Positions 1-64,000 of a DNA stretch of 64,000 nt are shown in pieces. The stretch lies in contig JABWCL010000020.1 in assembly GCA_013360295.1 (NCBI GenBank), positions 1 to 64,000 on the forward strand. The letters are read 5' to 3'. The translations under genes and the position numbers were made by a program. Within the stretch, counting starts at the first letter, position 1; each line of letters begins with the position of its first letter. Below the pieces are notes generated by a model. That model was given only the letters and a program-made list of their open reading frames with translations. It was not told where the DNA came from and ran no database searches. Origin of the DNA: Ignavibacteriaceae bacterium (lineage in GTDB: Bacteria > Bacteroidota > Ignavibacteria > Ignavibacteriales > Ignavibacteriaceae).

Positions 1-368
1 GAACTGCTTTCGAGTATCAACCCTTTAATGACTCCGGTAATAGTTGCGGCGACCGATAATACTATCCTGCCTCCCATTGAGTAGCCGCATAACACAGCAT
101 TATTCTTTATTATCAAACTCAGAAATTCTGAAATTAGTTCTGTTAATCCCTCCTGCGTATAATAATAAGACGCGGAGGGTTTATCACTCTTCCCGCAACC
201 TGGTAGATCCAGAAAATAATAGTTGTGCTGTCTGTTAAGTAATAATTCAATCTCCCCCCAGTCAGAGCTGTCCCCGGTAAAACCGTGGATAAAGACAACA
301 TTCAATCCTTCCGCCTGATTTATGCTGGCATTATAAAACACACTAATATCTCTAAAACGGAAATACAT
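1..368 (-). CDS. Alpha/beta hydrolase, MenH-like (partial, 3' end outside window)
   Basis: The reading frame runs from ATG at 368 off the left edge of the window, so only about the first 122 residues are present. The visible part has an HGFTGDSSDW oxyanion-loop motif, a DLPGCGKS motif after the third strand, and the nucleophile elbow GYSMGGR. HGFTG plus GYSMGGR is the combination seen in MenH (2-succinyl-6-hydroxy-2,4-cyclohexadiene-1-carboxylate synthase of menaquinone synthesis) and close relatives. The acid and histidine of the triad would lie beyond the edge. It is the last visible gene of the minus-strand run that starts at purM, 69 bases after the deacetylase-like gene. MenH is an inference; a generic esterase of the same fold is the alternative. 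Confidence 0.75.
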   Translation of the reverse strand, partial: MYFRFRDISVFYNASINQAEGLNVVFIHGFTGDSSDWGEIELLLNRQHNYYFLDLPGCGKSDKPSASYYYTQEGLTELISEFLSLIIKNNAVLCGYSMGGRIVLSVAATITGVIKGLILESS

Positions 369-437
369 AGAATATTACTTTTCTCTGGCTAAAAATACGA
401 AAGGTACTACGAATAAGGAACTTAAAACGAAAGTTAA

Positions 438-1388
438 TCAGGAATCTAGTTTATCCGTAAGGGCTCTTACGTGAGCAAGGACGCTGTTCCCAAGAGCGTC
501 CAGGTTATATCCCCCTTCAAGAACCGAAATTATAGGACAGGACATCTCCTTCGCCAGTTCAGAGATAATATGGGTAAGTCGTGTGTAATCTTCTTCGGTT
601 AACAAGATATCTGCAAGGGGGTCATCCTTGTGCGCGTCGAAGCCTGCGGATATAAATACCAGTTCCGGGTTGTATTCTCTCAAAATGTTTGTTATATCCT
701 TCGAAAAAATTTCTCTGTATACATTGCCGTCAGTCCCCGGATTCACTGGGAAATTATACGTAAACCCTTTACCGACGCCATTCCCCGTCTCATATCTCAT
801 CCCGGTCCCGGGATAAAGGGGATGCTGATGAATACTTATAAACAAAACATTCGGATCTGAATAGAAGATTTCCTGGGTACCGTTTCCATGATGAACGTCC
901 CAATCTATTATCGCTACACGGTTGTAACCTTTAACTCTGGTGGCATATGCTGCCCCGATGGCAACATTATTAAATATGCAAAAACCCATCACCCTGTCCG
1001 ATTCAGCGTGGTGCCCAGGGGGCCTGATACAGCAAAAGAACCGTTTCGAAACCATTGCCGACGCATCATCCACCGCGGCAACAACACTTCCAGCGGCACG
1101 AAGCGCCGACTTAAGTGATCCCCCGCAAGCATAAGTGTCCCCGCCGTCGAGCATCGTTGCCTTCTCTGCAATCGAATAATTCACATAGTCCCAATGCCTA
1201 CGTGTATGAACTAATTTCACCTGATTTTCAGCAGCAAGAGGTGCTTCTTTAAATAGCCAGTTCTCCATTTTATTCTGCATCAAGACGTCACAGATTCTTT
1301 CTGTTCTCTCCGGTCTCTCCACATGGAATTCGGCAGATTTATGCAGCAGGCATTCTGTGTGATGATATATGATGACCATATTCATCAT
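438..1388 (-). CDS. Histone deacetylase family protein (class II/AcuC-like amidohydrolase)
   Basis: This 316-residue protein has the arginase/deacetylase fold of zinc-dependent deacylases. Visible active-site parts are RPPGHH (His126-His127, general base pair), DWDVHHGNG (zinc ligands Asp164 and His166), AGFDAH (third ligand Asp251) and EGGYN (catalytic Tyr294). All expected residues are present, so it should be active. Bacterial members remove acyl groups from lysine side chains, polyamines or small amides; the substrate here cannot be told. The start ATG at 1388 overlaps the TGA stop of the PBP4 gene in an ATGA arrangement, so translation is probably coupled. It is cytoplasmic, as no signal peptide is seen. 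Length is normal for the family. Confidence 0.93.
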   Translation of the reverse strand: MMNMVIIYHHTECLLHKSAEFHVERPERTERICDVLMQNKMENWLFKEAPLAAENQVKLVHTRRHWDYVNYSIAEKATMLDGGDTYACGGSLKSALRAAGSVVAAVDDASAMVSKRFFCCIRPPGHHAESDRVMGFCIFNNVAIGAAYATRVKGYNRVAIIDWDVHHGNGTQEIFYSDPNVLFISIHQHPLYPGTGMRYETGNGVGKGFTYNFPVNPGTDGNVYREIFSKDITNILREYNPELVFISAGFDAHKDDPLADILLTEEDYTRLTHIISELAKEMSCPIISVLEGGYNLDALGNSVLAHVRALTDKLDS

Positions 1389-2800
1389 TTTTTACCGTAT
1401 GAGGCTATAATATCACAAATCTCATTCTGCACTTTTAACGCAGTTCTTAATTGAGAGTAATGGTTCTGCATCATTATTGAAAAGGAATACAAATTATTAT
1501 CCATATCTTTTACATATCCTGAAAGACAACTTACTCCGCTGAGTGTGCCCGTTTTTGCACGGACATTATTAAACGCCTTTGTCTGCTTCATTCTTGAAGC
1601 CAGGGTACCATCTACGCCGGCAATTGGTAGAGTTTCGTATAACTTCAGGTATTTCTCAGGATGGTTGTAATATAAATATTTTAGTATTCCGTTTATAAGT
1701 TCCGTGCTGACAAGATTGTAGTGTGAAACTCCGGATCCATCAACTATCCTGTAATTCGAAGGAACAAAACCCGAACCTTCAATAAGATCATAAATATATT
1801 CTATTCCCTCAGTCGCGTTTAACCTGCGTCTATTCTGCAGCATACCTAATTGAATAAGTGTAAGTTCAGTACTTAAATTATCGCTTGTTTTATTAACATT
1901 AGTCAGAACCTCCATTATACCCCTTTCTTTCCGATAAAGGGATACAGATGTGACACTGGTATCTCTAAGTAATTTCTGTCCGGTGACTTCTATGCCACTG
2001 GCTCTGAGCCGGGATTCCAATAAACTCAGGAAGTATCCCGCAGGATTAAACACATTCAACTTGATTCTTATCCGGGAATAGCGGTCATAGCTGCCTTTTA
2101 TAATGATGTCATTGGAGCGATTCAAGAAATCCCGGGTAACGGTGAGGTTTGAACCCTTCAGGGAATCAAAGGAGGCGTAATTATAAATAGTAACGAAATC
2201 TGCTTCAGGTTCAGTCCGTACTACAAGTGAATCGGCTTCCCTGTCAAAATATACCTCAACAATTATACAATTATCGTTGATACTGAGGGGGGTAAGATAT
2301 GGTGCGTCAGTAGAAGGATCATCATCCCACATCCATCCTTTCCCCCAGAAAAGCGAATCCATCAGGCCGATATCCCCCACTAAATCTCCTTCAATACGTC
2401 TAATCCCCTTGCCTTGGAGCGTCAGAATCAATGTATCCAGATCCCCTGTCACAAAATCAGGATCGGCTCCGCCAGCGACTATTAAGTCACCTTTAATAAC
2501 ACCCTCGTTCATAATTCCGTTATGACCGAACTCCGTTTTGTAATTATATTCTCCGGGAAGATTAATCAGCGCGGCAATTGTCGAAAAAAGTTTCATATTC
2601 GACGCTGGGTGAAGAAGGAATTTTTCATTCCTTTTATAAACTGATTTATTTCCCGTAAGGTCGAAAACCTCAACGGCAGCCATACAGGTATCAAAGTAGG
2701 GTTGAGTCAGGAGTGAATCAATTCGGCTTGCAATAACATTTCTCTTCTGAGGGAACAGAAAAGCGGAGAAGAAAATGAGAAATAAAAAAATCTTCTTCAT
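1385..2800 (-). CDS. dacB: D-alanyl-D-alanine carboxypeptidase/endopeptidase (PBP4 family)
   Basis: This 471-residue periplasmic penicillin-binding protein of peptidase family S13 cleaves D-Ala-D-Ala ends and cross-links of peptidoglycan. The N-terminus is a signal peptide (MKKIFLFLIFFSAFLFPQ). The three active-site motifs are visible: SNMK in HPASNMKLFS (SxxK nucleophile), DGSGVSHYN (SxN region) and RAKTGTLSG (KTG). Length matches E. coli PBP4. It starts one base after the stop of the TatD/radical-SAM gene and overlaps the deacetylase-like gene by four bases, so it sits inside a tightly coupled operon. A second S13 protein lies at 37921-39363; the two are diverged paralogues. Confidence 0.95.
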   Translation of the reverse strand: MKKIFLFLIFFSAFLFPQKRNVIASRIDSLLTQPYFDTCMAAVEVFDLTGNKSVYKRNEKFLLHPASNMKLFSTIAALINLPGEYNYKTEFGHNGIMNEGVIKGDLIVAGGADPDFVTGDLDTLILTLQGKGIRRIEGDLVGDIGLMDSLFWGKGWMWDDDPSTDAPYLTPLSINDNCIIVEVYFDREADSLVVRTEPEADFVTIYNYASFDSLKGSNLTVTRDFLNRSNDIIIKGSYDRYSRIRIKLNVFNPAGYFLSLLESRLRASGIEVTGQKLLRDTSVTSVSLYRKERGIMEVLTNVNKTSDNLSTELTLIQLGMLQNRRRLNATEGIEYIYDLIEGSGFVPSNYRIVDGSGVSHYNLVSTELINGILKYLYYNHPEKYLKLYETLPIAGVDGTLASRMKQTKAFNNVRAKTGTLSGVSCLSGYVKDMDNNLYSFSIMMQNHYSQLRTALKVQNEICDIIASYGKK

Positions 2801-2801
2801 C

Positions 2802-4163
2802 TTAAAAATAACTCCTTACTCTGAATTTAACTTTCATTTCTTCTTCGGTGAATTTCTTTGCCTTTTCAGCATCAACTTCCGGTAAATCAACTATCGTCAT
2901 AGTAACCTCTATACCAGAGTCTCTCACCTGTTTCGTGAATTCAATCATAACATCAAACATTTCCTGGTCAATTCCCATAAGTTCGGCGTATTGAGACCTG
3001 GAGATTGTGTTCAGACTCACCGATACTTCGTCTATCAATCCCTTCATTTCAGAGGCAATATTTTTTTTATTAATGTAACTTCCGTGCCCGTTTGTATTCA
3101 ACCTGGTACGTCCTCCCTCTTGTTTTACATATGCGGCAATCTCTTTTACAACGTCCCACCTGATGGTAGGTTCTCCGTAACCACAAAATACGATCTCCTT
3201 ATACTGTGCCGGGTCGCCAATTTCATTGATATAAACTGACGAGTCAGGCTCCTCAGACTTCTTTAACCCAAGATCATAATCCTTTATTGAAGGATCGGTT
3301 TTCCGCGAACAAAAAACACAATTTGCGTTACAACGGTTTGTTATATTAATGTATAACGCATCATAGAGTTTATAGGTATATTTCCCGCCTTCTCCGCCGT
3401 TGATCCCATACAATCTAAAGGCATTATAGGAAGTTCTGTCAATCACTTCCTGCATAGCCATTCCTTTTATCTCAGCAATCTTTTCAGCAACAAGCATTAC
3501 GTTTGAAGGTTCATTGCGTTTCCCTCGGTGCGGTGCAGGAGTCATAAACGGAGAATCCGTTTCCAGCAGCAGGTTGTCAATACTTACACTTCGAAGGATA
3601 TGACGGAGGTCATCAGCTTTTTTAAAAGTTATATTCCCTGTAAATGATATATAATACCCCATACTTATATATTTAATCGCGTGCTCAAGCGGTGCGTTAT
3701 AACAATGAAGATGCCCCTTCAATCCTTTGCCGCAATAAGATGAAAGGATCTCCAAAGTATCATCATCAGACATTCTGTTATGGACAATTACAGGAAGGTT
3801 GATATCCGCTGCGAGATCAAGCTGTGACCTGAAAGCGGAAATCTGTTTATCCTTCGGAGAAAAATCATAATAATAATCCAGTCCGATCTCACCTATTGCG
3901 ACAATTTTCCTCTCTTTTGCGAACTCTTCAATGTTTACAATATATGATTCATCCCACTCCGCCGTGTCATGCGGATGTATTCCGACGGCACCATAAACGA
4001 TATCATATTTCTCACAAAGTTTAACAACCTGTTCACAACTCGCCAGGTTAGTCGCCGGCACGATTATCGCGCCAATATTTTTTCCACGGGCTCTGTCAAT
4101 TACTTCATCAAGATCATTAATAAAATCGGGATAAAAAAGATGAGCGTGAGTATCAATCAGCAT
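2802..4163 (-). CDS. TatD-family metal hydrolase fused to a radical SAM domain
   Basis: This 453-residue protein contains two enzymes in one chain. Residues 1 to about 252 are a TatD-type metal-dependent DNase: DTHAHL (metal ligands His6 and His8), GEIGLDYYY, IVHNR, and ETDSPFMTP with the metal-binding Asp. After a short GGEGG linker, residues about 262-453 are a radical SAM domain with CNANCVFC (Cys278, Cys282, Cys285) to bind a 4Fe-4S cluster, followed by a GYGEP motif. This matches the TatD-linked radical SAM family, which is also encoded as a separate gene beside tatD in other genomes. The radical SAM reaction is unknown. It follows the TonB receptor by 9 bases and precedes dacB by 1 base. 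Confidence 0.92.
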   Translation of the reverse strand: MLIDTHAHLFYPDFINDLDEVIDRARGKNIGAIIVPATNLASCEQVVKLCEKYDIVYGAVGIHPHDTAEWDESYIVNIEEFAKERKIVAIGEIGLDYYYDFSPKDKQISAFRSQLDLAADINLPVIVHNRMSDDDTLEILSSYCGKGLKGHLHCYNAPLEHAIKYISMGYYISFTGNITFKKADDLRHILRSVSIDNLLLETDSPFMTPAPHRGKRNEPSNVMLVAEKIAEIKGMAMQEVIDRTSYNAFRLYGINGGEGGKYTYKLYDALYINITNRCNANCVFCSRKTDPSIKDYDLGLKKSEEPDSSVYINEIGDPAQYKEIVFCGYGEPTIRWDVVKEIAAYVKQEGGRTRLNTNGHGSYINKKNIASEMKGLIDEVSVSLNTISRSQYAELMGIDQEMFDVMIEFTKQVRDSGIEVTMTIVDLPEVDAEKAKKFTEEEMKVKFRVRSYF

Positions 4164-4172
4164 TATTCTACC

Positions 4173-6335
4173 TTAATATAGTAATTCTACTCCCAATGAA
4201 ATATTCCTGATCGGGGCAAGATTACCGATAATTTCTACATAGTTATAATTAAAAATATTATTTACCGTAAGATTGAGCCTTACCGGAACCTCCCATTTAA
4301 GGATTGTGTAATTCAGTCCCGCGTTGCTGACAACTACCGGTACCCGCTTATCCCCTTCTTTAACAATCCCCAGTTCAATCAATTCATTATCGATTTCCTT
4401 TACCTTGCTGGCAAACCTGGAATCCAAATGGAGTTCAAAATTCCCATACTTAAATCTCAGGTTGAAATTAACCAGATGTTTCGGACGATACTTAAGTTCT
4501 TTGTTCCTGGTAATGTCTTTTGTATCCAGCCAGGTATACCCTAAAGTATATGTAACGCGGTCAAGCAAGTATCTCCCTTTTACTACAATATCTGCACCGA
4601 TTATGCGGGCCTCCGCGACATTATTAAGCCGCACCTTACCGTCAGTCAGGTCAACTTCCGGTTCGATTAATCCCTCGTAATCATTCCTGTAAATTGAAAG
4701 ATCAAACTCAAGGATATTGTTCGGACGGAAGAGTATACCGGCTTCATAAGAAGCTGATTTTTCAGGCTTCAGCCCGGGGTTAGCTTTTATAACCACGCCG
4801 CTCGCATTGGTTGTGGTATATATCTCAGCCAGTGTGGGAGCCCTGAAAGCAGTACCTGCATTTAGCCGGTAATAAATGGATTGATCTTGTTTATAATTAA
4901 TTCCAATTCTGGGAGAAATGTTGTCGACTACATCCAAACCGCTCGCCTTGTTCCGGTCGTATCGCAGACCTGCCACAGAGGTAAGATCACTTATTCCTTT
5001 ATATTCAACTTGAGAGTACGCTCCGATTCCAGTAGATGTAGGATTCGAAAAGATGTTCGATCTTACCACACCGGTAAGAATTTCTGCTCCGCTCAGTATT
5101 TTAATTTCTTCCCCAAGGTCTGAGGCAAGGAAAACTTCATTCCTGAGTAAATTTGATACTGACCGGTTCGCTGAAACACTTTCATCCCTCCAGTCAGTAT
5201 GGTAATGACTGCTTCTGAAACCCAGGAATAGTGAGCTGGACAATTGAGAATCAAAGAGTAATGCGTTAATACTCCTGAAGGAATTCACTCGCTGATCGCG
5301 GTCTTCCTCCCGAGGGACAAGCGCATTTCTGGAGTCCTTCCAATAGATAAAATTACCACGGTACTGATCGAGACTTGATGAAAAGAAACTCATATTTGTA
5401 TATTCTGAAAAATTGTATTTCACTTTAAAGTAACCTGTCAGCCTTTTGTAGTAATCATCTAGTCTATATCCCTGACTTGTCTGATTTTTAAGTGAAACAG
5501 AATATCCAAAATTCGGGATCGAGTTGCTGTGAGAGACTGTAACCCCGCTGAAAGCTCTGTATTGACCGCTCCAATCCCATTGACTATGGGAAGGTTTGTC
5601 ATACAAACCATAAAATGTCTTAAGTATGGTAAGTCCCTCAGTTGTAATATCGCGGGTTTGCATATTTATAACCCCGCCGATCGCGGTTGACCCGTACAAC
5701 GAACTTGCCGGCCCTTTGACAATCTCAACATTTTCGAGATCGTAGAACGGTATCATTTCCCAGATTATCTCACCTGTATCTCCGGTATACAGCGGTATTC
5801 CGTCCAGCGCAGTCATAACCCTCGTTCCGGCTCCTCTGCTGTAACCGCTCGAACCTCTTATACTCACCTGGTCGAGCGTAATATTTACTCCGGGAACGGA
5901 TCTTAAAACATCGTCCACACTCTGAACAGTCCGGGCATTTAAATAAGAATGGCTCAATAACTCGGTTGCATATGGCAGAGCGTCGATGGCATGTTTGTAC
6001 TTCATCGCCGAAACCATAACGGGTGCAGTAACTACCTCAACAGATACCAACCTTACCTGATGAATTTTTCCGGATTCGATATCACTAATTTTTACTCTTA
6101 CAGTATCCGGATGGTATCCGAGCGAAGTTATGATAATCGTATAATCCTGAAGAGGAACTCCGGAGAAAGTAAAGACTCCTCTGAGGTTCGAGGTAGCGTT
6201 TGTGTTCAATTCTGTAAGGGAAGCTCGTGCACCGGTTACAGGCAAACCGTTTTCATCGGTCACTTCTCCGCTGATATTTCCAAACTGGGCAAAAGTAATT
6301 CCGGTAAACAGTATAAAAAATAGTATGTATTTCAT
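4173..6335 (-). CDS. TonB-dependent receptor with carboxypeptidase-like regulatory N-domain
   Basis: This 720-residue outer-membrane receptor starts with a signal peptide (MKYILFFILFTGITFAQ). Residues about 20-100 form a carboxypeptidase regulatory-like fold (ISGEVTDENGLPVTGA), common in Bacteroidota receptors. Residues about 105-230 are the TonB plug (VDDVLRSVPGV, IRGSSGYSRGAG, VEIVKGPASSLYGS, GGVINMQTR), and the rest is the 22-strand barrel ending in an aromatic residue (SLGVELLY). It imports a ligand using TonB energy; the ligand (vitamin, metal chelate or sugar) is not readable. It lies 2 bases after a lipoprotein gene and in the same run as a PD40 propeller protein, suggesting a joint surface unit. 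No riboswitch precedes it. Confidence 0.93.
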   Translation of the reverse strand: MKYILFFILFTGITFAQFGNISGEVTDENGLPVTGARASLTELNTNATSNLRGVFTFSGVPLQDYTIIITSLGYHPDTVRVKISDIESGKIHQVRLVSVEVVTAPVMVSAMKYKHAIDALPYATELLSHSYLNARTVQSVDDVLRSVPGVNITLDQVSIRGSSGYSRGAGTRVMTALDGIPLYTGDTGEIIWEMIPFYDLENVEIVKGPASSLYGSTAIGGVINMQTRDITTEGLTILKTFYGLYDKPSHSQWDWSGQYRAFSGVTVSHSNSIPNFGYSVSLKNQTSQGYRLDDYYKRLTGYFKVKYNFSEYTNMSFFSSSLDQYRGNFIYWKDSRNALVPREEDRDQRVNSFRSINALLFDSQLSSSLFLGFRSSHYHTDWRDESVSANRSVSNLLRNEVFLASDLGEEIKILSGAEILTGVVRSNIFSNPTSTGIGAYSQVEYKGISDLTSVAGLRYDRNKASGLDVVDNISPRIGINYKQDQSIYYRLNAGTAFRAPTLAEIYTTTNASGVVIKANPGLKPEKSASYEAGILFRPNNILEFDLSIYRNDYEGLIEPEVDLTDGKVRLNNVAEARIIGADIVVKGRYLLDRVTYTLGYTWLDTKDITRNKELKYRPKHLVNFNLRFKYGNFELHLDSRFASKVKEIDNELIELGIVKEGDKRVPVVVSNAGLNYTILKWEVPVRLNLTVNNIFNYNYVEIIGNLAPIRNISLGVELLY

Positions 6336-6337
6336 AA

Positions 6338-6856
6338 TTATTCCGGAGGTTGTGGAGGCGGATTATTGAAGTCGCAGATTATATCAATATTTTTCGTAAT
6401 ACTTTTTTCAAACACTGAAAACTTACCCGGTGCAGTTGTATCACTATTTGCGTAATATACACCGATCACATACCAGGATGACCTGTCCAAAAGTATTTCT
6501 GCAGAATACGAAATTGCGACCGCTGTATACGAGTAATCTCCGGGGGTAATCTCAAAGATATCCGCAAGCCTGTTTGCCTGTGAATCGTAACTATACGAAG
6601 AGGCGCCGATAGGGATTGAATCACCGACAAACGCAAGATTCAACGGATTAAAGTCACCAACTGTATTGAGTGGATTTCTGAACACAACAAGGTGTGCTCT
6701 CTGGATTCCTTCCGGCCAGTCGCCGACAAATGTTACCTTCCCTGAAAAACCGGGCAACTCAGTAACCGGTCCGGATGGTTCAAGCCCACCACCACACGAA
6801 GTGAAGATGACCAATGAAAAATAGGCGATAAATAAAATTAGTTTTTTGCTTTTCAA
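6338..6856 (-). CDS. Putative lipoprotein of unknown function
   Basis: This 172-residue protein starts at TTG (6856); no upstream ATG is in frame. It has a lipoprotein signal peptide with an FTSC lipobox, acylated cysteine at residue 21, followed by three glycines. The mature part is beta-rich with no recognised catalytic motif and ends in a proline-rich NNPPPQPPE tail. It lies 2 bases upstream of the TonB-dependent receptor gene and 44 bases after the PD40 propeller gene. This is the placement expected of a surface-exposed or periplasmic partner of the receptor, but a ligand-binding role is only inferred from position. Confidence 0.8.
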   Translation of the reverse strand: MKSKKLILFIAYFSLVIFTSCGGGLEPSGPVTELPGFSGKVTFVGDWPEGIQRAHLVVFRNPLNTVGDFNPLNLAFVGDSIPIGASSYSYDSQANRLADIFEITPGDYSYTAVAISYSAEILLDRSSWYVIGVYYANSDTTAPGKFSVFEKSITKNIDIICDFNNPPPQPPE

Positions 6857-6900
6857 ATGCAGAATTAAATAATTTCTTTGATTTTTTTTTAATAAAGAAG

Positions 6901-7884
6901 CTAGTTATTTATAAAAACAGCAACAGGGAAACGTATATCCAAGTATTCCTCTGTATCAACGGTTTTGATTTCCCCGGTTTGCAGATTACCCAAACAAATA
7001 TTACCGGTACCAAATTTTGTCGCTCCCGTATAATAAATATAACGTTCATCGGGAGAAAATGAAAACTGAGGATAGACTCCGTCTGTGTATGCAGCATTCT
7101 TGAAAGTCGAAATCACCTTCAGGTTCTCACTATTTACCACAACAATTTCCGCGTGGATCATATCCAATTCTTCAGCCAGTTCAGGGATTTTTTTAATGCT
7201 GTAAAACGCGATGTACTTACCAGAAGCAGACCATTGCGGGGCAAATGCCTCGGCGTTGCTGCCAGTGACGTATAAATCATTCCTGCTTGTGTTAGCGCCT
7301 TTCCCCATTTTTATACTGTAAATATTATTCTGAGACAAATTGGTGTATATAAATTTATCACTCTTTGGATGCCAGACCGGCTGGAATATACTCTGTCCGA
7401 TTTGATAAATACTATCCTGCCGGAAATTATAAACGAAGGTCTGACCTTCACGCGAAAATGTCAATCCTTCTGAAGACGGCAGCCAGGTTATTTGGACGTC
7501 CGGGGTAAACTCAACCTCGAGAAATTTCACTCTTTTCAATTGGGCATCCACAACCTCTATCCCCGTGGATGTGTAGTAGGCTAATAACATGCCGTCGGGT
7601 GACGGACTCCCTCTGAATCCTTTATTTTCCTGCTTTAGTTCTTTTCCATTCCAGTTGACGCTCCACATAAACCTGTCACTGTTGAAAAAAACTTTCTCTT
7701 GAAAAATAAAAGGAAGATAGGACTTGTTAAATCCAAGATCATTGATTTCTCCCAATGCAATATCGAGTACCCCTACCCTTATTTCATCGTTCATAAAATC
7801 GCCGTACGTAATCAGAACCCCGGTATTCTTTTGCGGGTAAAGATTAATTAATGCGAGCAGGAGAATCAGGATAACTTTCTTCAA
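6901..7884 (-). CDS. TolB/PD40-type beta-propeller protein
   Basis: This 327-residue exported protein (signal peptide MKKVILILLLALINLYPQ) has at least four PD40/WD40-like blades with the typical SPDGxxLAYYT pattern: GSPSPDGMLLAYY, PVWHPKSDKFIYT, PQWSASGKYIAFYS and FSFSPDERYIYYTG. Such propellers act as periplasmic scaffolds, as in TolB, or as sensor domains. It is shorter than TolB and lacks the TolB N-terminal domain, so I do not call it tolB. The start is TTG at 7884, overlapping the purM stop as TTGA. A lipoprotein and a TonB receptor gene follow. Confidence 0.85.
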   Translation of the reverse strand: MKKVILILLLALINLYPQKNTGVLITYGDFMNDEIRVGVLDIALGEINDLGFNKSYLPFIFQEKVFFNSDRFMWSVNWNGKELKQENKGFRGSPSPDGMLLAYYTSTGIEVVDAQLKRVKFLEVEFTPDVQITWLPSSEGLTFSREGQTFVYNFRQDSIYQIGQSIFQPVWHPKSDKFIYTNLSQNNIYSIKMGKGANTSRNDLYVTGSNAEAFAPQWSASGKYIAFYSIKKIPELAEELDMIHAEIVVVNSENLKVISTFKNAAYTDGVYPQFSFSPDERYIYYTGATKFGTGNICLGNLQTGEIKTVDTEEYLDIRFPVAVFINN

Positions 7885-8876
7885 ACAACCTCACCGATAG
7901 TAAATACCGATTCCCCAATTGAAAGAGTAAAGTCGATAATATTTTTCACGTCGTCTTTGGAAACGATAACAATAAGTCCGATACCTAGATTAAATACTCT
8001 TCGCATTTCATCTTCAGCAATCTCCCCGACAGTCTGAATTAGGTTGTATATCTGTGGCCTCTCCCACGAAGTCCAGTCCACCTTAAGTTTCTGATTGCCC
8101 CTTAAAATCCTGTACGTATTCCCCTCAATTCCACCACCGGTAATGTGGGAAAATCCACGAATGTCAAACCTGTTTTTCAGTGATTTTATCAATGAGAGAT
8201 AGGATTTGTGAATTTTCAGAAGTTCATCAGAAAGTGTGCAGTTAAGTTCCGGAACAAACTGATTAAGATTGAACCTGGATTGAAGCACTTTACGGGCTAG
8301 AGAATATCCGTTCGTATGCAGCCCGGAAGACGGAAAACCAAGAAGCACATTCCCTTTCTCAATCCGGGATCCGTTAATAATTTTATTCTTTTCAACTATG
8401 CCAACGATGGTTCCGCTCATATCGTAATGGGTGGTTTCGTATAAACCAGGCATCTCTGCGGTTTCTCCCCCGATCAGGGCGCACCCGTTCTCACGACAAG
8501 CGAGTGCAAAACCGTCTACGATTTGCTCCATTACTTCAGGGTGAAGTTTGCCAAATGCAAGGTAATCGAGGAAAAAGAGCGGTTCAGCACCGCACACTGC
8601 AATATCATTAACGCAATGATTCACAAGGTCCTGTCCGATCGTGTGATGCTTTCCGGACTCTATGGCGACCATAAGTTTAGTACCGACACCGTCAACACTT
8701 GAGACCAGAACCGGGTCAGTGTAGGCGTTTTTATCGAGATTAAAAAAAGCTCCGAACAAGCCGATATCGGAAAGTACATTCTCAGAAAACGTTGTTCGGA
8801 CTTTCGATTTTATCCTTTTTACAGCTTCGTCACCCGCGGAAATATCCACGCCGGCAGACCGGTAATCAATTCCCAA
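7881..8876 (-). CDS. purM: Phosphoribosylformylglycinamidine cyclo-ligase (AIR synthetase)
   Basis: This 331-residue enzyme makes aminoimidazole ribonucleotide from FGAM and ATP in purine synthesis. The N-terminal YRSAGVDISAGDEAV, the SSVDGVGTKL ATP/metal-binding segment, VNDIAVCGAEPLFFLDYLA, ALIGGETAEMPG, PSSGLHTNGYSLAR and HITGGGIEGN are all hallmark PurM segments. The start is TTG at 8876, preceded by GGAG at a 7-base spacing; the upstream ATG in ATGGAGCAT is in another frame. No other pur gene is nearby. It heads the minus-strand run and is divergent from hrcA across a 142-base gap. Confidence 0.97.
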   Translation of the reverse strand: MGIDYRSAGVDISAGDEAVKRIKSKVRTTFSENVLSDIGLFGAFFNLDKNAYTDPVLVSSVDGVGTKLMVAIESGKHHTIGQDLVNHCVNDIAVCGAEPLFFLDYLAFGKLHPEVMEQIVDGFALACRENGCALIGGETAEMPGLYETTHYDMSGTIVGIVEKNKIINGSRIEKGNVLLGFPSSGLHTNGYSLARKVLQSRFNLNQFVPELNCTLSDELLKIHKSYLSLIKSLKNRFDIRGFSHITGGGIEGNTYRILRGNQKLKVDWTSWERPQIYNLIQTVGEIAEDEMRRVFNLGIGLIVIVSKDDVKNIIDFTLSIGESVFTIGEVV

Positions 8877-8978
8877 GTATGCTCCATATAATTAAAATAG
8901 TAGGCATAATTTACATATTTTATGTGACAAATTAACAGTATAACCCGTAAAATGACCCAAAAATTGACCAAATTAGCG

Positions 8979-8986
8979 TATATTTG
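8979..8986 (+). promoter_or_regulatory. Candidate Bacteroidota-type -7 element upstream of hrcA
   Basis: TATATTTG fits the TAnnTTTG -7 consensus of Bacteroidota housekeeping promoters and lies 32 bases before the hrcA GTG. A TTGACC lies upstream at 8964-8969, but the 12-base gap between its TTG and the -7 element is shorter than the usual 19-21, so the upstream half is doubtful. No CIRCE inverted repeat is present in this purM-hrcA gap. Confidence 0.35.
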
Positions 8987-9018
8987 CAGTTTACTATTTA
9001 TTAATTTTTCAGGCTTTA

Positions 9019-10059
9019 GTGCTTCACCAGCTATCTGACAGAGAAAAAAATGTTCTGAGGTACGTCATCCAGCAGTTTATCCTGACGGCTGCACCTGTGG
9101 GATCAAGGAATATTACCAAGAAATACGATCTTGGCTATTCCCCTGCCACGGTCAGGAATATTATGGCTGATCTTGAGGACCTGGGATATATTAACCACCC
9201 CCATACTTCTGCCGGAAGGGTTCCAACCGACAGTGGGTACCGCTTCTATGTTGATGGCCTGATGGATTCCTTTGAGATTCCCAGCCAGGAGAAAGAGAAA
9301 ATAAACTCGGCTCTTCAGGGAACTCTGAGCGATACTGATACTCTCCTCTCAGTTGTAGGTAAGATACTTAGTGACATTACTGATCAGCTCGCTTGTGTAA
9401 TATACCCCAGGTTTGACGCGGGTAAAATGGTAAAAATCCAGTTGATCAAACTGTCATCTAACCGATTGCTGGTTATCATCACAGTGGAATCCGGGCTTAT
9501 TAAAAAGATCACACTTGAGATCGATTCGGAAATTTCTGAAGAACAAATTATCCTGGCTGAATCACTGATCAATGAAAAATTAGCAGGTCTCACGTTGTCC
9601 GAAATCCGGAAAACATTTAAGGAGAGGCTGAGCGATACCCCGGTGGGCGATAAGCCGATAATGCGCCTGTTTTTTGATTCTGTAGATAATCTTTTTACCG
9701 ACGTAAAAACCAGTGATAAAGTAATTCTGGCAGGCGCTAAAAATCTGCTCAAAAAACCTGAGTTTGAAAATGCCGAACACTTCCAGGGAGTGGTGGAATT
9801 AATTGAAAATAAAGATATAATTATCCACATCATTGAAAAGTCGTCCGAGAAATTGCAGGAAAAGGTTTTTGTTTCGATAGGTGCCGAAAATCCGTCCCCG
9901 GAGTTATCACACTTCAGCATTGTCGCGAAGGAGTATATGAAGGATTCTACACCCGGGACACTGGGAGTGATCGGACCGCGGAGGATGGAATATGAAAAAA
10001 TGGTTGCGATAGTAGATTTTGTATCAACAATATTATCAGAGTATCTTAAAAAAGGATAA
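9019..10059 (+). CDS. hrcA: Heat-inducible transcription repressor HrcA
   Basis: This 346-residue repressor normally binds CIRCE operators in front of chaperone genes. The N-terminal winged helix is clear: LSDREKNVLRYVIQQF, then VGSRNITKKYDLGYSPATVRN with the recognition helix, then DLGYINHPHTSAGRVPTDSGYR. The rest is the GAF-like and dimerisation region ending in YEKMVAIVDFVSTILSEYL. The start is GTG at 9019. It is the first gene of hrcA-grpE-dnaJ, with a 9-base gap to grpE. Because the leader has no CIRCE sequence, autoregulation here cannot be read from the sequence; the operators may be at dnaK or groESL elsewhere. Confidence 0.97.
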   Translation: MLHQLSDREKNVLRYVIQQFILTAAPVGSRNITKKYDLGYSPATVRNIMADLEDLGYINHPHTSAGRVPTDSGYRFYVDGLMDSFEIPSQEKEKINSALQGTLSDTDTLLSVVGKILSDITDQLACVIYPRFDAGKMVKIQLIKLSSNRLLVIITVESGLIKKITLEIDSEISEEQIILAESLINEKLAGLTLSEIRKTFKERLSDTPVGDKPIMRLFFDSVDNLFTDVKTSDKVILAGAKNLLKKPEFENAEHFQGVVELIENKDIIIHIIEKSSEKLQEKVFVSIGAENPSPELSHFSIVAKEYMKDSTPGTLGVIGPRRMEYEKMVAIVDFVSTILSEYLKKG

Positions 10060-10068
10060 ATAACAGAA

Positions 10069-10734
10069 ATGAATTCAGAGGAAATGATTAACGAAGAAAA
10101 AGAAAAAATGATTGAAAATGATAATGAAAATAGTGCTGTTCCTCCCGGTGGAACTGAATCAGTAAACGAAGAAATTAAAATAAATGCTGATGCTATCCCA
10201 TCGGCAGATGAGCCGGACGAAAAGATCGCAGGTCTGGAAGCAGTCATAAAGAAACTTGAAAACGAGTTGAACACTGCTAATGATAAATTTCTCAGGAAAG
10301 TTGCCGAATTTGATAATTATAAGCGCCGGATGGAACAGGAACAATCGAACCTGGTTAAATACTCGAGTGAAGGCTTCATTTCCAAAATACTTCCGGTGGT
10401 GGATGACCTTGAACGCTCACTGAAGTTCACAAAGGAGAGTGACTCGGCCAATACTGTACGCGAGGGGGTGCAGTTGATCTTCGACAAATTCCTGAAAGTA
10501 CTGAATGAACAGGGCATCAGGAAGATCGAATCAATTGGCCAGCATTTCGATGTTCATCTTCACGAAGCAGTAATGATGATGCCCAGGGAAGGTGTAGAAC
10601 CTTTAACAATCATAGAAGAAATTGAATCAGGTTACTATTTTAAGGATAAAGTGCTCAGGCACGGTAAAGTAATTGTGGCTGCCGCCCCCGAAGATGGGGA
10701 AAACGCTGCGTCAGATACCGAGAATAAGGAATAA
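10069..10734 (+). CDS. grpE: Nucleotide exchange factor GrpE
   Basis: This 221-residue DnaK co-chaperone releases ADP from DnaK. It has an acidic, low-complexity N-terminal 60 residues, a long coiled coil (KIAGLEAVIKKLENELNTAN), then the family core KVAEFDNYKRRMEQE, ILPVVDDLERSL, EGVQLIFDKFLKVL and the C-terminal beta domain (FDVHLHEAVMMMP, GYYFKDKVLRHGKVIVA). It lies between hrcA (9-base gap) and dnaJ (4-base gap) in one operon. DnaK itself is not in the window. Confidence 0.97.
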   Translation: MNSEEMINEEKEKMIENDNENSAVPPGGTESVNEEIKINADAIPSADEPDEKIAGLEAVIKKLENELNTANDKFLRKVAEFDNYKRRMEQEQSNLVKYSSEGFISKILPVVDDLERSLKFTKESDSANTVREGVQLIFDKFLKVLNEQGIRKIESIGQHFDVHLHEAVMMMPREGVEPLTIIEEIESGYYFKDKVLRHGKVIVAAAPEDGENAASDTENKE

Positions 10735-10738
10735 TTAA

Positions 10739-11881
10739 ATGCAAAAAAGAGATTATTACGAAGTACTGGGTGTTTCCAGGGATGCATCTAAAGAGGAGAT
10801 TAAAAAGGCGTACAGGAAGATAGCGATGCAGTTCCATCCCGACAAAAATCCAGACAACAAGGAAGCAGAAGCCAAGTTTAAAGAAGCAACCGAGGCTTAC
10901 GAAGTGCTCAGTGATGAGGAGAAGAGAAAACGATATAATCAGTTCGGGCACAGCGGAATGCGGGGCGGGCAGGACTTCCACGGCTTCTCGAATATCAACG
11001 ATATATTTTCTCAATTCTCAGATATCTTCGGGGGGTCATCTATTTTTGATGATTTCTTCGGTTCTTCACAAAGAGGCAGATCGAGAAAACGCGGTCAGGG
11101 TACTCCCGGATCTGATCTGCGAGTCACACTAAAGCTGACTCTCGAGGAGATTGCAACCGGAGTTACAAAAAAGATCAAAATTAAAAAATATGTTAAATGC
11201 GACTCCTGCGCGGGAAGCGGCTCGGATGGCGGAGCCTCCGTTAAAACCTGCCCCGTTTGCCAGGGATCTGGTGAAGTTAGGAATGTATCCCGTTCGGTCT
11301 TCGGGCAATTTGTTAACATTCAGCCCTGCTCTAATTGTAACGGAGAAGGAAGCGTAATCGACAAGCCTTGTAAAAAATGTTATGGTGACGGAAGAATTGC
11401 AGACGAATCGACCATCTCAATTAAGGTCCCGGCCGGCGTGAGCGACGGTAATTATATGACTTTGCGCGGTGAAGGTAATGCCGGCTTAAGGAACGGATCG
11501 CCGGGTGATGTCATTGTTGTATTTCAGGAACTTCCACACGAGTCCTTCAAGCGGGAAGGTGACGATATCATTTATGACCTCTTCATTAGCTACCCTGATC
11601 TTGTTTTGGGAACTGAGGTTGAAGTTCCGACTCTCACGGTGAAGGCCAAAATTAAAGTTGAAGCCGGAACTCAGGTCGGTAAACTTTTACGGATGCGCGA
11701 AAAAGGAATCCAGCACCTGAACAGTCACGGTGCCGGTGACCAGTTGGTCAGGGTTAACGTCATTGTTCCGAAAAAAGTAAATGCTCGCGAGAAGGAATTG
11801 TTGAAAGAACTTCAGACTTTGCCGAATGTTCAGCCAAATACCGGCAGCGACCAGGGATTCTTTAAGAAGTTCGGGCTTTGA
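10739..11881 (+). CDS. dnaJ: Chaperone protein DnaJ
   Basis: This 380-residue type I Hsp40 stimulates DnaK ATPase. The J domain spans residues 1-70 with the HPD tripeptide at 33-35. A Gly/Phe-rich linker follows (about 71-115). A zinc-binding region of four CxxCxGxG repeats begins at Cys155 ([32 protein letters not shown]). The C-terminal substrate-binding domains follow ([30 protein letters not shown]). Length and domain order are standard. Its TGA stop overlaps the TTG start of the next gene (TTGA), so the downstream helix-hairpin-helix protein is probably coupled to the chaperone operon. Confidence 0.98.
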
Positions 11882-12345
11882 AAAATCACCTGCTGAAACG
11901 GTTGGGAGAAAAAGCCGGGTTAACAAACATCGAGCTTTCCGGTCTGTTTTTTTTCTCAGTGATGATTTTAGCGGGAGTAATGATAAAGGTAATTGCCATT
12001 GATGAACCGTCATTCCGTCAGTTCGATTATTCAAAACAGGATAGTCTCTTCTTAAAGCTTAAGGCAATTAACCGGGATATTGATTCTGTCGTCCACAGCA
12101 AATCCGGGAAAGAGATTTTTGCCGGAAAGTATCTCACCGGTGACCGAAAAATAAATCTGAATATCGCTTCGCAGGAAGAACTGACGCTGCTTCCGGGAAT
12201 CGGAGAAAAAACAGCAGAAAAGATAATCCAATACAGGAAACGGATCGGGCAATTCAAAAGCAAGGAAGAAATAATGAATGTTAAGGGGATTGGTGAAGTA
12301 AAATATTCAAGGATCAGGGATAAAATTACTGTCGCTTCTCCGTAA
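11878..12345 (+). CDS. Membrane-anchored ComEA-like helix-hairpin-helix protein
   Basis: This 155-residue protein has one N-terminal membrane helix (about residues 22-42, [20 protein letters not shown]) and a C-terminal pair of helix-hairpin-helix motifs ([28 protein letters not shown] and [25 protein letters not shown]). This layout is that of ComEA, the DNA receptor of natural transformation, and of related small DNA-binding proteins. The TTG start at 11878 overlaps the dnaJ stop; the next in-frame ATG lies inside the membrane helix, which supports the TTG. No other competence gene is present here, so a role in DNA uptake is an inference. Confidence 0.85.
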
Positions 12346-12364
12346 TTCGGAAAATAAATTACCC

Positions 12365-12396
12365 TTGAATCGTAACCATTTTATATATTAATTGTG
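12365..12396 (+). promoter_or_regulatory. Candidate promoter upstream of the PorV/PorQ-like gene
   Basis: A TTG (12365-12367) is followed after 21 bases by TAATTGTG (12389-12396), one base off the TAnnTTTG consensus of Bacteroidota promoters. It lies 21 bases before the ATG at 12418. The spacing fits the group, but the match is imperfect. Confidence 0.3.
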
Positions 12397-12417
12397 TTCG
12401 CAACATATTGAAGTTTT

Positions 12418-13347
12418 ATGAAATACCTTCTTATTACATTTTTTATAGCTCAGTTGGGCTTTGCTCAGAGCGCTTTTAATTTCCTCCGGGTTGATGTCAG
12501 CCCCAGGGCCGGTGCAATGGCCGGAAGTTTTGTGGCAACAGTGGATGACCCTGATGTTATTTTTTATAATCCGGCAGGAATTAAAGACCTCTCAGGAGTA
12601 CCGGTCTCCTTCACTTATACAAAACACCTCCTGGATATGAATATGACCGCCCTCTCTGCGTCTTATGAGTTTAAGAATATTGGTAGGTTCGGCCTGGGAA
12701 TCAAATATGCTAATTATGGAGACTTCACTGAATACGATGAGTACGGAAATCAGTTTGGAGAATACGGTGCCGGCGACCTCGCTTTATTAGTCGGATATGC
12801 AAACGAGATCAGCGAGAATTTCAATTATGGTGTTAACGCGAAATATGTTTACTCTTCAATAGCAGGATATTCTTCGACCGCATTAGCAGGAGATATCGGA
12901 GTTATGTACCTGATCCCGGGCGAGAGGCTGAACATAGGCTTTGCAGTGATGAATGTTGGTACACAACTACAGTCCTATATCGCCTCGGAAGAGGAACTCC
13001 CTCTGGATGTTGTTTTTGGTATTTCAAAGCGGTTGCTCTATCTTCCTCTCCAGTTCCATGTTGACTTCCACAGGCTTAACAGGTCATCTGAGGGTTCTAT
13101 AACATCAAGGCTCAAATCATTTACTTTCGGAGCCGAGTTTACTCTGAGCAAAGTTCTGAAATTAAGATTTGGTTATGATAATGAAAAAAGAAGTGAGCTT
13201 AAAGTCGGAAGTTTCGCGGGATTAGCAGGCTTTAATTTTGGAGTCGGATTCAATGTTAAGGACTATACATTTAACTACGCCTATTCCTCATTCGGTGAAA
13301 TAGGCGCGCTTCACAGAATCGGTGTAAACAGCACTTTTAGCTTCTAA
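12418..13347 (+). CDS. PorV/PorQ-family outer-membrane beta-barrel protein
   Basis: This 309-residue protein has a signal peptide (MKYLLITFFIAQLGFAQ) and a FadL-like barrel. The mature start FLRVDVSPRAGAMAGSFVATVDDPDVIFYNPAGI is the signature of PorV/PorQ proteins, which shuttle or hold T9SS substrates at the outer membrane near the PorU sortase. Alternating hydrophobic strands follow, to a terminal Phe (STFSF). It stands alone, after the dnaJ operon and convergent with a TPR gene, not beside porU as in some genomes. Many Ignavibacteria-like genomes carry several such paralogues, so it need not be the true PorV. Confidence 0.82.
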   Translation: MKYLLITFFIAQLGFAQSAFNFLRVDVSPRAGAMAGSFVATVDDPDVIFYNPAGIKDLSGVPVSFTYTKHLLDMNMTALSASYEFKNIGRFGLGIKYANYGDFTEYDEYGNQFGEYGAGDLALLVGYANEISENFNYGVNAKYVYSSIAGYSSTALAGDIGVMYLIPGERLNIGFAVMNVGTQLQSYIASEEELPLDVVFGISKRLLYLPLQFHVDFHRLNRSSEGSITSRLKSFTFGAEFTLSKVLKLRFGYDNEKRSELKVGSFAGLAGFNFGVGFNVKDYTFNYAYSSFGEIGALHRIGVNSTFSF

Positions 13348-13361
13348 AAGTCTGTTCCTTA

Positions 13362-14504
13362 TTACCTGAACGGGGTTTCCAGATACTGTTTTGCAAATGC
13401 CCTGGATGCCCCATACTCCCTCATGTTCATTAATCTTCTGTAGTACGTGACCGCCTTTTCACGTTCGCCGGTAGCATCATACATCATTCCAAGATATAAT
13501 ACTGTATTTATCAAGAAACCTGTTTCGCTGTTCCCTTCAAGTTCATTGCAGAGAGTTTCACATCTCTGGAAAAATTTCTTCGCGGAATCCGGAGAATTCG
13601 TGTTCTTATAATGCAAGCCTAAATAATACATAGCTTCCCTCTCGGACTTTTTATTATATCCGGTATATCTCAAATTGACCTTGTTAGCTACGCTCTCAAA
13701 GATCTTGAATGATTCGTAATTGTCTCCCCTTCTTACAGCGATCCTTCCGCGCCAGCGCTCGAAAGTAGGATTGTTCGGGAATTGCTCATTCAGCATTTTA
13801 GCCCAGAGTTCGGCTTCATAAGGATTATCTTCAAACTGATAATATAGGGTCATAAGGAAATACTGTGCTTCATATTTCGCGAATTTCCCGCTCAAAGCAG
13901 TTTCCTTAAGTTGTAATAACCCAAGGGACTTATCTCCGGGAGGAAAAAATATCATCAGAGGTTTAATGAGCGGGTATTTTTCCGGGATAACCGCCGCATA
14001 ATAGTTATAAATACCAAAACCTAACCTGACATCTTTATTATTGGCGTCAAGCTTTGATGCCCTCTGAACTATTGGAAGGGCCTCCCTGCCGTCGTCTGCT
14101 GCTTTAAGCCAGCTCTCTCTGGCAGCTCTTAATCTTCCTCTGAAACCAATCGCTCCCCCCTTGAAGAAAAGCGCGTTTACATCATTAGGGTTCTGATCTA
14201 GAATATCATCGCATTGGTAAATAACATCTTCAAGTTTTTGATAGAAAATGTCGTCGTAGGATTCGTTATCAAGATCAAGAAGAATCCGCCACCAGTCGAT
14301 CATAGCAAGAAAAAATCTCCCCGCCGGATTTTCGGGATAATTGGCGATGAGTCCGCGGAAAGTTTTCTCTGCATCATCAAACTGAATATTATATATCTGC
14401 TTAATTCCCGTGTTTATAGTGGAATCCATGACCTCGCTGGCCGCAAACCCGGAATTAAAAACAAAAAGAAAAATTACAATAATATTCAGCTTAAACGACT
14501 TCAT
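13362..14504 (-). CDS. Exported TPR-repeat protein
   Basis: This 380-residue protein has a signal peptide (residues 1-22, cut near GFAA) and tetratricopeptide-like helical repeats, for example IYNIQFDDAEKTFRGLIANYPENPAG near the start, LDQNPNDVNALFFKGGAIGFRGRLRAA, and the C-terminal YLGMMYDATGEREKAVTYYRRLM. It is probably a periplasmic scaffold protein. No enzyme motif is seen. It ends 14 bases from the end of the PorV/PorQ-like gene on the other strand and lies 8 bases downstream of the glycyl-tRNA synthetase gene, so it may be read through from it. Confidence 0.8.
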   Translation of the reverse strand: MKSFKLNIIVIFLFVFNSGFAASEVMDSTINTGIKQIYNIQFDDAEKTFRGLIANYPENPAGRFFLAMIDWWRILLDLDNESYDDIFYQKLEDVIYQCDDILDQNPNDVNALFFKGGAIGFRGRLRAARESWLKAADDGREALPIVQRASKLDANNKDVRLGFGIYNYYAAVIPEKYPLIKPLMIFFPPGDKSLGLLQLKETALSGKFAKYEAQYFLMTLYYQFEDNPYEAELWAKMLNEQFPNNPTFERWRGRIAVRRGDNYESFKIFESVANKVNLRYTGYNKKSEREAMYYLGLHYKNTNSPDSAKKFFQRCETLCNELEGNSETGFLINTVLYLGMMYDATGEREKAVTYYRRLMNMREYGASRAFAKQYLETPFR

Positions 14505-14512
14505 CTTTACTC

Positions 14513-15988
14513 TTAACTATTCAGTTTATCAAACAAATATATTTTAACTTTATCAATAGAAATTCTTTCCTGTACCATACTATCCCTCTCACGAACCGTG
14601 ACGGTGTTGTCTTCACTGGTCTGTGTATCAATTGTAAGGCAATACGGAGTTCCGATTTCATCCATTCTCCTGTATCTCCTGCCGATAGCTCCCTTGTCAT
14701 CGTAAAACACCTTGAAAGCAGTTCTCAGGTCTTCTTCCAATTTCTGAGCTGTCTCGGGCATCCCGTCTTTATTCACAAGCGGAAGAACCGCGGCTTTTAC
14801 AGGAGCAATTCTGGAATTCAATCCCAGGACGACTCTCTGCTCATTATTCACAACTTCTTCCCTGTATGAATCCACGAGGAAAGCCATAAAGCCTCTGCTC
14901 GCGCCGGCAGACGTCTCAATTATATAAGGAACGAATTTCTCTTTCGACTCTTCATCGAAGTACTTAAGCGATTTTGAAGAGAACTGTTCGTGCCTGCCAA
15001 GATCAAAATCCGTCCTGTTATGTATTCCTTCAATCTCTCCCCATCCGAAAGGGAACTCATATTCGATATCCGTAGCTTCCTTTGCGTAGTGGGCTAACTT
15101 ATCTGCCGGATGATCGTGATAGCGCAGTTTATCGGTGCGCATTCCAAGTTTTTTATACCACTCAAGGCGTTCCCCTTTCCAATAGTCATACCACTCTTTA
15201 TCAGCTGATGGTTTTACAAAAAACTGCATCTCCATCTGTTCGAACTCTCTTGTACGGAACAGGAAATATTTAGTATTGATCTCATTTCTGAATGCTTTGC
15301 CGATCTGAGCAATTCCAAAAGGAAGTTTTTGCCTGGACGCCCCCTGCACATTTAGGAAATTAACGAAGATTCCCTGAGCTGTTTCCGGCCTAAGATACAC
15401 CACTGCACCTGAATCCTCAACAGGACCAATAAATGTCTTAAACATCAGATTAAACTGCCGGGGTAGGGTAAATGTTCCTTTGTTTCCGCAGTTTGGGCAA
15501 ACCATCTCATTTAGTATTAATGGAACCAGTTCAGTATCGGTAAGGGCGGCTTCAAACTTCTCTTCTAATTCTTCATCGGAAAGACTGTTCAGTCCGCCAT
15601 TTATCCCTAATTTTGAGAAGTCAATGGCTTCCAGGTATTTTTTCTTCTTCTTTGAATTAATGCTTTCCCCGAGCGTATCCATCCTGTATCTCGACTTACA
15701 GGACTTACAATCCAGCATCGGGTCGGTAAAATTTTCAACGTGTCCTGAAGCTTTCCAAACCTTTGGGTGCATAAGAATTGAAGCATCCAGCCCTTCCACA
15801 TCCGGGCGATAGGTCATAAATTTCCACCATTCTTCCTTAATGTTCTTAAGCATCTCAACGCCAAGCGGGCCGTAATCCCAGCAACCGTTTAATCCTCCGT
15901 AAATTTCACTGGACTGGAAAACAAACCCCTTCCTCTTTGCCAGTGATACTATTTTTTCAAGAACTTCATTTTGATTTTTCTGATTCAT
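14513..15988 (-). CDS. glyQS: Glycyl-tRNA synthetase (single-chain, dimeric type)
   Basis: This 491-residue class II synthetase charges tRNA-Gly. It is the homodimeric type found in eukaryotes, archaea and some bacteria, not the GlyQ/GlyS heterotetramer. Visible features are LAKRKGFVFQSSEIYGG and GCWDYGPLGVEM near the start, two Cys pairs (CKSCKSRYR and CPNCGNKG), motif 2 (FRNEI...REFEQMEMQFFV), and motif 3 with the anticodon-binding domain near VLGLNSRIAPVKAAVLPL. It begins with ATG at 15988 with a 72-base AT-rich leader. Confidence 0.96.
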   Translation of the reverse strand: MNQKNQNEVLEKIVSLAKRKGFVFQSSEIYGGLNGCWDYGPLGVEMLKNIKEEWWKFMTYRPDVEGLDASILMHPKVWKASGHVENFTDPMLDCKSCKSRYRMDTLGESINSKKKKKYLEAIDFSKLGINGGLNSLSDEELEEKFEAALTDTELVPLILNEMVCPNCGNKGTFTLPRQFNLMFKTFIGPVEDSGAVVYLRPETAQGIFVNFLNVQGASRQKLPFGIAQIGKAFRNEINTKYFLFRTREFEQMEMQFFVKPSADKEWYDYWKGERLEWYKKLGMRTDKLRYHDHPADKLAHYAKEATDIEYEFPFGWGEIEGIHNRTDFDLGRHEQFSSKSLKYFDEESKEKFVPYIIETSAGASRGFMAFLVDSYREEVVNNEQRVVLGLNSRIAPVKAAVLPLVNKDGMPETAQKLEEDLRTAFKVFYDDKGAIGRRYRRMDEIGTPYCLTIDTQTSEDNTVTVRERDSMVQERISIDKVKIYLFDKLNS

Positions 15989-16060
15989 TTTTCTCTAATT
16001 TTTAATAATAATTGCGAAATATAACTATTTCCGGTTTTGATTTTTTATACAAATTTCCGT

Positions 16061-17104
16061 CTATTGATGAAATTTTTTCCTGAATGCCAACCGCACAATC
16101 AGGTCCAGCGCATCGGCGAATGAATAATCAGCAGCATGCGCAGATCTCATAAATCCTGCACCCTCCGTAAGATCTGGATTCGGATTAACTTCCAGTACAT
16201 ACAATTCCCCCTGGGGGGTTAACCGCATATCTACTCTGGCATAATCGTTTATTCCCATAAGTCGGCCGGCATTAAGCGCTGTTTGCTTAGCCTTCTTTTC
16301 GATGTTTTTTGGCAGATCTGCAGGGCAAACGCCCACGCTTTTGTGATAAGCCTCGTGCTCCTCATCCCATTTGGCCTCGTAGCTGACAATATTCTCAAGG
16401 TGAGGAGGCATAGCCGAGAAATCAATTTCACTGATCGGAAGTGCATGCAACTTCGGGTATCCGAATATTGCAACGTTTAGTTCCCTCCCCTCGATAAACT
16501 CTTCAATGATAATGGGTTGGAGAAATCTCTTTAACATATATTCTAACCGTAATATAAACTTGTCCTCCTCACGAATCACTGAGGCGTTTTCAATTCCCAC
16601 GCTGGAATCCTCATAAGCCGGTTTAAGGATGAGAGGTAACTTTAACCCGGTATCCTTGAGTGAGATCAGCTCTTGTGTAACAATGAAGGAGGCTGTTTTG
16701 ATACCGTTATTCCCAAGGATTCGTTTCACCATCACTTTATCCTGACAGTTTCTCAGGACCTGGGGAGTTGCGCCCGTATAGGGTACTTTAAGGAGGCTAA
16801 GTATCCCGGCCACATTACTTTCGAGCTTTGGAATAAACCTGAAAATCTCCATCAGATTGAACACCACGTCGGGTTTAAAAGTCTCAATCTTCTGTATCAG
16901 CGTTTCAAGGTTGTCTTCGATATTATAAATCTGTGCCGTGTGCCCTTTGCTTCGCAGAGCTAACGCAATTTCTTCAAATTCCTCATCGGGTGTGGGCAGG
17001 CTCTTATCCATAAACGGCAGGTTCTCCTGTCTCTTTGCGTGTTCTTCCGCGACTTGGTCGAGTGTTTCGTTGTAAAGAACAAGTATTTTAAGGGACTTTT
17101 CCAT
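16061..17104 (-). CDS. ATP-grasp ligase, D-alanine--D-alanine ligase-like
   Basis: This 347-residue protein has an ATP-grasp fold related to Ddl. Visible parts are LPLILKPAYEDSSVGI (ATP-binding lysine and glycine-loop region), IIEEFIEGRELNVAIFG, and the metal/phosphate site ARVDMRL...YVLEVNPNPDLTEGAGF. The N-terminal part differs from true Ddl: the SHGxxGEDG-type loop of classic D-Ala-D-Ala ligases is absent, and VFNLMEIF...VPYTGATPQVL takes that place. It therefore joins some carboxylate to an amine, but I would not call it ddl. It is divergent from a C39-like peptidase gene across a 115-base gap, which hints at a small-peptide pathway. Confidence 0.87.
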   Translation of the reverse strand: MEKSLKILVLYNETLDQVAEEHAKRQENLPFMDKSLPTPDEEFEEIALALRSKGHTAQIYNIEDNLETLIQKIETFKPDVVFNLMEIFRFIPKLESNVAGILSLLKVPYTGATPQVLRNCQDKVMVKRILGNNGIKTASFIVTQELISLKDTGLKLPLILKPAYEDSSVGIENASVIREEDKFILRLEYMLKRFLQPIIIEEFIEGRELNVAIFGYPKLHALPISEIDFSAMPPHLENIVSYEAKWDEEHEAYHKSVGVCPADLPKNIEKKAKQTALNAGRLMGINDYARVDMRLTPQGELYVLEVNPNPDLTEGAGFMRSAHAADYSFADALDLIVRLAFRKKFHQ

Positions 17105-17161
17105 AGGAACTACAAAATCAAATTTTAAAGTTACAAAAATTCAGCTTTTGAAAGAATTTTC

Positions 17162-17191
17162 TTGCAAATAGAGTATAAATAATTAAGTTTG
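17162..17191 (+). promoter_or_regulatory. Candidate Bacteroidota-type promoter for the C39-like peptidase gene
   Basis: A TTG at 17162-17164 and TAAGTTTG at 17184-17191 are separated by 19 bases. This is an exact match to the TTG-N19-21-TAnnTTTG layout known for Bacteroidota sigma-A promoters. The start codon of the peptidase (GTG, 17220) is 28 bases further on. The AT-rich gap also has to serve the divergent ATP-grasp gene. Confidence 0.5.
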
Positions 17192-17219
17192 TGAGAATAA
17201 AAATTGGTATTATTTATTA

Positions 17220-18056
17220 GTGAGCTTTTACCCGCAGCCTTTTAAATATCAGTGTGGACCTTTCGCCTTGAAATATGCCCTAGTTATGCTCGGTCAGTTC
17301 AGGAATGAGAGGGAAATTGCTAAAAAAGCCGGCAGTAACTGGTGGTACGGTACAGACGAGATCGGTCTAGCCAAAGCAGCAAAGTACTACAATTGCCGGA
17401 TGAAATACTTCCGCCGCGAAGCTTCGGAGGATGCTGTCCAGACGCTCATCAATCACCTCAAAAAGGGCTATCCCTGTATTCTCAGCGTTGATAACTGGGA
17501 GCACTGGCTCACTGTTCTGAACTACCAGCAGGAAAAGTTTATCGTTGTAGATAGCGGACTCGACAAGGTCATCTCCGTTTACTCCCATTACCAGTTATGT
17601 AAAAGATGGAAATATACTGAAAACGAAACAGGCGAAATAAGTTACGACGGATATGCTTTAATTCCAGAATTTAAAGTTAACACCAAAGCAAATTTTACCC
17701 TTGAGAAGGCGAAATTTGTTATGCAGAACCGAAATCTGGACCTCGCAACCAAATGGGATACTTACTTCAACGACCTGATTAATATTTGCCGTCCTGATAA
17801 TCCAAACGCCAAGCGTACTCTCTCCCTCAATGAGTTCCTGCGCCGATATGAACACATAATAGTCAGCAGTGTTGCCGACTGGCATGGTACCCCAACCTAC
17901 CACGAACTGGAAAAAATTCTGAATAACTTTAAGTTTATTGCCGAAGTTTATGGATTGGTTATTTACATCAGCGATCAGAAAAAAGCACTTATCGACCTTG
18001 CGTGTATTCTTATGATGTACGCCTGTGGTAAGTATGGAATGGACCCCATTTATTAG
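17220..18056 (+). CDS. C39-like cysteine peptidase family protein
   Basis: This 278-residue cytoplasmic protein has a papain-like C39 fold in the first 130 residues: QCGPFALKYALVMLG with the nucleophile Cys12, DNWEHWLTVLNY with His95, and FIVVDSGLDK with Asp111. Family C39 members cut double-glycine leaders, but stand-alone members without an ABC transporter have varied or unknown roles. Residues about 130-278 match nothing I recognise. The start is GTG at 17220; the catalytic Cys is so close to the start that no signal peptide can be present. An isochorismatase-type hydrolase gene follows 9 bases later, and an ATP-grasp ligase is divergent. Confidence 0.82.
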   Translation: MSFYPQPFKYQCGPFALKYALVMLGQFRNEREIAKKAGSNWWYGTDEIGLAKAAKYYNCRMKYFRREASEDAVQTLINHLKKGYPCILSVDNWEHWLTVLNYQQEKFIVVDSGLDKVISVYSHYQLCKRWKYTENETGEISYDGYALIPEFKVNTKANFTLEKAKFVMQNRNLDLATKWDTYFNDLINICRPDNPNAKRTLSLNEFLRRYEHIIVSSVADWHGTPTYHELEKILNNFKFIAEVYGLVIYISDQKKALIDLACILMMYACGKYGMDPIY

Positions 18057-18065
18057 GAATTTGAA

Positions 18066-18629
18066 ATGACAATCAAAAAAAGCCCGCTTATCCCCTCGCG
18101 CTCTTCTTCTGCACTAATTGTAATTGACTTTCAGGAAAAACTTATCCCGGCCATTTTTAACGCCGGTCAAATTACCGTTAATATCGAAAAACTGCTTTTG
18201 TGTTCTAACATTTTAGGTGTGAGAACATTCTTTACTGAGCAGAATCCGGAAAAACTGGGGGCAACTGCACCAGCAATCCGTAAACTTATCCGGCAAGAAA
18301 AACCGCTGCTTAAAACTGCCTTCAGCGTACGAGGTCAAACAGAGCTATGGGAGCATCTTTCGGAGCACGGGATAGAGCAGGTAATCATTACCGGAATCGA
18401 AAGCCACGTTTGTGTTATGCAGTCAGCATTGGACTTGATCGCGAATGGATATAGGGTCACTCTGGTAGCAGATGCCACGGGTTCCAGATTTAAGGAGAAT
18501 TATGATATAGCCCTCGCCCGGATGAGAGCGGTAGGAGTGGATATTTCTTCCACAGAATCTACAATTTTCGAATTACTTGAAGATTATACATATCCCGAAT
18601 TCCGGGATATATTAAAGATAATCAAATAG
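18066..18629 (+). CDS. Isochorismatase-family cysteine hydrolase
   Basis: This 187-residue protein has the isochorismatase-like (cysteine hydrolase) fold. The catalytic triad is visible: Asp21 in ALIVIDFQ, Lys83 in LLKTAFSV and Cys116 in ESHVCVMQS, with the cis-peptide region GIESHV. The C-terminal VTLVADATGSR is also typical. Members hydrolyse amides or vinyl ethers; the sequence is of the YcaC/hydrolase branch rather than a siderophore isochorismatase, and no siderophore gene is nearby. It starts 9 bases after the C39-like gene and is likely co-transcribed with it. Confidence 0.9.
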   Translation: MTIKKSPLIPSRSSSALIVIDFQEKLIPAIFNAGQITVNIEKLLLCSNILGVRTFFTEQNPEKLGATAPAIRKLIRQEKPLLKTAFSVRGQTELWEHLSEHGIEQVIITGIESHVCVMQSALDLIANGYRVTLVADATGSRFKENYDIALARMRAVGVDISSTESTIFELLEDYTYPEFRDILKIIK

Positions 18630-18646
18630 AGCTAAGTTATTATTTT

Positions 18647-19696
18647 TTAATTACTTGAGCTTTGTTTATTTTCAAGTTTCTTAAGCTTTTCCAATTCAAT
18701 TATTTTTTTATCCAGGATAAGTATCTTGTCTTCAACATCCCGAATAAAACGCTCGAGTACTTTTTCATAAGGTGTCTTATCATAAAAACCACGCTGTTCA
18801 AAGTAGGTCTTAAATAACCAGTTCCTCTTAAGCGCCTCCATGTTTTCAGAGAACTTCTCTGCTCCGATCTTAGTATCCTCAGTAATTTTTATAATATTGT
18901 TCAGCACCATTCCAAAGTTTTTATCCAGATTACTGCTATCCTTTAAGAATGCTCCCAGCAGACCTTTCCCCTGTTCAACATCGTGCACAATATTATCAAT
19001 TTCGAGTACCACTCTGTCCACATTACTCACGATTGATTGAGTACCCAACAGAAGTGAACTGACAACGAGTGAAATTGTATCCAGTTTTTGAGTAATAGAA
19101 CTCAGGCTTGTATCAGTAGTAAGAAGCAGGCTGTTCGCATTATAATAGAACTCATCCCTGGTGAGGAATTTACCGATGCTTCCTTCTCCCCTGTTTACCC
19201 GTGCCACTATTTCAGAGAGGTCTCTGGTCATCTGTTTTGTGAATTCGATAGTGCTCTGTGTCTCTTCCACAATTTTACCAAAACCTAATGGATCTACTCC
19301 CTGGATTACTCCAAAATTTTCAACCGGGGGGGCATTTGTTGAAGAAATGAGAAGGATTATGACCTTATTCCCGACTAACCCCTCTGTTTCGATCGTCGCA
19401 CGAGTATCTGATTTAATAAAACGTTTAACGTCCGCGGAAAGCCTCATTAAAACCTCTACCCTGCCAGTAGAGTCATCCACGATAGAGATACTGCTAACAT
19501 TTCCCACATTAATTCCGCTCAGCCTTACCGCGGCACCTTTGCGTAGTCCTTCGATGGTGTTGAAATACGCCTTGACATTATAACTTTCGGTGAACATCGA
19601 ATCCTTATCCCCGATCAGGAATATGGCTGTCACTAAAAAGGCAGTGCCGATAAAGATAAAAATACCTAGTCTTAATATCGAAGTTTTAGAAGCCAT
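18647..19696 (-). CDS. MlaD/MCE-family lipid transport protein
   Basis: This 349-residue protein is the substrate-binding MCE subunit of an Mla-type ABC transporter. It has one N-terminal membrane anchor (about residues 9-28), then the MCE domain (YNVKAYFNTIEGLRKGAAVRLSG, NVGNVSSISI, IETEGLVGNKVIILL) to about residue 130. A long helical region follows that may form a coiled coil and ends in a charged tail. It acts in the periplasm, passing phospholipids between inner and outer membrane. It is the last gene of the three-gene set with the ATPase and permease, overlapping the ATPase gene by 11 bases. Confidence 0.93.
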   Translation of the reverse strand: MASKTSILRLGIFIFIGTAFLVTAIFLIGDKDSMFTESYNVKAYFNTIEGLRKGAAVRLSGINVGNVSSISIVDDSTGRVEVLMRLSADVKRFIKSDTRATIETEGLVGNKVIILLISSTNAPPVENFGVIQGVDPLGFGKIVEETQSTIEFTKQMTRDLSEIVARVNRGEGSIGKFLTRDEFYYNANSLLLTTDTSLSSITQKLDTISLVVSSLLLGTQSIVSNVDRVVLEIDNIVHDVEQGKGLLGAFLKDSSNLDKNFGMVLNNIIKITEDTKIGAEKFSENMEALKRNWLFKTYFEQRGFYDKTPYEKVLERFIRDVEDKILILDKKIIELEKLKKLENKQSSSN

Positions 19697-20456
19697 CTAT
19701 TTCTCCGTTGGTTTCTTCTATTATGTCAGGACTAAAAAAATTAATTAGAAATGGGTTATTGGAAGAGATCAGCTCATTTAATGAGCCTTCGATCACAACC
19801 TTCCCTTTATGCAGAACAATCGCTCTGTCAGCAATTATTTGAGCACAGATCATATCGTGAGTGACAATTATTGAAGTCATCTTAAGTTCCTGCTGCAGAT
19901 TACGAATGAGTTTACTGATTTCCTTGGTAGTTATTGGATCAAGCCCTGTTGTCGGTTCATCATAAAGCATTATCTTAGGCTCAGTAATGATAGACCTGGC
20001 CAATCCAACTCTTTTACGCATTCCTCCCGATAGCTCCGAAGGCATTTTATCAATGGCGTGCGAGAGATCCACCATCTGGAGCGCCCTTTCGGCTTTAGCG
20101 CGTATTTCTTCTTCACTGAATTTGAAATTTTTCCTGAGAGGAAATTCGAGATTTTCCCTGACAGTCATTGAATCATAAAGTGCCGCACTTTGAAAAAGGA
20201 ATCCAAGATTTTTCCGGTAAGCATCCATTTCCTTCTTTTTCATTTTCAAAACACTTTGACCATATACTTCAATATTACCCTGGTCGGGCTCTAATAAACC
20301 CACAAGGCATTTCAGTAAAACGCTTTTTCCGGTTCCGCTCTTGCCAAACACCACCAGATTTTCCCCTTCGTGAACCTTAACGGAGACACCATCCAGCACG
20401 GTGAAATCACCGAAACTCTTTGATACGTTCTGGATATCTATTATCAGATTGGCCAT
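19686..20456 (-). CDS. Mla-type ABC transporter ATP-binding protein
   Basis: This 256-residue ATPase drives the lipid transporter. Walker A (GKSGTGKS), the Q-loop region (FLFQSAALYDSMTVRENL), the signature LSGGMRKRVGLARSI, Walker B (IMLYDEPTTGLDP) and the switch His (IIVTHDM) are all visible. SGGMRKRVGLAR is characteristic of the MlaF/Mkl branch. It overlaps the permease gene by 13 bases upstream and the MCE gene by 11 bases downstream, so the three are translationally coupled. Confidence 0.95.
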   Translation of the reverse strand: MANLIIDIQNVSKSFGDFTVLDGVSVKVHEGENLVVFGKSGTGKSVLLKCLVGLLEPDQGNIEVYGQSVLKMKKKEMDAYRKNLGFLFQSAALYDSMTVRENLEFPLRKNFKFSEEEIRAKAERALQMVDLSHAIDKMPSELSGGMRKRVGLARSIITEPKIMLYDEPTTGLDPITTKEISKLIRNLQQELKMTSIIVTHDMICAQIIADRAIVLHKGKVVIEGSLNELISSNNPFLINFFSPDIIEETNGEIDGF

Positions 20457-21220
20457 ATAATCAGGGATATTTTTACCAGAACGCTGTCCATTATCAGTAT
20501 TAGTAACGATGAAACGACAACTGAAGAGGTTGAAGCCTTACCTACTCCTTCGGTCCCCTTTTCAGCATTAAATCCCTTAAATGACCCAACCAATCCGACA
20601 ATAAATCCAAAGAAGAAAGTTTTTGCCACGGCAGGCAGCAGATCAACAAAACCAATCGCCTGTATAATTTCTCCTGTGTATAGTTGCAGAGACATAGCCT
20701 GAAGAAGCAGGATCGAAACATAAGAACCAATCAAAGCGATAAAATTAACGTACATTGTAAGCAGTGGCAGGATCATCGTACAAGCAATTATCCTTGTAAC
20801 AACTAAAAACTTGAATGGGTCTATCGCGGACACTTCCATAGCGTCAATCTGTTCGGTAACCCGCATAGAGCCAAGTTCAGCTCCGATGCCTGAACTGACG
20901 CGGCCGGCAAAGATAAGTGCTGTAAGCACAGGGCCAAGCTCTCTTATTACAGAAAGCGCTACCATGGCAGGCAAGACCGATTCAGCCCCAAAGCGGGCGA
21001 GTATTGGATGACTTTGGAGGGCGAGAACAAAACCGATTAAGAATCCGGTAACACTCACAATGGGAAGTGTTTTAACACCGAGTTCCTCCATATGCTTCCT
21101 GATCTCTGCGAATTCATATGGGGGTAAGAGAAAATAGCGGAAAAAGCGCATCATAAACGCCGTCATTCCACCGATCTCAATAAAGAACGCTTTGAGAGAT
21201 TTTCCTGTCGAAGAGACCAT
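20444..21220 (-). CDS. Mla-type ABC transporter permease (MlaE family)
   Basis: This protein of about 258 residues is the inner-membrane permease of the transporter. The MlaE signature is present: VTGFLIGFVLALQS, LARFGAESVLPAMVALSVIRELGPVLTALIFAGRVSSGIGAELGSMRVTEQIDAMEV, and VGSFKGFNAEKGTEGVGKA. About five to six membrane helices follow. ATG at 21220 is preferred; a TTG lies one codon before it. It is the first gene of the permease-ATPase-MCE set and starts after a 77-base AT-rich gap. Confidence 0.94.
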   Translation of the reverse strand: MVSSTGKSLKAFFIEIGGMTAFMMRFFRYFLLPPYEFAEIRKHMEELGVKTLPIVSVTGFLIGFVLALQSHPILARFGAESVLPAMVALSVIRELGPVLTALIFAGRVSSGIGAELGSMRVTEQIDAMEVSAIDPFKFLVVTRIIACTMILPLLTMYVNFIALIGSYVSILLLQAMSLQLYTGEIIQAIGFVDLLPAVAKTFFFGFIVGLVGSFKGFNAEKGTEGVGKASTSSVVVSSLLILIMDSVLVKISLIIWPI

Positions 21221-21297
21221 CAATTAATTAAGTTAATATCTGTGCGAATTAAATTATAAAGATAATTAATTTTTTACTATTGAAATAAAAATTTAAT

Positions 21298-21657
21298 CTA
21301 AAATGCATTTTCAATATGATTCAGCCTGTAACCCTTATCTTCATCAAAAAGTATCGCTATCGCGTCAAATCTGCACTCACATTCGCTTAATCCCTTGTCG
21401 TAGAGATAAGCTGCCCCCATTTTTCTAACCTGCTGCTGTTTATTTTTTGTAAATGCATATTCCGGCTCCCCATAGTTCAGGTTGAACCGGCTTTTAACTT
21501 CGACAAAAACCAGTACCCCATTATCCCGGCATACTATATCGATTTCACCCTTGCCAAAGCGGTAGTTCTTCTCAAGGATCTCAAAACCCTTTTCCTGCAG
21601 GTACTCTGCTGCGATCATCTCGCCCAGTTTTCCTCTATTCTTTCCCGAATAGCTCAT
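21298..21657 (-). CDS. yraN: YraN family protein (UPF0102, endonuclease-like)
   Basis: This 119-residue protein has the restriction-endonuclease-like fold of UPF0102: KNRGKLGEMIAAEYLQEKGFEILEKNYRFGKGEIDIVCRD, then VFVEVKSR, the GEIDIV...EVK pattern of a PD-(D/E)xK site. Its cellular role is not firmly known. It overlaps the end of rnhB by 23 bases; yraN is often found next to rnhB in other genomes, which supports the call. Confidence 0.92.
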   Translation of the reverse strand: MSYSGKNRGKLGEMIAAEYLQEKGFEILEKNYRFGKGEIDIVCRDNGVLVFVEVKSRFNLNYGEPEYAFTKNKQQQVRKMGAAYLYDKGLSECECRFDAIAILFDEDKGYRLNHIENAF

Positions 21658-22258
21658 ACTGCTCCATTTTCTTTAAAAAACTCAATCTGTGATGGGGCGT
21701 AATTCCAAGTTTCAAGATTGCCTCTCTATGAAACTTAGTCGGATACCCTTTGTTGCTGCTCCAGCCATAACCGGGGTGAAGCAGTTCCAGGTCAGTCATT
21801 ATTTTATCACGGACCACCTTAGCCAAAATAGAGGCAGCCGCAATTGACTCTGACTTCCCGTCCCCTTTCACAATACACTCGCATCGTATTTCCGTTTTTA
21901 TTTTCTTGTTCCCGTCCACTAATACAATATCAGGCAGAACCGAAAGGGCTGTGACAGCCTTCTTCATTGCTGTGAGTGAAGCGTTCAGAATATTAATCTT
22001 ATCAATTTCCGTGTTACCAATGACTGAGATGCTGTATGCCTCAGCCTTTTTAATTATCTCCGAAAAAAGTTCGTTTCTTTTTGAAGCAGAAAGTTTCTTT
22101 GAGTCATCCAACCCATAAACCGGCGAATCACTGCGCAGTATAACCGCCGCCGCCACCACGGGCCCCGCCAATGGTCCCCTCCCCGCTTCATCAACTCCCG
22201 CGATAGACGCAAACCCTCCGAGTCTGAAATTCTCGTCAAATTGTTTATCTACCGGCAT
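21635..22258 (-). CDS. rnhB: Ribonuclease HII
   Basis: This enzyme of about 207 residues removes ribonucleotides from DNA and cuts RNA in RNA-DNA hybrids. Visible motifs are GVDEAGRGPLAGPVVAAAVI (catalytic Asp-Glu), LVDGNKKI, KGDGKSESIAAASILAKV and GYGWSSNKGYPTKFHREAI. ATG at 22258 is chosen; a TTG at 22270 would add four residues. The start lies inside the last codons of the UbiA gene and the end overlaps yraN, so three genes are tightly packed. Confidence 0.96.
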   Translation of the reverse strand: MPVDKQFDENFRLGGFASIAGVDEAGRGPLAGPVVAAAVILRSDSPVYGLDDSKKLSASKRNELFSEIIKKAEAYSISVIGNTEIDKINILNASLTAMKKAVTALSVLPDIVLVDGNKKIKTEIRCECIVKGDGKSESIAAASILAKVVRDKIMTDLELLHPGYGWSSNKGYPTKFHREAILKLGITPHHRLSFLKKMEQYELFGKE

Positions 22259-23081
22259 AGAGAGCAACAATTCCCATTAACATAATGATTTTAAGATTTC
22301 TGCTAACAGATCTCAGAGAAGTAGCTTCAGTTGAATTTACCAGTTGTTTAAGCGAAAAAATGAGGAACGGGTGTACAAGGAGGAAAACTACAAGCAGGTA
22401 ATTGATATTATAGTATCCCATAAAAAAGGGCAAGGCAGAAGTAAAGATGAACAGCGATGAAATATTAATGACCACAAGCAGTGCAATGTTTACACCGTAC
22501 ACTATCGGAAAGGTCCGTGCTCCCCCTTTCCGGTCACCCTCTATATCCTGAATATCCTTAACCACTTCCCTTAAAACATTTGCCAGTCCCGCAACGACTG
22601 CGGGAATAAATGCGTGCTCAGTTTCTCCTCCGAGAACAGCCCCGTAGATAAACGCTGTGCCAGTGAGCAACCCAATAGTTAGGTTGCCAGAAAACGGAAG
22701 TCTTTTTAGTTTGAATGAATAGGCCACAAGCGTCAACTGAGTGAATATCACGATCAGAAACACTGTGATGGATATAAAGTACGCAAGTAATAACGCCGAA
22801 ATTGTGAAAATATAAAAAAACAAAAAGGCTTGTCTGACAGTAAATATTCTGGCAGGTAATGGGCGGAGAGGGCTGTTTATTCTGTCTATCTCCAGATCCA
22901 TTATATCGTTAAAGATATTCCCTGAAGCAGTAGTTAAAAATGCCGCTAATATACCTGCACTAAACTCCAATGTAATCTCGAGGCCTCCTGACAGAAAGTA
23001 AGACAGGCTCACAGTCACGATTGTTATCAGGCAATTTCCCAGCCGGATTAAATTAAAAAAGCTTTTAATGGAATTGATTAT
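22245..23081 (-). CDS. UbiA-family prenyltransferase (geranylgeranylglycerol-phosphate geranylgeranyltransferase-like)
   Basis: This membrane protein of about 278 residues transfers a prenyl chain from a diphosphate donor. The first Asp-rich motif is NIFNDIMDLEIDRINSPLRPL and the second is VKDIQDIEGDRKGGARTFPI, with about eight to nine membrane helices. NSPLRPLPAR resembles archaeal-type (di)geranylgeranylglyceryl phosphate synthases, whose relatives occur in Bacteroidota; a menaquinone or heme prenyltransferase is less likely. The first ordinary start in frame is GTG at 23018, but that cuts into the first helix. The frame stays open upstream and encodes SFFNLIRLGNCLITIVTVSL, a normal UbiA N-terminus, with no ATG, GTG or TTG. 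An AGG at 23089-23091 precedes ATA at 23081 by 7 bases, so I place the start there tentatively. Confidence 0.85.
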   Translation of the reverse strand: MINSIKSFFNLIRLGNCLITIVTVSLSYFLSGGLEITLEFSAGILAAFLTTASGNIFNDIMDLEIDRINSPLRPLPARIFTVRQAFLFFYIFTISALLLAYFISITVFLIVIFTQLTLVAYSFKLKRLPFSGNLTIGLLTGTAFIYGAVLGGETEHAFIPAVVAGLANVLREVVKDIQDIEGDRKGGARTFPIVYGVNIALLVVINISSLFIFTSALPFFMGYYNINYLLVVFLLVHPFLIFSLKQLVNSTEATSLRSVSRNLKIIMLMGIVALYAGR

Positions 23082-23123
23082 TTTACTACCTGATAAATTT
23101 AAAATGATAAAAACTTAACTGAA

Positions 23124-24413
23124 TTGAAAAAAGATATTATTTCCAAATATCTCGCGAAATATCAATACGGAAAATATACAATTGAAAAGAATTTTTCGTC
23201 GTTAAAAAAAGCGGTTGTAGTAGTACCCTGCTTTAATGAATCGGATAATCTGCCGGTTTTAATCCAGTCGCTCTCCCAAAATTCTCCTGAATCCCTTAGC
23301 GCGACGGCGTTTTTATTCGTAATCAACAGTAATGTTAACACGGCGCCCGGCGTTAAAGAGGACAATCTGCGGGCTATAAATTTTCTAAGAAACCGGATGA
23401 ATCAGTTTGATGGCAATCCGGGTGGTCTATCTATTGGAATTATTGATGCCTCATCAAATGGATACGCGCTTGATGATAAAACCGGAGGTGTAGGACTTGC
23501 TCGTAAAATAGGTATGGATGCTGCTCTATCGTTCCTCTGCGGAGACAATATCAACGATGGCCTGATCGTGTCACTGGATGCTGATTGTACGGTATCGCAA
23601 AGCTACCTCGAAACAATTTTTGCTTCGATGGCTGATAAGACTGACTTTGCGACCATAAGATATTCTCACCAGGCTTCATCTGACGTTGAGATCAATAATT
23701 CAATTATAGCGTACGAAATTTTTCTCCGGTATTATTATTTAGGACTCACATACGCAGGCTCCTCCTACGCACTCCACACAATTGGGTCTGCGTTCGTTTG
23801 CCGACCGGGAATCTACATGAAGTGTGAGGGGATGAATAAGAGAAAGGCAGGAGAAGACTTTTACTTCATTGAAAAAATGGCAAAACAGGGCTCGCACAAG
23901 TATATTAAGAATTGTGCTGTGTATCCTTCTCCCCGCCCTTCAGACAGAGTACCTTTTGGTACAGGGAAGGCTGTTCAAAACCATCTCCTCAATCCTGAGA
24001 AAAGAAACCTTGTTTACAACCCGGAGGTATTCTTGATTTTAAAAAGATTTCTTGAATTGCTTTCCGGGCTGAGATCTGAAACAGAGCGTTTTATGTATCA
24101 ATGCAATAAAATTGATAAGGCTGTCGTCCGTTTCCTGGAGATTAATAATTTCAAAAGTCAGTGGATAAATATTCTGGGGAAAACGGCGAAAGAGGACCAG
24201 TTGGAGCGTCAAAAACGCCTCTGGTTTGATGGATTCAGGACTCTAAAATTTGTCCACTACCTTAGGGATAATGGGTATCCCAATATAGCATCCGGCGCTG
24301 CTCTTTCTCGGCTAATTTCTTTAGCAAAAGAAAAGATGAATTTACCTGAGGCCGAGGGTCGCCTACTTCACGACCCTCAGACTGCAATAAACTATTTGAG
24401 AGAGATTACTTAG
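23124..24413 (+). CDS. Glycosyltransferase family 2-like protein
   Basis: This 429-residue protein has a GT-A fold. Visible parts are AVVVVPCFNESDNLPVLIQSL (nucleotide-sugar binding start) and IVSLDADCTVSQSYLETI (DxD-type metal site near residue 150), followed by an acceptor region with NKRKAGEDFYFIEKM, which resembles the ED motif of inverting GT2 enzymes. No membrane helix is evident, so it is likely a soluble or peripheral enzyme. The acceptor is unknown. The start is TTG at 23124; the ATG upstream runs into a stop after three codons. It is divergent from the UbiA gene and convergent with sprA. Confidence 0.85.
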   Translation: MKKDIISKYLAKYQYGKYTIEKNFSSLKKAVVVVPCFNESDNLPVLIQSLSQNSPESLSATAFLFVINSNVNTAPGVKEDNLRAINFLRNRMNQFDGNPGGLSIGIIDASSNGYALDDKTGGVGLARKIGMDAALSFLCGDNINDGLIVSLDADCTVSQSYLETIFASMADKTDFATIRYSHQASSDVEINNSIIAYEIFLRYYYLGLTYAGSSYALHTIGSAFVCRPGIYMKCEGMNKRKAGEDFYFIEKMAKQGSHKYIKNCAVYPSPRPSDRVPFGTGKAVQNHLLNPEKRNLVYNPEVFLILKRFLELLSGLRSETERFMYQCNKIDKAVVRFLEINNFKSQWINILGKTAKEDQLERQKRLWFDGFRTLKFVHYLRDNGYPNIASGAALSRLISLAKEKMNLPEAEGRLLHDPQTAINYLREIT

Positions 24414-24418
24414 AATCA

Positions 24419-27400
24419 TCAGGGTTGAATTGATATCCTGACATCCAGACCCGCCTCGTTGATGGTCGTAGGAGGTATCCTCGCCGCTCCCTCAGGTTCA
24501 GTGGTGGATCGTTTATAGAATATTGAAAGAGATACCCTGGAACTAATAATATACTTCACACGCGGTTCAAGCGAGGTTCGTGTTGTTCCGTCCTGCGGTG
24601 TGCCATTCTCATCAAATTTATTCATATCGAAAATAACCGTCGAGTTCTTTGTGTTCGTATAGGAGAATGAAAACTCGATATCGTTCTTAAGTGATATTCC
24701 GAAAAGTGGCACTTCAAATCCCGACTTCGAATAGTTAACACTAATACCAACGTCCCTGGAAAAACCTTCAGTAACATTCTTCGTCGTGACGCTGAGATCA
24801 TAGCTGTTCCTTGTCGAGTATTTGACGCTGCCGGTTAGATTACCCTCCCACAGGGTATTGAATGTTATGTTCATTCCAAGCAACGGCTGGAATCCATATG
24901 AGATCTTCTGACTTTGTGTCACCTGAGTTCCATCAGGATTAAGTTTCCATCCTTCAGTGTATTCTGAACTATAAGAATGGTCAAGGGAGACACGCTTTGT
25001 ATAATTCTGGAAGAATGTAAATTTTTCAATTCCGTCCCAGGTTATTCTCCAGTTAGGCCTCGGAATATAGTTCATAAATTCCTGCATAAAACCAAACTTA
25101 GAAAGTACCGGCATTGTCTCAAAACCGCTGACAAAAGCCTGGCTCAGGTTTTCAGCAGGATCCGGAGCTTTGGGATTATACTTGGCAGCAACCTCCTTTA
25201 TTCCGCTCTTAAATACACTGAGGAAAAATACCGGAGGAATCGTTAGAAATGAACGGTTCAGGCTTCCTGTGGAGGTAATGTTTGTGACATTCATATTACC
25301 AAGGCTGTCGGTAACAATTGATTTGCTCTTATTCATAGACCAGCCAACTTTCCAGTTCACGTCAATCCTTGCGCCTTCCCAAAGGGGACGTGCAGTCTTC
25401 AGATCAATTGAATTCCTTTGCGAGAAGTTATCACTGAGATTTCCTTTTAGTGCTCTTGGCCCAACGTCATTACTCAAGCCAAGCATAAACGCACGGTTAG
25501 GTCCCATATCAGGACGGTACAAATAACCCCAGAAATTATTGAAACCGGTACCGACACCGCGTACACCGGATGCGGACAAAGAGTTGTCGTTACTAACTCC
25601 GAAGGAAATGCTTTCATAATCAACGATAGCATATTTAAATACCATTTTGAAAAAGCTGAATGCACGCGTCAGAGAAGAGGGTTTAGCTGCAACTGTATCA
25701 GCAGGCACATCAGTGATCACGGCTCCGGTGCTATCTGTTACATCTTTCTTAACTTCACCACCGTCCAAACCGGCACGATTTCTTGGGTCTCTCGCAGGCT
25801 GCTGAACCTGACTTTTCTGATCTGTGGTTGTTTCTCCGAAAAGTGGTTCCATAAGCGCTTTCCAACGGACAGTAAGCGATCCGTTTATTCTGTTATTATA
25901 ACCGGCGCTTCTTCCGAGATCTTCCTGCTGGAAATTGTTCTGCCAGGAATAACGGACGTTATAGCCAAGACTAATCGTAAAGTTCTTCCCTATGTTCCAG
26001 ATGGAAGGGAGTTTAGGAGATGTCTTAACATCAAATGTCTGATTAAAATTGTAATCTCTTCCGAAGAAATCTTTTGTTAAAACATCTTTCCAGATCCGGC
26101 TTTCAGGCCTTTCAAATCCTGTCTGGTCAAGTTCAAGATAAGCGAGGGTTGAAACAGCATCAAAAGAATATGAAGTGGATACGTTAAAGAAACCACCCTC
26201 CGTGATCTTCCAGTTGAAACTGAATCCCCTTGTTGTCGAGAAATCTCTTGACACTCGGGAGTCAGAAGTAGTCGTAAGAGTCGGACGGGTAATATTTTCA
26301 TTCCGGTTCCTTTTCGCGGTCATATTATAACTGAAACTCTGAGGCGCATAATAAATTTTCAGATTCTTATAATCCGTGAACCAGGTAATGAAATCACCGA
26401 CATAAGGAATATTCGCGGGATAAAATGAATAGTCTGGGCTCAGATTCACAGCGTAGTTCATATTCCCGTTCCAGACCCATCCCATATTAGCCAGTGTAGA
26501 CGGATTTCTGCTGAACGTTTTATTGTAGGTGAAGCCAAAAGTCATCGAATTAAAAGTATCGCGAATAAGCCAGTGATTACTCGGGATCTTTATTTTAATA
26601 TTGCTCAGAGTATAGGAATCCGAGATATTAACGGTTTGTGCATCTGATGCTAACTGGTTGACAGTTTTATCAATTTCTTCCTGGCTAAGTGTGTTCTGCG
26701 ATTCCAGTTTCTGTTTCATCTGATCCTGTGCCTCGGATATCCTGATATCAGTGCTTGGAAGATAGAGCGGCTTGCCGACAGATTCAGTGCGCGAATAATT
26801 TAACCTCAGGTTGCTTCCCTGTGAATTTACCGGAAGTAACTTGAGCAGATCGATATCAGCGGAAAAGCCCCAGTTCCTCGCTTCCGTCCTCGATCCGAAT
26901 CTCTCGGCTAACCTGTGGAAGTACGGATCCGTCTCGGCAATATTAAAATTCAGGGTCATAATATCAGCGAACTTGACCGAAGTTGATGCGCTGTAAGCCC
27001 AACCCGGAGTATCATCCGCACCGATAACCCTCAACTCATTGACCCAAACCTCACCACTTGTTATTCCCGTTCCGTTCGGGGGAGGGATTTCATCATAACG
27101 GTTCTGGACACCTACGGAGAGAAATTTCACCTGTGTAAGGGTTGGATTGCCTTTGATCAGATAATAGCTTCCCGGCTGATCGGTAACGGGCAATTTGAAT
27201 ACTGCATTCGCCGAATCTCTTGTCTGCTTGATGGCTGTGAGATCCTTAAACGGAATTGTAATCTCTTGCCAGTCCGGTTGTAATGGTTTCCTGAATTCAT
27301 AATAGTTATTGGAATCAGTACCGAATCTGAAATATACATCGGTGGCGTGATTAGTAATACTCTCGAAATAAGATATACTATTCCAATCTGGATTAATGTC

Positions 27401-30400
27401 ACCGTGTATAAAAAGTTTCATCTCCTTGTAATTAAAAACATCGAGAGGCCGGAGGAGGTTTTTAACAGCCTCTCTCTTTTCACCCTGGCGAAGTTCTTTA
27501 AGAATCAGGTTTAAGGACTGCTCATTCCTGAATATCTCCTGATCAGGGCGGCTTCTGTCACGTTCCCTTTGCACCCCTGACGGGCTTGAGTAATCAGGGT
27601 TATCTTCGATATTAACAACTGAAACTGACAGAACTGAGTCATTTGGCAAAACTTTATACCACTGGCTTCCAACCAGATTAAATTCAGTTAACCTGAAGTG
27701 CACTCTTTGGTCAACACCTGTTACGAACAGCCTGATCATTTCCACAACAGAAAAACTGGCACCGCCTATTTCTTTAGTGAAATCTTTCAAAGGTATTCGG
27801 TAAAGATACCAGCCTTTATCATTATTACCTCCGGCTAAATAAGGATTAACAAGCCTGTTTGTATCGAGAGGAATTTCATACCTGAAATAACTGTTTACTT
27901 CGTCTACGGAACCGTTCCGGTTGAGATCTTCCGTGTCCGGAATTCTGCCTGCATCAGTCAGAGCGGCATTCCCCTCAGTGCCATTTATGTTAAAATAATC
28001 GTCCGCTGTAGCGCCTATACCACCACGATACACAAAATTATCACGGCTTGGATCGGGATCGCTGTTGCCTACAAACGCCCGCTCGGCATCATCACTCAAT
28101 CCGTCTAAACCAACATCTTCCCCGACATCCACAAGGTCATTCCTGTTTTTATCCTCAGTATCAAGTCTTCCGTTCGGAATTACATCTTCACTTATCTTAC
28201 CGAGGTCAATGTATAACTTAGCGTTGGAAGGGGCCTGATCTATATTCATCCAAAACTCAATGAATTCAATATTCTCGTCAATAAGATTACTGGCAGTTGT
28301 AGATAACATTTTCATCATACCGCCCCAAGCAAGTTTTCTGTCTGAAAGATTGGGGTTATAGTTGTACGTTCCTGCAGTATCAGGCTGGTACACATAATCA
28401 AGCACAGAAACTGCTTCATCACCTTTGGCTACACGCTTCTCCGGCCATATGTCTCTTACATCAACGTCAGATGGCAACACGCTGAACCACCAGCTCTTCC
28501 CTTTGTAGTTCATTCTGTCAAGTGCTCTGAGGGTGTCAATACGATCATCAAAAAGCCGTGGGACGCTCAGGTCTTTCCAGGCAGTATATCCGATACCTAC
28601 GGGGATAATCCTCTTTGTTCCCTCAAAATCATCTATATAAGCTATGCTCTTTCCGCCATCTGATTGAATAGTCGATTTCTTTGTATTAGGATCGGGGCTC
28701 ATATATGCAAATTCACCCCTGAGGTTGAACGTACTCATTTCTTTGGTTGAAAATACTTTATCCAGTGCCCTGGTCAGAAACGGCATATCAGCAGAAGTAC
28801 TGAAATCAACACCATAGATAGAGTTGCTCAATGGTTCTTCACCAATACGTACTTTATCGCTAAGCGTTTGTTCTGTAAGAGTGAGCGCTGAGAAACCGAT
28901 GGTGGTGCGTTTAGATAGATCAAAGACGCCGCGCAGGCCAAACAGAGTCTTCGACGCGATCTGGAAAAGATCATTTTCCTCGTAACTGATCCGGAGATTT
29001 GCGCCCGGCACCAGTGCAGCCTCATTTCTGATAGTCAGCGTTCCGATGTTATAATCAACAAAATAGTCGACTCCCGGGGTAAGGTCTCTGCCGTTCAATG
29101 AAACTTTTACGGAATTTTCGACAACGTTAAAACCGAGTTGATAACTGGCAGTTACGCTGCCGGTATAAGTACCGCTTAATATAAATTTATCTTTTATTCT
29201 ATTGTTCTTTGCTCCGACGGTTGAAGTATCGTAAACATCCAGATAACGCAGGGAATCCGCGTTTGGGATCGATTGAGGGATGTTCCTTCCGAAGGGTTCA
29301 AGAACGGGAAATATTATTTCTCCGGTCTCAGGAATGATGTTCCTGCCGGCCGTATAATCGAAAATACCATCGCCCGGCGGGGAACCGTTAACATCAACTT
29401 CATCAAATCCAAAGGCGCTAAGAAGTCTTGTGGTTCCGACAACTGATTGAGGTTCCTGACCTTCAACTTCGTACTTCAGGTCAAACTGGAAACCTTCTTT
29501 TTTAATGTCACGGCCGCCAATAGAGTAAATGTTCTTTAGCATAAGACGCCAAGCGGTTCTATCCGAAGGCTGAAGGTTTTTAGGTTTCACCAACTTCAGT
29601 ATTAATCTCTTTGTCGTGGAAGTATCAGAAGGATTAAGGAATTCACCGAAAAACTGATCGTCCTCAAAGCCAGGAAGATCATTATCAATTGTATAAGAAA
29701 CCGCGATTATATCAGTTTCTAGTATGTTTGTCTTAAACGTCAGAACCCCGGTATAGGGATTGAGTATGTAATCCTTGTCCTTTGTCAAACGGAGGAACCT
29801 GCCCTTAGCAATCCTCCCCTGCACTTCTTCTATCCCGTCACTGCGTAGGTTGTCCGGGTAGGTCTGATTTCTTGCGATAGGCGGAAGCGTGATGTAAGCA
29901 TTCACAAGCCTCTCATTAGGGTTATTAAGGGTCTGGTTAATAGATTTCCAGACTTCTATATCTTTAACATAATACTTCTGGATCGTTATAGGTGTCGCGC
30001 TGCCGTAATACTTATTAAAAATATTCAGGTCGGCTGAAGTGTCCGCATAAACTGAATCGAGGAAAAAATGGTTCGTTGAATAATCATAGGCTCTCTTGGT
30101 AAAAGTCGATGTTGTAGAACCCCCGCTTACAGTCTTCTCTTTTACTTCACCCTTCTTCTGGCTGGCAAGCATCGTTAAGTTCAGGGGACCCATTTTAAAC
30201 TGGGCTTTAACTCCAAAAAGTGCTTCACTGCCTCCGACGAGTCCTGATGTCTGTAGTGATACGTTCCCCGCTTCGACGCTTTGCACAATTTCGTCTTCAT
30301 ATCCGGTATACTTGATCTTAAGCTGGTTTTCATACTCAAAAGTTCTTTCTGTATTCCAGTCCGCGGTAATTTGCAGTTTATCACCAATTGTACCGTTAAC

Positions 30401-31330
30401 ATTTATCTGTACCTGCTGCCGGAAATCAGGTTCATTCCTCGTGTTTCCAAGTCCTGAAGCCGTAATACCCTCAGTCGTCTCATTCCGCCAGGCACCGTGT
30501 ATGTCGACTGCCCCGCCAATATTAAGCTTGATCTTCGGTGCGCCGAAAATACTTAGTATTCCAACGCTTGGCAGCGGTATTTCGAAATCGGTGATATCCC
30601 TGATAAGCCCGGTAAGGTCCTTCTTTCCGCTCTTTAACTCATACTTATCATTCAATTCCTCCCATAGTTTTTGTTCCTTTGACCTCAGGGCCACATTCAG
30701 ATACTCATCGATCGGAATCTTCAGAGGTAATTTAGTCTTCTGCCCCGAAACAGTTTCCGAAACTTCCACGTACTTCCCCGTTGAATCAATTTTTATTTCA
30801 CGCTTTTTATTCGTCGGTTCTACAAAGAATTTAGATCCTTTCGGCTCATAAAAGCGCATATATGGACGGTCGCGCCTAACATATTTAAAGTATTGCTGAC
30901 GTGCTGTAGAGTCAAGTTTGAGGCTATCAATTTTAACAGTATCGGTTGCCTGGGTGAGTTTTAATGAGTCAAGTATTCCTGTGGTATCAATAACGGAGAG
31001 AGAGTCATCAGTAGGTTTGAGCGTATCATCAGGGAAGTGGCTAACCCTGTCCTCAAAATTAAACATCCCCTCAGCTGGAATTATCGTTCCCGCGGTTAAT
31101 TCAGAGGGCTGAGGAGGTCTTGCAAAATTTTCGGTCCCGCTAAGGGAAATGTGTTGTGTGTTCAGTTTGGAGTAATATTCGAATACGCCATCGAACCACA
31201 AATCCCTGTTAACCTTGACTGGTTTATGCAGAGTAAACCCAAAGGTGAAGAGAATTCCCAGAACAGTAAACCCCGGGAGGACGACTGGGAGGATACACAA
31301 CTTAAAGAATGACTTAAAAAACGATTTAAT
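24419..31330 (-). CDS. sprA: T9SS outer-membrane translocon protein SprA
   Basis: This giant protein of about 2300 residues forms the very large beta-barrel pore of the type IX secretion system. Length and repeated segments fit the family: a repeated N-terminal SprA domain (PLPSVGILSIFGAPKIKLNIGG, ATPITIQKYYVKDIEVW, VLTFKTNILETDIIAVSYT), a second copy region (TVGAKNNRIKDKFILSG, VSLNGRDLTPGVDYFVDYNIGTL), YRIPLKDFTKEIG, VWVNELRVIG, and a long strand-rich barrel to the C-terminus. The first ordinary start is TTG at 31300, but this gives a signal peptide without positive charge. Ten codons earlier ATT at 31330 follows AGGAA by 5 bases and adds IKSFFKSFFK, a proper basic n-region, so ATT may be the real start. 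Confidence 0.95.
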   Translation of the reverse strand: MKSFFKSFFKLCILPVVLPGFTVLGILFTFGFTLHKPVKVNRDLWFDGVFEYYSKLNTQHISLSGTENFARPPQPSELTAGTIIPAEGMFNFEDRVSHFPDDTLKPTDDSLSVIDTTGILDSLKLTQATDTVKIDSLKLDSTARQQYFKYVRRDRPYMRFYEPKGSKFFVEPTNKKREIKIDSTGKYVEVSETVSGQKTKLPLKIPIDEYLNVALRSKEQKLWEELNDKYELKSGKKDLTGLIRDITDFEIPLPSVGILSIFGAPKIKLNIGGAVDIHGAWRNETTEGITASGLGNTRNEPDFRQQVQINVNGTIGDKLQITADWNTERTFEYENQLKIKYTGYEDEIVQSVEAGNVSLQTSGLVGGSEALFGVKAQFKMGPLNLTMLASQKKGEVKEKTVSGGSTTSTFTKRAYDYSTNHFFLDSVYADTSADLNIFNKYYGSATPITIQKYYVKDIEVWKSINQTLNNPNERLVNAYITLPPIARNQTYPDNLRSDGIEEVQGRIAKGRFLRLTKDKDYILNPYTGVLTFKTNILETDIIAVSYTIDNDLPGFEDDQFFGEFLNPSDTSTTKRLILKLVKPKNLQPSDRTAWRLMLKNIYSIGGRDIKKEGFQFDLKYEVEGQEPQSVVGTTRLLSAFGFDEVDVNGSPPGDGIFDYTAGRNIIPETGEIIFPVLEPFGRNIPQSIPNADSLRYLDVYDTSTVGAKNNRIKDKFILSGTYTGSVTASYQLGFNVVENSVKVSLNGRDLTPGVDYFVDYNIGTLTIRNEAALVPGANLRISYEENDLFQIASKTLFGLRGVFDLSKRTTIGFSALTLTEQTLSDKVRIGEEPLSNSIYGVDFSTSADMPFLTRALDKVFSTKEMSTFNLRGEFAYMSPDPNTKKSTIQSDGGKSIAYIDDFEGTKRIIPVGIGYTAWKDLSVPRLFDDRIDTLRALDRMNYKGKSWWFSVLPSDVDVRDIWPEKRVAKGDEAVSVLDYVYQPDTAGTYNYNPNLSDRKLAWGGMMKMLSTTASNLIDENIEFIEFWMNIDQAPSNAKLYIDLGKISEDVIPNGRLDTEDKNRNDLVDVGEDVGLDGLSDDAERAFVGNSDPDPSRDNFVYRGGIGATADDYFNINGTEGNAALTDAGRIPDTEDLNRNGSVDEVNSYFRYEIPLDTNRLVNPYLAGGNNDKGWYLYRIPLKDFTKEIGGASFSVVEMIRLFVTGVDQRVHFRLTEFNLVGSQWYKVLPNDSVLSVSVVNIEDNPDYSSPSGVQRERDRSRPDQEIFRNEQSLNLILKELRQGEKREAVKNLLRPLDVFNYKEMKLFIHGDINPDWNSISYFESITNHATDVYFRFGTDSNNYYEFRKPLQPDWQEITIPFKDLTAIKQTRDSANAVFKLPVTDQPGSYYLIKGNPTLTQVKFLSVGVQNRYDEIPPPNGTGITSGEVWVNELRVIGADDTPGWAYSASTSVKFADIMTLNFNIAETDPYFHRLAERFGSRTEARNWGFSADIDLLKLLPVNSQGSNLRLNYSRTESVGKPLYLPSTDIRISEAQDQMKQKLESQNTLSQEEIDKTVNQLASDAQTVNISDSYTLSNIKIKIPSNHWLIRDTFNSMTFGFTYNKTFSRNPSTLANMGWVWNGNMNYAVNLSPDYSFYPANIPYVGDFITWFTDYKNLKIYYAPQSFSYNMTAKRNRNENITRPTLTTTSDSRVSRDFSTTRGFSFNWKITEGGFFNVSTSYSFDAVSTLAYLELDQTGFERPESRIWKDVLTKDFFGRDYNFNQTFDVKTSPKLPSIWNIGKNFTISLGYNVRYSWQNNFQQEDLGRSAGYNNRINGSLTVRWKALMEPLFGETTTDQKSQVQQPARDPRNRAGLDGGEVKKDVTDSTGAVITDVPADTVAAKPSSLTRAFSFFKMVFKYAIVDYESISFGVSNDNSLSASGVRGVGTGFNNFWGYLYRPDMGPNRAFMLGLSNDVGPRALKGNLSDNFSQRNSIDLKTARPLWEGARIDVNWKVGWSMNKSKSIVTDSLGNMNVTNITSTGSLNRSFLTIPPVFFLSVFKSGIKEVAAKYNPKAPDPAENLSQAFVSGFETMPVLSKFGFMQEFMNYIPRPNWRITWDGIEKFTFFQNYTKRVSLDHSYSSEYTEGWKLNPDGTQVTQSQKISYGFQPLLGMNITFNTLWEGNLTGSVKYSTRNSYDLSVTTKNVTEGFSRDVGISVNYSKSGFEVPLFGISLKNDIEFSFSYTNTKNSTVIFDMNKFDENGTPQDGTTRTSLEPRVKYIISSRVSLSIFYKRSTTEPEGAARIPPTTINEAGLDVRISIQP

Positions 31331-31335
31331 ACAAG

Positions 31336-31340
31336 TTCCT
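31336..31340 (-). promoter_or_regulatory. Shine-Dalgarno-like AGGAA that favours an ATT start for sprA
   Basis: AGGAA on the minus strand lies 5 bases before ATT at 31330-31328, in frame with sprA. The TTG at 31300 has no purine-rich sequence at a suitable distance. This site decides between the two possible starts. Confidence 0.4.
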
Positions 31341-31527
31341 GATACTATGTTAGCTTAATATTTTAACAGTAGAAAATGGCTATAAATCCTCGATAATGTT
31401 TAATAAGTCAGGTTTAAGTAAAGTAATTTCAAAATTAAAACCTTTAATTTATAAAAAGTCAGAAAATGAACAAACCAATAAAATAGGAAGAATTTTTATT
31501 CCCCTGTATGGCTTGTGACACAGGTCA

Positions 31528-32211
31528 TTAGATGTCACGGCTATCCGTCTCAACCGAAAGTAGGTCCACTACTTTACTGTCCTCGACTACGGCACATGTA
31601 AGCATCCTTCCGCTGAAGGCAGATGTATCGATATAAAGCGCATTATTACTCTCATCCAACTCAACATTCCTCTTCCTGGTATGCCCGACGATCTGGAGTT
31701 TTCCGATATCAAGCAGGTCTTCCCTGTTCCACAAGATGTTGTCCGGCTTATCAAGAGTGGATGAGTAATGATCACTCACTGCTTGCTCGGACAAATGCCC
31801 GGTACTGAAAAATCTGGATCTGAATTTTTTCGCGATCCCTGCATGCGAGATAAAACAATCATCAAGATTATGATAGAAAGGAAGCATCGAAATATATTCT
31901 AAATGCGGCTCAAGCAGGTGGGGGGAGGTAAAATATGCTTCCTCCGTATGTTCATTGTCCTCCGTCCATAATTTCGCAAGATGCGAATCAGGGAAAAAGT
32001 TATAATAATAGAACATACACTCGTGATTCCCCAGTACAGGGAGGATGTTTTCCGCAATAGCAAATTCAATCGCAAGATGAGGAAAACGCCCTCTGTCAAT
32101 TAAATCTCCTGTACTATAAAAATCAATATCCGGATAACGTTCACGGACAATTCTCACCAGTTGTTCAAAAGTATTGAAGCATCCGTGCACATCTCCGATA
32201 ACCGCTACCAT
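31528..32211 (-). CDS. Metallophosphoesterase, PP1/ApaH-type phosphatase
   Basis: This 227-residue calcineurin-like phosphatase has all the metal-site motifs of the family: GDVHGCFNTFEQL near residue 6, STGDLIDRG, LGNHECMFYYY, HAGI and GHTRKR. It is of the length of bacterial serine/threonine protein phosphatases and Ap4A hydrolases (PrpE/ApaH group); which substrate it uses cannot be read. It is the last gene of a minus-strand run, 4 bases after the CoA-transferase gene, and lies upstream of the sprA leader. An imperfect GTGACA...TGTCAC hairpin straddles the stop region. Confidence 0.9.
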   Translation of the reverse strand: MVAVIGDVHGCFNTFEQLVRIVRERYPDIDFYSTGDLIDRGRFPHLAIEFAIAENILPVLGNHECMFYYYNFFPDSHLAKLWTEDNEHTEEAYFTSPHLLEPHLEYISMLPFYHNLDDCFISHAGIAKKFRSRFFSTGHLSEQAVSDHYSSTLDKPDNILWNREDLLDIGKLQIVGHTRKRNVELDESNNALYIDTSAFSGRMLTCAVVEDSKVVDLLSVETDSRDI

Positions 32212-32215
32212 GATA

Positions 32216-33565
32216 TCAGATATACTTTAATTCACGGGCATATCTTAACAAATCTTCCCGGAAATTCGGGTGGGAAATATTGATTAGCTCCAGCACCCTT
32301 TGCCTGATTGATTTTCCAAAGAGCTGAGCTACTCCGAATTCTGTAACCACATAATGAACGTCAGCACGGTTGGTTACTACACCGGCACCGGGTTTAAGAT
32401 GAGGGACTATCCTGGAAATTGTATCATTTTTAGTTGTTGAAGGGAGCGCAATAATCGGCTTCCCGCCATCTGAACTTGACGCTCCGCGAATAAAGTCAAC
32501 CTGTCCCCCAAAGCCGCTAAATAACTTTGTTCCGATAGAGTCAGAACAAACCTGCCCGGTAATATCAACTTCTATCGCTGAATTGATTGCAACCATCTTA
32601 TCATTCTTTGCGATTACGAAAGGATCATTTACATATTCCTGGGGGTGGAACTCAATAAGTGGATTATTGTTAATGAACTTATACAACTTGCGGGTTCCTA
32701 AAACAAATCCGGCGATTATTTTTCCTGTATGGATCTTCTTTCTGCTGTTAGTTATAATCCCGTTTTCGACCAGGTCAATTATGCCGTCTGAAAACATTTC
32801 TGAGTGTATTCCCAGATCTTTCTTAGTATCAAGGAACTTCAGCACCGAATCCGGAATCGCCCCAATACCCATCTGAAGAGTGGAACCGTCTTCAATCATT
32901 TCAGCTATCAGTTCGCCTATCCTGCTGTAAACCTGTGCCATATGAGGGGAGATATCACGTTCGCCCTGCGGTAATTCAGCTATTTCTTCATCGCTTTCAA
33001 CAATATAATTTATTTTATTAATATGTATGAAACTGTCTCCCAATGCCCTTGGCATATTTGGATTCACCTGCGCGATTATAATATCGGATTTCTCCGCTGA
33101 GGTTTTTGTGATACCCACTTCAACACCATAACTGCAGAAACCGTGCTCATCAGGCGGAGAAACGTGAATAAGAGCAACGTTTGGTTTAATGTATCCTTTA
33201 CTGAAAAGTTTCGGGTATTCATACAAAAAGATCGGAACAAAATCCGCTCTGCCATCGCCGACTGCTTTTCTTACGCTGGCTCCCATAAAAAACGAAGTAT
33301 GACGAAAACTTCCCTTTACGTCTTCGTGAAGATACGGCAGGTCTCCAACCGCAAGAACGTGGAGGATCTCAACATCTCTTAACTCATCTTTACGCTGAAC
33401 CATACTATGAACAAGTTTCATCGGAATCGCGCAATTTGAATGCACAACAACCTTATCGCCCGATTTTATAACTTTAACCGCCTCATCAGCTGAAACAACC
33501 TTCTTGCTGTAATTTCTAAGAATATTGACGGGTAAATTCACTACACTGTTTAATTCTGAAACCAT
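32216..33565 (-). CDS. Acetyl-CoA hydrolase/transferase family protein (4-hydroxybutyrate-type CoA-transferase)
   Basis: This 449-residue protein belongs to the class I CoA-transferase group that includes acetyl-CoA hydrolase, succinyl-CoA:acetate transferase and 4-hydroxybutyrate CoA-transferase. Visible features are DEAVKVIKSGDKVVVHSNCAIP at the start, DEHGFCSYGVEVG, TLQMGIGAIPDSVL, DITGQVCSDSIGTKLFSGFGGQVDF (the segment around the catalytic Glu in relatives) and GAGVVTNRADVHYVVTEFG. It moves CoA between carboxylates in fermentation or short-chain acid use. Neighbours are alanine dehydrogenase (14 bases upstream) and a phosphatase (4 bases downstream). Confidence 0.93.
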   Translation of the reverse strand: MVSELNSVVNLPVNILRNYSKKVVSADEAVKVIKSGDKVVVHSNCAIPMKLVHSMVQRKDELRDVEILHVLAVGDLPYLHEDVKGSFRHTSFFMGASVRKAVGDGRADFVPIFLYEYPKLFSKGYIKPNVALIHVSPPDEHGFCSYGVEVGITKTSAEKSDIIIAQVNPNMPRALGDSFIHINKINYIVESDEEIAELPQGERDISPHMAQVYSRIGELIAEMIEDGSTLQMGIGAIPDSVLKFLDTKKDLGIHSEMFSDGIIDLVENGIITNSRKKIHTGKIIAGFVLGTRKLYKFINNNPLIEFHPQEYVNDPFVIAKNDKMVAINSAIEVDITGQVCSDSIGTKLFSGFGGQVDFIRGASSSDGGKPIIALPSTTKNDTISRIVPHLKPGAGVVTNRADVHYVVTEFGVAQLFGKSIRQRVLELINISHPNFREDLLRYARELKYI

Positions 33566-33579
33566 AAATCAATCACTAA

Positions 33580-34701
33580 TTAGTTTGTTGAAAAAATGTG
33601 AATGCGCCTGTATTCGACATTAAATGTCTCGGCAATGTTCTGATTTGAACAATATCCGTTATACGTACATACTCCCTGCATCAGTCCGGCATCCTCAAGC
33701 AAAGCATGTGAGAGCCCTTTATCCGCAATACTGTGAATATATTTAAGTGAGGAGTTGGTAAGCCCGTATGAAGCAGTCCGCGCAACCATCGCCGGCATAT
33801 TAGGTACGCAATAGTGAATTACATTATGCATAACAAAAGTCGGGGATGAAAGAGATGTTGGACGGCTTGTAGCAATACAACCGCCCTGGTCAATGGACAC
33901 ATCCACGAGAACAGCGCCTTTCTTCATCTGCTTAACCATTTCTTCAGATACTATATGCGGCGTCTTTTCACCTTTAATAAGTACAGCACCTATAAATACA
34001 TCGGCGAATTTTACACCTCTTTCAATAGTGTATGGATTCGCCACTACAGTTGTTATTTTTTTCTGGAATGTATCATCAATGTTCTTAAGTCTTCTGAGAT
34101 CATTATCAAGAATGATGACTGAAGCACCTCTGCCAAGAGCGGCACGGGCAGCCATCGTGCCGGCAACCCCTGCTCCTAATATCACAACTGCAGCAGGAGC
34201 TACTCCTGCGATACCGCCTAACAGCACTCCCCTGCCCTGCGGATGAGTGCTCTCGAGCAGATGCTCAGAAACCTGTACCGCCAATTGCCCGGCGATTTCA
34301 CTCATAGAGTGAAGTACCGGCAAGTCTCCATCCTGTTCAATCAGTTCATAACCAATGGCAGTAACTTTTTTCTCCAGCAGATTATTGAGTATTTTTTTCT
34401 CTCCGACGGCGAGATGCAAAAAAGAAAAGAGTGTCTGGTTCTCTTTAAGCATTTCTGATTCCTCTTCCGTGATCCTGTGAACTTTTATTACGCAGTCAGC
34501 ACGCTGAAATACCTCTTCAGCGCTGTAAACTATATTCGCGCCGAGGCTCTTAAATTCCTCGTCAGCGAAGTGGCTCCCTTCGCCAGCGCCTTTTTCTATA
34601 TAGACAGTGTGCCCCTGACGGATCAGTGAATCCACGCCCGCGGGTGCAAGAGCTATTCTTTTCTCTTCAAATTTTGTTTCTCTCGGTATGCCAATTCTCA
34701 T
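33580..34701 (-). CDS. ald: Alanine dehydrogenase
   Basis: This 373-residue enzyme interconverts L-alanine and pyruvate plus ammonia with NAD. Features are MRIGIPRETKFEEKRIALAP at the N-terminus, the VIKVHRI and LFSFLHLA segments with substrate-binding residues, the Rossmann motif VVILGAGVAGTMAARAALG, DVSIDQGGCIATS and the C-terminal NMPAMVARTASYGLTN. Length is standard. It lies between the acyl-CoA synthetase and CoA-transferase genes; together they suggest amino-acid breakdown to organic acids. Confidence 0.97.
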   Translation of the reverse strand: MRIGIPRETKFEEKRIALAPAGVDSLIRQGHTVYIEKGAGEGSHFADEEFKSLGANIVYSAEEVFQRADCVIKVHRITEEESEMLKENQTLFSFLHLAVGEKKILNNLLEKKVTAIGYELIEQDGDLPVLHSMSEIAGQLAVQVSEHLLESTHPQGRGVLLGGIAGVAPAAVVILGAGVAGTMAARAALGRGASVIILDNDLRRLKNIDDTFQKKITTVVANPYTIERGVKFADVFIGAVLIKGEKTPHIVSEEMVKQMKKGAVLVDVSIDQGGCIATSRPTSLSSPTFVMHNVIHYCVPNMPAMVARTASYGLTNSSLKYIHSIADKGLSHALLEDAGLMQGVCTYNGYCSNQNIAETFNVEYRRIHIFSTN

Positions 34702-34745
34702 ATTTTAGTCCGGTTAAATTATTGATAATTCTATTAAACATAGGT

Positions 34746-36446
34746 TCAGGCATCCTGCTCAGCCAGGAAGCGCTTAATTTTCTGAGTTGTGGTTTTCTGA
34801 AATTCCTTCTCGCGTATTACAATTTTTTTAATCTGCTTATGAAGGGGTAAACCAGAATTTATTTTGTTCACCTCTTCTTTCACTTTCTTTTCAATTATAT
34901 CTTTAGTCAGGCTTATTCCTTTTTCTTCAGAAAGCTCAATAAATGCTTCTGTATCAGGTAATATCTGGACAGAAATTATTTCGTCTCCTGTTGATTTATC
35001 GGCGTAAACCATTGCCTCCTGAATATATTTTGATGAGTGAAGGTTGTCCTCCAGTTCTTCTGGATAAACATTCTTCCCGTTCCTCGCGATAATAACGTTC
35101 TTCTTCCTCCCGTTAATGTGCAGGAATCCTTTTTTATCCAAAAAACCAAGGTCCCCGGTTCTGAACCATCCATCAACGATTGCTTCCGCGGTAAGGTCAT
35201 CCCTCTTATAATAACCCAGCATTACATTATCACCTTTGGCAATGATCTCACCGGAACCCTCCGAGTCAGGATTATCTATCCTGATTGTCACACCCGGGAG
35301 CGGTTTCCCCGCGGCATTATCGAGAAAATCCTCTATCGGATTCAAAGCAAGGATCGGGGCTGTCTCCGTTAGACCATACCCCTGAATAAAACTGAAACCA
35401 AATCCTCTTAACCCTTTGGCAACGTTAGGGTCGACTGCCGCACCACCGGCGATAAACAACCTTATCGCGCCTCCAAAGCGCTCATGAAGCTGACTGAAAA
35501 CCTTTCGCTTAAGGTCTTTGCCTGTAAACTTCTGTACCGAATCGGTTACTTTTAGTAAAGCAGGAACTACCTTTGATTTAACTTTATCTTCCTGTATCCC
35601 CTTCAGAATCTTTTTATACATCTTTTCATAGAGGAGAGGGACGGCTAATAAAATCGTTGCTTTTGAAGTCGCAAGATCCTCGACCACCGTCTTTAGTGAA
35701 CGGGCATAGTACACGGTTGAACCACAGTAAAGCGGACAAAGGAAGCCACAGGTACACTCATAAGTATGATGCATCGGTAAAACTGAGAGGAAACGATCCG
35801 TGGGAAGAATTTTTACGACTCCCGTCATCGCCATAAGATTCGAAGCAAGGTTATGCTGGCTTAACATAACTCCCTTAGCCCTTCCAAGAGATCCGGAAGT
35901 AAAAATTATCTCAGCAACCTGAGTAGGATTGATTTTTGGAAGTCCGGATAAATCCATGGGCGGGTGCTTTTGCAGCAATTCAGTCATCGAGTAGTCACTG
36001 CTGTTCTCAGGCCTGTCCATGCAGATAAAAGTTTTCAATTTCTTCAGGTTCCCCCTAATTTCATTCATCATTACTTCGAAGGACTTCGAAAAAATTATCA
36101 CCTCTGCTTCTGCTTCGTAGAGAATATTCATTACTTCATCCTTGCTCAGCCCTTTATCAATCGGCACGACCACATGATCAAACATCATGCCCGTAAGATA
36201 TGAGATACCCCACTGCACACGGTTCTCACCGATGATCGCAATGTGTGTTCGCTGGCTGATACCCAATGACTGCAGAGCATTCCCGAAGCTTAGGACTTTA
36301 TCCAGCAACTTGTCATAGGTTACTGAATTTATTTCATAATCCGTCAGATCAAACAGGGCATTTTTATTTTGATAGCGCTTTGAAGAGCTTATGAGCATAT
36401 CCTGAATGGATAGAATTTTCGGATAATAACCTTCGGTATAATCCAT
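34746..36446 (-). CDS. AMP-dependent acyl-CoA synthetase (long-chain fatty acid-CoA ligase-like)
   Basis: This 566-residue adenylate-forming enzyme activates a carboxylic acid with ATP and CoA. The P-loop is IIFTSGSLGRAKGVMLS, a variant of the usual TSGTTGxPKG. Other motifs are FIQGYGLTETAPI, GWFRTGDLGFLDKKGFLHINGRKKNVI and the C-terminal lysine near KTTTQKIKRFL. The overall form is that of long-chain acyl-CoA synthetases (FadD/AAE15 type). There is no signal peptide. It is 44 bases upstream of ald on the same strand. Confidence 0.93.
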   Translation of the reverse strand: MDYTEGYYPKILSIQDMLISSSKRYQNKNALFDLTDYEINSVTYDKLLDKVLSFGNALQSLGISQRTHIAIIGENRVQWGISYLTGMMFDHVVVPIDKGLSKDEVMNILYEAEAEVIIFSKSFEVMMNEIRGNLKKLKTFICMDRPENSSDYSMTELLQKHPPMDLSGLPKINPTQVAEIIFTSGSLGRAKGVMLSQHNLASNLMAMTGVVKILPTDRFLSVLPMHHTYECTCGFLCPLYCGSTVYYARSLKTVVEDLATSKATILLAVPLLYEKMYKKILKGIQEDKVKSKVVPALLKVTDSVQKFTGKDLKRKVFSQLHERFGGAIRLFIAGGAAVDPNVAKGLRGFGFSFIQGYGLTETAPILALNPIEDFLDNAAGKPLPGVTIRIDNPDSEGSGEIIAKGDNVMLGYYKRDDLTAEAIVDGWFRTGDLGFLDKKGFLHINGRKKNVIIARNGKNVYPEELEDNLHSSKYIQEAMVYADKSTGDEIISVQILPDTEAFIELSEEKGISLTKDIIEKKVKEEVNKINSGLPLHKQIKKIVIREKEFQKTTTQKIKRFLAEQDA

Positions 36447-36479
36447 ACTTACTTATCTGGTAAAGTTGTTAATAAAAAA

Positions 36480-37823
36480 TTAAAGGACTGAGAGACACTT
36501 GTCAAGATCCATAATTATGTCGTCTACATTTTCGAGACCGACGGCTATCCTGACACCACCCGGATTTATTCCTGCTTCAAGAAGTTTATCTGCAGGGATC
36601 ATCGAGTGAGTCATCGAAGCAGGATGCTCGATCAATGTGCGGGTATGTCCCAGACTAACAGCCAGTGTCATAGTATAGGCGTGTTTCGCGGCGTAGTTCA
36701 TAAGATTTTTTCCTTTCTCCCTCTTCTCTTCATTATCTTTACCCTTCACAACAAAAAAGAGAAGGCTGCCTGGAGCGAAATTCCCATTAAAATCAATCAT
36801 CTGAGTTTTAGCAAGTTCATAAAATCTATAGTTTGGAAGGCCCGGATAGTTAACATAATCAACGGCCGGATGAGAATTCAGAAATTCTGCAATTCGCTGT
36901 GCGTTCTTGATCTGTCTTGTCAGCCTAAGATGAAGAGTTGGTAAACCGTAAGTTAATATTGTCCAGGCAGCCTTCGTTCCAAGAACCGCGCCAAAATCTT
37001 TCCTCACTAACAGTAGTACGTCCTGGAATCTTTTAGGTCCAATCACAACTCCGCCCATATCGGTACCGAATCCGCCGATTCCTTTTGTGAGTGAATGTAC
37101 CGTAAAATGAGCGCCTAATTCGATCGGGCGCTGGCAGAAAGGCGTAGCAAAAGTGTTGTCGACAACAATGTATATTTTTTCGGTTTCTTTTCTACCCTCA
37201 TTCAACTGATCGACAATTTTCCTGATAGCACGTATATCTATGACATCCAGAGTTGGGTTGGAAGGAGATTCAAAATAGATAACCCTCGTTTTAGGGGTCG
37301 CCAATTTGAGTATGTTTTCCGGAATAGTAAGGTCAGTATGTTTTGGTGTGATATTATATCGTGGGTACCAGTTGTTAAGGAGTGAAAAAGTACAGCCGTA
37401 AAGGGCTTTATGAGCGATTATCTCATCTCCGGTTTTGGTTAACATTGTCAGGACACCAGAAATAGCGCCCATACCAGTTGCAAAGGTTATCGCCATCTCA
37501 CCCTTCTCAATATAAGCCAGATTTTCTTCGAGCATATCCTTATTTGGTTCACCCATACGATCATAAATATAAATTGGAAGTGAGCCTTCAGGCGTTCCTT
37601 CAGAATTGGCAAATTCACTAAAACCTTCAGCACCTCGCTCAACTGAATCAAGTCTGAAAATTACTGATGATGATAGCGGGGGTGTAACGTGATGAGAATA
37701 GTCCCATTTTGTAGATTGATTTTTGCCATATATAAGGTGGGTTTCCATTGAATATTTAGTGTCGTCAACGGCAGGTTCATTTGATAGTTTGACGGATTTA
37801 CCGTGTTCAGAGTTCATACTCAT
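36480..37823 (-). CDS. Cys/Met metabolism PLP-dependent enzyme (cystathionine gamma-synthase / methionine gamma-lyase family)
   Basis: This 447-residue fold-type I PLP enzyme has the family marks TGMGAISGVL (phosphate-binding turn), KALYGCTFSLL, YFESPSNPTLDVIDI, VVDNTFATPFCQRP and SLTKGIGGFGTDMGG with the PLP lysine. The C-terminal SLGHTRTLIEHPASMTHS is also typical. It has an N-terminal extension of about 35 residues before the usual start of homology. Whether it makes cystathionine or breaks methionine, cysteine or homocysteine cannot be told. Its place beside alanine dehydrogenase and a CoA-transferase favours a catabolic lyase, by inference only. Confidence 0.93.
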   Translation of the reverse strand: MSMNSEHGKSVKLSNEPAVDDTKYSMETHLIYGKNQSTKWDYSHHVTPPLSSSVIFRLDSVERGAEGFSEFANSEGTPEGSLPIYIYDRMGEPNKDMLEENLAYIEKGEMAITFATGMGAISGVLTMLTKTGDEIIAHKALYGCTFSLLNNWYPRYNITPKHTDLTIPENILKLATPKTRVIYFESPSNPTLDVIDIRAIRKIVDQLNEGRKETEKIYIVVDNTFATPFCQRPIELGAHFTVHSLTKGIGGFGTDMGGVVIGPKRFQDVLLLVRKDFGAVLGTKAAWTILTYGLPTLHLRLTRQIKNAQRIAEFLNSHPAVDYVNYPGLPNYRFYELAKTQMIDFNGNFAPGSLLFFVVKGKDNEEKREKGKNLMNYAAKHAYTMTLAVSLGHTRTLIEHPASMTHSMIPADKLLEAGINPGGVRIAVGLENVDDIIMDLDKCLSVL

Positions 37824-37920
37824 CCCTTTCGGAATTAAGTTAAAAAATAATCTATATAGACAACAAAATTAATAATTCCTGAGGTAATAATCACTCTACT
37901 TTTTTGAATCTACCGGATTC

Positions 37921-39363
37921 CTAATCGGTCAGTCCCATCAGCAAATCCTTGTGGATATCATCAATTTTTTGAGACGTTCCCTGGAAGTTATTCGCTATGA
38001 AAGAAAAAGCGATCATCTCATTCTTTTTATTTAACAGATAGCCGGAAAAGGCTCTGACACCATTTATTAAACCGGACTTAACAAACAATTTCCTTTCAAG
38101 CGGAGTACCCTTCCCGAACTTCTTGAATCCTCCCAGATCATTTTCATCCCCCGCGACAGGAAGTGAATCGAAATATAGCTGGAAATGGGGGCTCTTAGCC
38201 ATAAAACCGAGAACGCCGGCAAAAGTCTTCGTCGTAATACAGTTGTTTCTTGATAGTCCGGAACCGTCATAGAGACTGATCCCATCGTTGAAAATTTTAT
38301 TCTCCCTGAGAAATTCGTATAAACCCAGTATTCCTGCTTTATGGCCTCCCCTGCCACCCCTTTTCTGTGCAAGCAGACTAAGTAGTTGTTCAGTATACAG
38401 GTTATTACTTTTTTTATTAATAACCTTAATAATCTCAATAAGCGGAGGGGATGTAAATTCAAGAATCTTTGTCAGTTCATCCGTCCTTTTATCCGTGACA
38501 CTGAACGGTTTGCCCGTCTTAATCCCCGCATCGAAAAGCGCTTTTTCCACCAGGGCAGCAAAAAAATGAGCCGGATTGGCGAGATTACCTTTGATCGAAA
38601 AGCCATCTTCTCCCGCAGGTACTGTGCCTTTCACAACAAGTGAGTTGTTTATCGGAATAAAATAAATATATGCATTGTCCCCGCTACCAGCACTGCCGGT
38701 TCTGACTTCATTTATAATTGTAGTATTTCTCAATTCCGGATCTGTGCCAAGAATAAGTACCTGGTCCCCCTCCTTTTTACCGGGTTGGAATTTTAAGGTG
38801 TAATAGTTTTCATTGACGCATAACGCGGATACACCCGCACCATAATAGTTTCCTATGTCAATCCAAGGCCAATAATCGGGAATCACATAATCTTCAAAAA
38901 AGGAGACATCTACAGTAATTCCGCCACTTATATATTTAATTCCTTCTTTATCAACCTGATTTTTAATCCTGGACAGAATTTCCTTCAATCCCGGTGAGCC
39001 GGGGATTCTCTCCGAACAAAAAGTCGGGTCTCCGCCACCCAGTATTATCAGGTCCCCCTCTAAAATTTCATCAGCTATTCTCCCTGAATATCCCACGATA
39101 GTGGAAAACCGGTGTTCCGGTCCGAAGTAGGTAATTGCCGCTGCAGAAGTTAGCACTTTAAGATTAGATGCGGGTGCGAGTTTTAATTCAGGGTTCAGAC
39201 TCAACAAGACTTCATTTGTCCCCAAATTAACTGCATAAAGGCTCCAGGAAGCCTGCTTCAACTCAGGTCCTGATTTGTACGAGTCAACCAGAGCAGCCAG
39301 TCTTTCGCCGGGCTGCGCATAGAGGTAAAAAACTGAAAAGATTAAAAAAAGCAGAATTCTCAT
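37921..39363 (-). CDS. dacB: D-alanyl-D-alanine carboxypeptidase/endopeptidase (PBP4 family), second copy
   Basis: This 480-residue exported S13 peptidase has a signal peptide (MRILLFLIFSVFYLYAQ). Active-site motifs are SNLK in APASNLKVLTS, YDGSGLSRNN, and FVKSGLINGV, where the usual KTG box reads KSG, an accepted variant. It is related to the PBP4 at 1385-2800 but clearly diverged. It stands as a single gene 97 bases upstream of the PLP enzyme gene and is divergent from the DUF5009 gene. Confidence 0.94.
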   Translation of the reverse strand: MRILLFLIFSVFYLYAQPGERLAALVDSYKSGPELKQASWSLYAVNLGTNEVLLSLNPELKLAPASNLKVLTSAAAITYFGPEHRFSTIVGYSGRIADEILEGDLIILGGGDPTFCSERIPGSPGLKEILSRIKNQVDKEGIKYISGGITVDVSFFEDYVIPDYWPWIDIGNYYGAGVSALCVNENYYTLKFQPGKKEGDQVLILGTDPELRNTTIINEVRTGSAGSGDNAYIYFIPINNSLVVKGTVPAGEDGFSIKGNLANPAHFFAALVEKALFDAGIKTGKPFSVTDKRTDELTKILEFTSPPLIEIIKVINKKSNNLYTEQLLSLLAQKRGGRGGHKAGILGLYEFLRENKIFNDGISLYDGSGLSRNNCITTKTFAGVLGFMAKSPHFQLYFDSLPVAGDENDLGGFKKFGKGTPLERKLFVKSGLINGVRAFSGYLLNKKNEMIAFSFIANNFQGTSQKIDDIHKDLLMGLTD

Positions 39364-39453
39364 TTGGCAAATGGGTTTAAATCGAAAACATATTAGTTTT
39401 AATTTGAAAGTTAGTTAATTAACTTTAAAGCAAAAGAAAAAATTTTTATTGTT

Positions 39454-40872
39454 ATGTCAACCAATGAACCCCGTCGCGCTCTTGCTCTGGATGCCCTCAG
39501 AGGCTTCGCTATTCTTACAATGATTCTTTCCAGCCGTATTCCATACGGTGTCCTTCCAGGTTGGATGTACCACGTTCAGGTTCCTCCTCCCATTCATAAA
39601 TTCAACGCGTTTATTCCCGGTATAAGCTGGGTAGATCTGGTATTCCCCTTCTTCCTTTTTTCGATGGGAGCTGCTTTTCCGTTCGCTTTAACCAGAAGGT
39701 TGAATGACGGCAGTTCAAAGGTTAAAGTAATCTGGCAAATAATCTACAGGGGACTGCTGCTGATGTTCTTCGCACTAGCAATTCAGCATATGCGCCCCCA
39801 CGTAATTGATCCAGCTCAACCCACCTCAGTGATGCTTTTGGCAATCTTGATGTTTGTCTTTACGGTGCTCTTCTTCCTCAGGTACCCTGAGAATATTAGT
39901 AAAAAGCTATCAATGAGTTTGAAGGGAGTGGGCTTAATCGGGTTAATTCTATTCCTGTTCCTGATTAGGTTTCCCGACGGTTCGGGTTTTTCGTTCAGGA
40001 AGTACGATATAATAATACTTGTTTTATCAAACGTCGCGATCGTTGGCTCCCTGATCTGGTTTTATACACCGAACAATATTTCACTCCGGCTGGCTATAAT
40101 GGCTTTTATTGTCGGAATTAGGCTTTCAAATACTGTCGAAGGAAGCTGGATTCAATCCATCTCCTCCCAATACCCCGGTTATCTTTTATTTCAGCTTAAT
40201 TTTCTTAAATACTTACTCATCGTAATACCCGGTACAATCGCGGGTGACATAATACTTTCCTGGATGAAAAAACCGGTTGCAGAAAATGAGAATCCAGGTA
40301 TCAACAAATGTGGTCACTGGTTGATTGTTGTCTCAATGCTCTCGTTAATAGTTGTCAGTCTCGTGGGATTGTATACCCGGTTAGTCGGATGGACAATGAT
40401 TGTCAGTATAGTTTTAGGGCTTTACTCCATATACATTCTGAGGGACAGTAAGAATTCATTTGAAAAAATGATCAGGTTGTTATTCCACTGGGGATTTATC
40501 TGGATAATCCTGGGGCTATTGTTCGAACCATTCGAGGGCGGAATAAAGAAAGATCACTCTACGTTGAGTTATTATTTTCTCACAAGCGGCCTGGCAATAG
40601 CGCTGATGATCGCGTTCTTCATCCTTGATAACGCCCTGTCTCTTCGTAAATCAATCCAAGTACTTATTGATAATGGCCAGAACCCAATGCTGGCTTACGT
40701 AGCAGGTACAAATCTGCTCACACCTGTTGTGACCGTCACATATCTCGATAAATTTTTACAAAGTTTATTTATAGGTCCCTGGCCCGGTGTAATCAAGGGC
40801 ATAATTGTAACCGGGTTACTGGCAATGGCAGTAAGTTTCTTCACAAAAAAGAAGTTATTCCTTCGGACCTGA
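39454..40872 (+). CDS. DUF5009 / heparan-glucosaminide N-acetyltransferase-like membrane protein
   Basis: This 472-residue integral membrane protein has about eleven to twelve helices. The N-terminal RALALDALRGFAILTMILSS and WVDLVFPFFLFSMGAAFPFAL, plus the C-terminal DNGQNPMLAYVAGTNLL, are the marks of the DUF5009 family, related to heparan-alpha-glucosaminide acetyltransferases that move an acetyl group across the membrane onto amino sugars. The acceptor here is unknown; cell-wall or polysaccharide sugars are likely. Its stop codon directly abuts the stop codon of bshB1 on the other strand. Confidence 0.88.
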   Translation: MSTNEPRRALALDALRGFAILTMILSSRIPYGVLPGWMYHVQVPPPIHKFNAFIPGISWVDLVFPFFLFSMGAAFPFALTRRLNDGSSKVKVIWQIIYRGLLLMFFALAIQHMRPHVIDPAQPTSVMLLAILMFVFTVLFFLRYPENISKKLSMSLKGVGLIGLILFLFLIRFPDGSGFSFRKYDIIILVLSNVAIVGSLIWFYTPNNISLRLAIMAFIVGIRLSNTVEGSWIQSISSQYPGYLLFQLNFLKYLLIVIPGTIAGDIILSWMKKPVAENENPGINKCGHWLIVVSMLSLIVVSLVGLYTRLVGWTMIVSIVLGLYSIYILRDSKNSFEKMIRLLFHWGFIWIILGLLFEPFEGGIKKDHSTLSYYFLTSGLAIALMIAFFILDNALSLRKSIQVLIDNGQNPMLAYVAGTNLLTPVVTVTYLDKFLQSLFIGPWPGVIKGIIVTGLLAMAVSFFTKKKLFLRT

Positions 40873-41634
40873 TTATAAAAGTTTCGGTTCTTCTCTCTTT
40901 TGATTTGTGTGTTCGGGTTCGGAAAGAGCAGAGATGATATCAAACGGCAGAGCCTCTTCGCAGAAGAATGGTTCACCAAAATCTTTTCCTATCTGAAAGC
41001 CGTACACTCTGGCCCTTGCCTCAATATAACCGAAAAACCTGGGTTGGCTTATAAATGTCTCAGGCTCCTTACTATCAGGATTATAGAATTGAGATGAATA
41101 GGCGTTCACCGACTTCATCTTGGTCTCAAATGTAGCTGAAATATCCACTATGTAATTAGGATCAAATGCGTAAGTCTGCATATAGTAGAACAGCCTTGAA
41201 GGCCTGAAAGACTCCTGGGCGGTATCTTTTTCAAATGTTTTTATTTTGGCAAGGCCACTCAAAAAATAAGCCTTTTTAACAAGTGCGCTCAGCGCCACGT
41301 GATCAGGGTGCCTGTCATTAAAATATGGCGCGAAAATAAAACGAGGCCGGTATTTACGAATCGAGATGATAATCTTCATCAGATTATCTTTTGTGTCTGA
41401 GATCTCACCGTCTTTAACGTGAAGGTTCTCCCGAACAGTTAATTTAAGAATTGATGCGGCTTTGAATGCTTCGGTCTGCCGTGTTTCGACTGTACCTCTC
41501 GTACCCATTTCACCTTTTGTCAAATCAATGATTCCAACTTTCAGATTTTCTGAGGTCATCTTAGCGATTGTCCCGCCCATCCCCAGTTCGGCGTCGTCGG
41601 GATGAGCGGCAAATATTAGTGTGTCTAATTTCAT
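40873..41634 (-). CDS. bshB1: Bacillithiol biosynthesis deacetylase BshB1
   Basis: This 253-residue zinc-dependent N-acetylglucosaminyl-malate deacetylase (LmbE/PIG-L fold) works in bacillithiol synthesis. Motifs are FAAHPDDAELGMGGT (metal ligands), DLTKGEMGTRGT, and FNDRHPDHVALSALV. The DLTxGExGTRG segment is typical of BshB1, which separates it from generic LmbE proteins. The C-terminal EPFFCEEALPFD is also usual. The other bacillithiol genes bshA and bshC are not in the window. It is convergent with the DUF5009 gene with no bases between the stops. Confidence 0.93.
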   Translation of the reverse strand: MKLDTLIFAAHPDDAELGMGGTIAKMTSENLKVGIIDLTKGEMGTRGTVETRQTEAFKAASILKLTVRENLHVKDGEISDTKDNLMKIIISIRKYRPRFIFAPYFNDRHPDHVALSALVKKAYFLSGLAKIKTFEKDTAQESFRPSRLFYYMQTYAFDPNYIVDISATFETKMKSVNAYSSQFYNPDSKEPETFISQPRFFGYIEARARVYGFQIGKDFGEPFFCEEALPFDIISALSEPEHTNQKREEPKLL

Positions 41635-41716
41635 AATCCGGAATTTTGTTTTAATGATAGCCTAAAATAAGGAAATACCGGGACTTAAAAATGCTGAATT
41701 CTTAAACAAGTACTTT

Positions 41717-41748
41717 TTTGTATTATTCCAATTATATATATAACTTTT
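41717..41748 (+). promoter_or_regulatory. Candidate Bacteroidota-type promoter for the T9SS cargo genes
   Basis: TTTG at 41717-41720 is followed after 20 bases by TAACTTTT at 41741-41748, one base off the TAnnTTTG consensus. The spacing fits the group. The start codon at 41794 is 45 bases downstream and has an AGGAG at 41786-41790. Confidence 0.45.
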
Positions 41749-41793
41749 AGTCTATTCTGTTCAATGTGTTACACCATTAATTATTAGGAGCGA

Positions 41794-43341
41794 ATGAAAA
41801 ATTACATACTATTTTTATGTTTATTTCTTTTTTCTGTATATGTGAATGCTCAGGATTACACCTGGGAACTTAAGCAATCCGGCACAAGCCTCGGTGATCC
41901 GACCGCTTACCGGTTCAATAAACCCGACATTGTATTTTATGGCTCTGTTGATAGGATTTACGCAAGTTATAACCGCGGCGAATCTTTTTCCCAAATCGGG
42001 ACACCAATCACAGGGTCTACCAGAATAAAAAATATTATCCTTTCCGAGAAGGACAGTTCTACTATGCTAGTGGCTCTCGAAAAGTCTCCCTCAGACCAGA
42101 TAGTTAAAACAACAAACTATGGGCAAACGTGGTCTGTAAGTCTTGATAATGCTTCCTTCTCATACTTCGGGATACCAATGACTCCCGATCCGTCGCATCC
42201 TGATACCATCTATACGATGACAGGAAACAGTTTTCTCCGATCAACTGACTTTGGAGGAAACTGGACAACGATGTCAAACGTAACCTCATTTTCTGTACCC
42301 TGTGATATTGAGGTATTTCCTGATTCTTCAAATGTCATATTAGTCGGTGATAATGGAACCGGTATTTTCAGAAGCAGGGATTATGGCGCTACCTGGACCC
42401 AGGTTTTTGCCACCAGCGGCGAGATACCGACAATAGCGATTGATAAAGTGAATAACAGTAATGCTCTTGCCACACGCTGGGGCGGCGGCGGCGGCTTTCT
42501 GAAGTCCACAAACTACGGATTGACCTGGACCCCTATTACCTTTTTCAACGGTTTGAATATGTGGGGCGTCGATTACAATCCATTCAACTCAAAAATGTAT
42601 ATCACCGGACAGTACTCCGGCGGACGTATCTACCTCACCTACGACGACGCTTCAACCTGGATTACCACGAATATCAGCGGCAGCAACTACTCAGTAGTGA
42701 TAGTTGACTCAGCGACAATTTATGCCGCACAGAGTAACGGTTTTTATAAACTCAGGCTCCCCGCTGTACCCGTTGAGATGACTTCATTTTCTCACAGTGT
42801 AAATGGTAATTCCGTAAAACTTATGTGGTCTACTGCTTCCGAAATCAATAACTCCGGATTCGAAATCCAGATTAGCTTGGATAATTCTGAATTCCGCGGA
42901 ATCGGATTTGTTTCCGGGAACGGCACCACGACTGAGAAAAATAATTATAGTTTTGAATACAGCCTTCCCGGAACCGGGAACTATTCCTTCAGACTGAAAC
43001 AGATTGACTTTAACGGAAACTATGAATATTCTGAAACAATTGAAATCCGTTTCGCCCTTCCGGTTGCTTTTTCACTCGGACAAAATTACCCTAATCCGTT
43101 CAACCCGGCTACTAGGATTTCCTTTACACTTCCTGAGAGTGGTTACTTTACTATCTCTTTGTATAGCGTAACAGGTGAAAAGATCACTGTTTTATCTTCT
43201 GGTTTCTTCGAAATGGGACACCACTTCGTAATGTTTAATGCTGGCAGCCTCCCGAGTGGCATATATCTCTACAAGGCAGAATTCACTGGTACTCAGGGTG
43301 TAAAATATTCTGAAGTTAAAAAACTCACACTGAGTAAATAA
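41794..43341 (+). CDS. Secreted BNR/sortilin-like repeat protein with T9SS type A sorting domain
   Basis: This 515-residue T9SS substrate starts with a signal peptide (MKNYILFLCLFLFSVYVNAQ). Residues about 40-320 are a beta-propeller with BNR/sortilin-like repeats (KTTNYGQTWS, STDFGGNWTTM, SRDYGATWTQV, STNYGLTWTPI), a fold used for glycan or protein binding. A linker module follows (VPVEMTSF...LMWSTASEINNSGFEI), shared with the next two genes. The last 85 residues are the sorting domain, starting at LGQNYPNPFNPATRISF and ending EVKKLTLSK. It should cross the outer membrane through SprA and be processed by the sortase. An AGGAG lies 3 bases before the ATG. Confidence 0.92.
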   Translation: MKNYILFLCLFLFSVYVNAQDYTWELKQSGTSLGDPTAYRFNKPDIVFYGSVDRIYASYNRGESFSQIGTPITGSTRIKNIILSEKDSSTMLVALEKSPSDQIVKTTNYGQTWSVSLDNASFSYFGIPMTPDPSHPDTIYTMTGNSFLRSTDFGGNWTTMSNVTSFSVPCDIEVFPDSSNVILVGDNGTGIFRSRDYGATWTQVFATSGEIPTIAIDKVNNSNALATRWGGGGGFLKSTNYGLTWTPITFFNGLNMWGVDYNPFNSKMYITGQYSGGRIYLTYDDASTWITTNISGSNYSVVIVDSATIYAAQSNGFYKLRLPAVPVEMTSFSHSVNGNSVKLMWSTASEINNSGFEIQISLDNSEFRGIGFVSGNGTTTEKNNYSFEYSLPGTGNYSFRLKQIDFNGNYEYSETIEIRFALPVAFSLGQNYPNPFNPATRISFTLPESGYFTISLYSVTGEKITVLSSGFFEMGHHFVMFNAGSLPSGIYLYKAEFTGTQGVKYSEVKKLTLSK

Positions 43342-43353
43342 AGGTTTAGTAGA

Positions 43354-44421
43354 ATGAAAATCTGGCTTATAATTATCGGCCTGTTTGTCAGCGCCGTAGT
43401 ATATTCATCGGTAACGTCTATGCACGGTATAACCGGACTAACAAGGTTAAATGGTGAAGGATGTGTCTGTCATAATTTCACTTCAAGTGGAACTGTGAAC
43501 GTCAGTATCACAGGACCTGATTCAGTCCTTGCCGGTTCAATAGTACAATATACTGTAAAAATGACAGGAAGTCCCGGTGTTGTGGGCGGAATGAATGTAG
43601 CTGCCAGAAACGGATCGCTGTCACCGTTTGACACAACCTCACGGATTATTGACGGAGAACTTACTCATACGAAACCAAAAGCTTTTAGCAATGATACGGT
43701 TACCTGGAAATTCTCTTACCAGGCACCAACATCCTTAGGATGGGATACACTCTACGCCGTTGGATTAAGCGCTAACCAGGATTCAATCCCGACAAGTGAA
43801 GATAAATGGAATTTTAGTCCGAATTTTCCGGTTAAAGTAGTGTCATTTATACCTGTGGAGTTATCATCTTTCACAACGTATTTAAGCCGCTCGGAAGTGA
43901 TCGTATCCTGGATTACATCATCAGAAACCAATAATAAAGGATTCAATCTCTACCGGATCTGCGATAGTAAAGAAGAATTACTGGGATTTATTCCGGGAAA
44001 CGGAACCTCCCTCGAAACTAACCGATATCAGTTCAATGACTCCCCCTCCCGGGTAGGCAGGTACCGATATCGCCTGGAACAGGTGGACTTCAACGGAACA
44101 TCGCAGTCGTATATATCAAATGAAGTATTTTTAGCTGGTGTCACTGATTTTCACCTGCTCGAGAATTATCCCAACCCATTTAATCCGGGCACAACTATTT
44201 CATTTTATTCCCCTGCGGGAGGACGGGTAAGGATTGATATTTACAATGCTGCCGGTGAATTTGTTTCTTCAGCAGCCAATTCCTTCTTCCCTGCCGGAAA
44301 TCATAAAATTGCCTGGAACGCTGGCAGCCTTCCCACGGGTATCTATTTTTGCCGTTTAAATATTGAAGTCACTCCCAGTGCCCCGGTCAGCAAGACTATT
44401 AAAATGGTATTAGCAAAATGA
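43354..44421 (+). CDS. Secreted choice-of-anchor V-like protein with CVCH motif and T9SS sorting domain
   Basis: This 355-residue protein has a signal peptide, then a short motif GEGCVCHNF near residue 31, then a beta-sandwich resembling choice-of-anchor V/Reelin-like domains (GGMNVAARNGSLSPFD, GELTHTKPKAFSNDTVTWKFSYQAP). A linker module (IPVELSSF...SWITSSETNNKGFNL) and a T9SS type A sorting domain (LLENYPNPFNPGTTISF to IKMVLAK) follow. The CxCH motif is one residue short of a normal c-heme CxxCH site. It lies 12 bases after the BNR gene and overlaps the next gene by four bases. Confidence 0.88.
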   Translation: MKIWLIIIGLFVSAVVYSSVTSMHGITGLTRLNGEGCVCHNFTSSGTVNVSITGPDSVLAGSIVQYTVKMTGSPGVVGGMNVAARNGSLSPFDTTSRIIDGELTHTKPKAFSNDTVTWKFSYQAPTSLGWDTLYAVGLSANQDSIPTSEDKWNFSPNFPVKVVSFIPVELSSFTTYLSRSEVIVSWITSSETNNKGFNLYRICDSKEELLGFIPGNGTSLETNRYQFNDSPSRVGRYRYRLEQVDFNGTSQSYISNEVFLAGVTDFHLLENYPNPFNPGTTISFYSPAGGRVRIDIYNAAGEFVSSAANSFFPAGNHKIAWNAGSLPTGIYFCRLNIEVTPSAPVSKTIKMVLAK

Positions 44422-45500
44422 AAAAGTACGGTACCCTCGTCATATTCGCATTTCTGCTCGGATTTATATCCGTCGCATTCTCATCATTCAAAAGGTACAC
44501 TGAGAGGATCAACTGTACTGAACTAAACGGGAACGGATGTGTTTGCCATGGTGTGGAAATGAACGTGAACGTCAGGACCTGGGTTACTGGCCCCCAACAA
44601 CTTGAAGCCGGTCAAACGGGCATCTATCGAGCATATCTTGCCGGTGGGCCTGCATTGGGCGGAGGTTATAATGTCGCTGTAAGATTTGGAAGTATGTCTG
44701 CAATAGACTCCTTCTCGGTACTGGTCGACAATGAATTAACTCAGGCTATGCCGCTGGTTTTCCCAACCCCGGCTGACACTCTTTACTGGGACTTTGCTTA
44801 CACCGCGCCTGATTCCGCTTGCATCGATACGATCTATTCTTGTGGACTGAGTACCAATCACGATGGCGCCCCGGATGTCGGTGATTACTGGTCTTTTGGT
44901 CCAAAGTTTCCGGTAACCATTATTCCCAAAGTGGTCCCGGTAGAATTACTAAATTTTGATTTTTCTGCGCTGGGTGCAAATCCAGTCCTGACCTGGTCAA
45001 CGGCGACGGAGCAAAATAATAAGGAGTTTATAATTGAATCTTCAACTGACGGAAAAGAGAAGTGGTCTTTACTGAGAGTTGTACCCGGGAAAGGCACAAC
45101 TACTTCAAGAAATGATTATTCCATAAATCTTACATATGGGACTCCTTACGGTAGATTTATCAGGCTATTACAAATCGACTTTAACGGTGATGTGAATATC
45201 CTGAAAACAATAAGCACCTCTGAAAAAAGAGGTACAGGAAAGGATGTTTTTGCGGTTTATCCGAATCCTGTCAAAGATAACATTACTTTACTCCTGCCGG
45301 ATAGAGAGAATCAAAACATAAATATCAGTATTTTTGATCTTACCGGAAGAGAGATACTAAGCGAGAACAGAAGTGCCGGAACCGGAGAAAGATTAATTCA
45401 GAGAAATATCTCCCGAGATTTGGAAAGCACCGGGATTTATATAATCAGAATCACAACTGACGATGTGACTTACAGTAAGAAAATTCTCTTCCTGAAGTAA
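44418..45500 (+). CDS. Secreted choice-of-anchor V-like protein with CVCH motif and T9SS sorting domain, second copy
   Basis: This 360-residue paralogue of the preceding gene has the same plan: signal peptide, GNGCVCHGV near residue 39, a choice-of-anchor V-like sandwich (GGGYNVAVRFGSMSAID, ELTQAMPLVFPTPADTLYWDFAYTAPD), the linker (VPVELLNF...TWSTATEQNNKEFII) and a C-terminal sorting domain (FAVYPNPVKDNITLLL to KKILFLK). The sorting domain is of the more compact YPNPVKD form, unlike its neighbour. Its ATG overlaps the previous TGA (ATGA), so the pair is translationally coupled. It is convergent with the next minus-strand gene. Confidence 0.88.
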   Translation: MKKYGTLVIFAFLLGFISVAFSSFKRYTERINCTELNGNGCVCHGVEMNVNVRTWVTGPQQLEAGQTGIYRAYLAGGPALGGGYNVAVRFGSMSAIDSFSVLVDNELTQAMPLVFPTPADTLYWDFAYTAPDSACIDTIYSCGLSTNHDGAPDVGDYWSFGPKFPVTIIPKVVPVELLNFDFSALGANPVLTWSTATEQNNKEFIIESSTDGKEKWSLLRVVPGKGTTTSRNDYSINLTYGTPYGRFIRLLQIDFNGDVNILKTISTSEKRGTGKDVFAVYPNPVKDNITLLLPDRENQNINISIFDLTGREILSENRSAGTGERLIQRNISRDLESTGIYIIRITTDDVTYSKKILFLK

Positions 45501-45505
45501 TCCAA

Positions 45506-46228
45506 TCAGAAGTTGGTAACTAAATTCAGATTAACAGACTGATTGAAGTGGGAGTAATCTACTGTCACTGAAGTCATATTTTCTTTTTCAAGTCCTTTGT
45601 TGTGCCTAACAATCAGCCTCACCGCGTTTACGGTCGATGCGACTCTGTTCAGAATTGCTGCTCCTACTACGAACCTAAGACTGTTTTTTGTCTGCTGGCT
45701 TGAGACCCACATATTGCGGTATGATTTACGCTCTCCTGTTGTGTTCCACTTCCAGAAATGGGTATTTTCATCATACATCTCATCGAACCTTCTCTGGAAA
45801 GCCATTTCATCATTGTACTGGTAGATATCACGGTAATTACCGATGTTGGCGTAATAATCATCATCTTTCCCCTCGCCGGTTGTTCCTCCATTGGAGCGTG
45901 AATAAGTAATGTAATTATCCCTCAGATGGGAGGAATAATATGACATCCCCAGATATGTCCCCCAGAAAGCTCCGTCGGCGATAGTAAAATACTTCCCGGT
46001 TGAATAATCACCCGCGTAATATTCACCCATTCCGGGCAGGATAAAAGAATAGATAATACCAAGTATAGTCTTCTTCTTCTCCGGATTCAGCGATGAAGTA
46101 TTTGCAGATACCAAATATCCGGTCTGCTCCGAAGGCTTAAGACTGACTTTAATATCATTCTGAAGTTTGAGTGAACTCTGTGAATAAATAACGGAAATAG
46201 GGAAAAGAAGTATAAATAAGTATTTCAT
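45506..46228 (-). CDS. Exported/membrane protein of unknown function (DUF5683-like)
   Basis: This 240-residue protein has a signal peptide (MKYLFILLFPISVIYSQ) and a central hydrophobic segment (KKTILGIIYSFILPGMGEYYAGDYSTGKYFTIADGAFWGTYLGMSYYS) like the PGxGxYYxG motif of the DUF5683 family of small Bacteroidota membrane proteins. A Tyr/Asp-rich soluble stretch (about 115-175) separates this from a second hydrophobic part (LRFVVGAAILNRVASTVNAV). The function is not known. It lies 8 bases after mtaB on the same strand. Confidence 0.75.
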   Translation of the reverse strand: MKYLFILLFPISVIYSQSSLKLQNDIKVSLKPSEQTGYLVSANTSSLNPEKKKTILGIIYSFILPGMGEYYAGDYSTGKYFTIADGAFWGTYLGMSYYSSHLRDNYITYSRSNGGTTGEGKDDDYYANIGNYRDIYQYNDEMAFQRRFDEMYDENTHFWKWNTTGERKSYRNMWVSSQQTKNSLRFVVGAAILNRVASTVNAVRLIVRHNKGLEKENMTSVTVDYSHFNQSVNLNLVTNF

Positions 46229-46236
46229 GACTAAAT

Positions 46237-47559
46237 CTAAATTAAAGCCACCGATTTTTCAAAGGCTAATTCGGTGGTACAAATCGAAGGTGTAATATTA
46301 GTTATTCTGACCGGGACGATATTATTGACAAGGTCCCCGTCATAGGCAGTCTCACAACGAATGTAATTTGATGAGAAGCCCTTAATTCTTCCTTCTTCAT
46401 TGTTACTCTCAAATAGAACATTTAACACTGAATCAGAAGCTTTTTGAAAGAACTCAAATCGTTTCTTTTCGCTGAGGATTCGAAGCATATTGGTTCTTTT
46501 ACGCCGTATGGCCACATCCACTTTACCCTGAAAATCTATGGCTTTAGTATCAGGCCGTTCTGAATAGGTGAAGGGATGGAGGTAACTTACAGGCATATCC
46601 TTTAGAAAATTGTAAGTATCAAGAAAATCGTTCTCGTCCTCACCGGGAAAGCCTGAAATAACATCTACTCCTATCCCTGCTGAAGGTATTCGCCGGGCTA
46701 CCTCATGGATTACCTTTTCATAATCCTTTACGCTATACCGGCGCTGCATCAGACGGAGTATTTTATCATTCCCGCTTTGCAGTGGGATGTGGAAATGATC
46801 ACAGAATTTGTCTGATGAAGCAACAAGTTCAATAATTTCAGGTATCAGTAAATTGGGCTCAATTGAGCTGATACGGAGCCTGAAGTCACCATTTATCCGG
46901 TTAAGTTCTTTCAGGAGATAAATAAGCCCATCGCCTGTAGATGTTTGAAAATCTCCGACATTTACACCGGTAAGAATAATTTCCTTATACCCCTCTTCTA
47001 ACAGCTGGTTGAAATGACGCACAGCCTCGTCCGGCTTCATACTCCTGCTCTGCCCTCTGGCTAATGGAATAGTACAGAAAGAACACTTATAATCACATCC
47101 ATCCTGAATTTTAAAGTATGCCCTTGTCCTTGAGTCAGCTTCTGAGGAATATGCTTTCCCAAATTCAGAGTTAAGCTGCTCGGTAGGTGAAGTAAATATA
47201 CAGGCGGTTTCATTTTTTGAATTTGTCCGCAAATAGCTAAAAACGTCAAATTTCTCTTTACTGCCAAGTACAAGGTCTACACCGTCAATACCAGCAATTT
47301 GCTCTGGACGAAGCTGAGCGTAACAACCTGTAACAATTACAAATGCTTCCGGATTATTCCTGAGGAATTTTCTCACGACCTGTCGGCAGTCCTTCTCCGC
47401 GTTCTCGGTAACAGTACATGTATTAATTACGTACACATCAGCTTTTTCATTTTCGCCTACAACTTTATACCCATTACCGATAAACTGCTTACCGATCGCG
47501 GAAGTCTCAGCAAAATTAAGCTTACATCCTAAAGTGTATAATGATACTGTTTTATTCAT
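46237..47559 (-). CDS. mtaB: tRNA threonylcarbamoyladenosine (37) methylthiotransferase MtaB
   Basis: This 440-residue radical SAM enzyme adds a methylthio group to t6A37 of tRNAs. The N-terminal cluster ligands are Cys12 (LGCKLN), Cys48 (NTCTV) and Cys79 (VTGCY). The radical SAM cysteines are Cys155, Cys159 and Cys162 in CDYKCSFC, followed by IPLARGQSRS, and a C-terminal TRAM-like region is present. GCKLN with CDYKCSFCTIPLARG is typical of MtaB rather than MiaB (usually GCQMN) or RimO. It is preceded by the rpsA terminator and has its own gap of about 140 bases. Confidence 0.95.
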   Translation of the reverse strand: MNKTVSLYTLGCKLNFAETSAIGKQFIGNGYKVVGENEKADVYVINTCTVTENAEKDCRQVVRKFLRNNPEAFVIVTGCYAQLRPEQIAGIDGVDLVLGSKEKFDVFSYLRTNSKNETACIFTSPTEQLNSEFGKAYSSEADSRTRAYFKIQDGCDYKCSFCTIPLARGQSRSMKPDEAVRHFNQLLEEGYKEIILTGVNVGDFQTSTGDGLIYLLKELNRINGDFRLRISSIEPNLLIPEIIELVASSDKFCDHFHIPLQSGNDKILRLMQRRYSVKDYEKVIHEVARRIPSAGIGVDVISGFPGEDENDFLDTYNFLKDMPVSYLHPFTYSERPDTKAIDFQGKVDVAIRRKRTNMLRILSEKKRFEFFQKASDSVLNVLFESNNEEGRIKGFSSNYIRCETAYDGDLVNNIVPVRITNITPSICTTELAFEKSVALI

Positions 47560-47615
47560 CAGAAAAAAGTGTCTAAACTAAAGATTATAATGATCTAATA
47601 GGTTTATAAATAAGA

Positions 47616-47653
47616 AACTCACCCTGCATCCGATATTTGATGCAAGGTGAGTT
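47616..47653 (-). terminator. Hairpin terminator after rpsA
   Basis: A 15-base stem with a single mismatch (AACTCACC-C-TGCATC against GATGCA-A-GGTGAGTT) encloses an 8-base loop. On the minus strand it is followed by TTTCTTATTTAT, a T-rich tract. It lies 47 bases after the rpsA stop and before mtaB, so it most likely ends the cmk-ispH-rpsA transcript. Confidence 0.75.
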
Positions 47654-47699
47654 GTTTAAGTTATTTTGAATTACACAAAATCAGAGTGAAATTGAGTAA

Positions 47700-49556
47700 T
47701 TACTCGGTAACAGGCGCTTTTGAATCTGAATCAGATACCTGTGCTTCATCAACCGGTGTGGGCGGTTCTTCAGGAAGCTCAAATATCGGGAAATCAGTGG
47801 TATCAATAATACCGGTTTCCGCGTTTTTCACATCGTTTACAGATACTTTCTCAAGTTTGTATGTGGCGATATAAGATTCGATTTCGGCATCGGATAATTC
47901 CTTTAGAGCGGCGATAGCACTGAGGACGATCTTCTTGTTTTCCTTATCGAATTCAACCACTTTCAGCTTAAGATCGGCGTCCATCGGGAAGTGATAGCTG
48001 AGATTTTTGATCTTCGCGGTTGAAAGCTGGCTTGTAGGAACAAACCCATCAACTTTATCAGGGAGTTCAACAATGATACCCTTCTCGATAATTCGTACAA
48101 CTTTACCATCGGTTGCACTGCCGGAAGAATATTTTTTCTCGAATGAATCCCACGGATTATCAAAAATCTGTTTGTGGCCAAGGGAGATTTTTCTGCTATC
48201 AACATCAACATTCAGAACGATGACGTCAAGCTTCTCGCCTTTTTTAACAACTTCACCGGGGTGTCTGATCTTCTTAGTCCAGGAGAGATCAGAAATATGA
48301 ACTAAACCGTCAATACCAGGTTCTAATTCAATAAATACGCCAAAATTGGTAAGGTTCCTGGCAACTCCGATATGCTGTGACCCAACGGGGTACTTCTGCA
48401 TTAATTCATGCCACGGATCCGGTTCAAGCTGTTTCATTCCGAGAGAAATCTTTTTCTCATCTTTATCGAGGCTCAAAACAACAGCATCCACCGTCTGTCC
48501 CATCGCAACCATTTGTGAAGGATGCTTAATGTGCTGTGTCCAGCTCATCTCTGAGTTGTGAATAAGGCCTTCGATGCCCTTTTCAATCTCGATGAATGCG
48601 CCGTAATCGGTAAGAGAAACAACTCTTCCCGATACTTTATTTCCGACCTGGAGTTTTTCATCAATATTATCCCAGGGATGCGGAAGCAGTTTTTTCAGAC
48701 TAAGAGAAATTCTGCGTTTCTCTTCATCAAAGTCAGTTACTACAACGTTAATGACCTGATCTAATTTAACGACTTCATTTGGGTGATTGATTCTGCCCCA
48801 ACTTAAGTCGGTAATATGTATAAGGCCGTCCACGCCGCCAAGATCAACGAACACACCAAAGTCAGTAATCGCCTTTACGATACCTTCGAGAATCTGGCCT
48901 TTTTCAAGTTTATCGAGGATTGCTTTACGCTGATCGGCAAGTTCTTCTTCAACGAGTACTTTATGCGATACAACTACGTTTTCAGTTGGAATATTAACTT
49001 TAACTACCTTGAACTCCATGGTCTTGCCTACCAGGGCATCAAAGTCACGGATAGGACGAACATCGATCTGGGAACCGGGCAGGAATGCTTCCATTCCCAT
49101 TAAATCCACTACCATACCGCCCTTAATCCTTCTGAGGATATTGCCGGTGAGTATTTCTCCGGTCTCGTGAGCTCTGAGAACACGTTCCCATACTCTGAGG
49201 AAATCTGCTCTCTTTTTACTTAAAACAAGATTACCTTCCTGGTCTTCAACACTTTCAAGTACTACTTCAATTTCACTTCCGACTTTTAATGAATCCATGC
49301 TTGTGAATTCATCTTTAGGTATTGTACCTTCAGATTTAAAGCCGACATCCACAATTATTGAATCATTCAGTACACGTACTATTCTGCCTTTTACAATCTC
49401 TCCCTGTTTTACCTTACTGAAAGACTGCGAGTAAATTTTTGATAACGCGGCAAATTCTTCCATAGAATAGCCGGCATCTTCCTGATATTTTTTAGACTTC
49501 TCGAACTCATATTCAAGTGCCATCTGGTTCAATAAGTCTTCATTCATTTCGGGCAT
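47700..49556 (-). CDS. rpsA: 30S ribosomal protein S1
   Basis: This 618-residue protein has six S1/OB-fold RNA-binding domains. Domain 1 starts near KQGEIVKGRIVRVL, domain 2 near ETGEILTGNILRRI, domain 3 near EKGQILEGIVKAITDFGVFVDLGG, domain 4 near QVGNKVSGRVVSLTDYGAFIEI, domain 5 near PVGSQHIGVARNLTNFGVFIEL and domain 6 near SSGSATDGKVVRIIEKGIIVEL. An acidic C-terminal tail follows. S1 brings mRNAs to the 30S subunit. Two ATGs are possible: 49556 is only 3 bases from an AGGAGG, while 49547 is 12 bases from it and overlaps the stop of a small upstream reading frame. Gene order cmk-ispH-rpsA is common in bacteria. Confidence 0.97.
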   Translation of the reverse strand: MPEMNEDLLNQMALEYEFEKSKKYQEDAGYSMEEFAALSKIYSQSFSKVKQGEIVKGRIVRVLNDSIIVDVGFKSEGTIPKDEFTSMDSLKVGSEIEVVLESVEDQEGNLVLSKKRADFLRVWERVLRAHETGEILTGNILRRIKGGMVVDLMGMEAFLPGSQIDVRPIRDFDALVGKTMEFKVVKVNIPTENVVVSHKVLVEEELADQRKAILDKLEKGQILEGIVKAITDFGVFVDLGGVDGLIHITDLSWGRINHPNEVVKLDQVINVVVTDFDEEKRRISLSLKKLLPHPWDNIDEKLQVGNKVSGRVVSLTDYGAFIEIEKGIEGLIHNSEMSWTQHIKHPSQMVAMGQTVDAVVLSLDKDEKKISLGMKQLEPDPWHELMQKYPVGSQHIGVARNLTNFGVFIELEPGIDGLVHISDLSWTKKIRHPGEVVKKGEKLDVIVLNVDVDSRKISLGHKQIFDNPWDSFEKKYSSGSATDGKVVRIIEKGIIVELPDKVDGFVPTSQLSTAKIKNLSYHFPMDADLKLKVVEFDKENKKIVLSAIAALKELSDAEIESYIATYKLEKVSVNDVKNAETGIIDTTDFPIFELPEEPPTPVDEAQVSDSDSKAPVTE

Positions 49557-49633
49557 AAGCCTCCTAAGATATTAGTTGCAGTCAAAACCGTTAAACTGAT
49601 AAACACGCTTCCGACTAAAATTTTCTTTAACAT
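49544..49633 (-). CDS. Small hydrophobic reading frame (29 codons) interlocked with rpsA
   Basis: An ATG at 49633 opens a 29-codon frame between ispH and rpsA. The peptide starts MLKKILVGSVFISLTVLTAT, has two lysines and then a hydrophobic stretch like a signal or leader peptide, and ends NILGGLCPK. Its TGA overlaps the second ATG of rpsA as ATGA, and the rpsA Shine-Dalgarno lies inside it. No Shine-Dalgarno precedes its own ATG, 11 bases after the ispH stop. It might be a leader that couples or regulates rpsA translation, or it might be chance. Confidence 0.3.
   Translation of the reverse strand: MLKKILVGSVFISLTVLTATNILGGLCPK
49560..49565 (-). promoter_or_regulatory. Strong Shine-Dalgarno sequence of rpsA
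   Basis: A full AGGAGG lies 3 bases before the first rpsA ATG and 12 before the second. Such strong sites are uncommon in front of genes in this window. Because neither spacing is ideal, it does not settle the start on its own. Confidence 0.6.
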
Positions 49634-49644
49634 AGTTAATTAAA

Positions 49645-50535
49645 TCAGTTTGTATTAAACTTTTTTTCAATCAAATTTTTTATTTCCTGCATCACCCAGT
49701 GGGGTGTTGAAGTAGCACCCGTAATACCGACTGTGCTTGCTCCATCAAACCATTCCCAATCGAGATCATCCGGGGTCTCAGCAAAGTAAGTCCTGGGATT
49801 TTCTTCTTTAGCTATATTGTAAAGTACCTTCCCATTGCTACTCTTCTTACCTGCTGTAAAAATTATTATATCCTGCGACTTCGAGAATTCCCTCAACTTT
49901 TTTTCCCTGCCGGATACTTGTCCGCAAATCGTATCTTTCGCGTGAAACTCAACTGCAGTCTCCTCCATAGTACCTATCTCAAACACTTCGATCTTACTCT
50001 TCAGGGCTGCCGCGACTTTATAGAAAGTTTCTTTGTCCATCGTTGTCTGTGAAAACAAGACGGTTGGTTTTTTCAGATTTACTTTCTCAAGAGCTTCTTC
50101 GACGCTGAGCACAACAATCGCGTTATCTCCGGTAACTCCTCTTAAACCAATAACTTCAGCGTGATCCTTTTTCCCGAATATTACGATTTGGAACTCTTTA
50201 TCAATGAACCTTCTGATTCGTTCCTGAACCTTCGTAACAACCGGGCAAGTGGCATCAACAAGTTCGATACCCCTTTCTAAAGCCTTTTTGTATGTGGACG
50301 GAGGCTCACCGTGAGCACGTATAAGAACTTTACTGCCTGGTTCAATATTGTCGAGATCAGAAACCGAGATAGTCTCCATACCCATCTTACCAAGCCTGTC
50401 TACTTCGACTGTGTTGTGAATTATATCTCCGAGTGAATACATCTTAGGTGTTGATTTCAACTCATTTTCAGCAAAATCAATCGCTCTTACAACCCCCCAG
50501 CAAAAACCGGCAAATTTATCTATACTAACTTCCAT
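49645..50535 (-). CDS. ispH: 4-hydroxy-3-methylbut-2-enyl diphosphate reductase
   Basis: This 296-residue 4Fe-4S enzyme makes IPP and DMAPP in the last step of the MEP isoprenoid pathway. The three cluster cysteines are Cys12 (GFCWGV), Cys97 (DATCPVV) and Cys204 (DTICGQV). RAHGEPP and the C-terminal GITGATSTPHWVMQE are also typical. The third motif, DTICGQVSGRE followed later by AGKKSSNGK, is the variant seen in Bacteroidota rather than the proteobacterial NTICxATxxRQ. It lies 27 bases after the cmk stop and 88 bases before rpsA. Confidence 0.97.
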   Translation of the reverse strand: MEVSIDKFAGFCWGVVRAIDFAENELKSTPKMYSLGDIIHNTVEVDRLGKMGMETISVSDLDNIEPGSKVLIRAHGEPPSTYKKALERGIELVDATCPVVTKVQERIRRFIDKEFQIVIFGKKDHAEVIGLRGVTGDNAIVVLSVEEALEKVNLKKPTVLFSQTTMDKETFYKVAAALKSKIEVFEIGTMEETAVEFHAKDTICGQVSGREKKLREFSKSQDIIIFTAGKKSSNGKVLYNIAKEENPRTYFAETPDDLDWEWFDGASTVGITGATSTPHWVMQEIKNLIEKKFNTN

Positions 50536-50562
50536 AAAATTCTCTTTTCTCGGTAAAACAAA

Positions 50563-51246
50563 TCACTCGTTTACAATAGTACCTATCTTTTTTAGAATTA
50601 TATCACGTATTTGCTGTACCTGCTGCTCAATTGAAAGTTCCGAGTTATCCACTTCGAACGCGTCCTCTGCTTTTTTCAAAGGGCTGTTTTTCCTGGTAGA
50701 GTCTGTTATGTCACGATCGCGCAAATTTTTAATCACATCCGCGATCGGTATATCCCTGCCGAGGCTCTTGAATTCCTGAAATCTTCTCTCCGCTCTTTTT
50801 TCAAGACTGGCAGTCAGAAATATTTTAACCTCCGCATTCGGAAATACCACGGTCCCGATATCTCTCCCTTCCATCACCACGCCGCCATTCTCGGCAAGTA
50901 CCCTCTGCTTATTTACCAGTTCTTTTCGAACACACTCAAGAGTACTGATAAAGCTTACGTTATCATTTACTTCTTTGGAGCGTATCTGATCACTAACGTC
51001 CTCATCATTGATGAAAACCTTATTCTCACCTTCAATAATGGATATCGTGAGTTTTATGTTTCTGGCACCGTCACAGATCCGGGGCGGTTCACTGAGCAGG
51101 TTGTTTCTTAATGAATAAAGTGTGATAGCGCGATACATTGCACCGGTATCAATGTAGATATACCCGAGGCGCTTAGCCAACAACTTTGCAGTTGTGCTTT
51201 TACCTGACCCAGCAGGGCCATCTATCGCTACAATCACTTTTTTCAT
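50563..51246 (-). CDS. cmk: Cytidylate kinase
   Basis: This 227-residue kinase phosphorylates CMP and dCMP. The P-loop is DGPAGSGKSTTAK near residue 9, followed by YIDTGAMYRAITL, the CMP-binding VMEGRDIGTVVFPNAEVKIFLTAS, and the lid (RDRDITDSTRKNSPLKKAEDAFEVDNSELS). ATG at 51246 is preferred because MKKVIVAIDGPAGSGKS is the normal N-terminus; a GTG at 51288 would add 14 residues without homology. First gene of cmk-ispH-rpsA. Confidence 0.96.
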   Translation of the reverse strand: MKKVIVAIDGPAGSGKSTTAKLLAKRLGYIYIDTGAMYRAITLYSLRNNLLSEPPRICDGARNIKLTISIIEGENKVFINDEDVSDQIRSKEVNDNVSFISTLECVRKELVNKQRVLAENGGVVMEGRDIGTVVFPNAEVKIFLTASLEKRAERRFQEFKSLGRDIPIADVIKNLRDRDITDSTRKNSPLKKAEDAFEVDNSELSIEQQVQQIRDIILKKIGTIVNE

Positions 51247-51398
51247 AATCTGGAAATTTACTAAAATATTCTGAGATTTTAAAACCACAGGATCCGCGAT
51301 GGACGGCTAAGCCCCCTCATTTTCAGGCTAAAATCGATACATATTTAAATAAGACAGGTAATTTGTCGGAAAATGTAATGGTAAGTTCCATCTAGAGA

Positions 51399-53054
51399 TC
51401 AGGAGTACTCCCTGCCATCATATTTTTCAATAATTTGCTTCAACTGCGGGTCATAATTAGAATTGGCACTCCTGGCGTTATTTATTTGAACTGGTTCGTG
51501 ATTCTCTTTCACTATTCTGGCGGCAGGCTCATCCCCTTTTACCAGACTGAATGTAACTCTGATCCCGAAAAATTCGGAAGCTTTTTTATCCAGATATTCG
51601 AGATTTTGTTCAATGATAATAAACGCATCCTGACCGGAGATTCTGGCGACCAGCCTGCTTCCTGAAAATTCAGAAGGAGTCATATGGGATAGTGAATCAC
51701 CAAACGTAAATCTTTTTTCATTTAATACCGCCTCTTCAAATTTGGCCCATTTTGATTTAATCAGGTCTATATCGGAAGGGGACTGTGGAGCATTGCTTGA
51801 ATTCTTTTGCGGCGGTGTTTTGTAGTATTCTTTTGATTCTTCTTTAATTTTGTATTCCGGTTCTGCAAGTTCCCTATCCACAGGCTTCTCACGAATCTCG
51901 AAGGATCCGGCAGGGTTTTCAGTTATTTTTTTTTTAACTTCTGAAATAAGTCCCGATAGAGTGTGGCTCCCTTCAAAACCGATAAGAAGTGAGATTACTA
52001 TTTCAGTTTTCAACCGGTGATCCGACGCAAATTTGAGTTCATTAACCGACCGCGTAAGAAAATTCAAAATCCTCAGGCAGTCACTTGTTGTGTAACTCTC
52101 CCTGCACTCAAGATATTTTTCTTTGTACTCCACTGCACTTTCGATAAAATCCGTCTTCCCGGAAATTGTAACGGTAAGAATATTTCTAAAGTGCGCGATG
52201 AGCCCGTTCAGAAATTCAGTAAAATCCCATCCGTTTCCGTAGATGGTATTTATTACATTCAATCCTTCAGAATGATTCTTGAAAACAACCGCATCGGATA
52301 CCCTGAAATAGATATCGTCTCCTATGACACTCAGCAGCCTTGTAACGTCTTCATGTCTTACGTCTTTACCGCAAAAAGCAACAACCTGATCAAAAAAACT
52401 TTCTGCATCGCGAAGCCCGCCATCAGCTCTTTTGGATATGAGGGTCAGGGTCTTTTCATCGATTTTCACACCTTCCGCTTCTGCTATCGCTGAAAGCTGC
52501 CTCCTTATAACATCGAGGCTGATACGCTTAAAGTCATATCTTTGGCACCTGGAGACAATAGTAATCGGAACTTTGTGAATTTCAGTTGTGGCAAAAATAA
52601 ATATCGTATGAGGGGGCGGCTCCTCAAGTGTTTTCAGGAATGCGTTAAATGATTCCTTGGTAAGCATATGAACTTCATCGATAATGAAGACTTTATATTT
52701 CCCCCTTACCGGAGCGAACTTGACTGATTCTCGTAGAGACCTTACATCATCAATTCCGCGGTTTGAAGCAGCGTCAATTTCAATGATGTCCATAAACCTG
52801 TTCTGTTGGATTAGTTTACAATTTTCACAATCATTGCAGGGTTCAAAGTCTCGCGGATTCTCACAATTTAAAGCTTTTGCAAGAATTCTGGCTGTAGTGG
52901 TCTTCCCCACCCCTCTCGGACCGGTAAATAAAAAAGCATGAGCGATTCTGCCTGTAGAGATTGAGTTCTTGAGTGTGAGCGTGATATGCTCCTGTCCGAC
53001 GACTTCGGCAAATTTAACCGGACGATATTTCCTTGCTGATACTATGAATGCCAT
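51399..53054 (-). CDS. dnaX: DNA polymerase III subunit gamma/tau
   Basis: This 551-residue clamp-loader ATPase starts with ARKYRPVKFAEVVGQEHI. It has Walker A at residues 45-52 (GPRGVGKT), a zinc module (Cys64, Cys73, Cys76, Cys79), Walker B with sensor (IIDEVHMLTKESFNAFLKTLEEPP) and FATTEIHKVPITIVSRCQRYDF. Domain III follows to about residue 370. The last 180 residues are a charged linker and a tau-like tail. I saw no obvious frameshift signal for a separate gamma form. It overlaps the reductase gene upstream by 13 bases. Confidence 0.96.
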   Translation of the reverse strand: MAFIVSARKYRPVKFAEVVGQEHITLTLKNSISTGRIAHAFLFTGPRGVGKTTTARILAKALNCENPRDFEPCNDCENCKLIQQNRFMDIIEIDAASNRGIDDVRSLRESVKFAPVRGKYKVFIIDEVHMLTKESFNAFLKTLEEPPPHTIFIFATTEIHKVPITIVSRCQRYDFKRISLDVIRRQLSAIAEAEGVKIDEKTLTLISKRADGGLRDAESFFDQVVAFCGKDVRHEDVTRLLSVIGDDIYFRVSDAVVFKNHSEGLNVINTIYGNGWDFTEFLNGLIAHFRNILTVTISGKTDFIESAVEYKEKYLECRESYTTSDCLRILNFLTRSVNELKFASDHRLKTEIVISLLIGFEGSHTLSGLISEVKKKITENPAGSFEIREKPVDRELAEPEYKIKEESKEYYKTPPQKNSSNAPQSPSDIDLIKSKWAKFEEAVLNEKRFTFGDSLSHMTPSEFSGSRLVARISGQDAFIIIEQNLEYLDKKASEFFGIRVTFSLVKGDEPAARIVKENHEPVQINNARSANSNYDPQLKQIIEKYDGREYS

Positions 53055-53530
53055 AATCTGCTGCTGTGTGGTAAAATGTTTTTTTCTATATAGTCAATTA
53101 GTTTTTCAAGATACTTTTTATCCGTCAGATTGAATGAACCTAACTCTGTGCTGTCCAGATCTAAAACGCCGAACAGCCTGCCGTCCGGATAACTGACTGG
53201 AACTACAATCTCAGACCTTGACTCAGGATCACAGGCAATATGACCGGGGAATTTTTCTACATCTTCAACAATTATCGTTTCATTCCTCTGAGCTGAGGTG
53301 CCGCACACTCCGCTCCCGATTTCGATGGAAGTACACGCTATCTTACCCTGGAACGGACCAAGAAATAACTTTTGACCATTGAATATATAAAAACCCACCC
53401 AACTTATCTTCGGAAAAAATTCTTTCAGTACGGCGGTAAAATTTGATAGATTTGAAATCAACTGATCTTCCGGTAAAATCAGGTATGGAACCCGGGCTAT
53501 GAGATCCTCATATTTCTCAAGTTCCGTCAT
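53042..53530 (-). CDS. msrC: Free methionine-(R)-sulfoxide reductase (GAF domain)
   Basis: This protein of about 162 residues reduces free L-methionine-(R)-sulfoxide with a GAF fold. The three redox cysteines are in conserved settings: LGPFQGKIACTSIEIGSGVCGTSA and FPGHIACDPESRSEIVVPV. YPDGRLFGVLDLDSTELGSF completes the active site. ATG at 53530 gives a normal N-terminus (MTELEKYEDL); a TTG at 53560 would add ten residues. It lies between lon and dnaX on the same strand and overlaps the dnaX start by 13 bases. Confidence 0.92.
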   Translation of the reverse strand: MTELEKYEDLIARVPYLILPEDQLISNLSNFTAVLKEFFPKISWVGFYIFNGQKLFLGPFQGKIACTSIEIGSGVCGTSAQRNETIIVEDVEKFPGHIACDPESRSEIVVPVSYPDGRLFGVLDLDSTELGSFNLTDKKYLEKLIDYIEKNILPHSSRLWHS

Positions 53531-53566
53531 ATTTCTGTTCACATGAAGATTCGTACTCAAATACGT

Positions 53567-55966
<2,400 letters not shown>

Positions 55967-55989
55967 TTAGTACCTTGTATCATTTAATT

Positions 55990-56250
55990 TAGCCAGATAA
56001 GATATTAAATTAAGAGGTGCTATTCAAGGTCTGGAATAAGTAGTATTGTCAGAGGTTCTGCTATTTTAGCATAAACAATGGATTGTGAATATAACCACGG
56101 GAAAATCCCGTCAAGGTGAACGACCGGCATATTACCCATAAACTATCGGAATTGAATAATTCCCCAATAAACGCTTCCACAATTTGGCAACTGTGGCGAT
56201 TACCCCAATAAAATTACCCTGCCACAAGAAATGATCAAACTTCTGAAGTG
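55990..56250. other. Unassigned intergenic block with coding-like composition
   Basis: This gap between the methyltransferase and lon genes is visibly richer in G and C than the other gaps in the window, such as 56938-57160. On the minus strand it holds a 39-codon frame from ATG 56139 to TAG 56020 (MGNMPVVHLDGIFPWLYSQS at its start, IPDLE at its end). A second open stretch without an ordinary start ends at the TAA at 56132-56134 and includes LWQGNFIGVIATVAKLWK. The sequence CCCCAATAAA occurs twice. It could be a decayed gene, a dispersed intergenic repeat or a structured RNA; I cannot assign it. The lon promoter must also lie here. Confidence 0.4.
56097..56111. repeat. Short perfect palindrome upstream of lon
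   Basis: ACGGGA-AAA-TCCCGT is a perfect 6-base inverted repeat with a 3-base spacer, about 130 bases before the lon start. On the minus strand TTGACG begins just upstream and TATATT follows, with a 15-base gap that is too short for a normal promoter. It may be an operator or simply part of the unassigned block. Confidence 0.4.
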
Positions 56251-56937
56251 TTATTTCCGCGCAATCCCAATCATAAAATAGTGATGCGACGAGGAAAAGA
56301 GTTTATTAAATATAGCTCTATCAATTGAACCAAGAAATTGTCTTTGGGATTCAGTCCGCCCCATCCCGCCTAAGAATCCAGCAGTCATAAATTTGAAATC
56401 CGAAAATATCGAAACAAACTCCATCATATCTTCTAACGGGGTATAGCGTACTGATTTGCCGTGAGGAACAAAATTTCTTCTGAGAAATTGGTGAACCGGC
56501 GAACCCTTGATATTTTCGGCGAACATAAATTCGCCTCCTTTTTTAAGGCTTTTGTGTATCTGCTCAACCGCTGTTCTCTGGGCATCTTTATTATCATGGT
56601 GGCCCAGCGATGCCAGGACTGATTTTATGACAACAATATCAAACTTGTTCTCGTAGGGAATGCTCAAAGCATTAACTGATCCGTAGTCGATCCTATCCGA
56701 TACTTTATATGCGTCATGCTTCTTCGAGGCAACATCGACCGGGGAATCAACATCAGTGCAGAATACCTTCCCTCCTTTCTGAGCAAACCAGAGAGAGAGC
56801 CCTCCCCTCTTGCCACCGATTTCCATCGTGTAGGTTTGGCTAAGCTCCTGAGCAGTATTCTTTTCCCAAAACTCTAATGCGAGCGACCAGTTTGTTACAT
56901 CCCATTCTATTATGTCGTTTAGCAGTTCTTTTGTCAT
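56251..56937 (-). CDS. Class I SAM-dependent methyltransferase
   Basis: This 228-residue protein has the Rossmann-type methyltransferase fold. Motif I is MEIGGKRGGLSLWFA, motif II VFCTDVDSP, a later strand is FDIVVIKSVLAS, and LKKGGEFMFAENI is the post-loop. MEIGGxxGGLSL with a C-terminal HHYFMIGIARK is a form common in small methyltransferases near surface-polysaccharide genes, but the substrate is unknown. No signal peptide. It stands alone between lon and the sortase gene, with gaps of about 270 bases on either side. Confidence 0.87.
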   Translation of the reverse strand: MTKELLNDIIEWDVTNWSLALEFWEKNTAQELSQTYTMEIGGKRGGLSLWFAQKGGKVFCTDVDSPVDVASKKHDAYKVSDRIDYGSVNALSIPYENKFDIVVIKSVLASLGHHDNKDAQRTAVEQIHKSLKKGGEFMFAENIKGSPVHQFLRRNFVPHGKSVRYTPLEDMMEFVSIFSDFKFMTAGFLGGMGRTESQRQFLGSIDRAIFNKLFSSSHHYFMIGIARK

Positions 56938-57166
56938 CAGTTAATTTCTTGTCAAAGTTTTCAAAAATCAATTATGAATATAATAAATTAATCCAAAGTA
57001 GAGCGCTGTAGAACTAGCTGAACATCTGAATTTGTGAAGCAAATGATATAGATTTTAAAGTGTGGAAGAACTCTTAAACATTATTAAATACTGATGGTAT
57101 TGTGCTTTGTCCGATATGAAAAGTCTCAGGGTAATGATCATGACTTTTAAAATTACCGGATTTGAT

Positions 57167-57201
57167 AACGAGGGGTGACGCGGGAATCATCACCCCTCGT
57201 T
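57167..57201 (-). terminator. Hairpin after the PorU-like gene
   Basis: A perfect 12-base stem (AACGAGGGGTGA with TCACCCCTCGTT) encloses an 11-base loop, starting 4 bases after the sortase TAG stop. On the minus strand no long T run follows, so it may stop transcription weakly or only protect the 3' end. Confidence 0.65.
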
Positions 57202-57205
57202 CAAT

Positions 57206-60200
57206 CTACCTTACCCTCACGATCTTATCTATCTTTGTCTTCGTGACATCACCGAATTTGGTTACGAGTTTATATAGGTATACACCGTTTGCAATCTCAT
57301 TCCCATCCTGGTCACGGCCATCCCACCTTATCCGGTTAAAATTGAGTGAAAGCTGGCTTCTTTCGGGTTTAATTTCCCTGATGAGCCTGCCGGCAATCGT
57401 ATATACCCTGATGGTCATTTCATCCGGCATGTTAGAACCTCTCAATTCAAAGGTGAAGTAAGTATCATCCTTAAAAGGATTAGGATAATTATAGATGTTT
57501 GCAATATCATCCTTATCAAATACAAAGAAAGTATTCCTGAAAAATGTCGTATCAAAAAAGTTGCCGGAAGCGTCTTTAGCTAGGATATCGAGAGTATGAC
57601 GCCCCATTGTCAGTACAGGCTTCCAAGTGATTATCATTTCAGTATTTGGGTACTGAACGGTTGTGACGTTAATGTCCGGCCTCGAAAATGATAACGGCAC
57701 ATTATCATAAAGAATAGTAAAATAAGATGTATCCAGCGGAAGCGGGCTGTCATCTTTAAGAGATATTTTTATTTCCGGTGTTTTAGAGACGATATCGCCG
57801 TTTATTATCTCCTTATCATCAAAGGTTATTCTGAACAGTGGATTTATACTATCCCTTGCAACAAAAAATTCCCTGGACAAAATGTTGTTAAATGTAAATC
57901 TTTCTGGATTAGGATAACGGACGATCGCCTTAACAGTGTGATTAAAAATATAGGGTGCCGTATTTAATTCAAATGTATTAACCGCGAAAGAATCGGCTTT
58001 CACATCCAGCGTTTGAGCGTGAAAAACCGAATCACCACCGTCAATAAAAAACTCAATCCTCGCGCTGTCGGCATCGGATGACTGCATATTCCGCACCGTG
58101 TACGTCATCGTAATCGGTAATCCCTGGAGTAAAGAATCCGGAGCGAAAGAAAGATCGTTCAGAGTCATCACCAACTCAGGATAGTTGGTATATTCAACCG
58201 ACAATCCGCGGAGTTCGATCGGGTTCACTGAATTGAAAGAGGAATCGATTAACTGAAGGCTAAACTTAACCTGCGGATAAACTGAATTATCAATACCGGT
58301 CATATCGAAAGAATCCGGGAGATTCACATAAAGGGTATCCCATATCCGTGCATTTTTGTTATAACCGAACATCAGCATACTCGCGATATTCTGAGATGTT
58401 TTATTTCCGATTGAAAACTTTGATGTCTTCCATCTTTGGGCCGGCCCGATCGCGGGTGTACTCACTACGCCTTTTGCGTCAATATACCTTGCCGGGAATT
58501 TCGTCACAACGCGCCTTTGAAAAATTCCTGGCCGATAGATAGCGCCATATACATAGTCGTTCTTCGTATCAATTGCCCATCCGTAATACCTGATAAGATT
58601 ATTCGGATTTTCATTATAACCCGGAATCCATTCCTGCTCGAAGAATCCGTCACTTATACGAATCCTGCGCATAAATCCGCTATACAGGTTTTCATAAGGA
58701 TAGAAGAATCCGTCGGCTACAAAGAAATAGGTAAATGGATTATAACTGCTGATCAGCGGGTAATAATGAGAAGCGACTCTCCTCATGCCATCAAGCGGAT
58801 CATAAACATTAAGAGTATACCGGTAAGTTCCGGGACTGTTAACGCTGTCTTTGAATGCAAGACAGTAAATAAAATTGCTATCAGAAGATATTGTAAAATT
58901 ACCTGTTTTAACTTTGCCAGATTCGGAATCAATCAATCCCAGCGGAACATCAACTATTTCCTTAGCCCCCGTTTCTACATCAACTTTGAGAATTTTGTAG
59001 GGGTCTACTGTTGGAACATAGATATGTCCTGTTCTGAAATATGCAAACGTATTCCCTACCCTCTCCTGAAAGTTTGGAACTTCACCGTAAAATTGTCCCG
59101 CGACCGTTCCCTCTTCACCGGTACCAACTTTATAAATCTTTGTCCTCCCGAGTGAATCACCGTAATAGTAAATCATCCAGTAAAACATATTACCGATGTA
59201 AAGATATTTCCCATCAGTAGTCATAATACTCATACCGAAGTTTGAGAAAAGAACTGAGTCCAGTTGAGTATCAGAAATCATTCTTTCCCTGCCAGGTTTG
59301 GGAGGCAATAGGCTTGTGTTAAGAGCCAGGGTCTGCCTTTCCTGAAGAAAATTTAGGTTTTCAGTATTGAACATTTGAAGTTGATTACCTGAAATAAAGT
59401 AACCTGAATTACGGTCGGTACCAAGAGTAAAGGTTTTTGTAGGCGTCCATTTACCAAAATTCTGGCCGTCGTAAATTCTTGATCTCCAGAAATAAACACC
59501 CGCTGATAATCCGGTAGGAGTATATTTTATTACACCGTCGGTACTAACAAGCGCTGGTGTTTTAACAACTGGCTGATTAAACGAAATACTTGTATCTATT
59601 TCAATATAGTATTCCAGAGTTTTATTTGTATAAAGACCTATATCAGCAATAAAAAATTCAGGAGATGAGGCCGCGAATTTCTCACCGTCCAGCGGTTTTA
59701 TTATACTCGGTTCCGAAATATTAAAAACAGCAAGCGAGTAAGTAGCGCTGTTATCACTATAGTCAATCTCGGGAATAGAATCGACCAGATTTATTTCCGC
59801 TTTAAGTTCAGTCAAACCGCCCGCTACAGGCTTCCAGTTGATAACAAGAGAATCGCGGTTCGGAAATACCTTTATCCTCCTCGTTTCCAGAATGGCACTT
59901 GTGTCGGGTGTGGAGAAACTTAACCTTACGGAGACGGAATCATTAACCTGTATTCCAAAATTCGAGAACCTGATCGTAACATCAACGGAGTCACCGATTA
60001 CGGGATTTGTCTGGGATACGGTTATGTCGGCGTTTTTAATCACAAAATCGGGTTTATCCGGCAATGCCAGTTTGAAAAGCGGATCACCCAGGAAGGTGAG
60101 TAAAGCTATCTGGTTACCGTAATACCCGATTGGCGGAGTCTGCAATTTTGATTTTAAAACTGCTCTTCCAGAAATATAATCTTTCTTGATAAATGTAAAA

Positions 60201-62968
60201 TCAAAAATCAATTGGTTTATGTATTTCCCAATCTCCCAGTGAGTCAATCCGGAACTGCCAAAGAATCCAATACTTCCTTTTCCAGGAACCTTTATAAACT
60301 GCTCGCCAAATACATCCTGGTTATCAAAATGGGCAGTATAGCAGGTAACACTTAAAACAAGAGGGAGCCTTGACTCGTTCTGAAGAACGTATATATCCTC
60401 ATTAAGAAAAGTCAGATCCCATTGATAACCTCCGCCGTGTCCGTAATAATTCACAACTGAGGCACCGGTATTTATAGCCTCCCTGATTTCCTGGGTGCTT
60501 CCCCTGTACTGAAAATGTTCTGGCCTGTTAGGGTACCTGAAAATCATTTTCGGATCATAACCCTGTGGAATTACAAATCCGTTTGCAAGGCTGATGGATG
60601 CATCATTAAATCCAAACCGGATCTCATCATCATTGTTCAAGCCTGAAGCAAGCATTAAGACTGTTTCTCTCCATTTTTTTCCGGCATCAGCAGGGTAATT
60701 CTCCAGTTTATCCATGAGGATGTTCCCCTCTTCTACTGTTTCAATGGACAATCTCGCAATGGTCATTTCCGGCCAGACATCATCTCCCGCGACGCATACC
60801 AACGCGTTATCACTCGCAGCTTCCCCATATGTATATGAGTGATGCGACAATGAGGGAATATAATTTTTCCGGCTGGCAGGCTTTAATCCTCTGTAATCAT
60901 AACTCATATCCCCGATCAGAGCTACATAGGCTGGTGCGGGAGCCTGATAGTTTTCAAAAGAATATTTCAGATAGTCTCTTATAGCAGCTGGCTCTAATAG
61001 TCCGTCGGAAAATTCATCATAGATATCCTGAATATCAACAATTTTTATTCTGGGGTTTGTAATAGTATTATCAGTCCAGTTATTCAGCCTGAAATTCTTA
61101 TATCGATCGGCAACCGAAGTAAACTTTGAGTGAATTATGACCAGGAGGTCGGCTCCGGGTTGGTTATTCCGAAGATTTGAACTTATATCCGCCCGTATCG
61201 AATCCACCTGCATATAAAAATTGGAACCGGCACAATAATATTGGGTGGGAGCCAAAGCAGTATCGGCAAAAATAAATGTTTTATCCTCGTCATTCAGGAA
61301 ATGAACTGAATCTATTATCTCTAATCTGCCGGGTATATAAATATTCACTTTAGGATCATTCCACTGCCAGATTCTGTAAAAATTAACACCGACAGTTGAC
61401 GAAGAGTTATTAAAATTATAATTATCTCCAAATACTCTGTTCTGGCTGAAATAAGTGAATTCAAACCAGTTGACCCTTATTTCATCACTGCTGTCCGGAT
61501 GACATACTCTCCCATCCACTTCGACCGTGAGATAGTTACCGCTGGGATACAAAGGGAAACTGTCTACAGATATATAAAAATTTCTCTCAAATATATACTC
61601 TTGCTGGCCCGACCACCATGCTTCTCCAAGTAATTTATCATTAAAAAGAATCCTGGCGTGATGCCCGTAGGTACAGCTTGTAACGGTCATACCGTGCATG
61701 CTTACGCGCATAGTTACGTTCGGGAATGACATCGAGAAATTTTGAAATGGCTGAAACTGTCCTCTGAAAGCATAAGTCGCATTCCCCCTGTTGCCTGTTG
61801 CCTTATCCCAGTACCAATGGTCTCTATTGGCATCATCGGCGTATCCTAACCGCTCATACAGAGAATCCTTCTCGTAAAAGTCTGTTTTCAGGTAACCGAA
61901 TAAGTTATATGATGGTACGCCGGAAGGAATCCCGTGTTTCCTTTTATACCGGGGTGAGGTACCGTCGCCATCGAAAGTAATCCACATTACGTTAGTGGTA
62001 TTATAAATGTTCTGCCTTGTATATTCGGAAGGAGGAAGTTTATAAGCAACAAATTGAATATAATCGCCTGAATTGAAAATAGTATCAGTCCCTGTGTTAA
62101 CATCAAGCGGAACTGATGCCCCATTAACTACAACCTCAATTTTTGACGGATCTATCCCGGATCCTATTGACGCTCCTGCAGCAATCATTTCTGCATAAGT
62201 TACGCGATAGACCCCTTCTTTATTATAAAACATTTTAAAGTACCTTTTGCTGGGATCAAACCAGGAATTCAATGAAGGTGTATTCCTGGTATTCGTCACT
62301 TTCCCGATCCATTTTGAGGCCTGATTGGGATTAATAACTGAAGTCTGTAATATTTCTTCTGTCAAGGGGTCTGACACAGGTATAACCCCCGTTGCTGCCA
62401 ATGGGTCACCATTATAATCAATTCTAACCCTGACCTTAGAATATGATACTAACTCGCGAAGAACCGGATTGTACTGAACAGGCGAGACAAAAACCGGAAG
62501 AATCCTGGCAAATCTCATTCTGCCTTCAGCTCCCAGTTCTGCTGGCACTGCCGGGAATAGTTTGTTACTTCCGTAAATATTCCTGTCAAACTTTTCCTTA
62601 TCATATTTCTCAAAGTATCCTTCGTTATCCGGATAAGGAGGGATCATAATATTCGCAAATTTTTTGGTGCCGGAATACGAATATGAAAGAGTCGGAACTG
62701 CGTTCTGGGGAATAGCTACACTGTGAAACACCTGAGGCAGCCACGGTTCCCCGGGATTGCGAAACGAAAACATATCGGATTTGATAAAACTGAATTTTGC
62801 CCCATCTATTAAAGTATCCTTTAATTTGAAGGATTCGGAAAAATTAAATTCGATCTCAATAAAGCGATCATTCGATTCAATTATTCTGTAATTCTGTGAT
62901 CTGGCGGGAGAAAAAAACAACAATGTAATAACAAGAAACAGGGATATTTTGCTCGTCATTCGTTCCAT
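57206..62968 (-). CDS. porU: T9SS C25-family sortase, PorU-like, unusually long
   Basis: This 1920-residue protein has a signal peptide (about residues 1-24) and a long N-terminal region (25-600). A gingipain-like C25 domain (about 605-970) holds the catalytic His844 in NYYGHGGGYQW and Cys876 in LSVTCYTAHF. A CARDB-like domain (about 970-1080), a fibronectin-like module, a propeller-like region (about 1200-1480), a sandwich, a second CARDB-like region (about 1590-1690) and a FlgD-Ig/sorting-type C-terminus (YNYPNPFKDDTYF to KIDKIVRVR) follow. PorU cuts sorting domains from T9SS cargo and joins cargo to LPS. Known PorU proteins such as that of Porphyromonas are nearer 1160 residues. It could instead be a separate secreted C25 peptidase. 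Confidence 0.8.
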   Translation of the reverse strand: MERMTSKISLFLVITLLFFSPARSQNYRIIESNDRFIEIEFNFSESFKLKDTLIDGAKFSFIKSDMFSFRNPGEPWLPQVFHSVAIPQNAVPTLSYSYSGTKKFANIMIPPYPDNEGYFEKYDKEKFDRNIYGSNKLFPAVPAELGAEGRMRFARILPVFVSPVQYNPVLRELVSYSKVRVRIDYNGDPLAATGVIPVSDPLTEEILQTSVINPNQASKWIGKVTNTRNTPSLNSWFDPSKRYFKMFYNKEGVYRVTYAEMIAAGASIGSGIDPSKIEVVVNGASVPLDVNTGTDTIFNSGDYIQFVAYKLPPSEYTRQNIYNTTNVMWITFDGDGTSPRYKRKHGIPSGVPSYNLFGYLKTDFYEKDSLYERLGYADDANRDHWYWDKATGNRGNATYAFRGQFQPFQNFSMSFPNVTMRVSMHGMTVTSCTYGHHARILFNDKLLGEAWWSGQQEYIFERNFYISVDSFPLYPSGNYLTVEVDGRVCHPDSSDEIRVNWFEFTYFSQNRVFGDNYNFNNSSSTVGVNFYRIWQWNDPKVNIYIPGRLEIIDSVHFLNDEDKTFIFADTALAPTQYYCAGSNFYMQVDSIRADISSNLRNNQPGADLLVIIHSKFTSVADRYKNFRLNNWTDNTITNPRIKIVDIQDIYDEFSDGLLEPAAIRDYLKYSFENYQAPAPAYVALIGDMSYDYRGLKPASRKNYIPSLSHHSYTYGEAASDNALVCVAGDDVWPEMTIARLSIETVEEGNILMDKLENYPADAGKKWRETVLMLASGLNNDDEIRFGFNDASISLANGFVIPQGYDPKMIFRYPNRPEHFQYRGSTQEIREAINTGASVVNYYGHGGGYQWDLTFLNEDIYVLQNESRLPLVLSVTCYTAHFDNQDVFGEQFIKVPGKGSIGFFGSSGLTHWEIGKYINQLIFDFTFIKKDYISGRAVLKSKLQTPPIGYYGNQIALLTFLGDPLFKLALPDKPDFVIKNADITVSQTNPVIGDSVDVTIRFSNFGIQVNDSVSVRLSFSTPDTSAILETRRIKVFPNRDSLVINWKPVAGGLTELKAEINLVDSIPEIDYSDNSATYSLAVFNISEPSIIKPLDGEKFAASSPEFFIADIGLYTNKTLEYYIEIDTSISFNQPVVKTPALVSTDGVIKYTPTGLSAGVYFWRSRIYDGQNFGKWTPTKTFTLGTDRNSGYFISGNQLQMFNTENLNFLQERQTLALNTSLLPPKPGRERMISDTQLDSVLFSNFGMSIMTTDGKYLYIGNMFYWMIYYYGDSLGRTKIYKVGTGEEGTVAGQFYGEVPNFQERVGNTFAYFRTGHIYVPTVDPYKILKVDVETGAKEIVDVPLGLIDSESGKVKTGNFTISSDSNFIYCLAFKDSVNSPGTYRYTLNVYDPLDGMRRVASHYYPLISSYNPFTYFFVADGFFYPYENLYSGFMRRIRISDGFFEQEWIPGYNENPNNLIRYYGWAIDTKNDYVYGAIYRPGIFQRRVVTKFPARYIDAKGVVSTPAIGPAQRWKTSKFSIGNKTSQNIASMLMFGYNKNARIWDTLYVNLPDSFDMTGIDNSVYPQVKFSLQLIDSSFNSVNPIELRGLSVEYTNYPELVMTLNDLSFAPDSLLQGLPITMTYTVRNMQSSDADSARIEFFIDGGDSVFHAQTLDVKADSFAVNTFELNTAPYIFNHTVKAIVRYPNPERFTFNNILSREFFVARDSINPLFRITFDDKEIINGDIVSKTPEIKISLKDDSPLPLDTSYFTILYDNVPLSFSRPDINVTTVQYPNTEMIITWKPVLTMGRHTLDILAKDASGNFFDTTFFRNTFFVFDKDDIANIYNYPNPFKDDTYFTFELRGSNMPDEMTIRVYTIAGRLIREIKPERSQLSLNFNRIRWDGRDQDGNEIANGVYLYKLVTKFGDVTKTKIDKIVRVR

Positions 62969-63057
62969 CTAATATTTTAATAAAAAATAAGTTATTAAAC
63001 GCAGTCCGCGCCTGCAAGTGCAAAAAAATTACAATACGGATAAATAGTAAAACTATC

Positions 63058-64000
63058 TTATAAAAATCCGTAGGATAGTGAAACAAAGAGTATCCTGCTG
63101 AATCGCCGTGTGGCGGAGGATGACGCGGAAAATTGTATGTAGGAGGAGAGAGTCAAATTATAGGATAAGTAATAGCTTCCCTTGAGAAAAAAAGTCCTGG
63201 TTATTTCCAATTCACCGTCCAGAAGCGGAGTGCTTGCCGGTGTAAAATAATCGTAACTGAACCTTATATCACCACCGACGTTGCGAATTAAAGTGCCTGA
63301 CGAATCGACAACATTTGCACCGTGTTTCACTAACCTGAAACCGGTTTCAGCCAGTAGTCTTGGGAAAATAAATCCCTTCAGACCGATAGTATAGGAAACA
63401 GAATTAGGTTCTAATGAAGCTCCCAGTTTATAGCCATTATTTGTATAAGCGGTAGTCTCATTGAAACCGGGGTGACTGAGCGTGTAAGGGCGGATAAGTG
63501 TGTATTCAGCGAAAAAATCAAAACCTGCGGGGAGGAGGGGATTGCTTATTAAAAGATTTACCTGAACAGCGCTTCTGTTTGATTTGGTATCAAATCCCTC
63601 GCTGAAATAATTCCCGAAATGAATATCATCGAGCATTAGAGTTGAACTGACTTCCAGCCCATTAACCGGAACACTGCTTATGTCGAAGGTTAAAAATGAG
63701 TTATCAATATCATTCAATGATCTTTGCGCGGATTCCCAGAATAAAAATGGATTCAGGTAGGCGGCTTCAAATGGCCTTCCGCCATAAATCACGGACTGGG
63801 CAACTCCTATCCCAAAGAGTCTTGAGGGCGAGTATCCCAGCCGGCTGACTGCAACATGCTTCGGTAATTTCAGTTTAAGTTTATTTATTGAATCCGGATA
63901 GGTTTCAGTTATTCCCACGACAAGCCAGCCGTGTAAAAACGTATAACGGAGATTTTTGTAGCCGATATTAAAATTGAAATAATCAAATATTTGCCCCTCG
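63058..64000 (-). CDS. Outer-membrane beta-barrel, Wzi capsule assembly-like (partial, 5' end outside window)
   Basis: The frame is open to the right edge. The first ordinary start inside is GTG at 63918, but coding clearly continues upstream (GYKNLRYTFLHGWLVVGITE). About 314 residues of the C-terminal part are visible. YTFLHGWLV, SRLFGIGVAQSVIYGG, FEAAYLNPFLFWES and SFLTFDISSVPVNG resemble the Wzi family of outer-membrane barrels, which hold capsule at the surface. The chain ends in an aromatic-rich strand (ILFVSLSYGFL). It lies upstream of the sortase gene on the same strand, with a gap of 89 bases. Confidence 0.7.
   Translation of the reverse strand, partial: EGQIFDYFNFNIGYKNLRYTFLHGWLVVGITETYPDSINKLKLKLPKHVAVSRLGYSPSRLFGIGVAQSVIYGGRPFEAAYLNPFLFWESAQRSLNDIDNSFLTFDISSVPVNGLEVSSTLMLDDIHFGNYFSEGFDTKSNRSAVQVNLLISNPLLPAGFDFFAEYTLIRPYTLSHPGFNETTAYTNNGYKLGASLEPNSVSYTIGLKGFIFPRLLAETGFRLVKHGANVVDSSGTLIRNVGGDIRFSYDYFTPASTPLLDGELEITRTFFLKGSYYLSYNLTLSSYIQFSASSSATRRFSRILFVSLSYGFL

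Follow-up and report, generated by a model that had tools for sequence, protein, structure and literature searches.

A C25 protein related to PorU and PorU2, with a predicted beta-propeller, encoded at the end of a polysaccharide cluster in Ignavibacteriaceae

The acceptor glycan of T9SS cargo, and the way in which it is selected, have been worked out in few species. Linking-sugar biosynthesis varies among T9SS species, P. intermedia having another linking sugar, and the authors of that study raised in 2025 the possibility of more than one linking-sugar pathway (PMC11969387). The window analysed here, which is the whole stretch of 64,000 nucleotides taken from an Ignavibacteriaceae contig, carries a large C25 protein as the terminal gene of a polysaccharide cluster, and it raises the question of whether this protein is a PorU-like sortase, a T9SS cargo protease or a surface protein with another role.

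Domain architecture and active site of the window protein

The window protein was encoded by an intact ORF of 1920 residues on the minus strand (57206..62968), and both this ORF and its catalytic residues His844 (60437..60439) and Cys876 (60341..60343), already proposed in the preliminary description, were confirmed by Pfam and by orthologs. A signal peptide was predicted by eye at residues 1-24 (62897..62968), with Met at residue 4 as a possible start. The first residue after it, Gln25 (62894-62896), was at least 90% conserved and resembled the Bacteroidetes Q-rule, which according to its authors is missing from the FCB group taken as a whole (PMC5837995). Next came a gingipain-type prodomain at about residues 25-188 (62405..62896), recognized by Propeptide_C25 at residues 64-186 with 45.6 bits and by the 5mun structure (Z 13.8 over 160 residues, rmsd 3.6), and a PorU/PorU2-type N-terminal beta region at residues 228-600 (61169..62287), matched by the PorU structure 6za2 and, from residue 241, by NF033707, of which profile positions 5-749 covered residues 241-984. 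Comparison of the model also placed a CBM36-like jelly roll at about 362-506 inside this region (CBM36, Z about 10). The caspase-like catalytic domain occupied residues 609-967 (60068..61144; Peptidase_C25, 215.9 bits; RgpB 4ief_B, Z 40.1 over 322 residues).

The preliminary description had also read CARDB-, fibronectin- and propeller-like parts behind the active site and had suggested a structure prediction of the C-terminal part. Two AlphaFold models were built from ortholog alignments, covering residues 20-975 (mean pLDDT 86.9) and 960-1920 (mean pLDDT 87.5, pTM 0.59), and the second of them, together with the Pfam match to CARDB, bore out these parts and revealed a five-bladed propeller and a second CARDB domain. 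All of them lie on the minus strand, in the following order: CARDB domain 1 at 972-1076 (59741..60055), with 24.6 bits against a Pfam cut-off of 22.7 and with the PDB CARDB sequences 3idu and 2kl6 at E 1.6e-4; an FN3-like beta sandwich at about 1080-1200 (59369..59731), recognized from the strand pattern of the model, with no family match; the five-bladed beta-propeller at about 1216-1503 (58460..59323); and CARDB domain 2 at 1592-1706 (57851..58195; 3idu_B, Z 14.7 over 108 residues, rmsd 2.6). The chain ended in a type A T9SS sorting domain at 1828-1913 (57230..57487), which contained the expected YNYPNPF motif and scored 26 bits with TIGR04183 (cut-off 23) and 20.2 bits with the Pfam family Por_Secre_tail, under its cut-off of 27. 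The FlgD-like part claimed earlier was present as a FlgD_ig match at 1832-1903, yet this match remained below its own cut-off (25.0 vs 27 bits).

The propeller resembled most closely glutaminyl cyclase 3mbr (Z 18.6 over 220 residues), a likeness of fold only, with 13% identity, and also an olfactomedin domain (Z 16.5); no PF05096 match, sought in relation to the cyclase reading, was found in the genome. The profile of the propeller matched none of 82 other C25 proteins, nor PorZ. PorZ was also missing from the VIA-align list obtained with the propeller model, an absence which carries no weight. The fold gives no means of telling a sortase from a protease, since the catalytic domain reached Z 40 with gingipains and the N-terminal half Z 21 with PorU (6za2: Z 21.3, rmsd 5.6, 587 residues, model residues 208-953). 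Residues 1705-1920 were also comparable with 6za2 (Z 10.7, rmsd 14.3, 193 residues).

His844 and Cys876 were kept in 41/41 orthologs of a first set and in 4/4 obtained later. Among 20 further ORFs, 17 had both residues, one (L236) had neither, and two were fragments not spanning both sites, so that every cluster-linked ortholog spanning the two positions retained them. Conservation reached its maximum at the active site (segment 841-880, mean 0.82), and the median identity of orthologs to the window protein was 56% for residues 601-970, equal to that of the CTD, vs 29-45% for the other segments. The complete propeller-bearing orthologs (n=50) measured 1875-1981 aa.

Relationship to PorU, PorU2, PorZ and gingipains

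The earlier reading of the protein as a PorU-like sortase had been set against characterised PorU proteins of about 1160 residues, a size in agreement with the PDB entry for PorU of P. gingivalis, whose chain has 1156 residues, and a second PorU of normal length had been named as the observation that would make the window protein a cargo peptidase. The genome (4.46 Mb, completeness 100%) contained four C25 ORFs, and one of them was indeed such a PorU, a 1339-aa protein on contig C34 with 975.4 bits to NF033707 (cut-off 420). The next gene encodes a PorV-family member (319.7 bits vs a cut-off of 90; 249.3 vs 250 for PorV proper), and an M6-like protein comes after it. The window protein shared with PorU the N-terminal region, the C25 His/Cys pair and the type A CTD, whereas it scored 268.6 bits, under the curated cut-off of 420, exceeded the PorU of its own genome by 581 residues, had no adjoining PorV gene and formed its own clade. 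The idea that it might be the only or main PorU of the genome was therefore ruled out by the PorU beside the PorV-family gene.

The remaining C25 ORFs were a PorU2-like protein of 1778 aa on contig C69 (378 bits vs 450 cut-off, ILEI domain present) and a gingipain-like protein of 1329 aa on contig C31, in which C25_C stood right behind C25 and the PorU/PorU2 N-terminal region was lacking; the genome thus carried three PorU/PorU2-type proteins. PorZ was encoded on contig C70 (362 bits vs cut-off 260). A PorU-PorZ fusion by descent was ruled out, because PorZ is encoded separately and the propeller profile had no match to it.

A tree of C25 domains, also suggested in the preliminary description, was built from 79 domains out of 154 rows, one of the three gingipain-like rows being long enough for inclusion. 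All 18 window-type proteins fell on one branch (100/100) and all 13 PorU on a separate one (100/99), so that the window protein stood apart from PorU, and the window type formed its own clade, neither PorU nor PorU2. The sister of this clade comprised PorU2 and class-level relatives (98/89), excluding the odd proteins L211 and L226, and the root was unsure, as the lone outgroup row had a long branch. Consequently, the earlier inference held insofar as the housekeeping PorU is another protein; that the window protein is an ordinary cargo peptidase does not follow, in view of its PorU/PorU2-type N-terminal region, its own clade beside PorU2 and the cluster linkage found in 54/57 loci.

The closest known family is PorU2 (NF052324, 'putative T9SS sortase PorU2'), whose function is itself putative. 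Like the window protein, PorU2 joins the N-terminal region, C25, CARDB, a beta-rich tail and the CTD in one chain, and the profile of the window-protein tail (1601-1820) matched 53/56 PorU2-type proteins, vs 1/22 PorU (15 bits). The N-terminal profile of the clade matched 40/56 PorU2-type proteins and 2/22 PorU. However, the window protein scored 196.4 bits, under the curated PorU2 cut-off of 450, and was sister to the PorU2 clade (98/89) instead of lying inside it. Moreover, all six PorU2-type proteins scanned presented an ILEI match after the catalytic domain (two over and four under the Pfam cut-off), while the window protein has the propeller and gave no Pfam match to ILEI at E up to 10. 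Taking ILEI as the defining feature of PorU2 is our reading and not a curated rule, and the position of the two modules is comparable in a loose sense, the positions in PorU2-type proteins not having been aligned to one another. In animals, GlcNAc is bound by FAM3/ILEI-type domains (PMC9802357); both modules, propeller and ILEI, may hold a glycan.

With PorZ (NF052228), the window protein shares the CTD and the concept of a propeller passing a glycan on to the sortase; its 32.8 bits were due to the CTD alone, vs a cut-off of 260, and it has five blades vs the two propellers of PorZ. The prodomain and C25 fold (Z 40) are common to the window protein and to gingipains and other C25 cargo peptidases; it differs from them in lacking C25_C after C25 and in carrying the PorU/PorU2 N-terminal region, the profile of which matched 0/3 gingipain-like proteins.

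With a profile of residues 975-1815, and counting split genes, the window type exceeded 200 bits in 61/80 genomes of its own family and in 10/84 genomes of the remainder of the order, and the family genomes G027, G045 and G105 gave weaker or partial matches. In a 395-genome sample of the phylum, order members included, the matches listed from outside the order covered only profile positions from about 493 on, i.e., the tail shared with PorU2. The window-type clade was seen in one Ignavibacteria order.

Polysaccharide linkage and natural losses of the propeller

The gene directly upstream of the window protein had been described as a Wzi-like barrel and not porV, and this held: it encodes a Wzi-like outer-membrane barrel of 554 aa on the minus strand (63058..64000, cut by the window edge; 63058-64722 on contig C30) with a PF14052 score of 24.6 bits, under the cut-off of 30.1, an ortholog scoring 27.0 and likewise remaining below it. 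The cluster, a surface-polysaccharide cluster of the Wzx/Wzy type, runs past the window edge (contig C30, 63058-77949) in the order Wzi-like, Bac_transf, GT2, GT4, Wzy, GT9, MurJ-like flippase, epimerase, Wzz, Wza and Wzc.

This arrangement was common among relatives, whose genomes likewise retain an ordinary PorU. Linkage was scored from the initiating sugar transferase, Wzi-like barrel, Polysacc_synt_2, Wzy and Wzx genes located upstream on the same strand, in a first set of 44 ortholog loci from which the window was excluded and of which the 41 with at least 1500 nt upstream were counted. Such initiation, assembly or barrel genes were present in 39/41 first-set loci and, according to the printed gene order, in 15/16 loci with enough upstream sequence out of 20 more, amounting to 54/57 for both sets combined; these loci came from related genomes, two of them near-identical, and are not independent trials. 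By contrast, in the same order none of 17 Ignavibacteria PorU2 loci and none of 21 PorU loci had them upstream on the same strand, in stretches which were shorter (about 3 kb). When any glycosyltransferase or DegT within 3 kb was counted as well, the figures were 39/41 for the window type, 8/17 for PorU2 and 0/21 for PorU; the polysaccharide-type genes upstream of PorU2 on the same strand, found in 8/17 loci in 3 kb and 9 in 7 kb, were mostly lone glycosyltransferases. Neighbours were called by BLAST to families first met in the loci of this clade, with few representatives checked by Pfam, and the calling could miss other polysaccharide families near PorU or PorU2. Some clusters lacked the Wzi-like gene, and in many the window-type gene was directly downstream of it. 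A GlmS-type gene was next downstream in 32/40 first-set loci and was absent there in the window genome.

Two or more kinds of polysaccharide gene upstream were rare in other PorU2-type loci (1/19 class-level and 3/20 other ORFs, counted with the same limited set of families, one ORF per set, two in total, not being C25). The PorU2-type genes L208, L215, L227 and L228, from other lineages, had polysaccharide genes upstream, and for this reason the link between C25 genes and polysaccharide genes may have arisen more than once. Searches of titles and abstract openings, with most subscription journals outside their range, retrieved no publication describing a PorU-like gene in a polysaccharide cluster, and a literature search on the name 'PorU2' retrieved nothing. 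Promoter and terminator scans of 55800-64000 gave sites no more numerous than in shuffled sequences.

The three exceptions to the linkage were L073, in which Wzi-like and Wzy genes lay on the opposite strand, L042 and L236. Propeller matches were obtained in 43/46 first-set ORFs, those without being L042 and both pieces of L059, all of genus g27. In the second set, L236 (genus g23) lacked exactly the propeller stretch, and L255 lacked the propeller owing to the end of its contig. A tree of residues 225-972 indicated two separate propeller losses (two changes across the bootstrap range), the g27 loss falling inside the group of the window protein itself and the g23 loss adjoining L232, which belongs to the same genus as L236 and kept the propeller, the His/Cys dyad and the cluster.

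The propeller-less genes were found in other surroundings. L042 (7086-12080) kept His/Cys with no polysaccharide gene upstream, GatB/GatE-type and GatD-type genes being located there on the opposite strand; since it keeps the dyad without the cluster, catalysis is not strictly tied to the cluster. L059 also kept His/Cys, in a gene split over two frames, and its upstream stretch of just 605 nt was too short for linkage to be scored. In L236 (6031-12828, genome G023), both the catalytic His and Cys were replaced in addition to the loss of the propeller, no polysaccharide gene was found upstream, and the prodomain was a separate ORF of 242 aa with two unassigned ORFs intervening; the genes before L236 encode a TonB-plug protein, a protein with a rhodanese domain and ORFs of unassigned family, and L236 may simply be decaying. 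An IS110-type transposase gene was also observed upstream of it, at 144-1214. Of four genomes searched for the initiating sugar transferase, G043, which is cluster-linked, was the only one with a close copy (53%); the matches in the propeller-less G023, G027 and G045 reached just 36-42%, and therefore their cluster version is absent or diverged. The Wzi-like barrel was found in 9/9 genomes searched, in G027 on a contig different from the one carrying the C25 gene. Both losses that could be checked thus combined a missing propeller with a position outside the cluster, and one of them also with the absence of His/Cys; two events are suggestive without amounting to proof.

Proposed role and alternative explanations

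Another role is expected for the window protein because PorU, with its PorV-family neighbour, and PorZ are encoded separately. The observed properties on which an assignment can draw are its architecture, conserved active site, clade, genomic context and the co-loss described above, and its gene position at the end of the cluster in nearly all sampled relatives suggests that the enzyme acts on the polymer made there. On balance, we lean slightly towards the window protein being a dedicated, glycan-specific second T9SS sortase, which would join CTD cargo to the cluster polymer or anchor this polymer, its propeller holding the glycan in cis. In such a mechanism, the protein would exit via the T9SS and remain on the surface, where the propeller would bind the polymer made by the neighbouring genes; the Cys/His centre would cleave the CTD from a subset of cargo, and the acyl-enzyme would be passed to an amino group of the polymer, so that capsule or EPS, and not the PorU glycan, would receive the surface proteins. 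A precedent exists in P. gingivalis, where PorZ, a protein of two propellers, binds A-LPS and brings it to PorU, and the meeting of both proteins is A-LPS-dependent (PMC8545088); the propeller of the window protein may be the in-cis counterpart of this in-trans role. That the extra part binds surface polysaccharide, one of the options of the preliminary description, has circumstantial support from the context, the propeller and the two propeller-less lineages outside the cluster. The glycan role has against it that five-bladed propellers have many functions and that the best structural match was a glutaminyl cyclase, and the sortase role has against it the scores below the curated cut-offs of PorU and PorU2, the few PorU (2/22) reached by the N-terminal profile of the clade, a catalytic domain closer to gingipains than the N-terminal half is to PorU, and the possession of a CTD, as in cargo. 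The tie to the polysaccharide is weakened by the clusters lacking a Wzi-like gene, by the polysaccharide-type genes upstream of 8/17 PorU2 loci and by L042, which keeps the dyad outside a cluster. PorU and PorZ retain a CTD in the mature protein.

That same CTD, together with the gingipain-like prodomain and the Z of 40 between the catalytic domain and RgpB, is what a T9SS cargo protease would also present, namely a C25 peptidase set free by PorU-dependent processing of its CTD and anchored on the surface, where it would trim surface proteins or those associated with the capsule; its cluster position would then reflect co-regulation with surface remodelling. Cargo is abundant in a genome with at least 150 CTD-bearing places, and L042 has the dyad without the cluster. 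Nevertheless, the gingipain-like protein of this genome has C25_C and no PorU/PorU2 N-terminal region, the window protein being the reverse, and neither the length range of the 50 orthologs (1875-1981 aa) nor linkage in 54/57 loci is expected of ordinary cargo, for which reasons this explanation appears unlikely. A further alternative is a surface anchor or organiser, in which the propeller, CARDB and jelly-roll parts would hold the polymer by the Wzi-like barrel and the catalytic site would serve self-processing only: the gene is directly downstream of the barrel in many clusters and the model contains numerous beta-sandwich modules, including the CBM36-like jelly roll (Z about 10), but conservation along the chain is highest at the active site and His/Cys are retained in all cluster-linked orthologs spanning them, so that this role is quite improbable. 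Finally, a redundant back-up of PorU, sharing both its cargo and its glycan acceptor, would agree with the shared T9SS and CTD type and with the three PorU/PorU2-type proteins of the genome; the separate clade (100/100), the different post-catalytic modules and a context found in 0/21 PorU loci make it the least probable of these explanations.

A broader version of the glycan-specific sortase is held here only tentatively, being possible and somewhat doubtful: the window type may represent a third Gram-negative sortase lineage beside PorU and PorU2, combining a transpeptidase and its own glycan-holding propeller in one chain, with the roles of PorU and PorZ in cis, and linked genetically to a capsule or EPS cluster of the Wzx/Wzy type. 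If so, a covalent bond would attach T9SS proteins, or the polymer itself, to the capsule, and parallel sortases would operate in one cell, each for a different surface glycan. In many genera, a gene of the sortase type is physically linked to a single polysaccharide pathway, and the ordinary PorU keeps its place next to the PorV-family gene. This makes the choice of acceptor a direct genetic question and offers a candidate route to protein-capsule coupling in Gram-negative bacteria.

Other T9SS genes were also observed. The genome has a very large T9SS repertoire, with sorting-tail matches in at least 150 places (150 among 301 candidates scored) and 13 PorV/PorQ-family genes over the cut-off. 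The window itself encodes a SprA-type protein of 2293 aa, the T9SS outer-membrane translocon (24419-31300, minus strand; PF14349, 174 bits), and a PorV-family barrel located apart from porU (12418-13347, plus strand; 199 bits vs cut-off 90).
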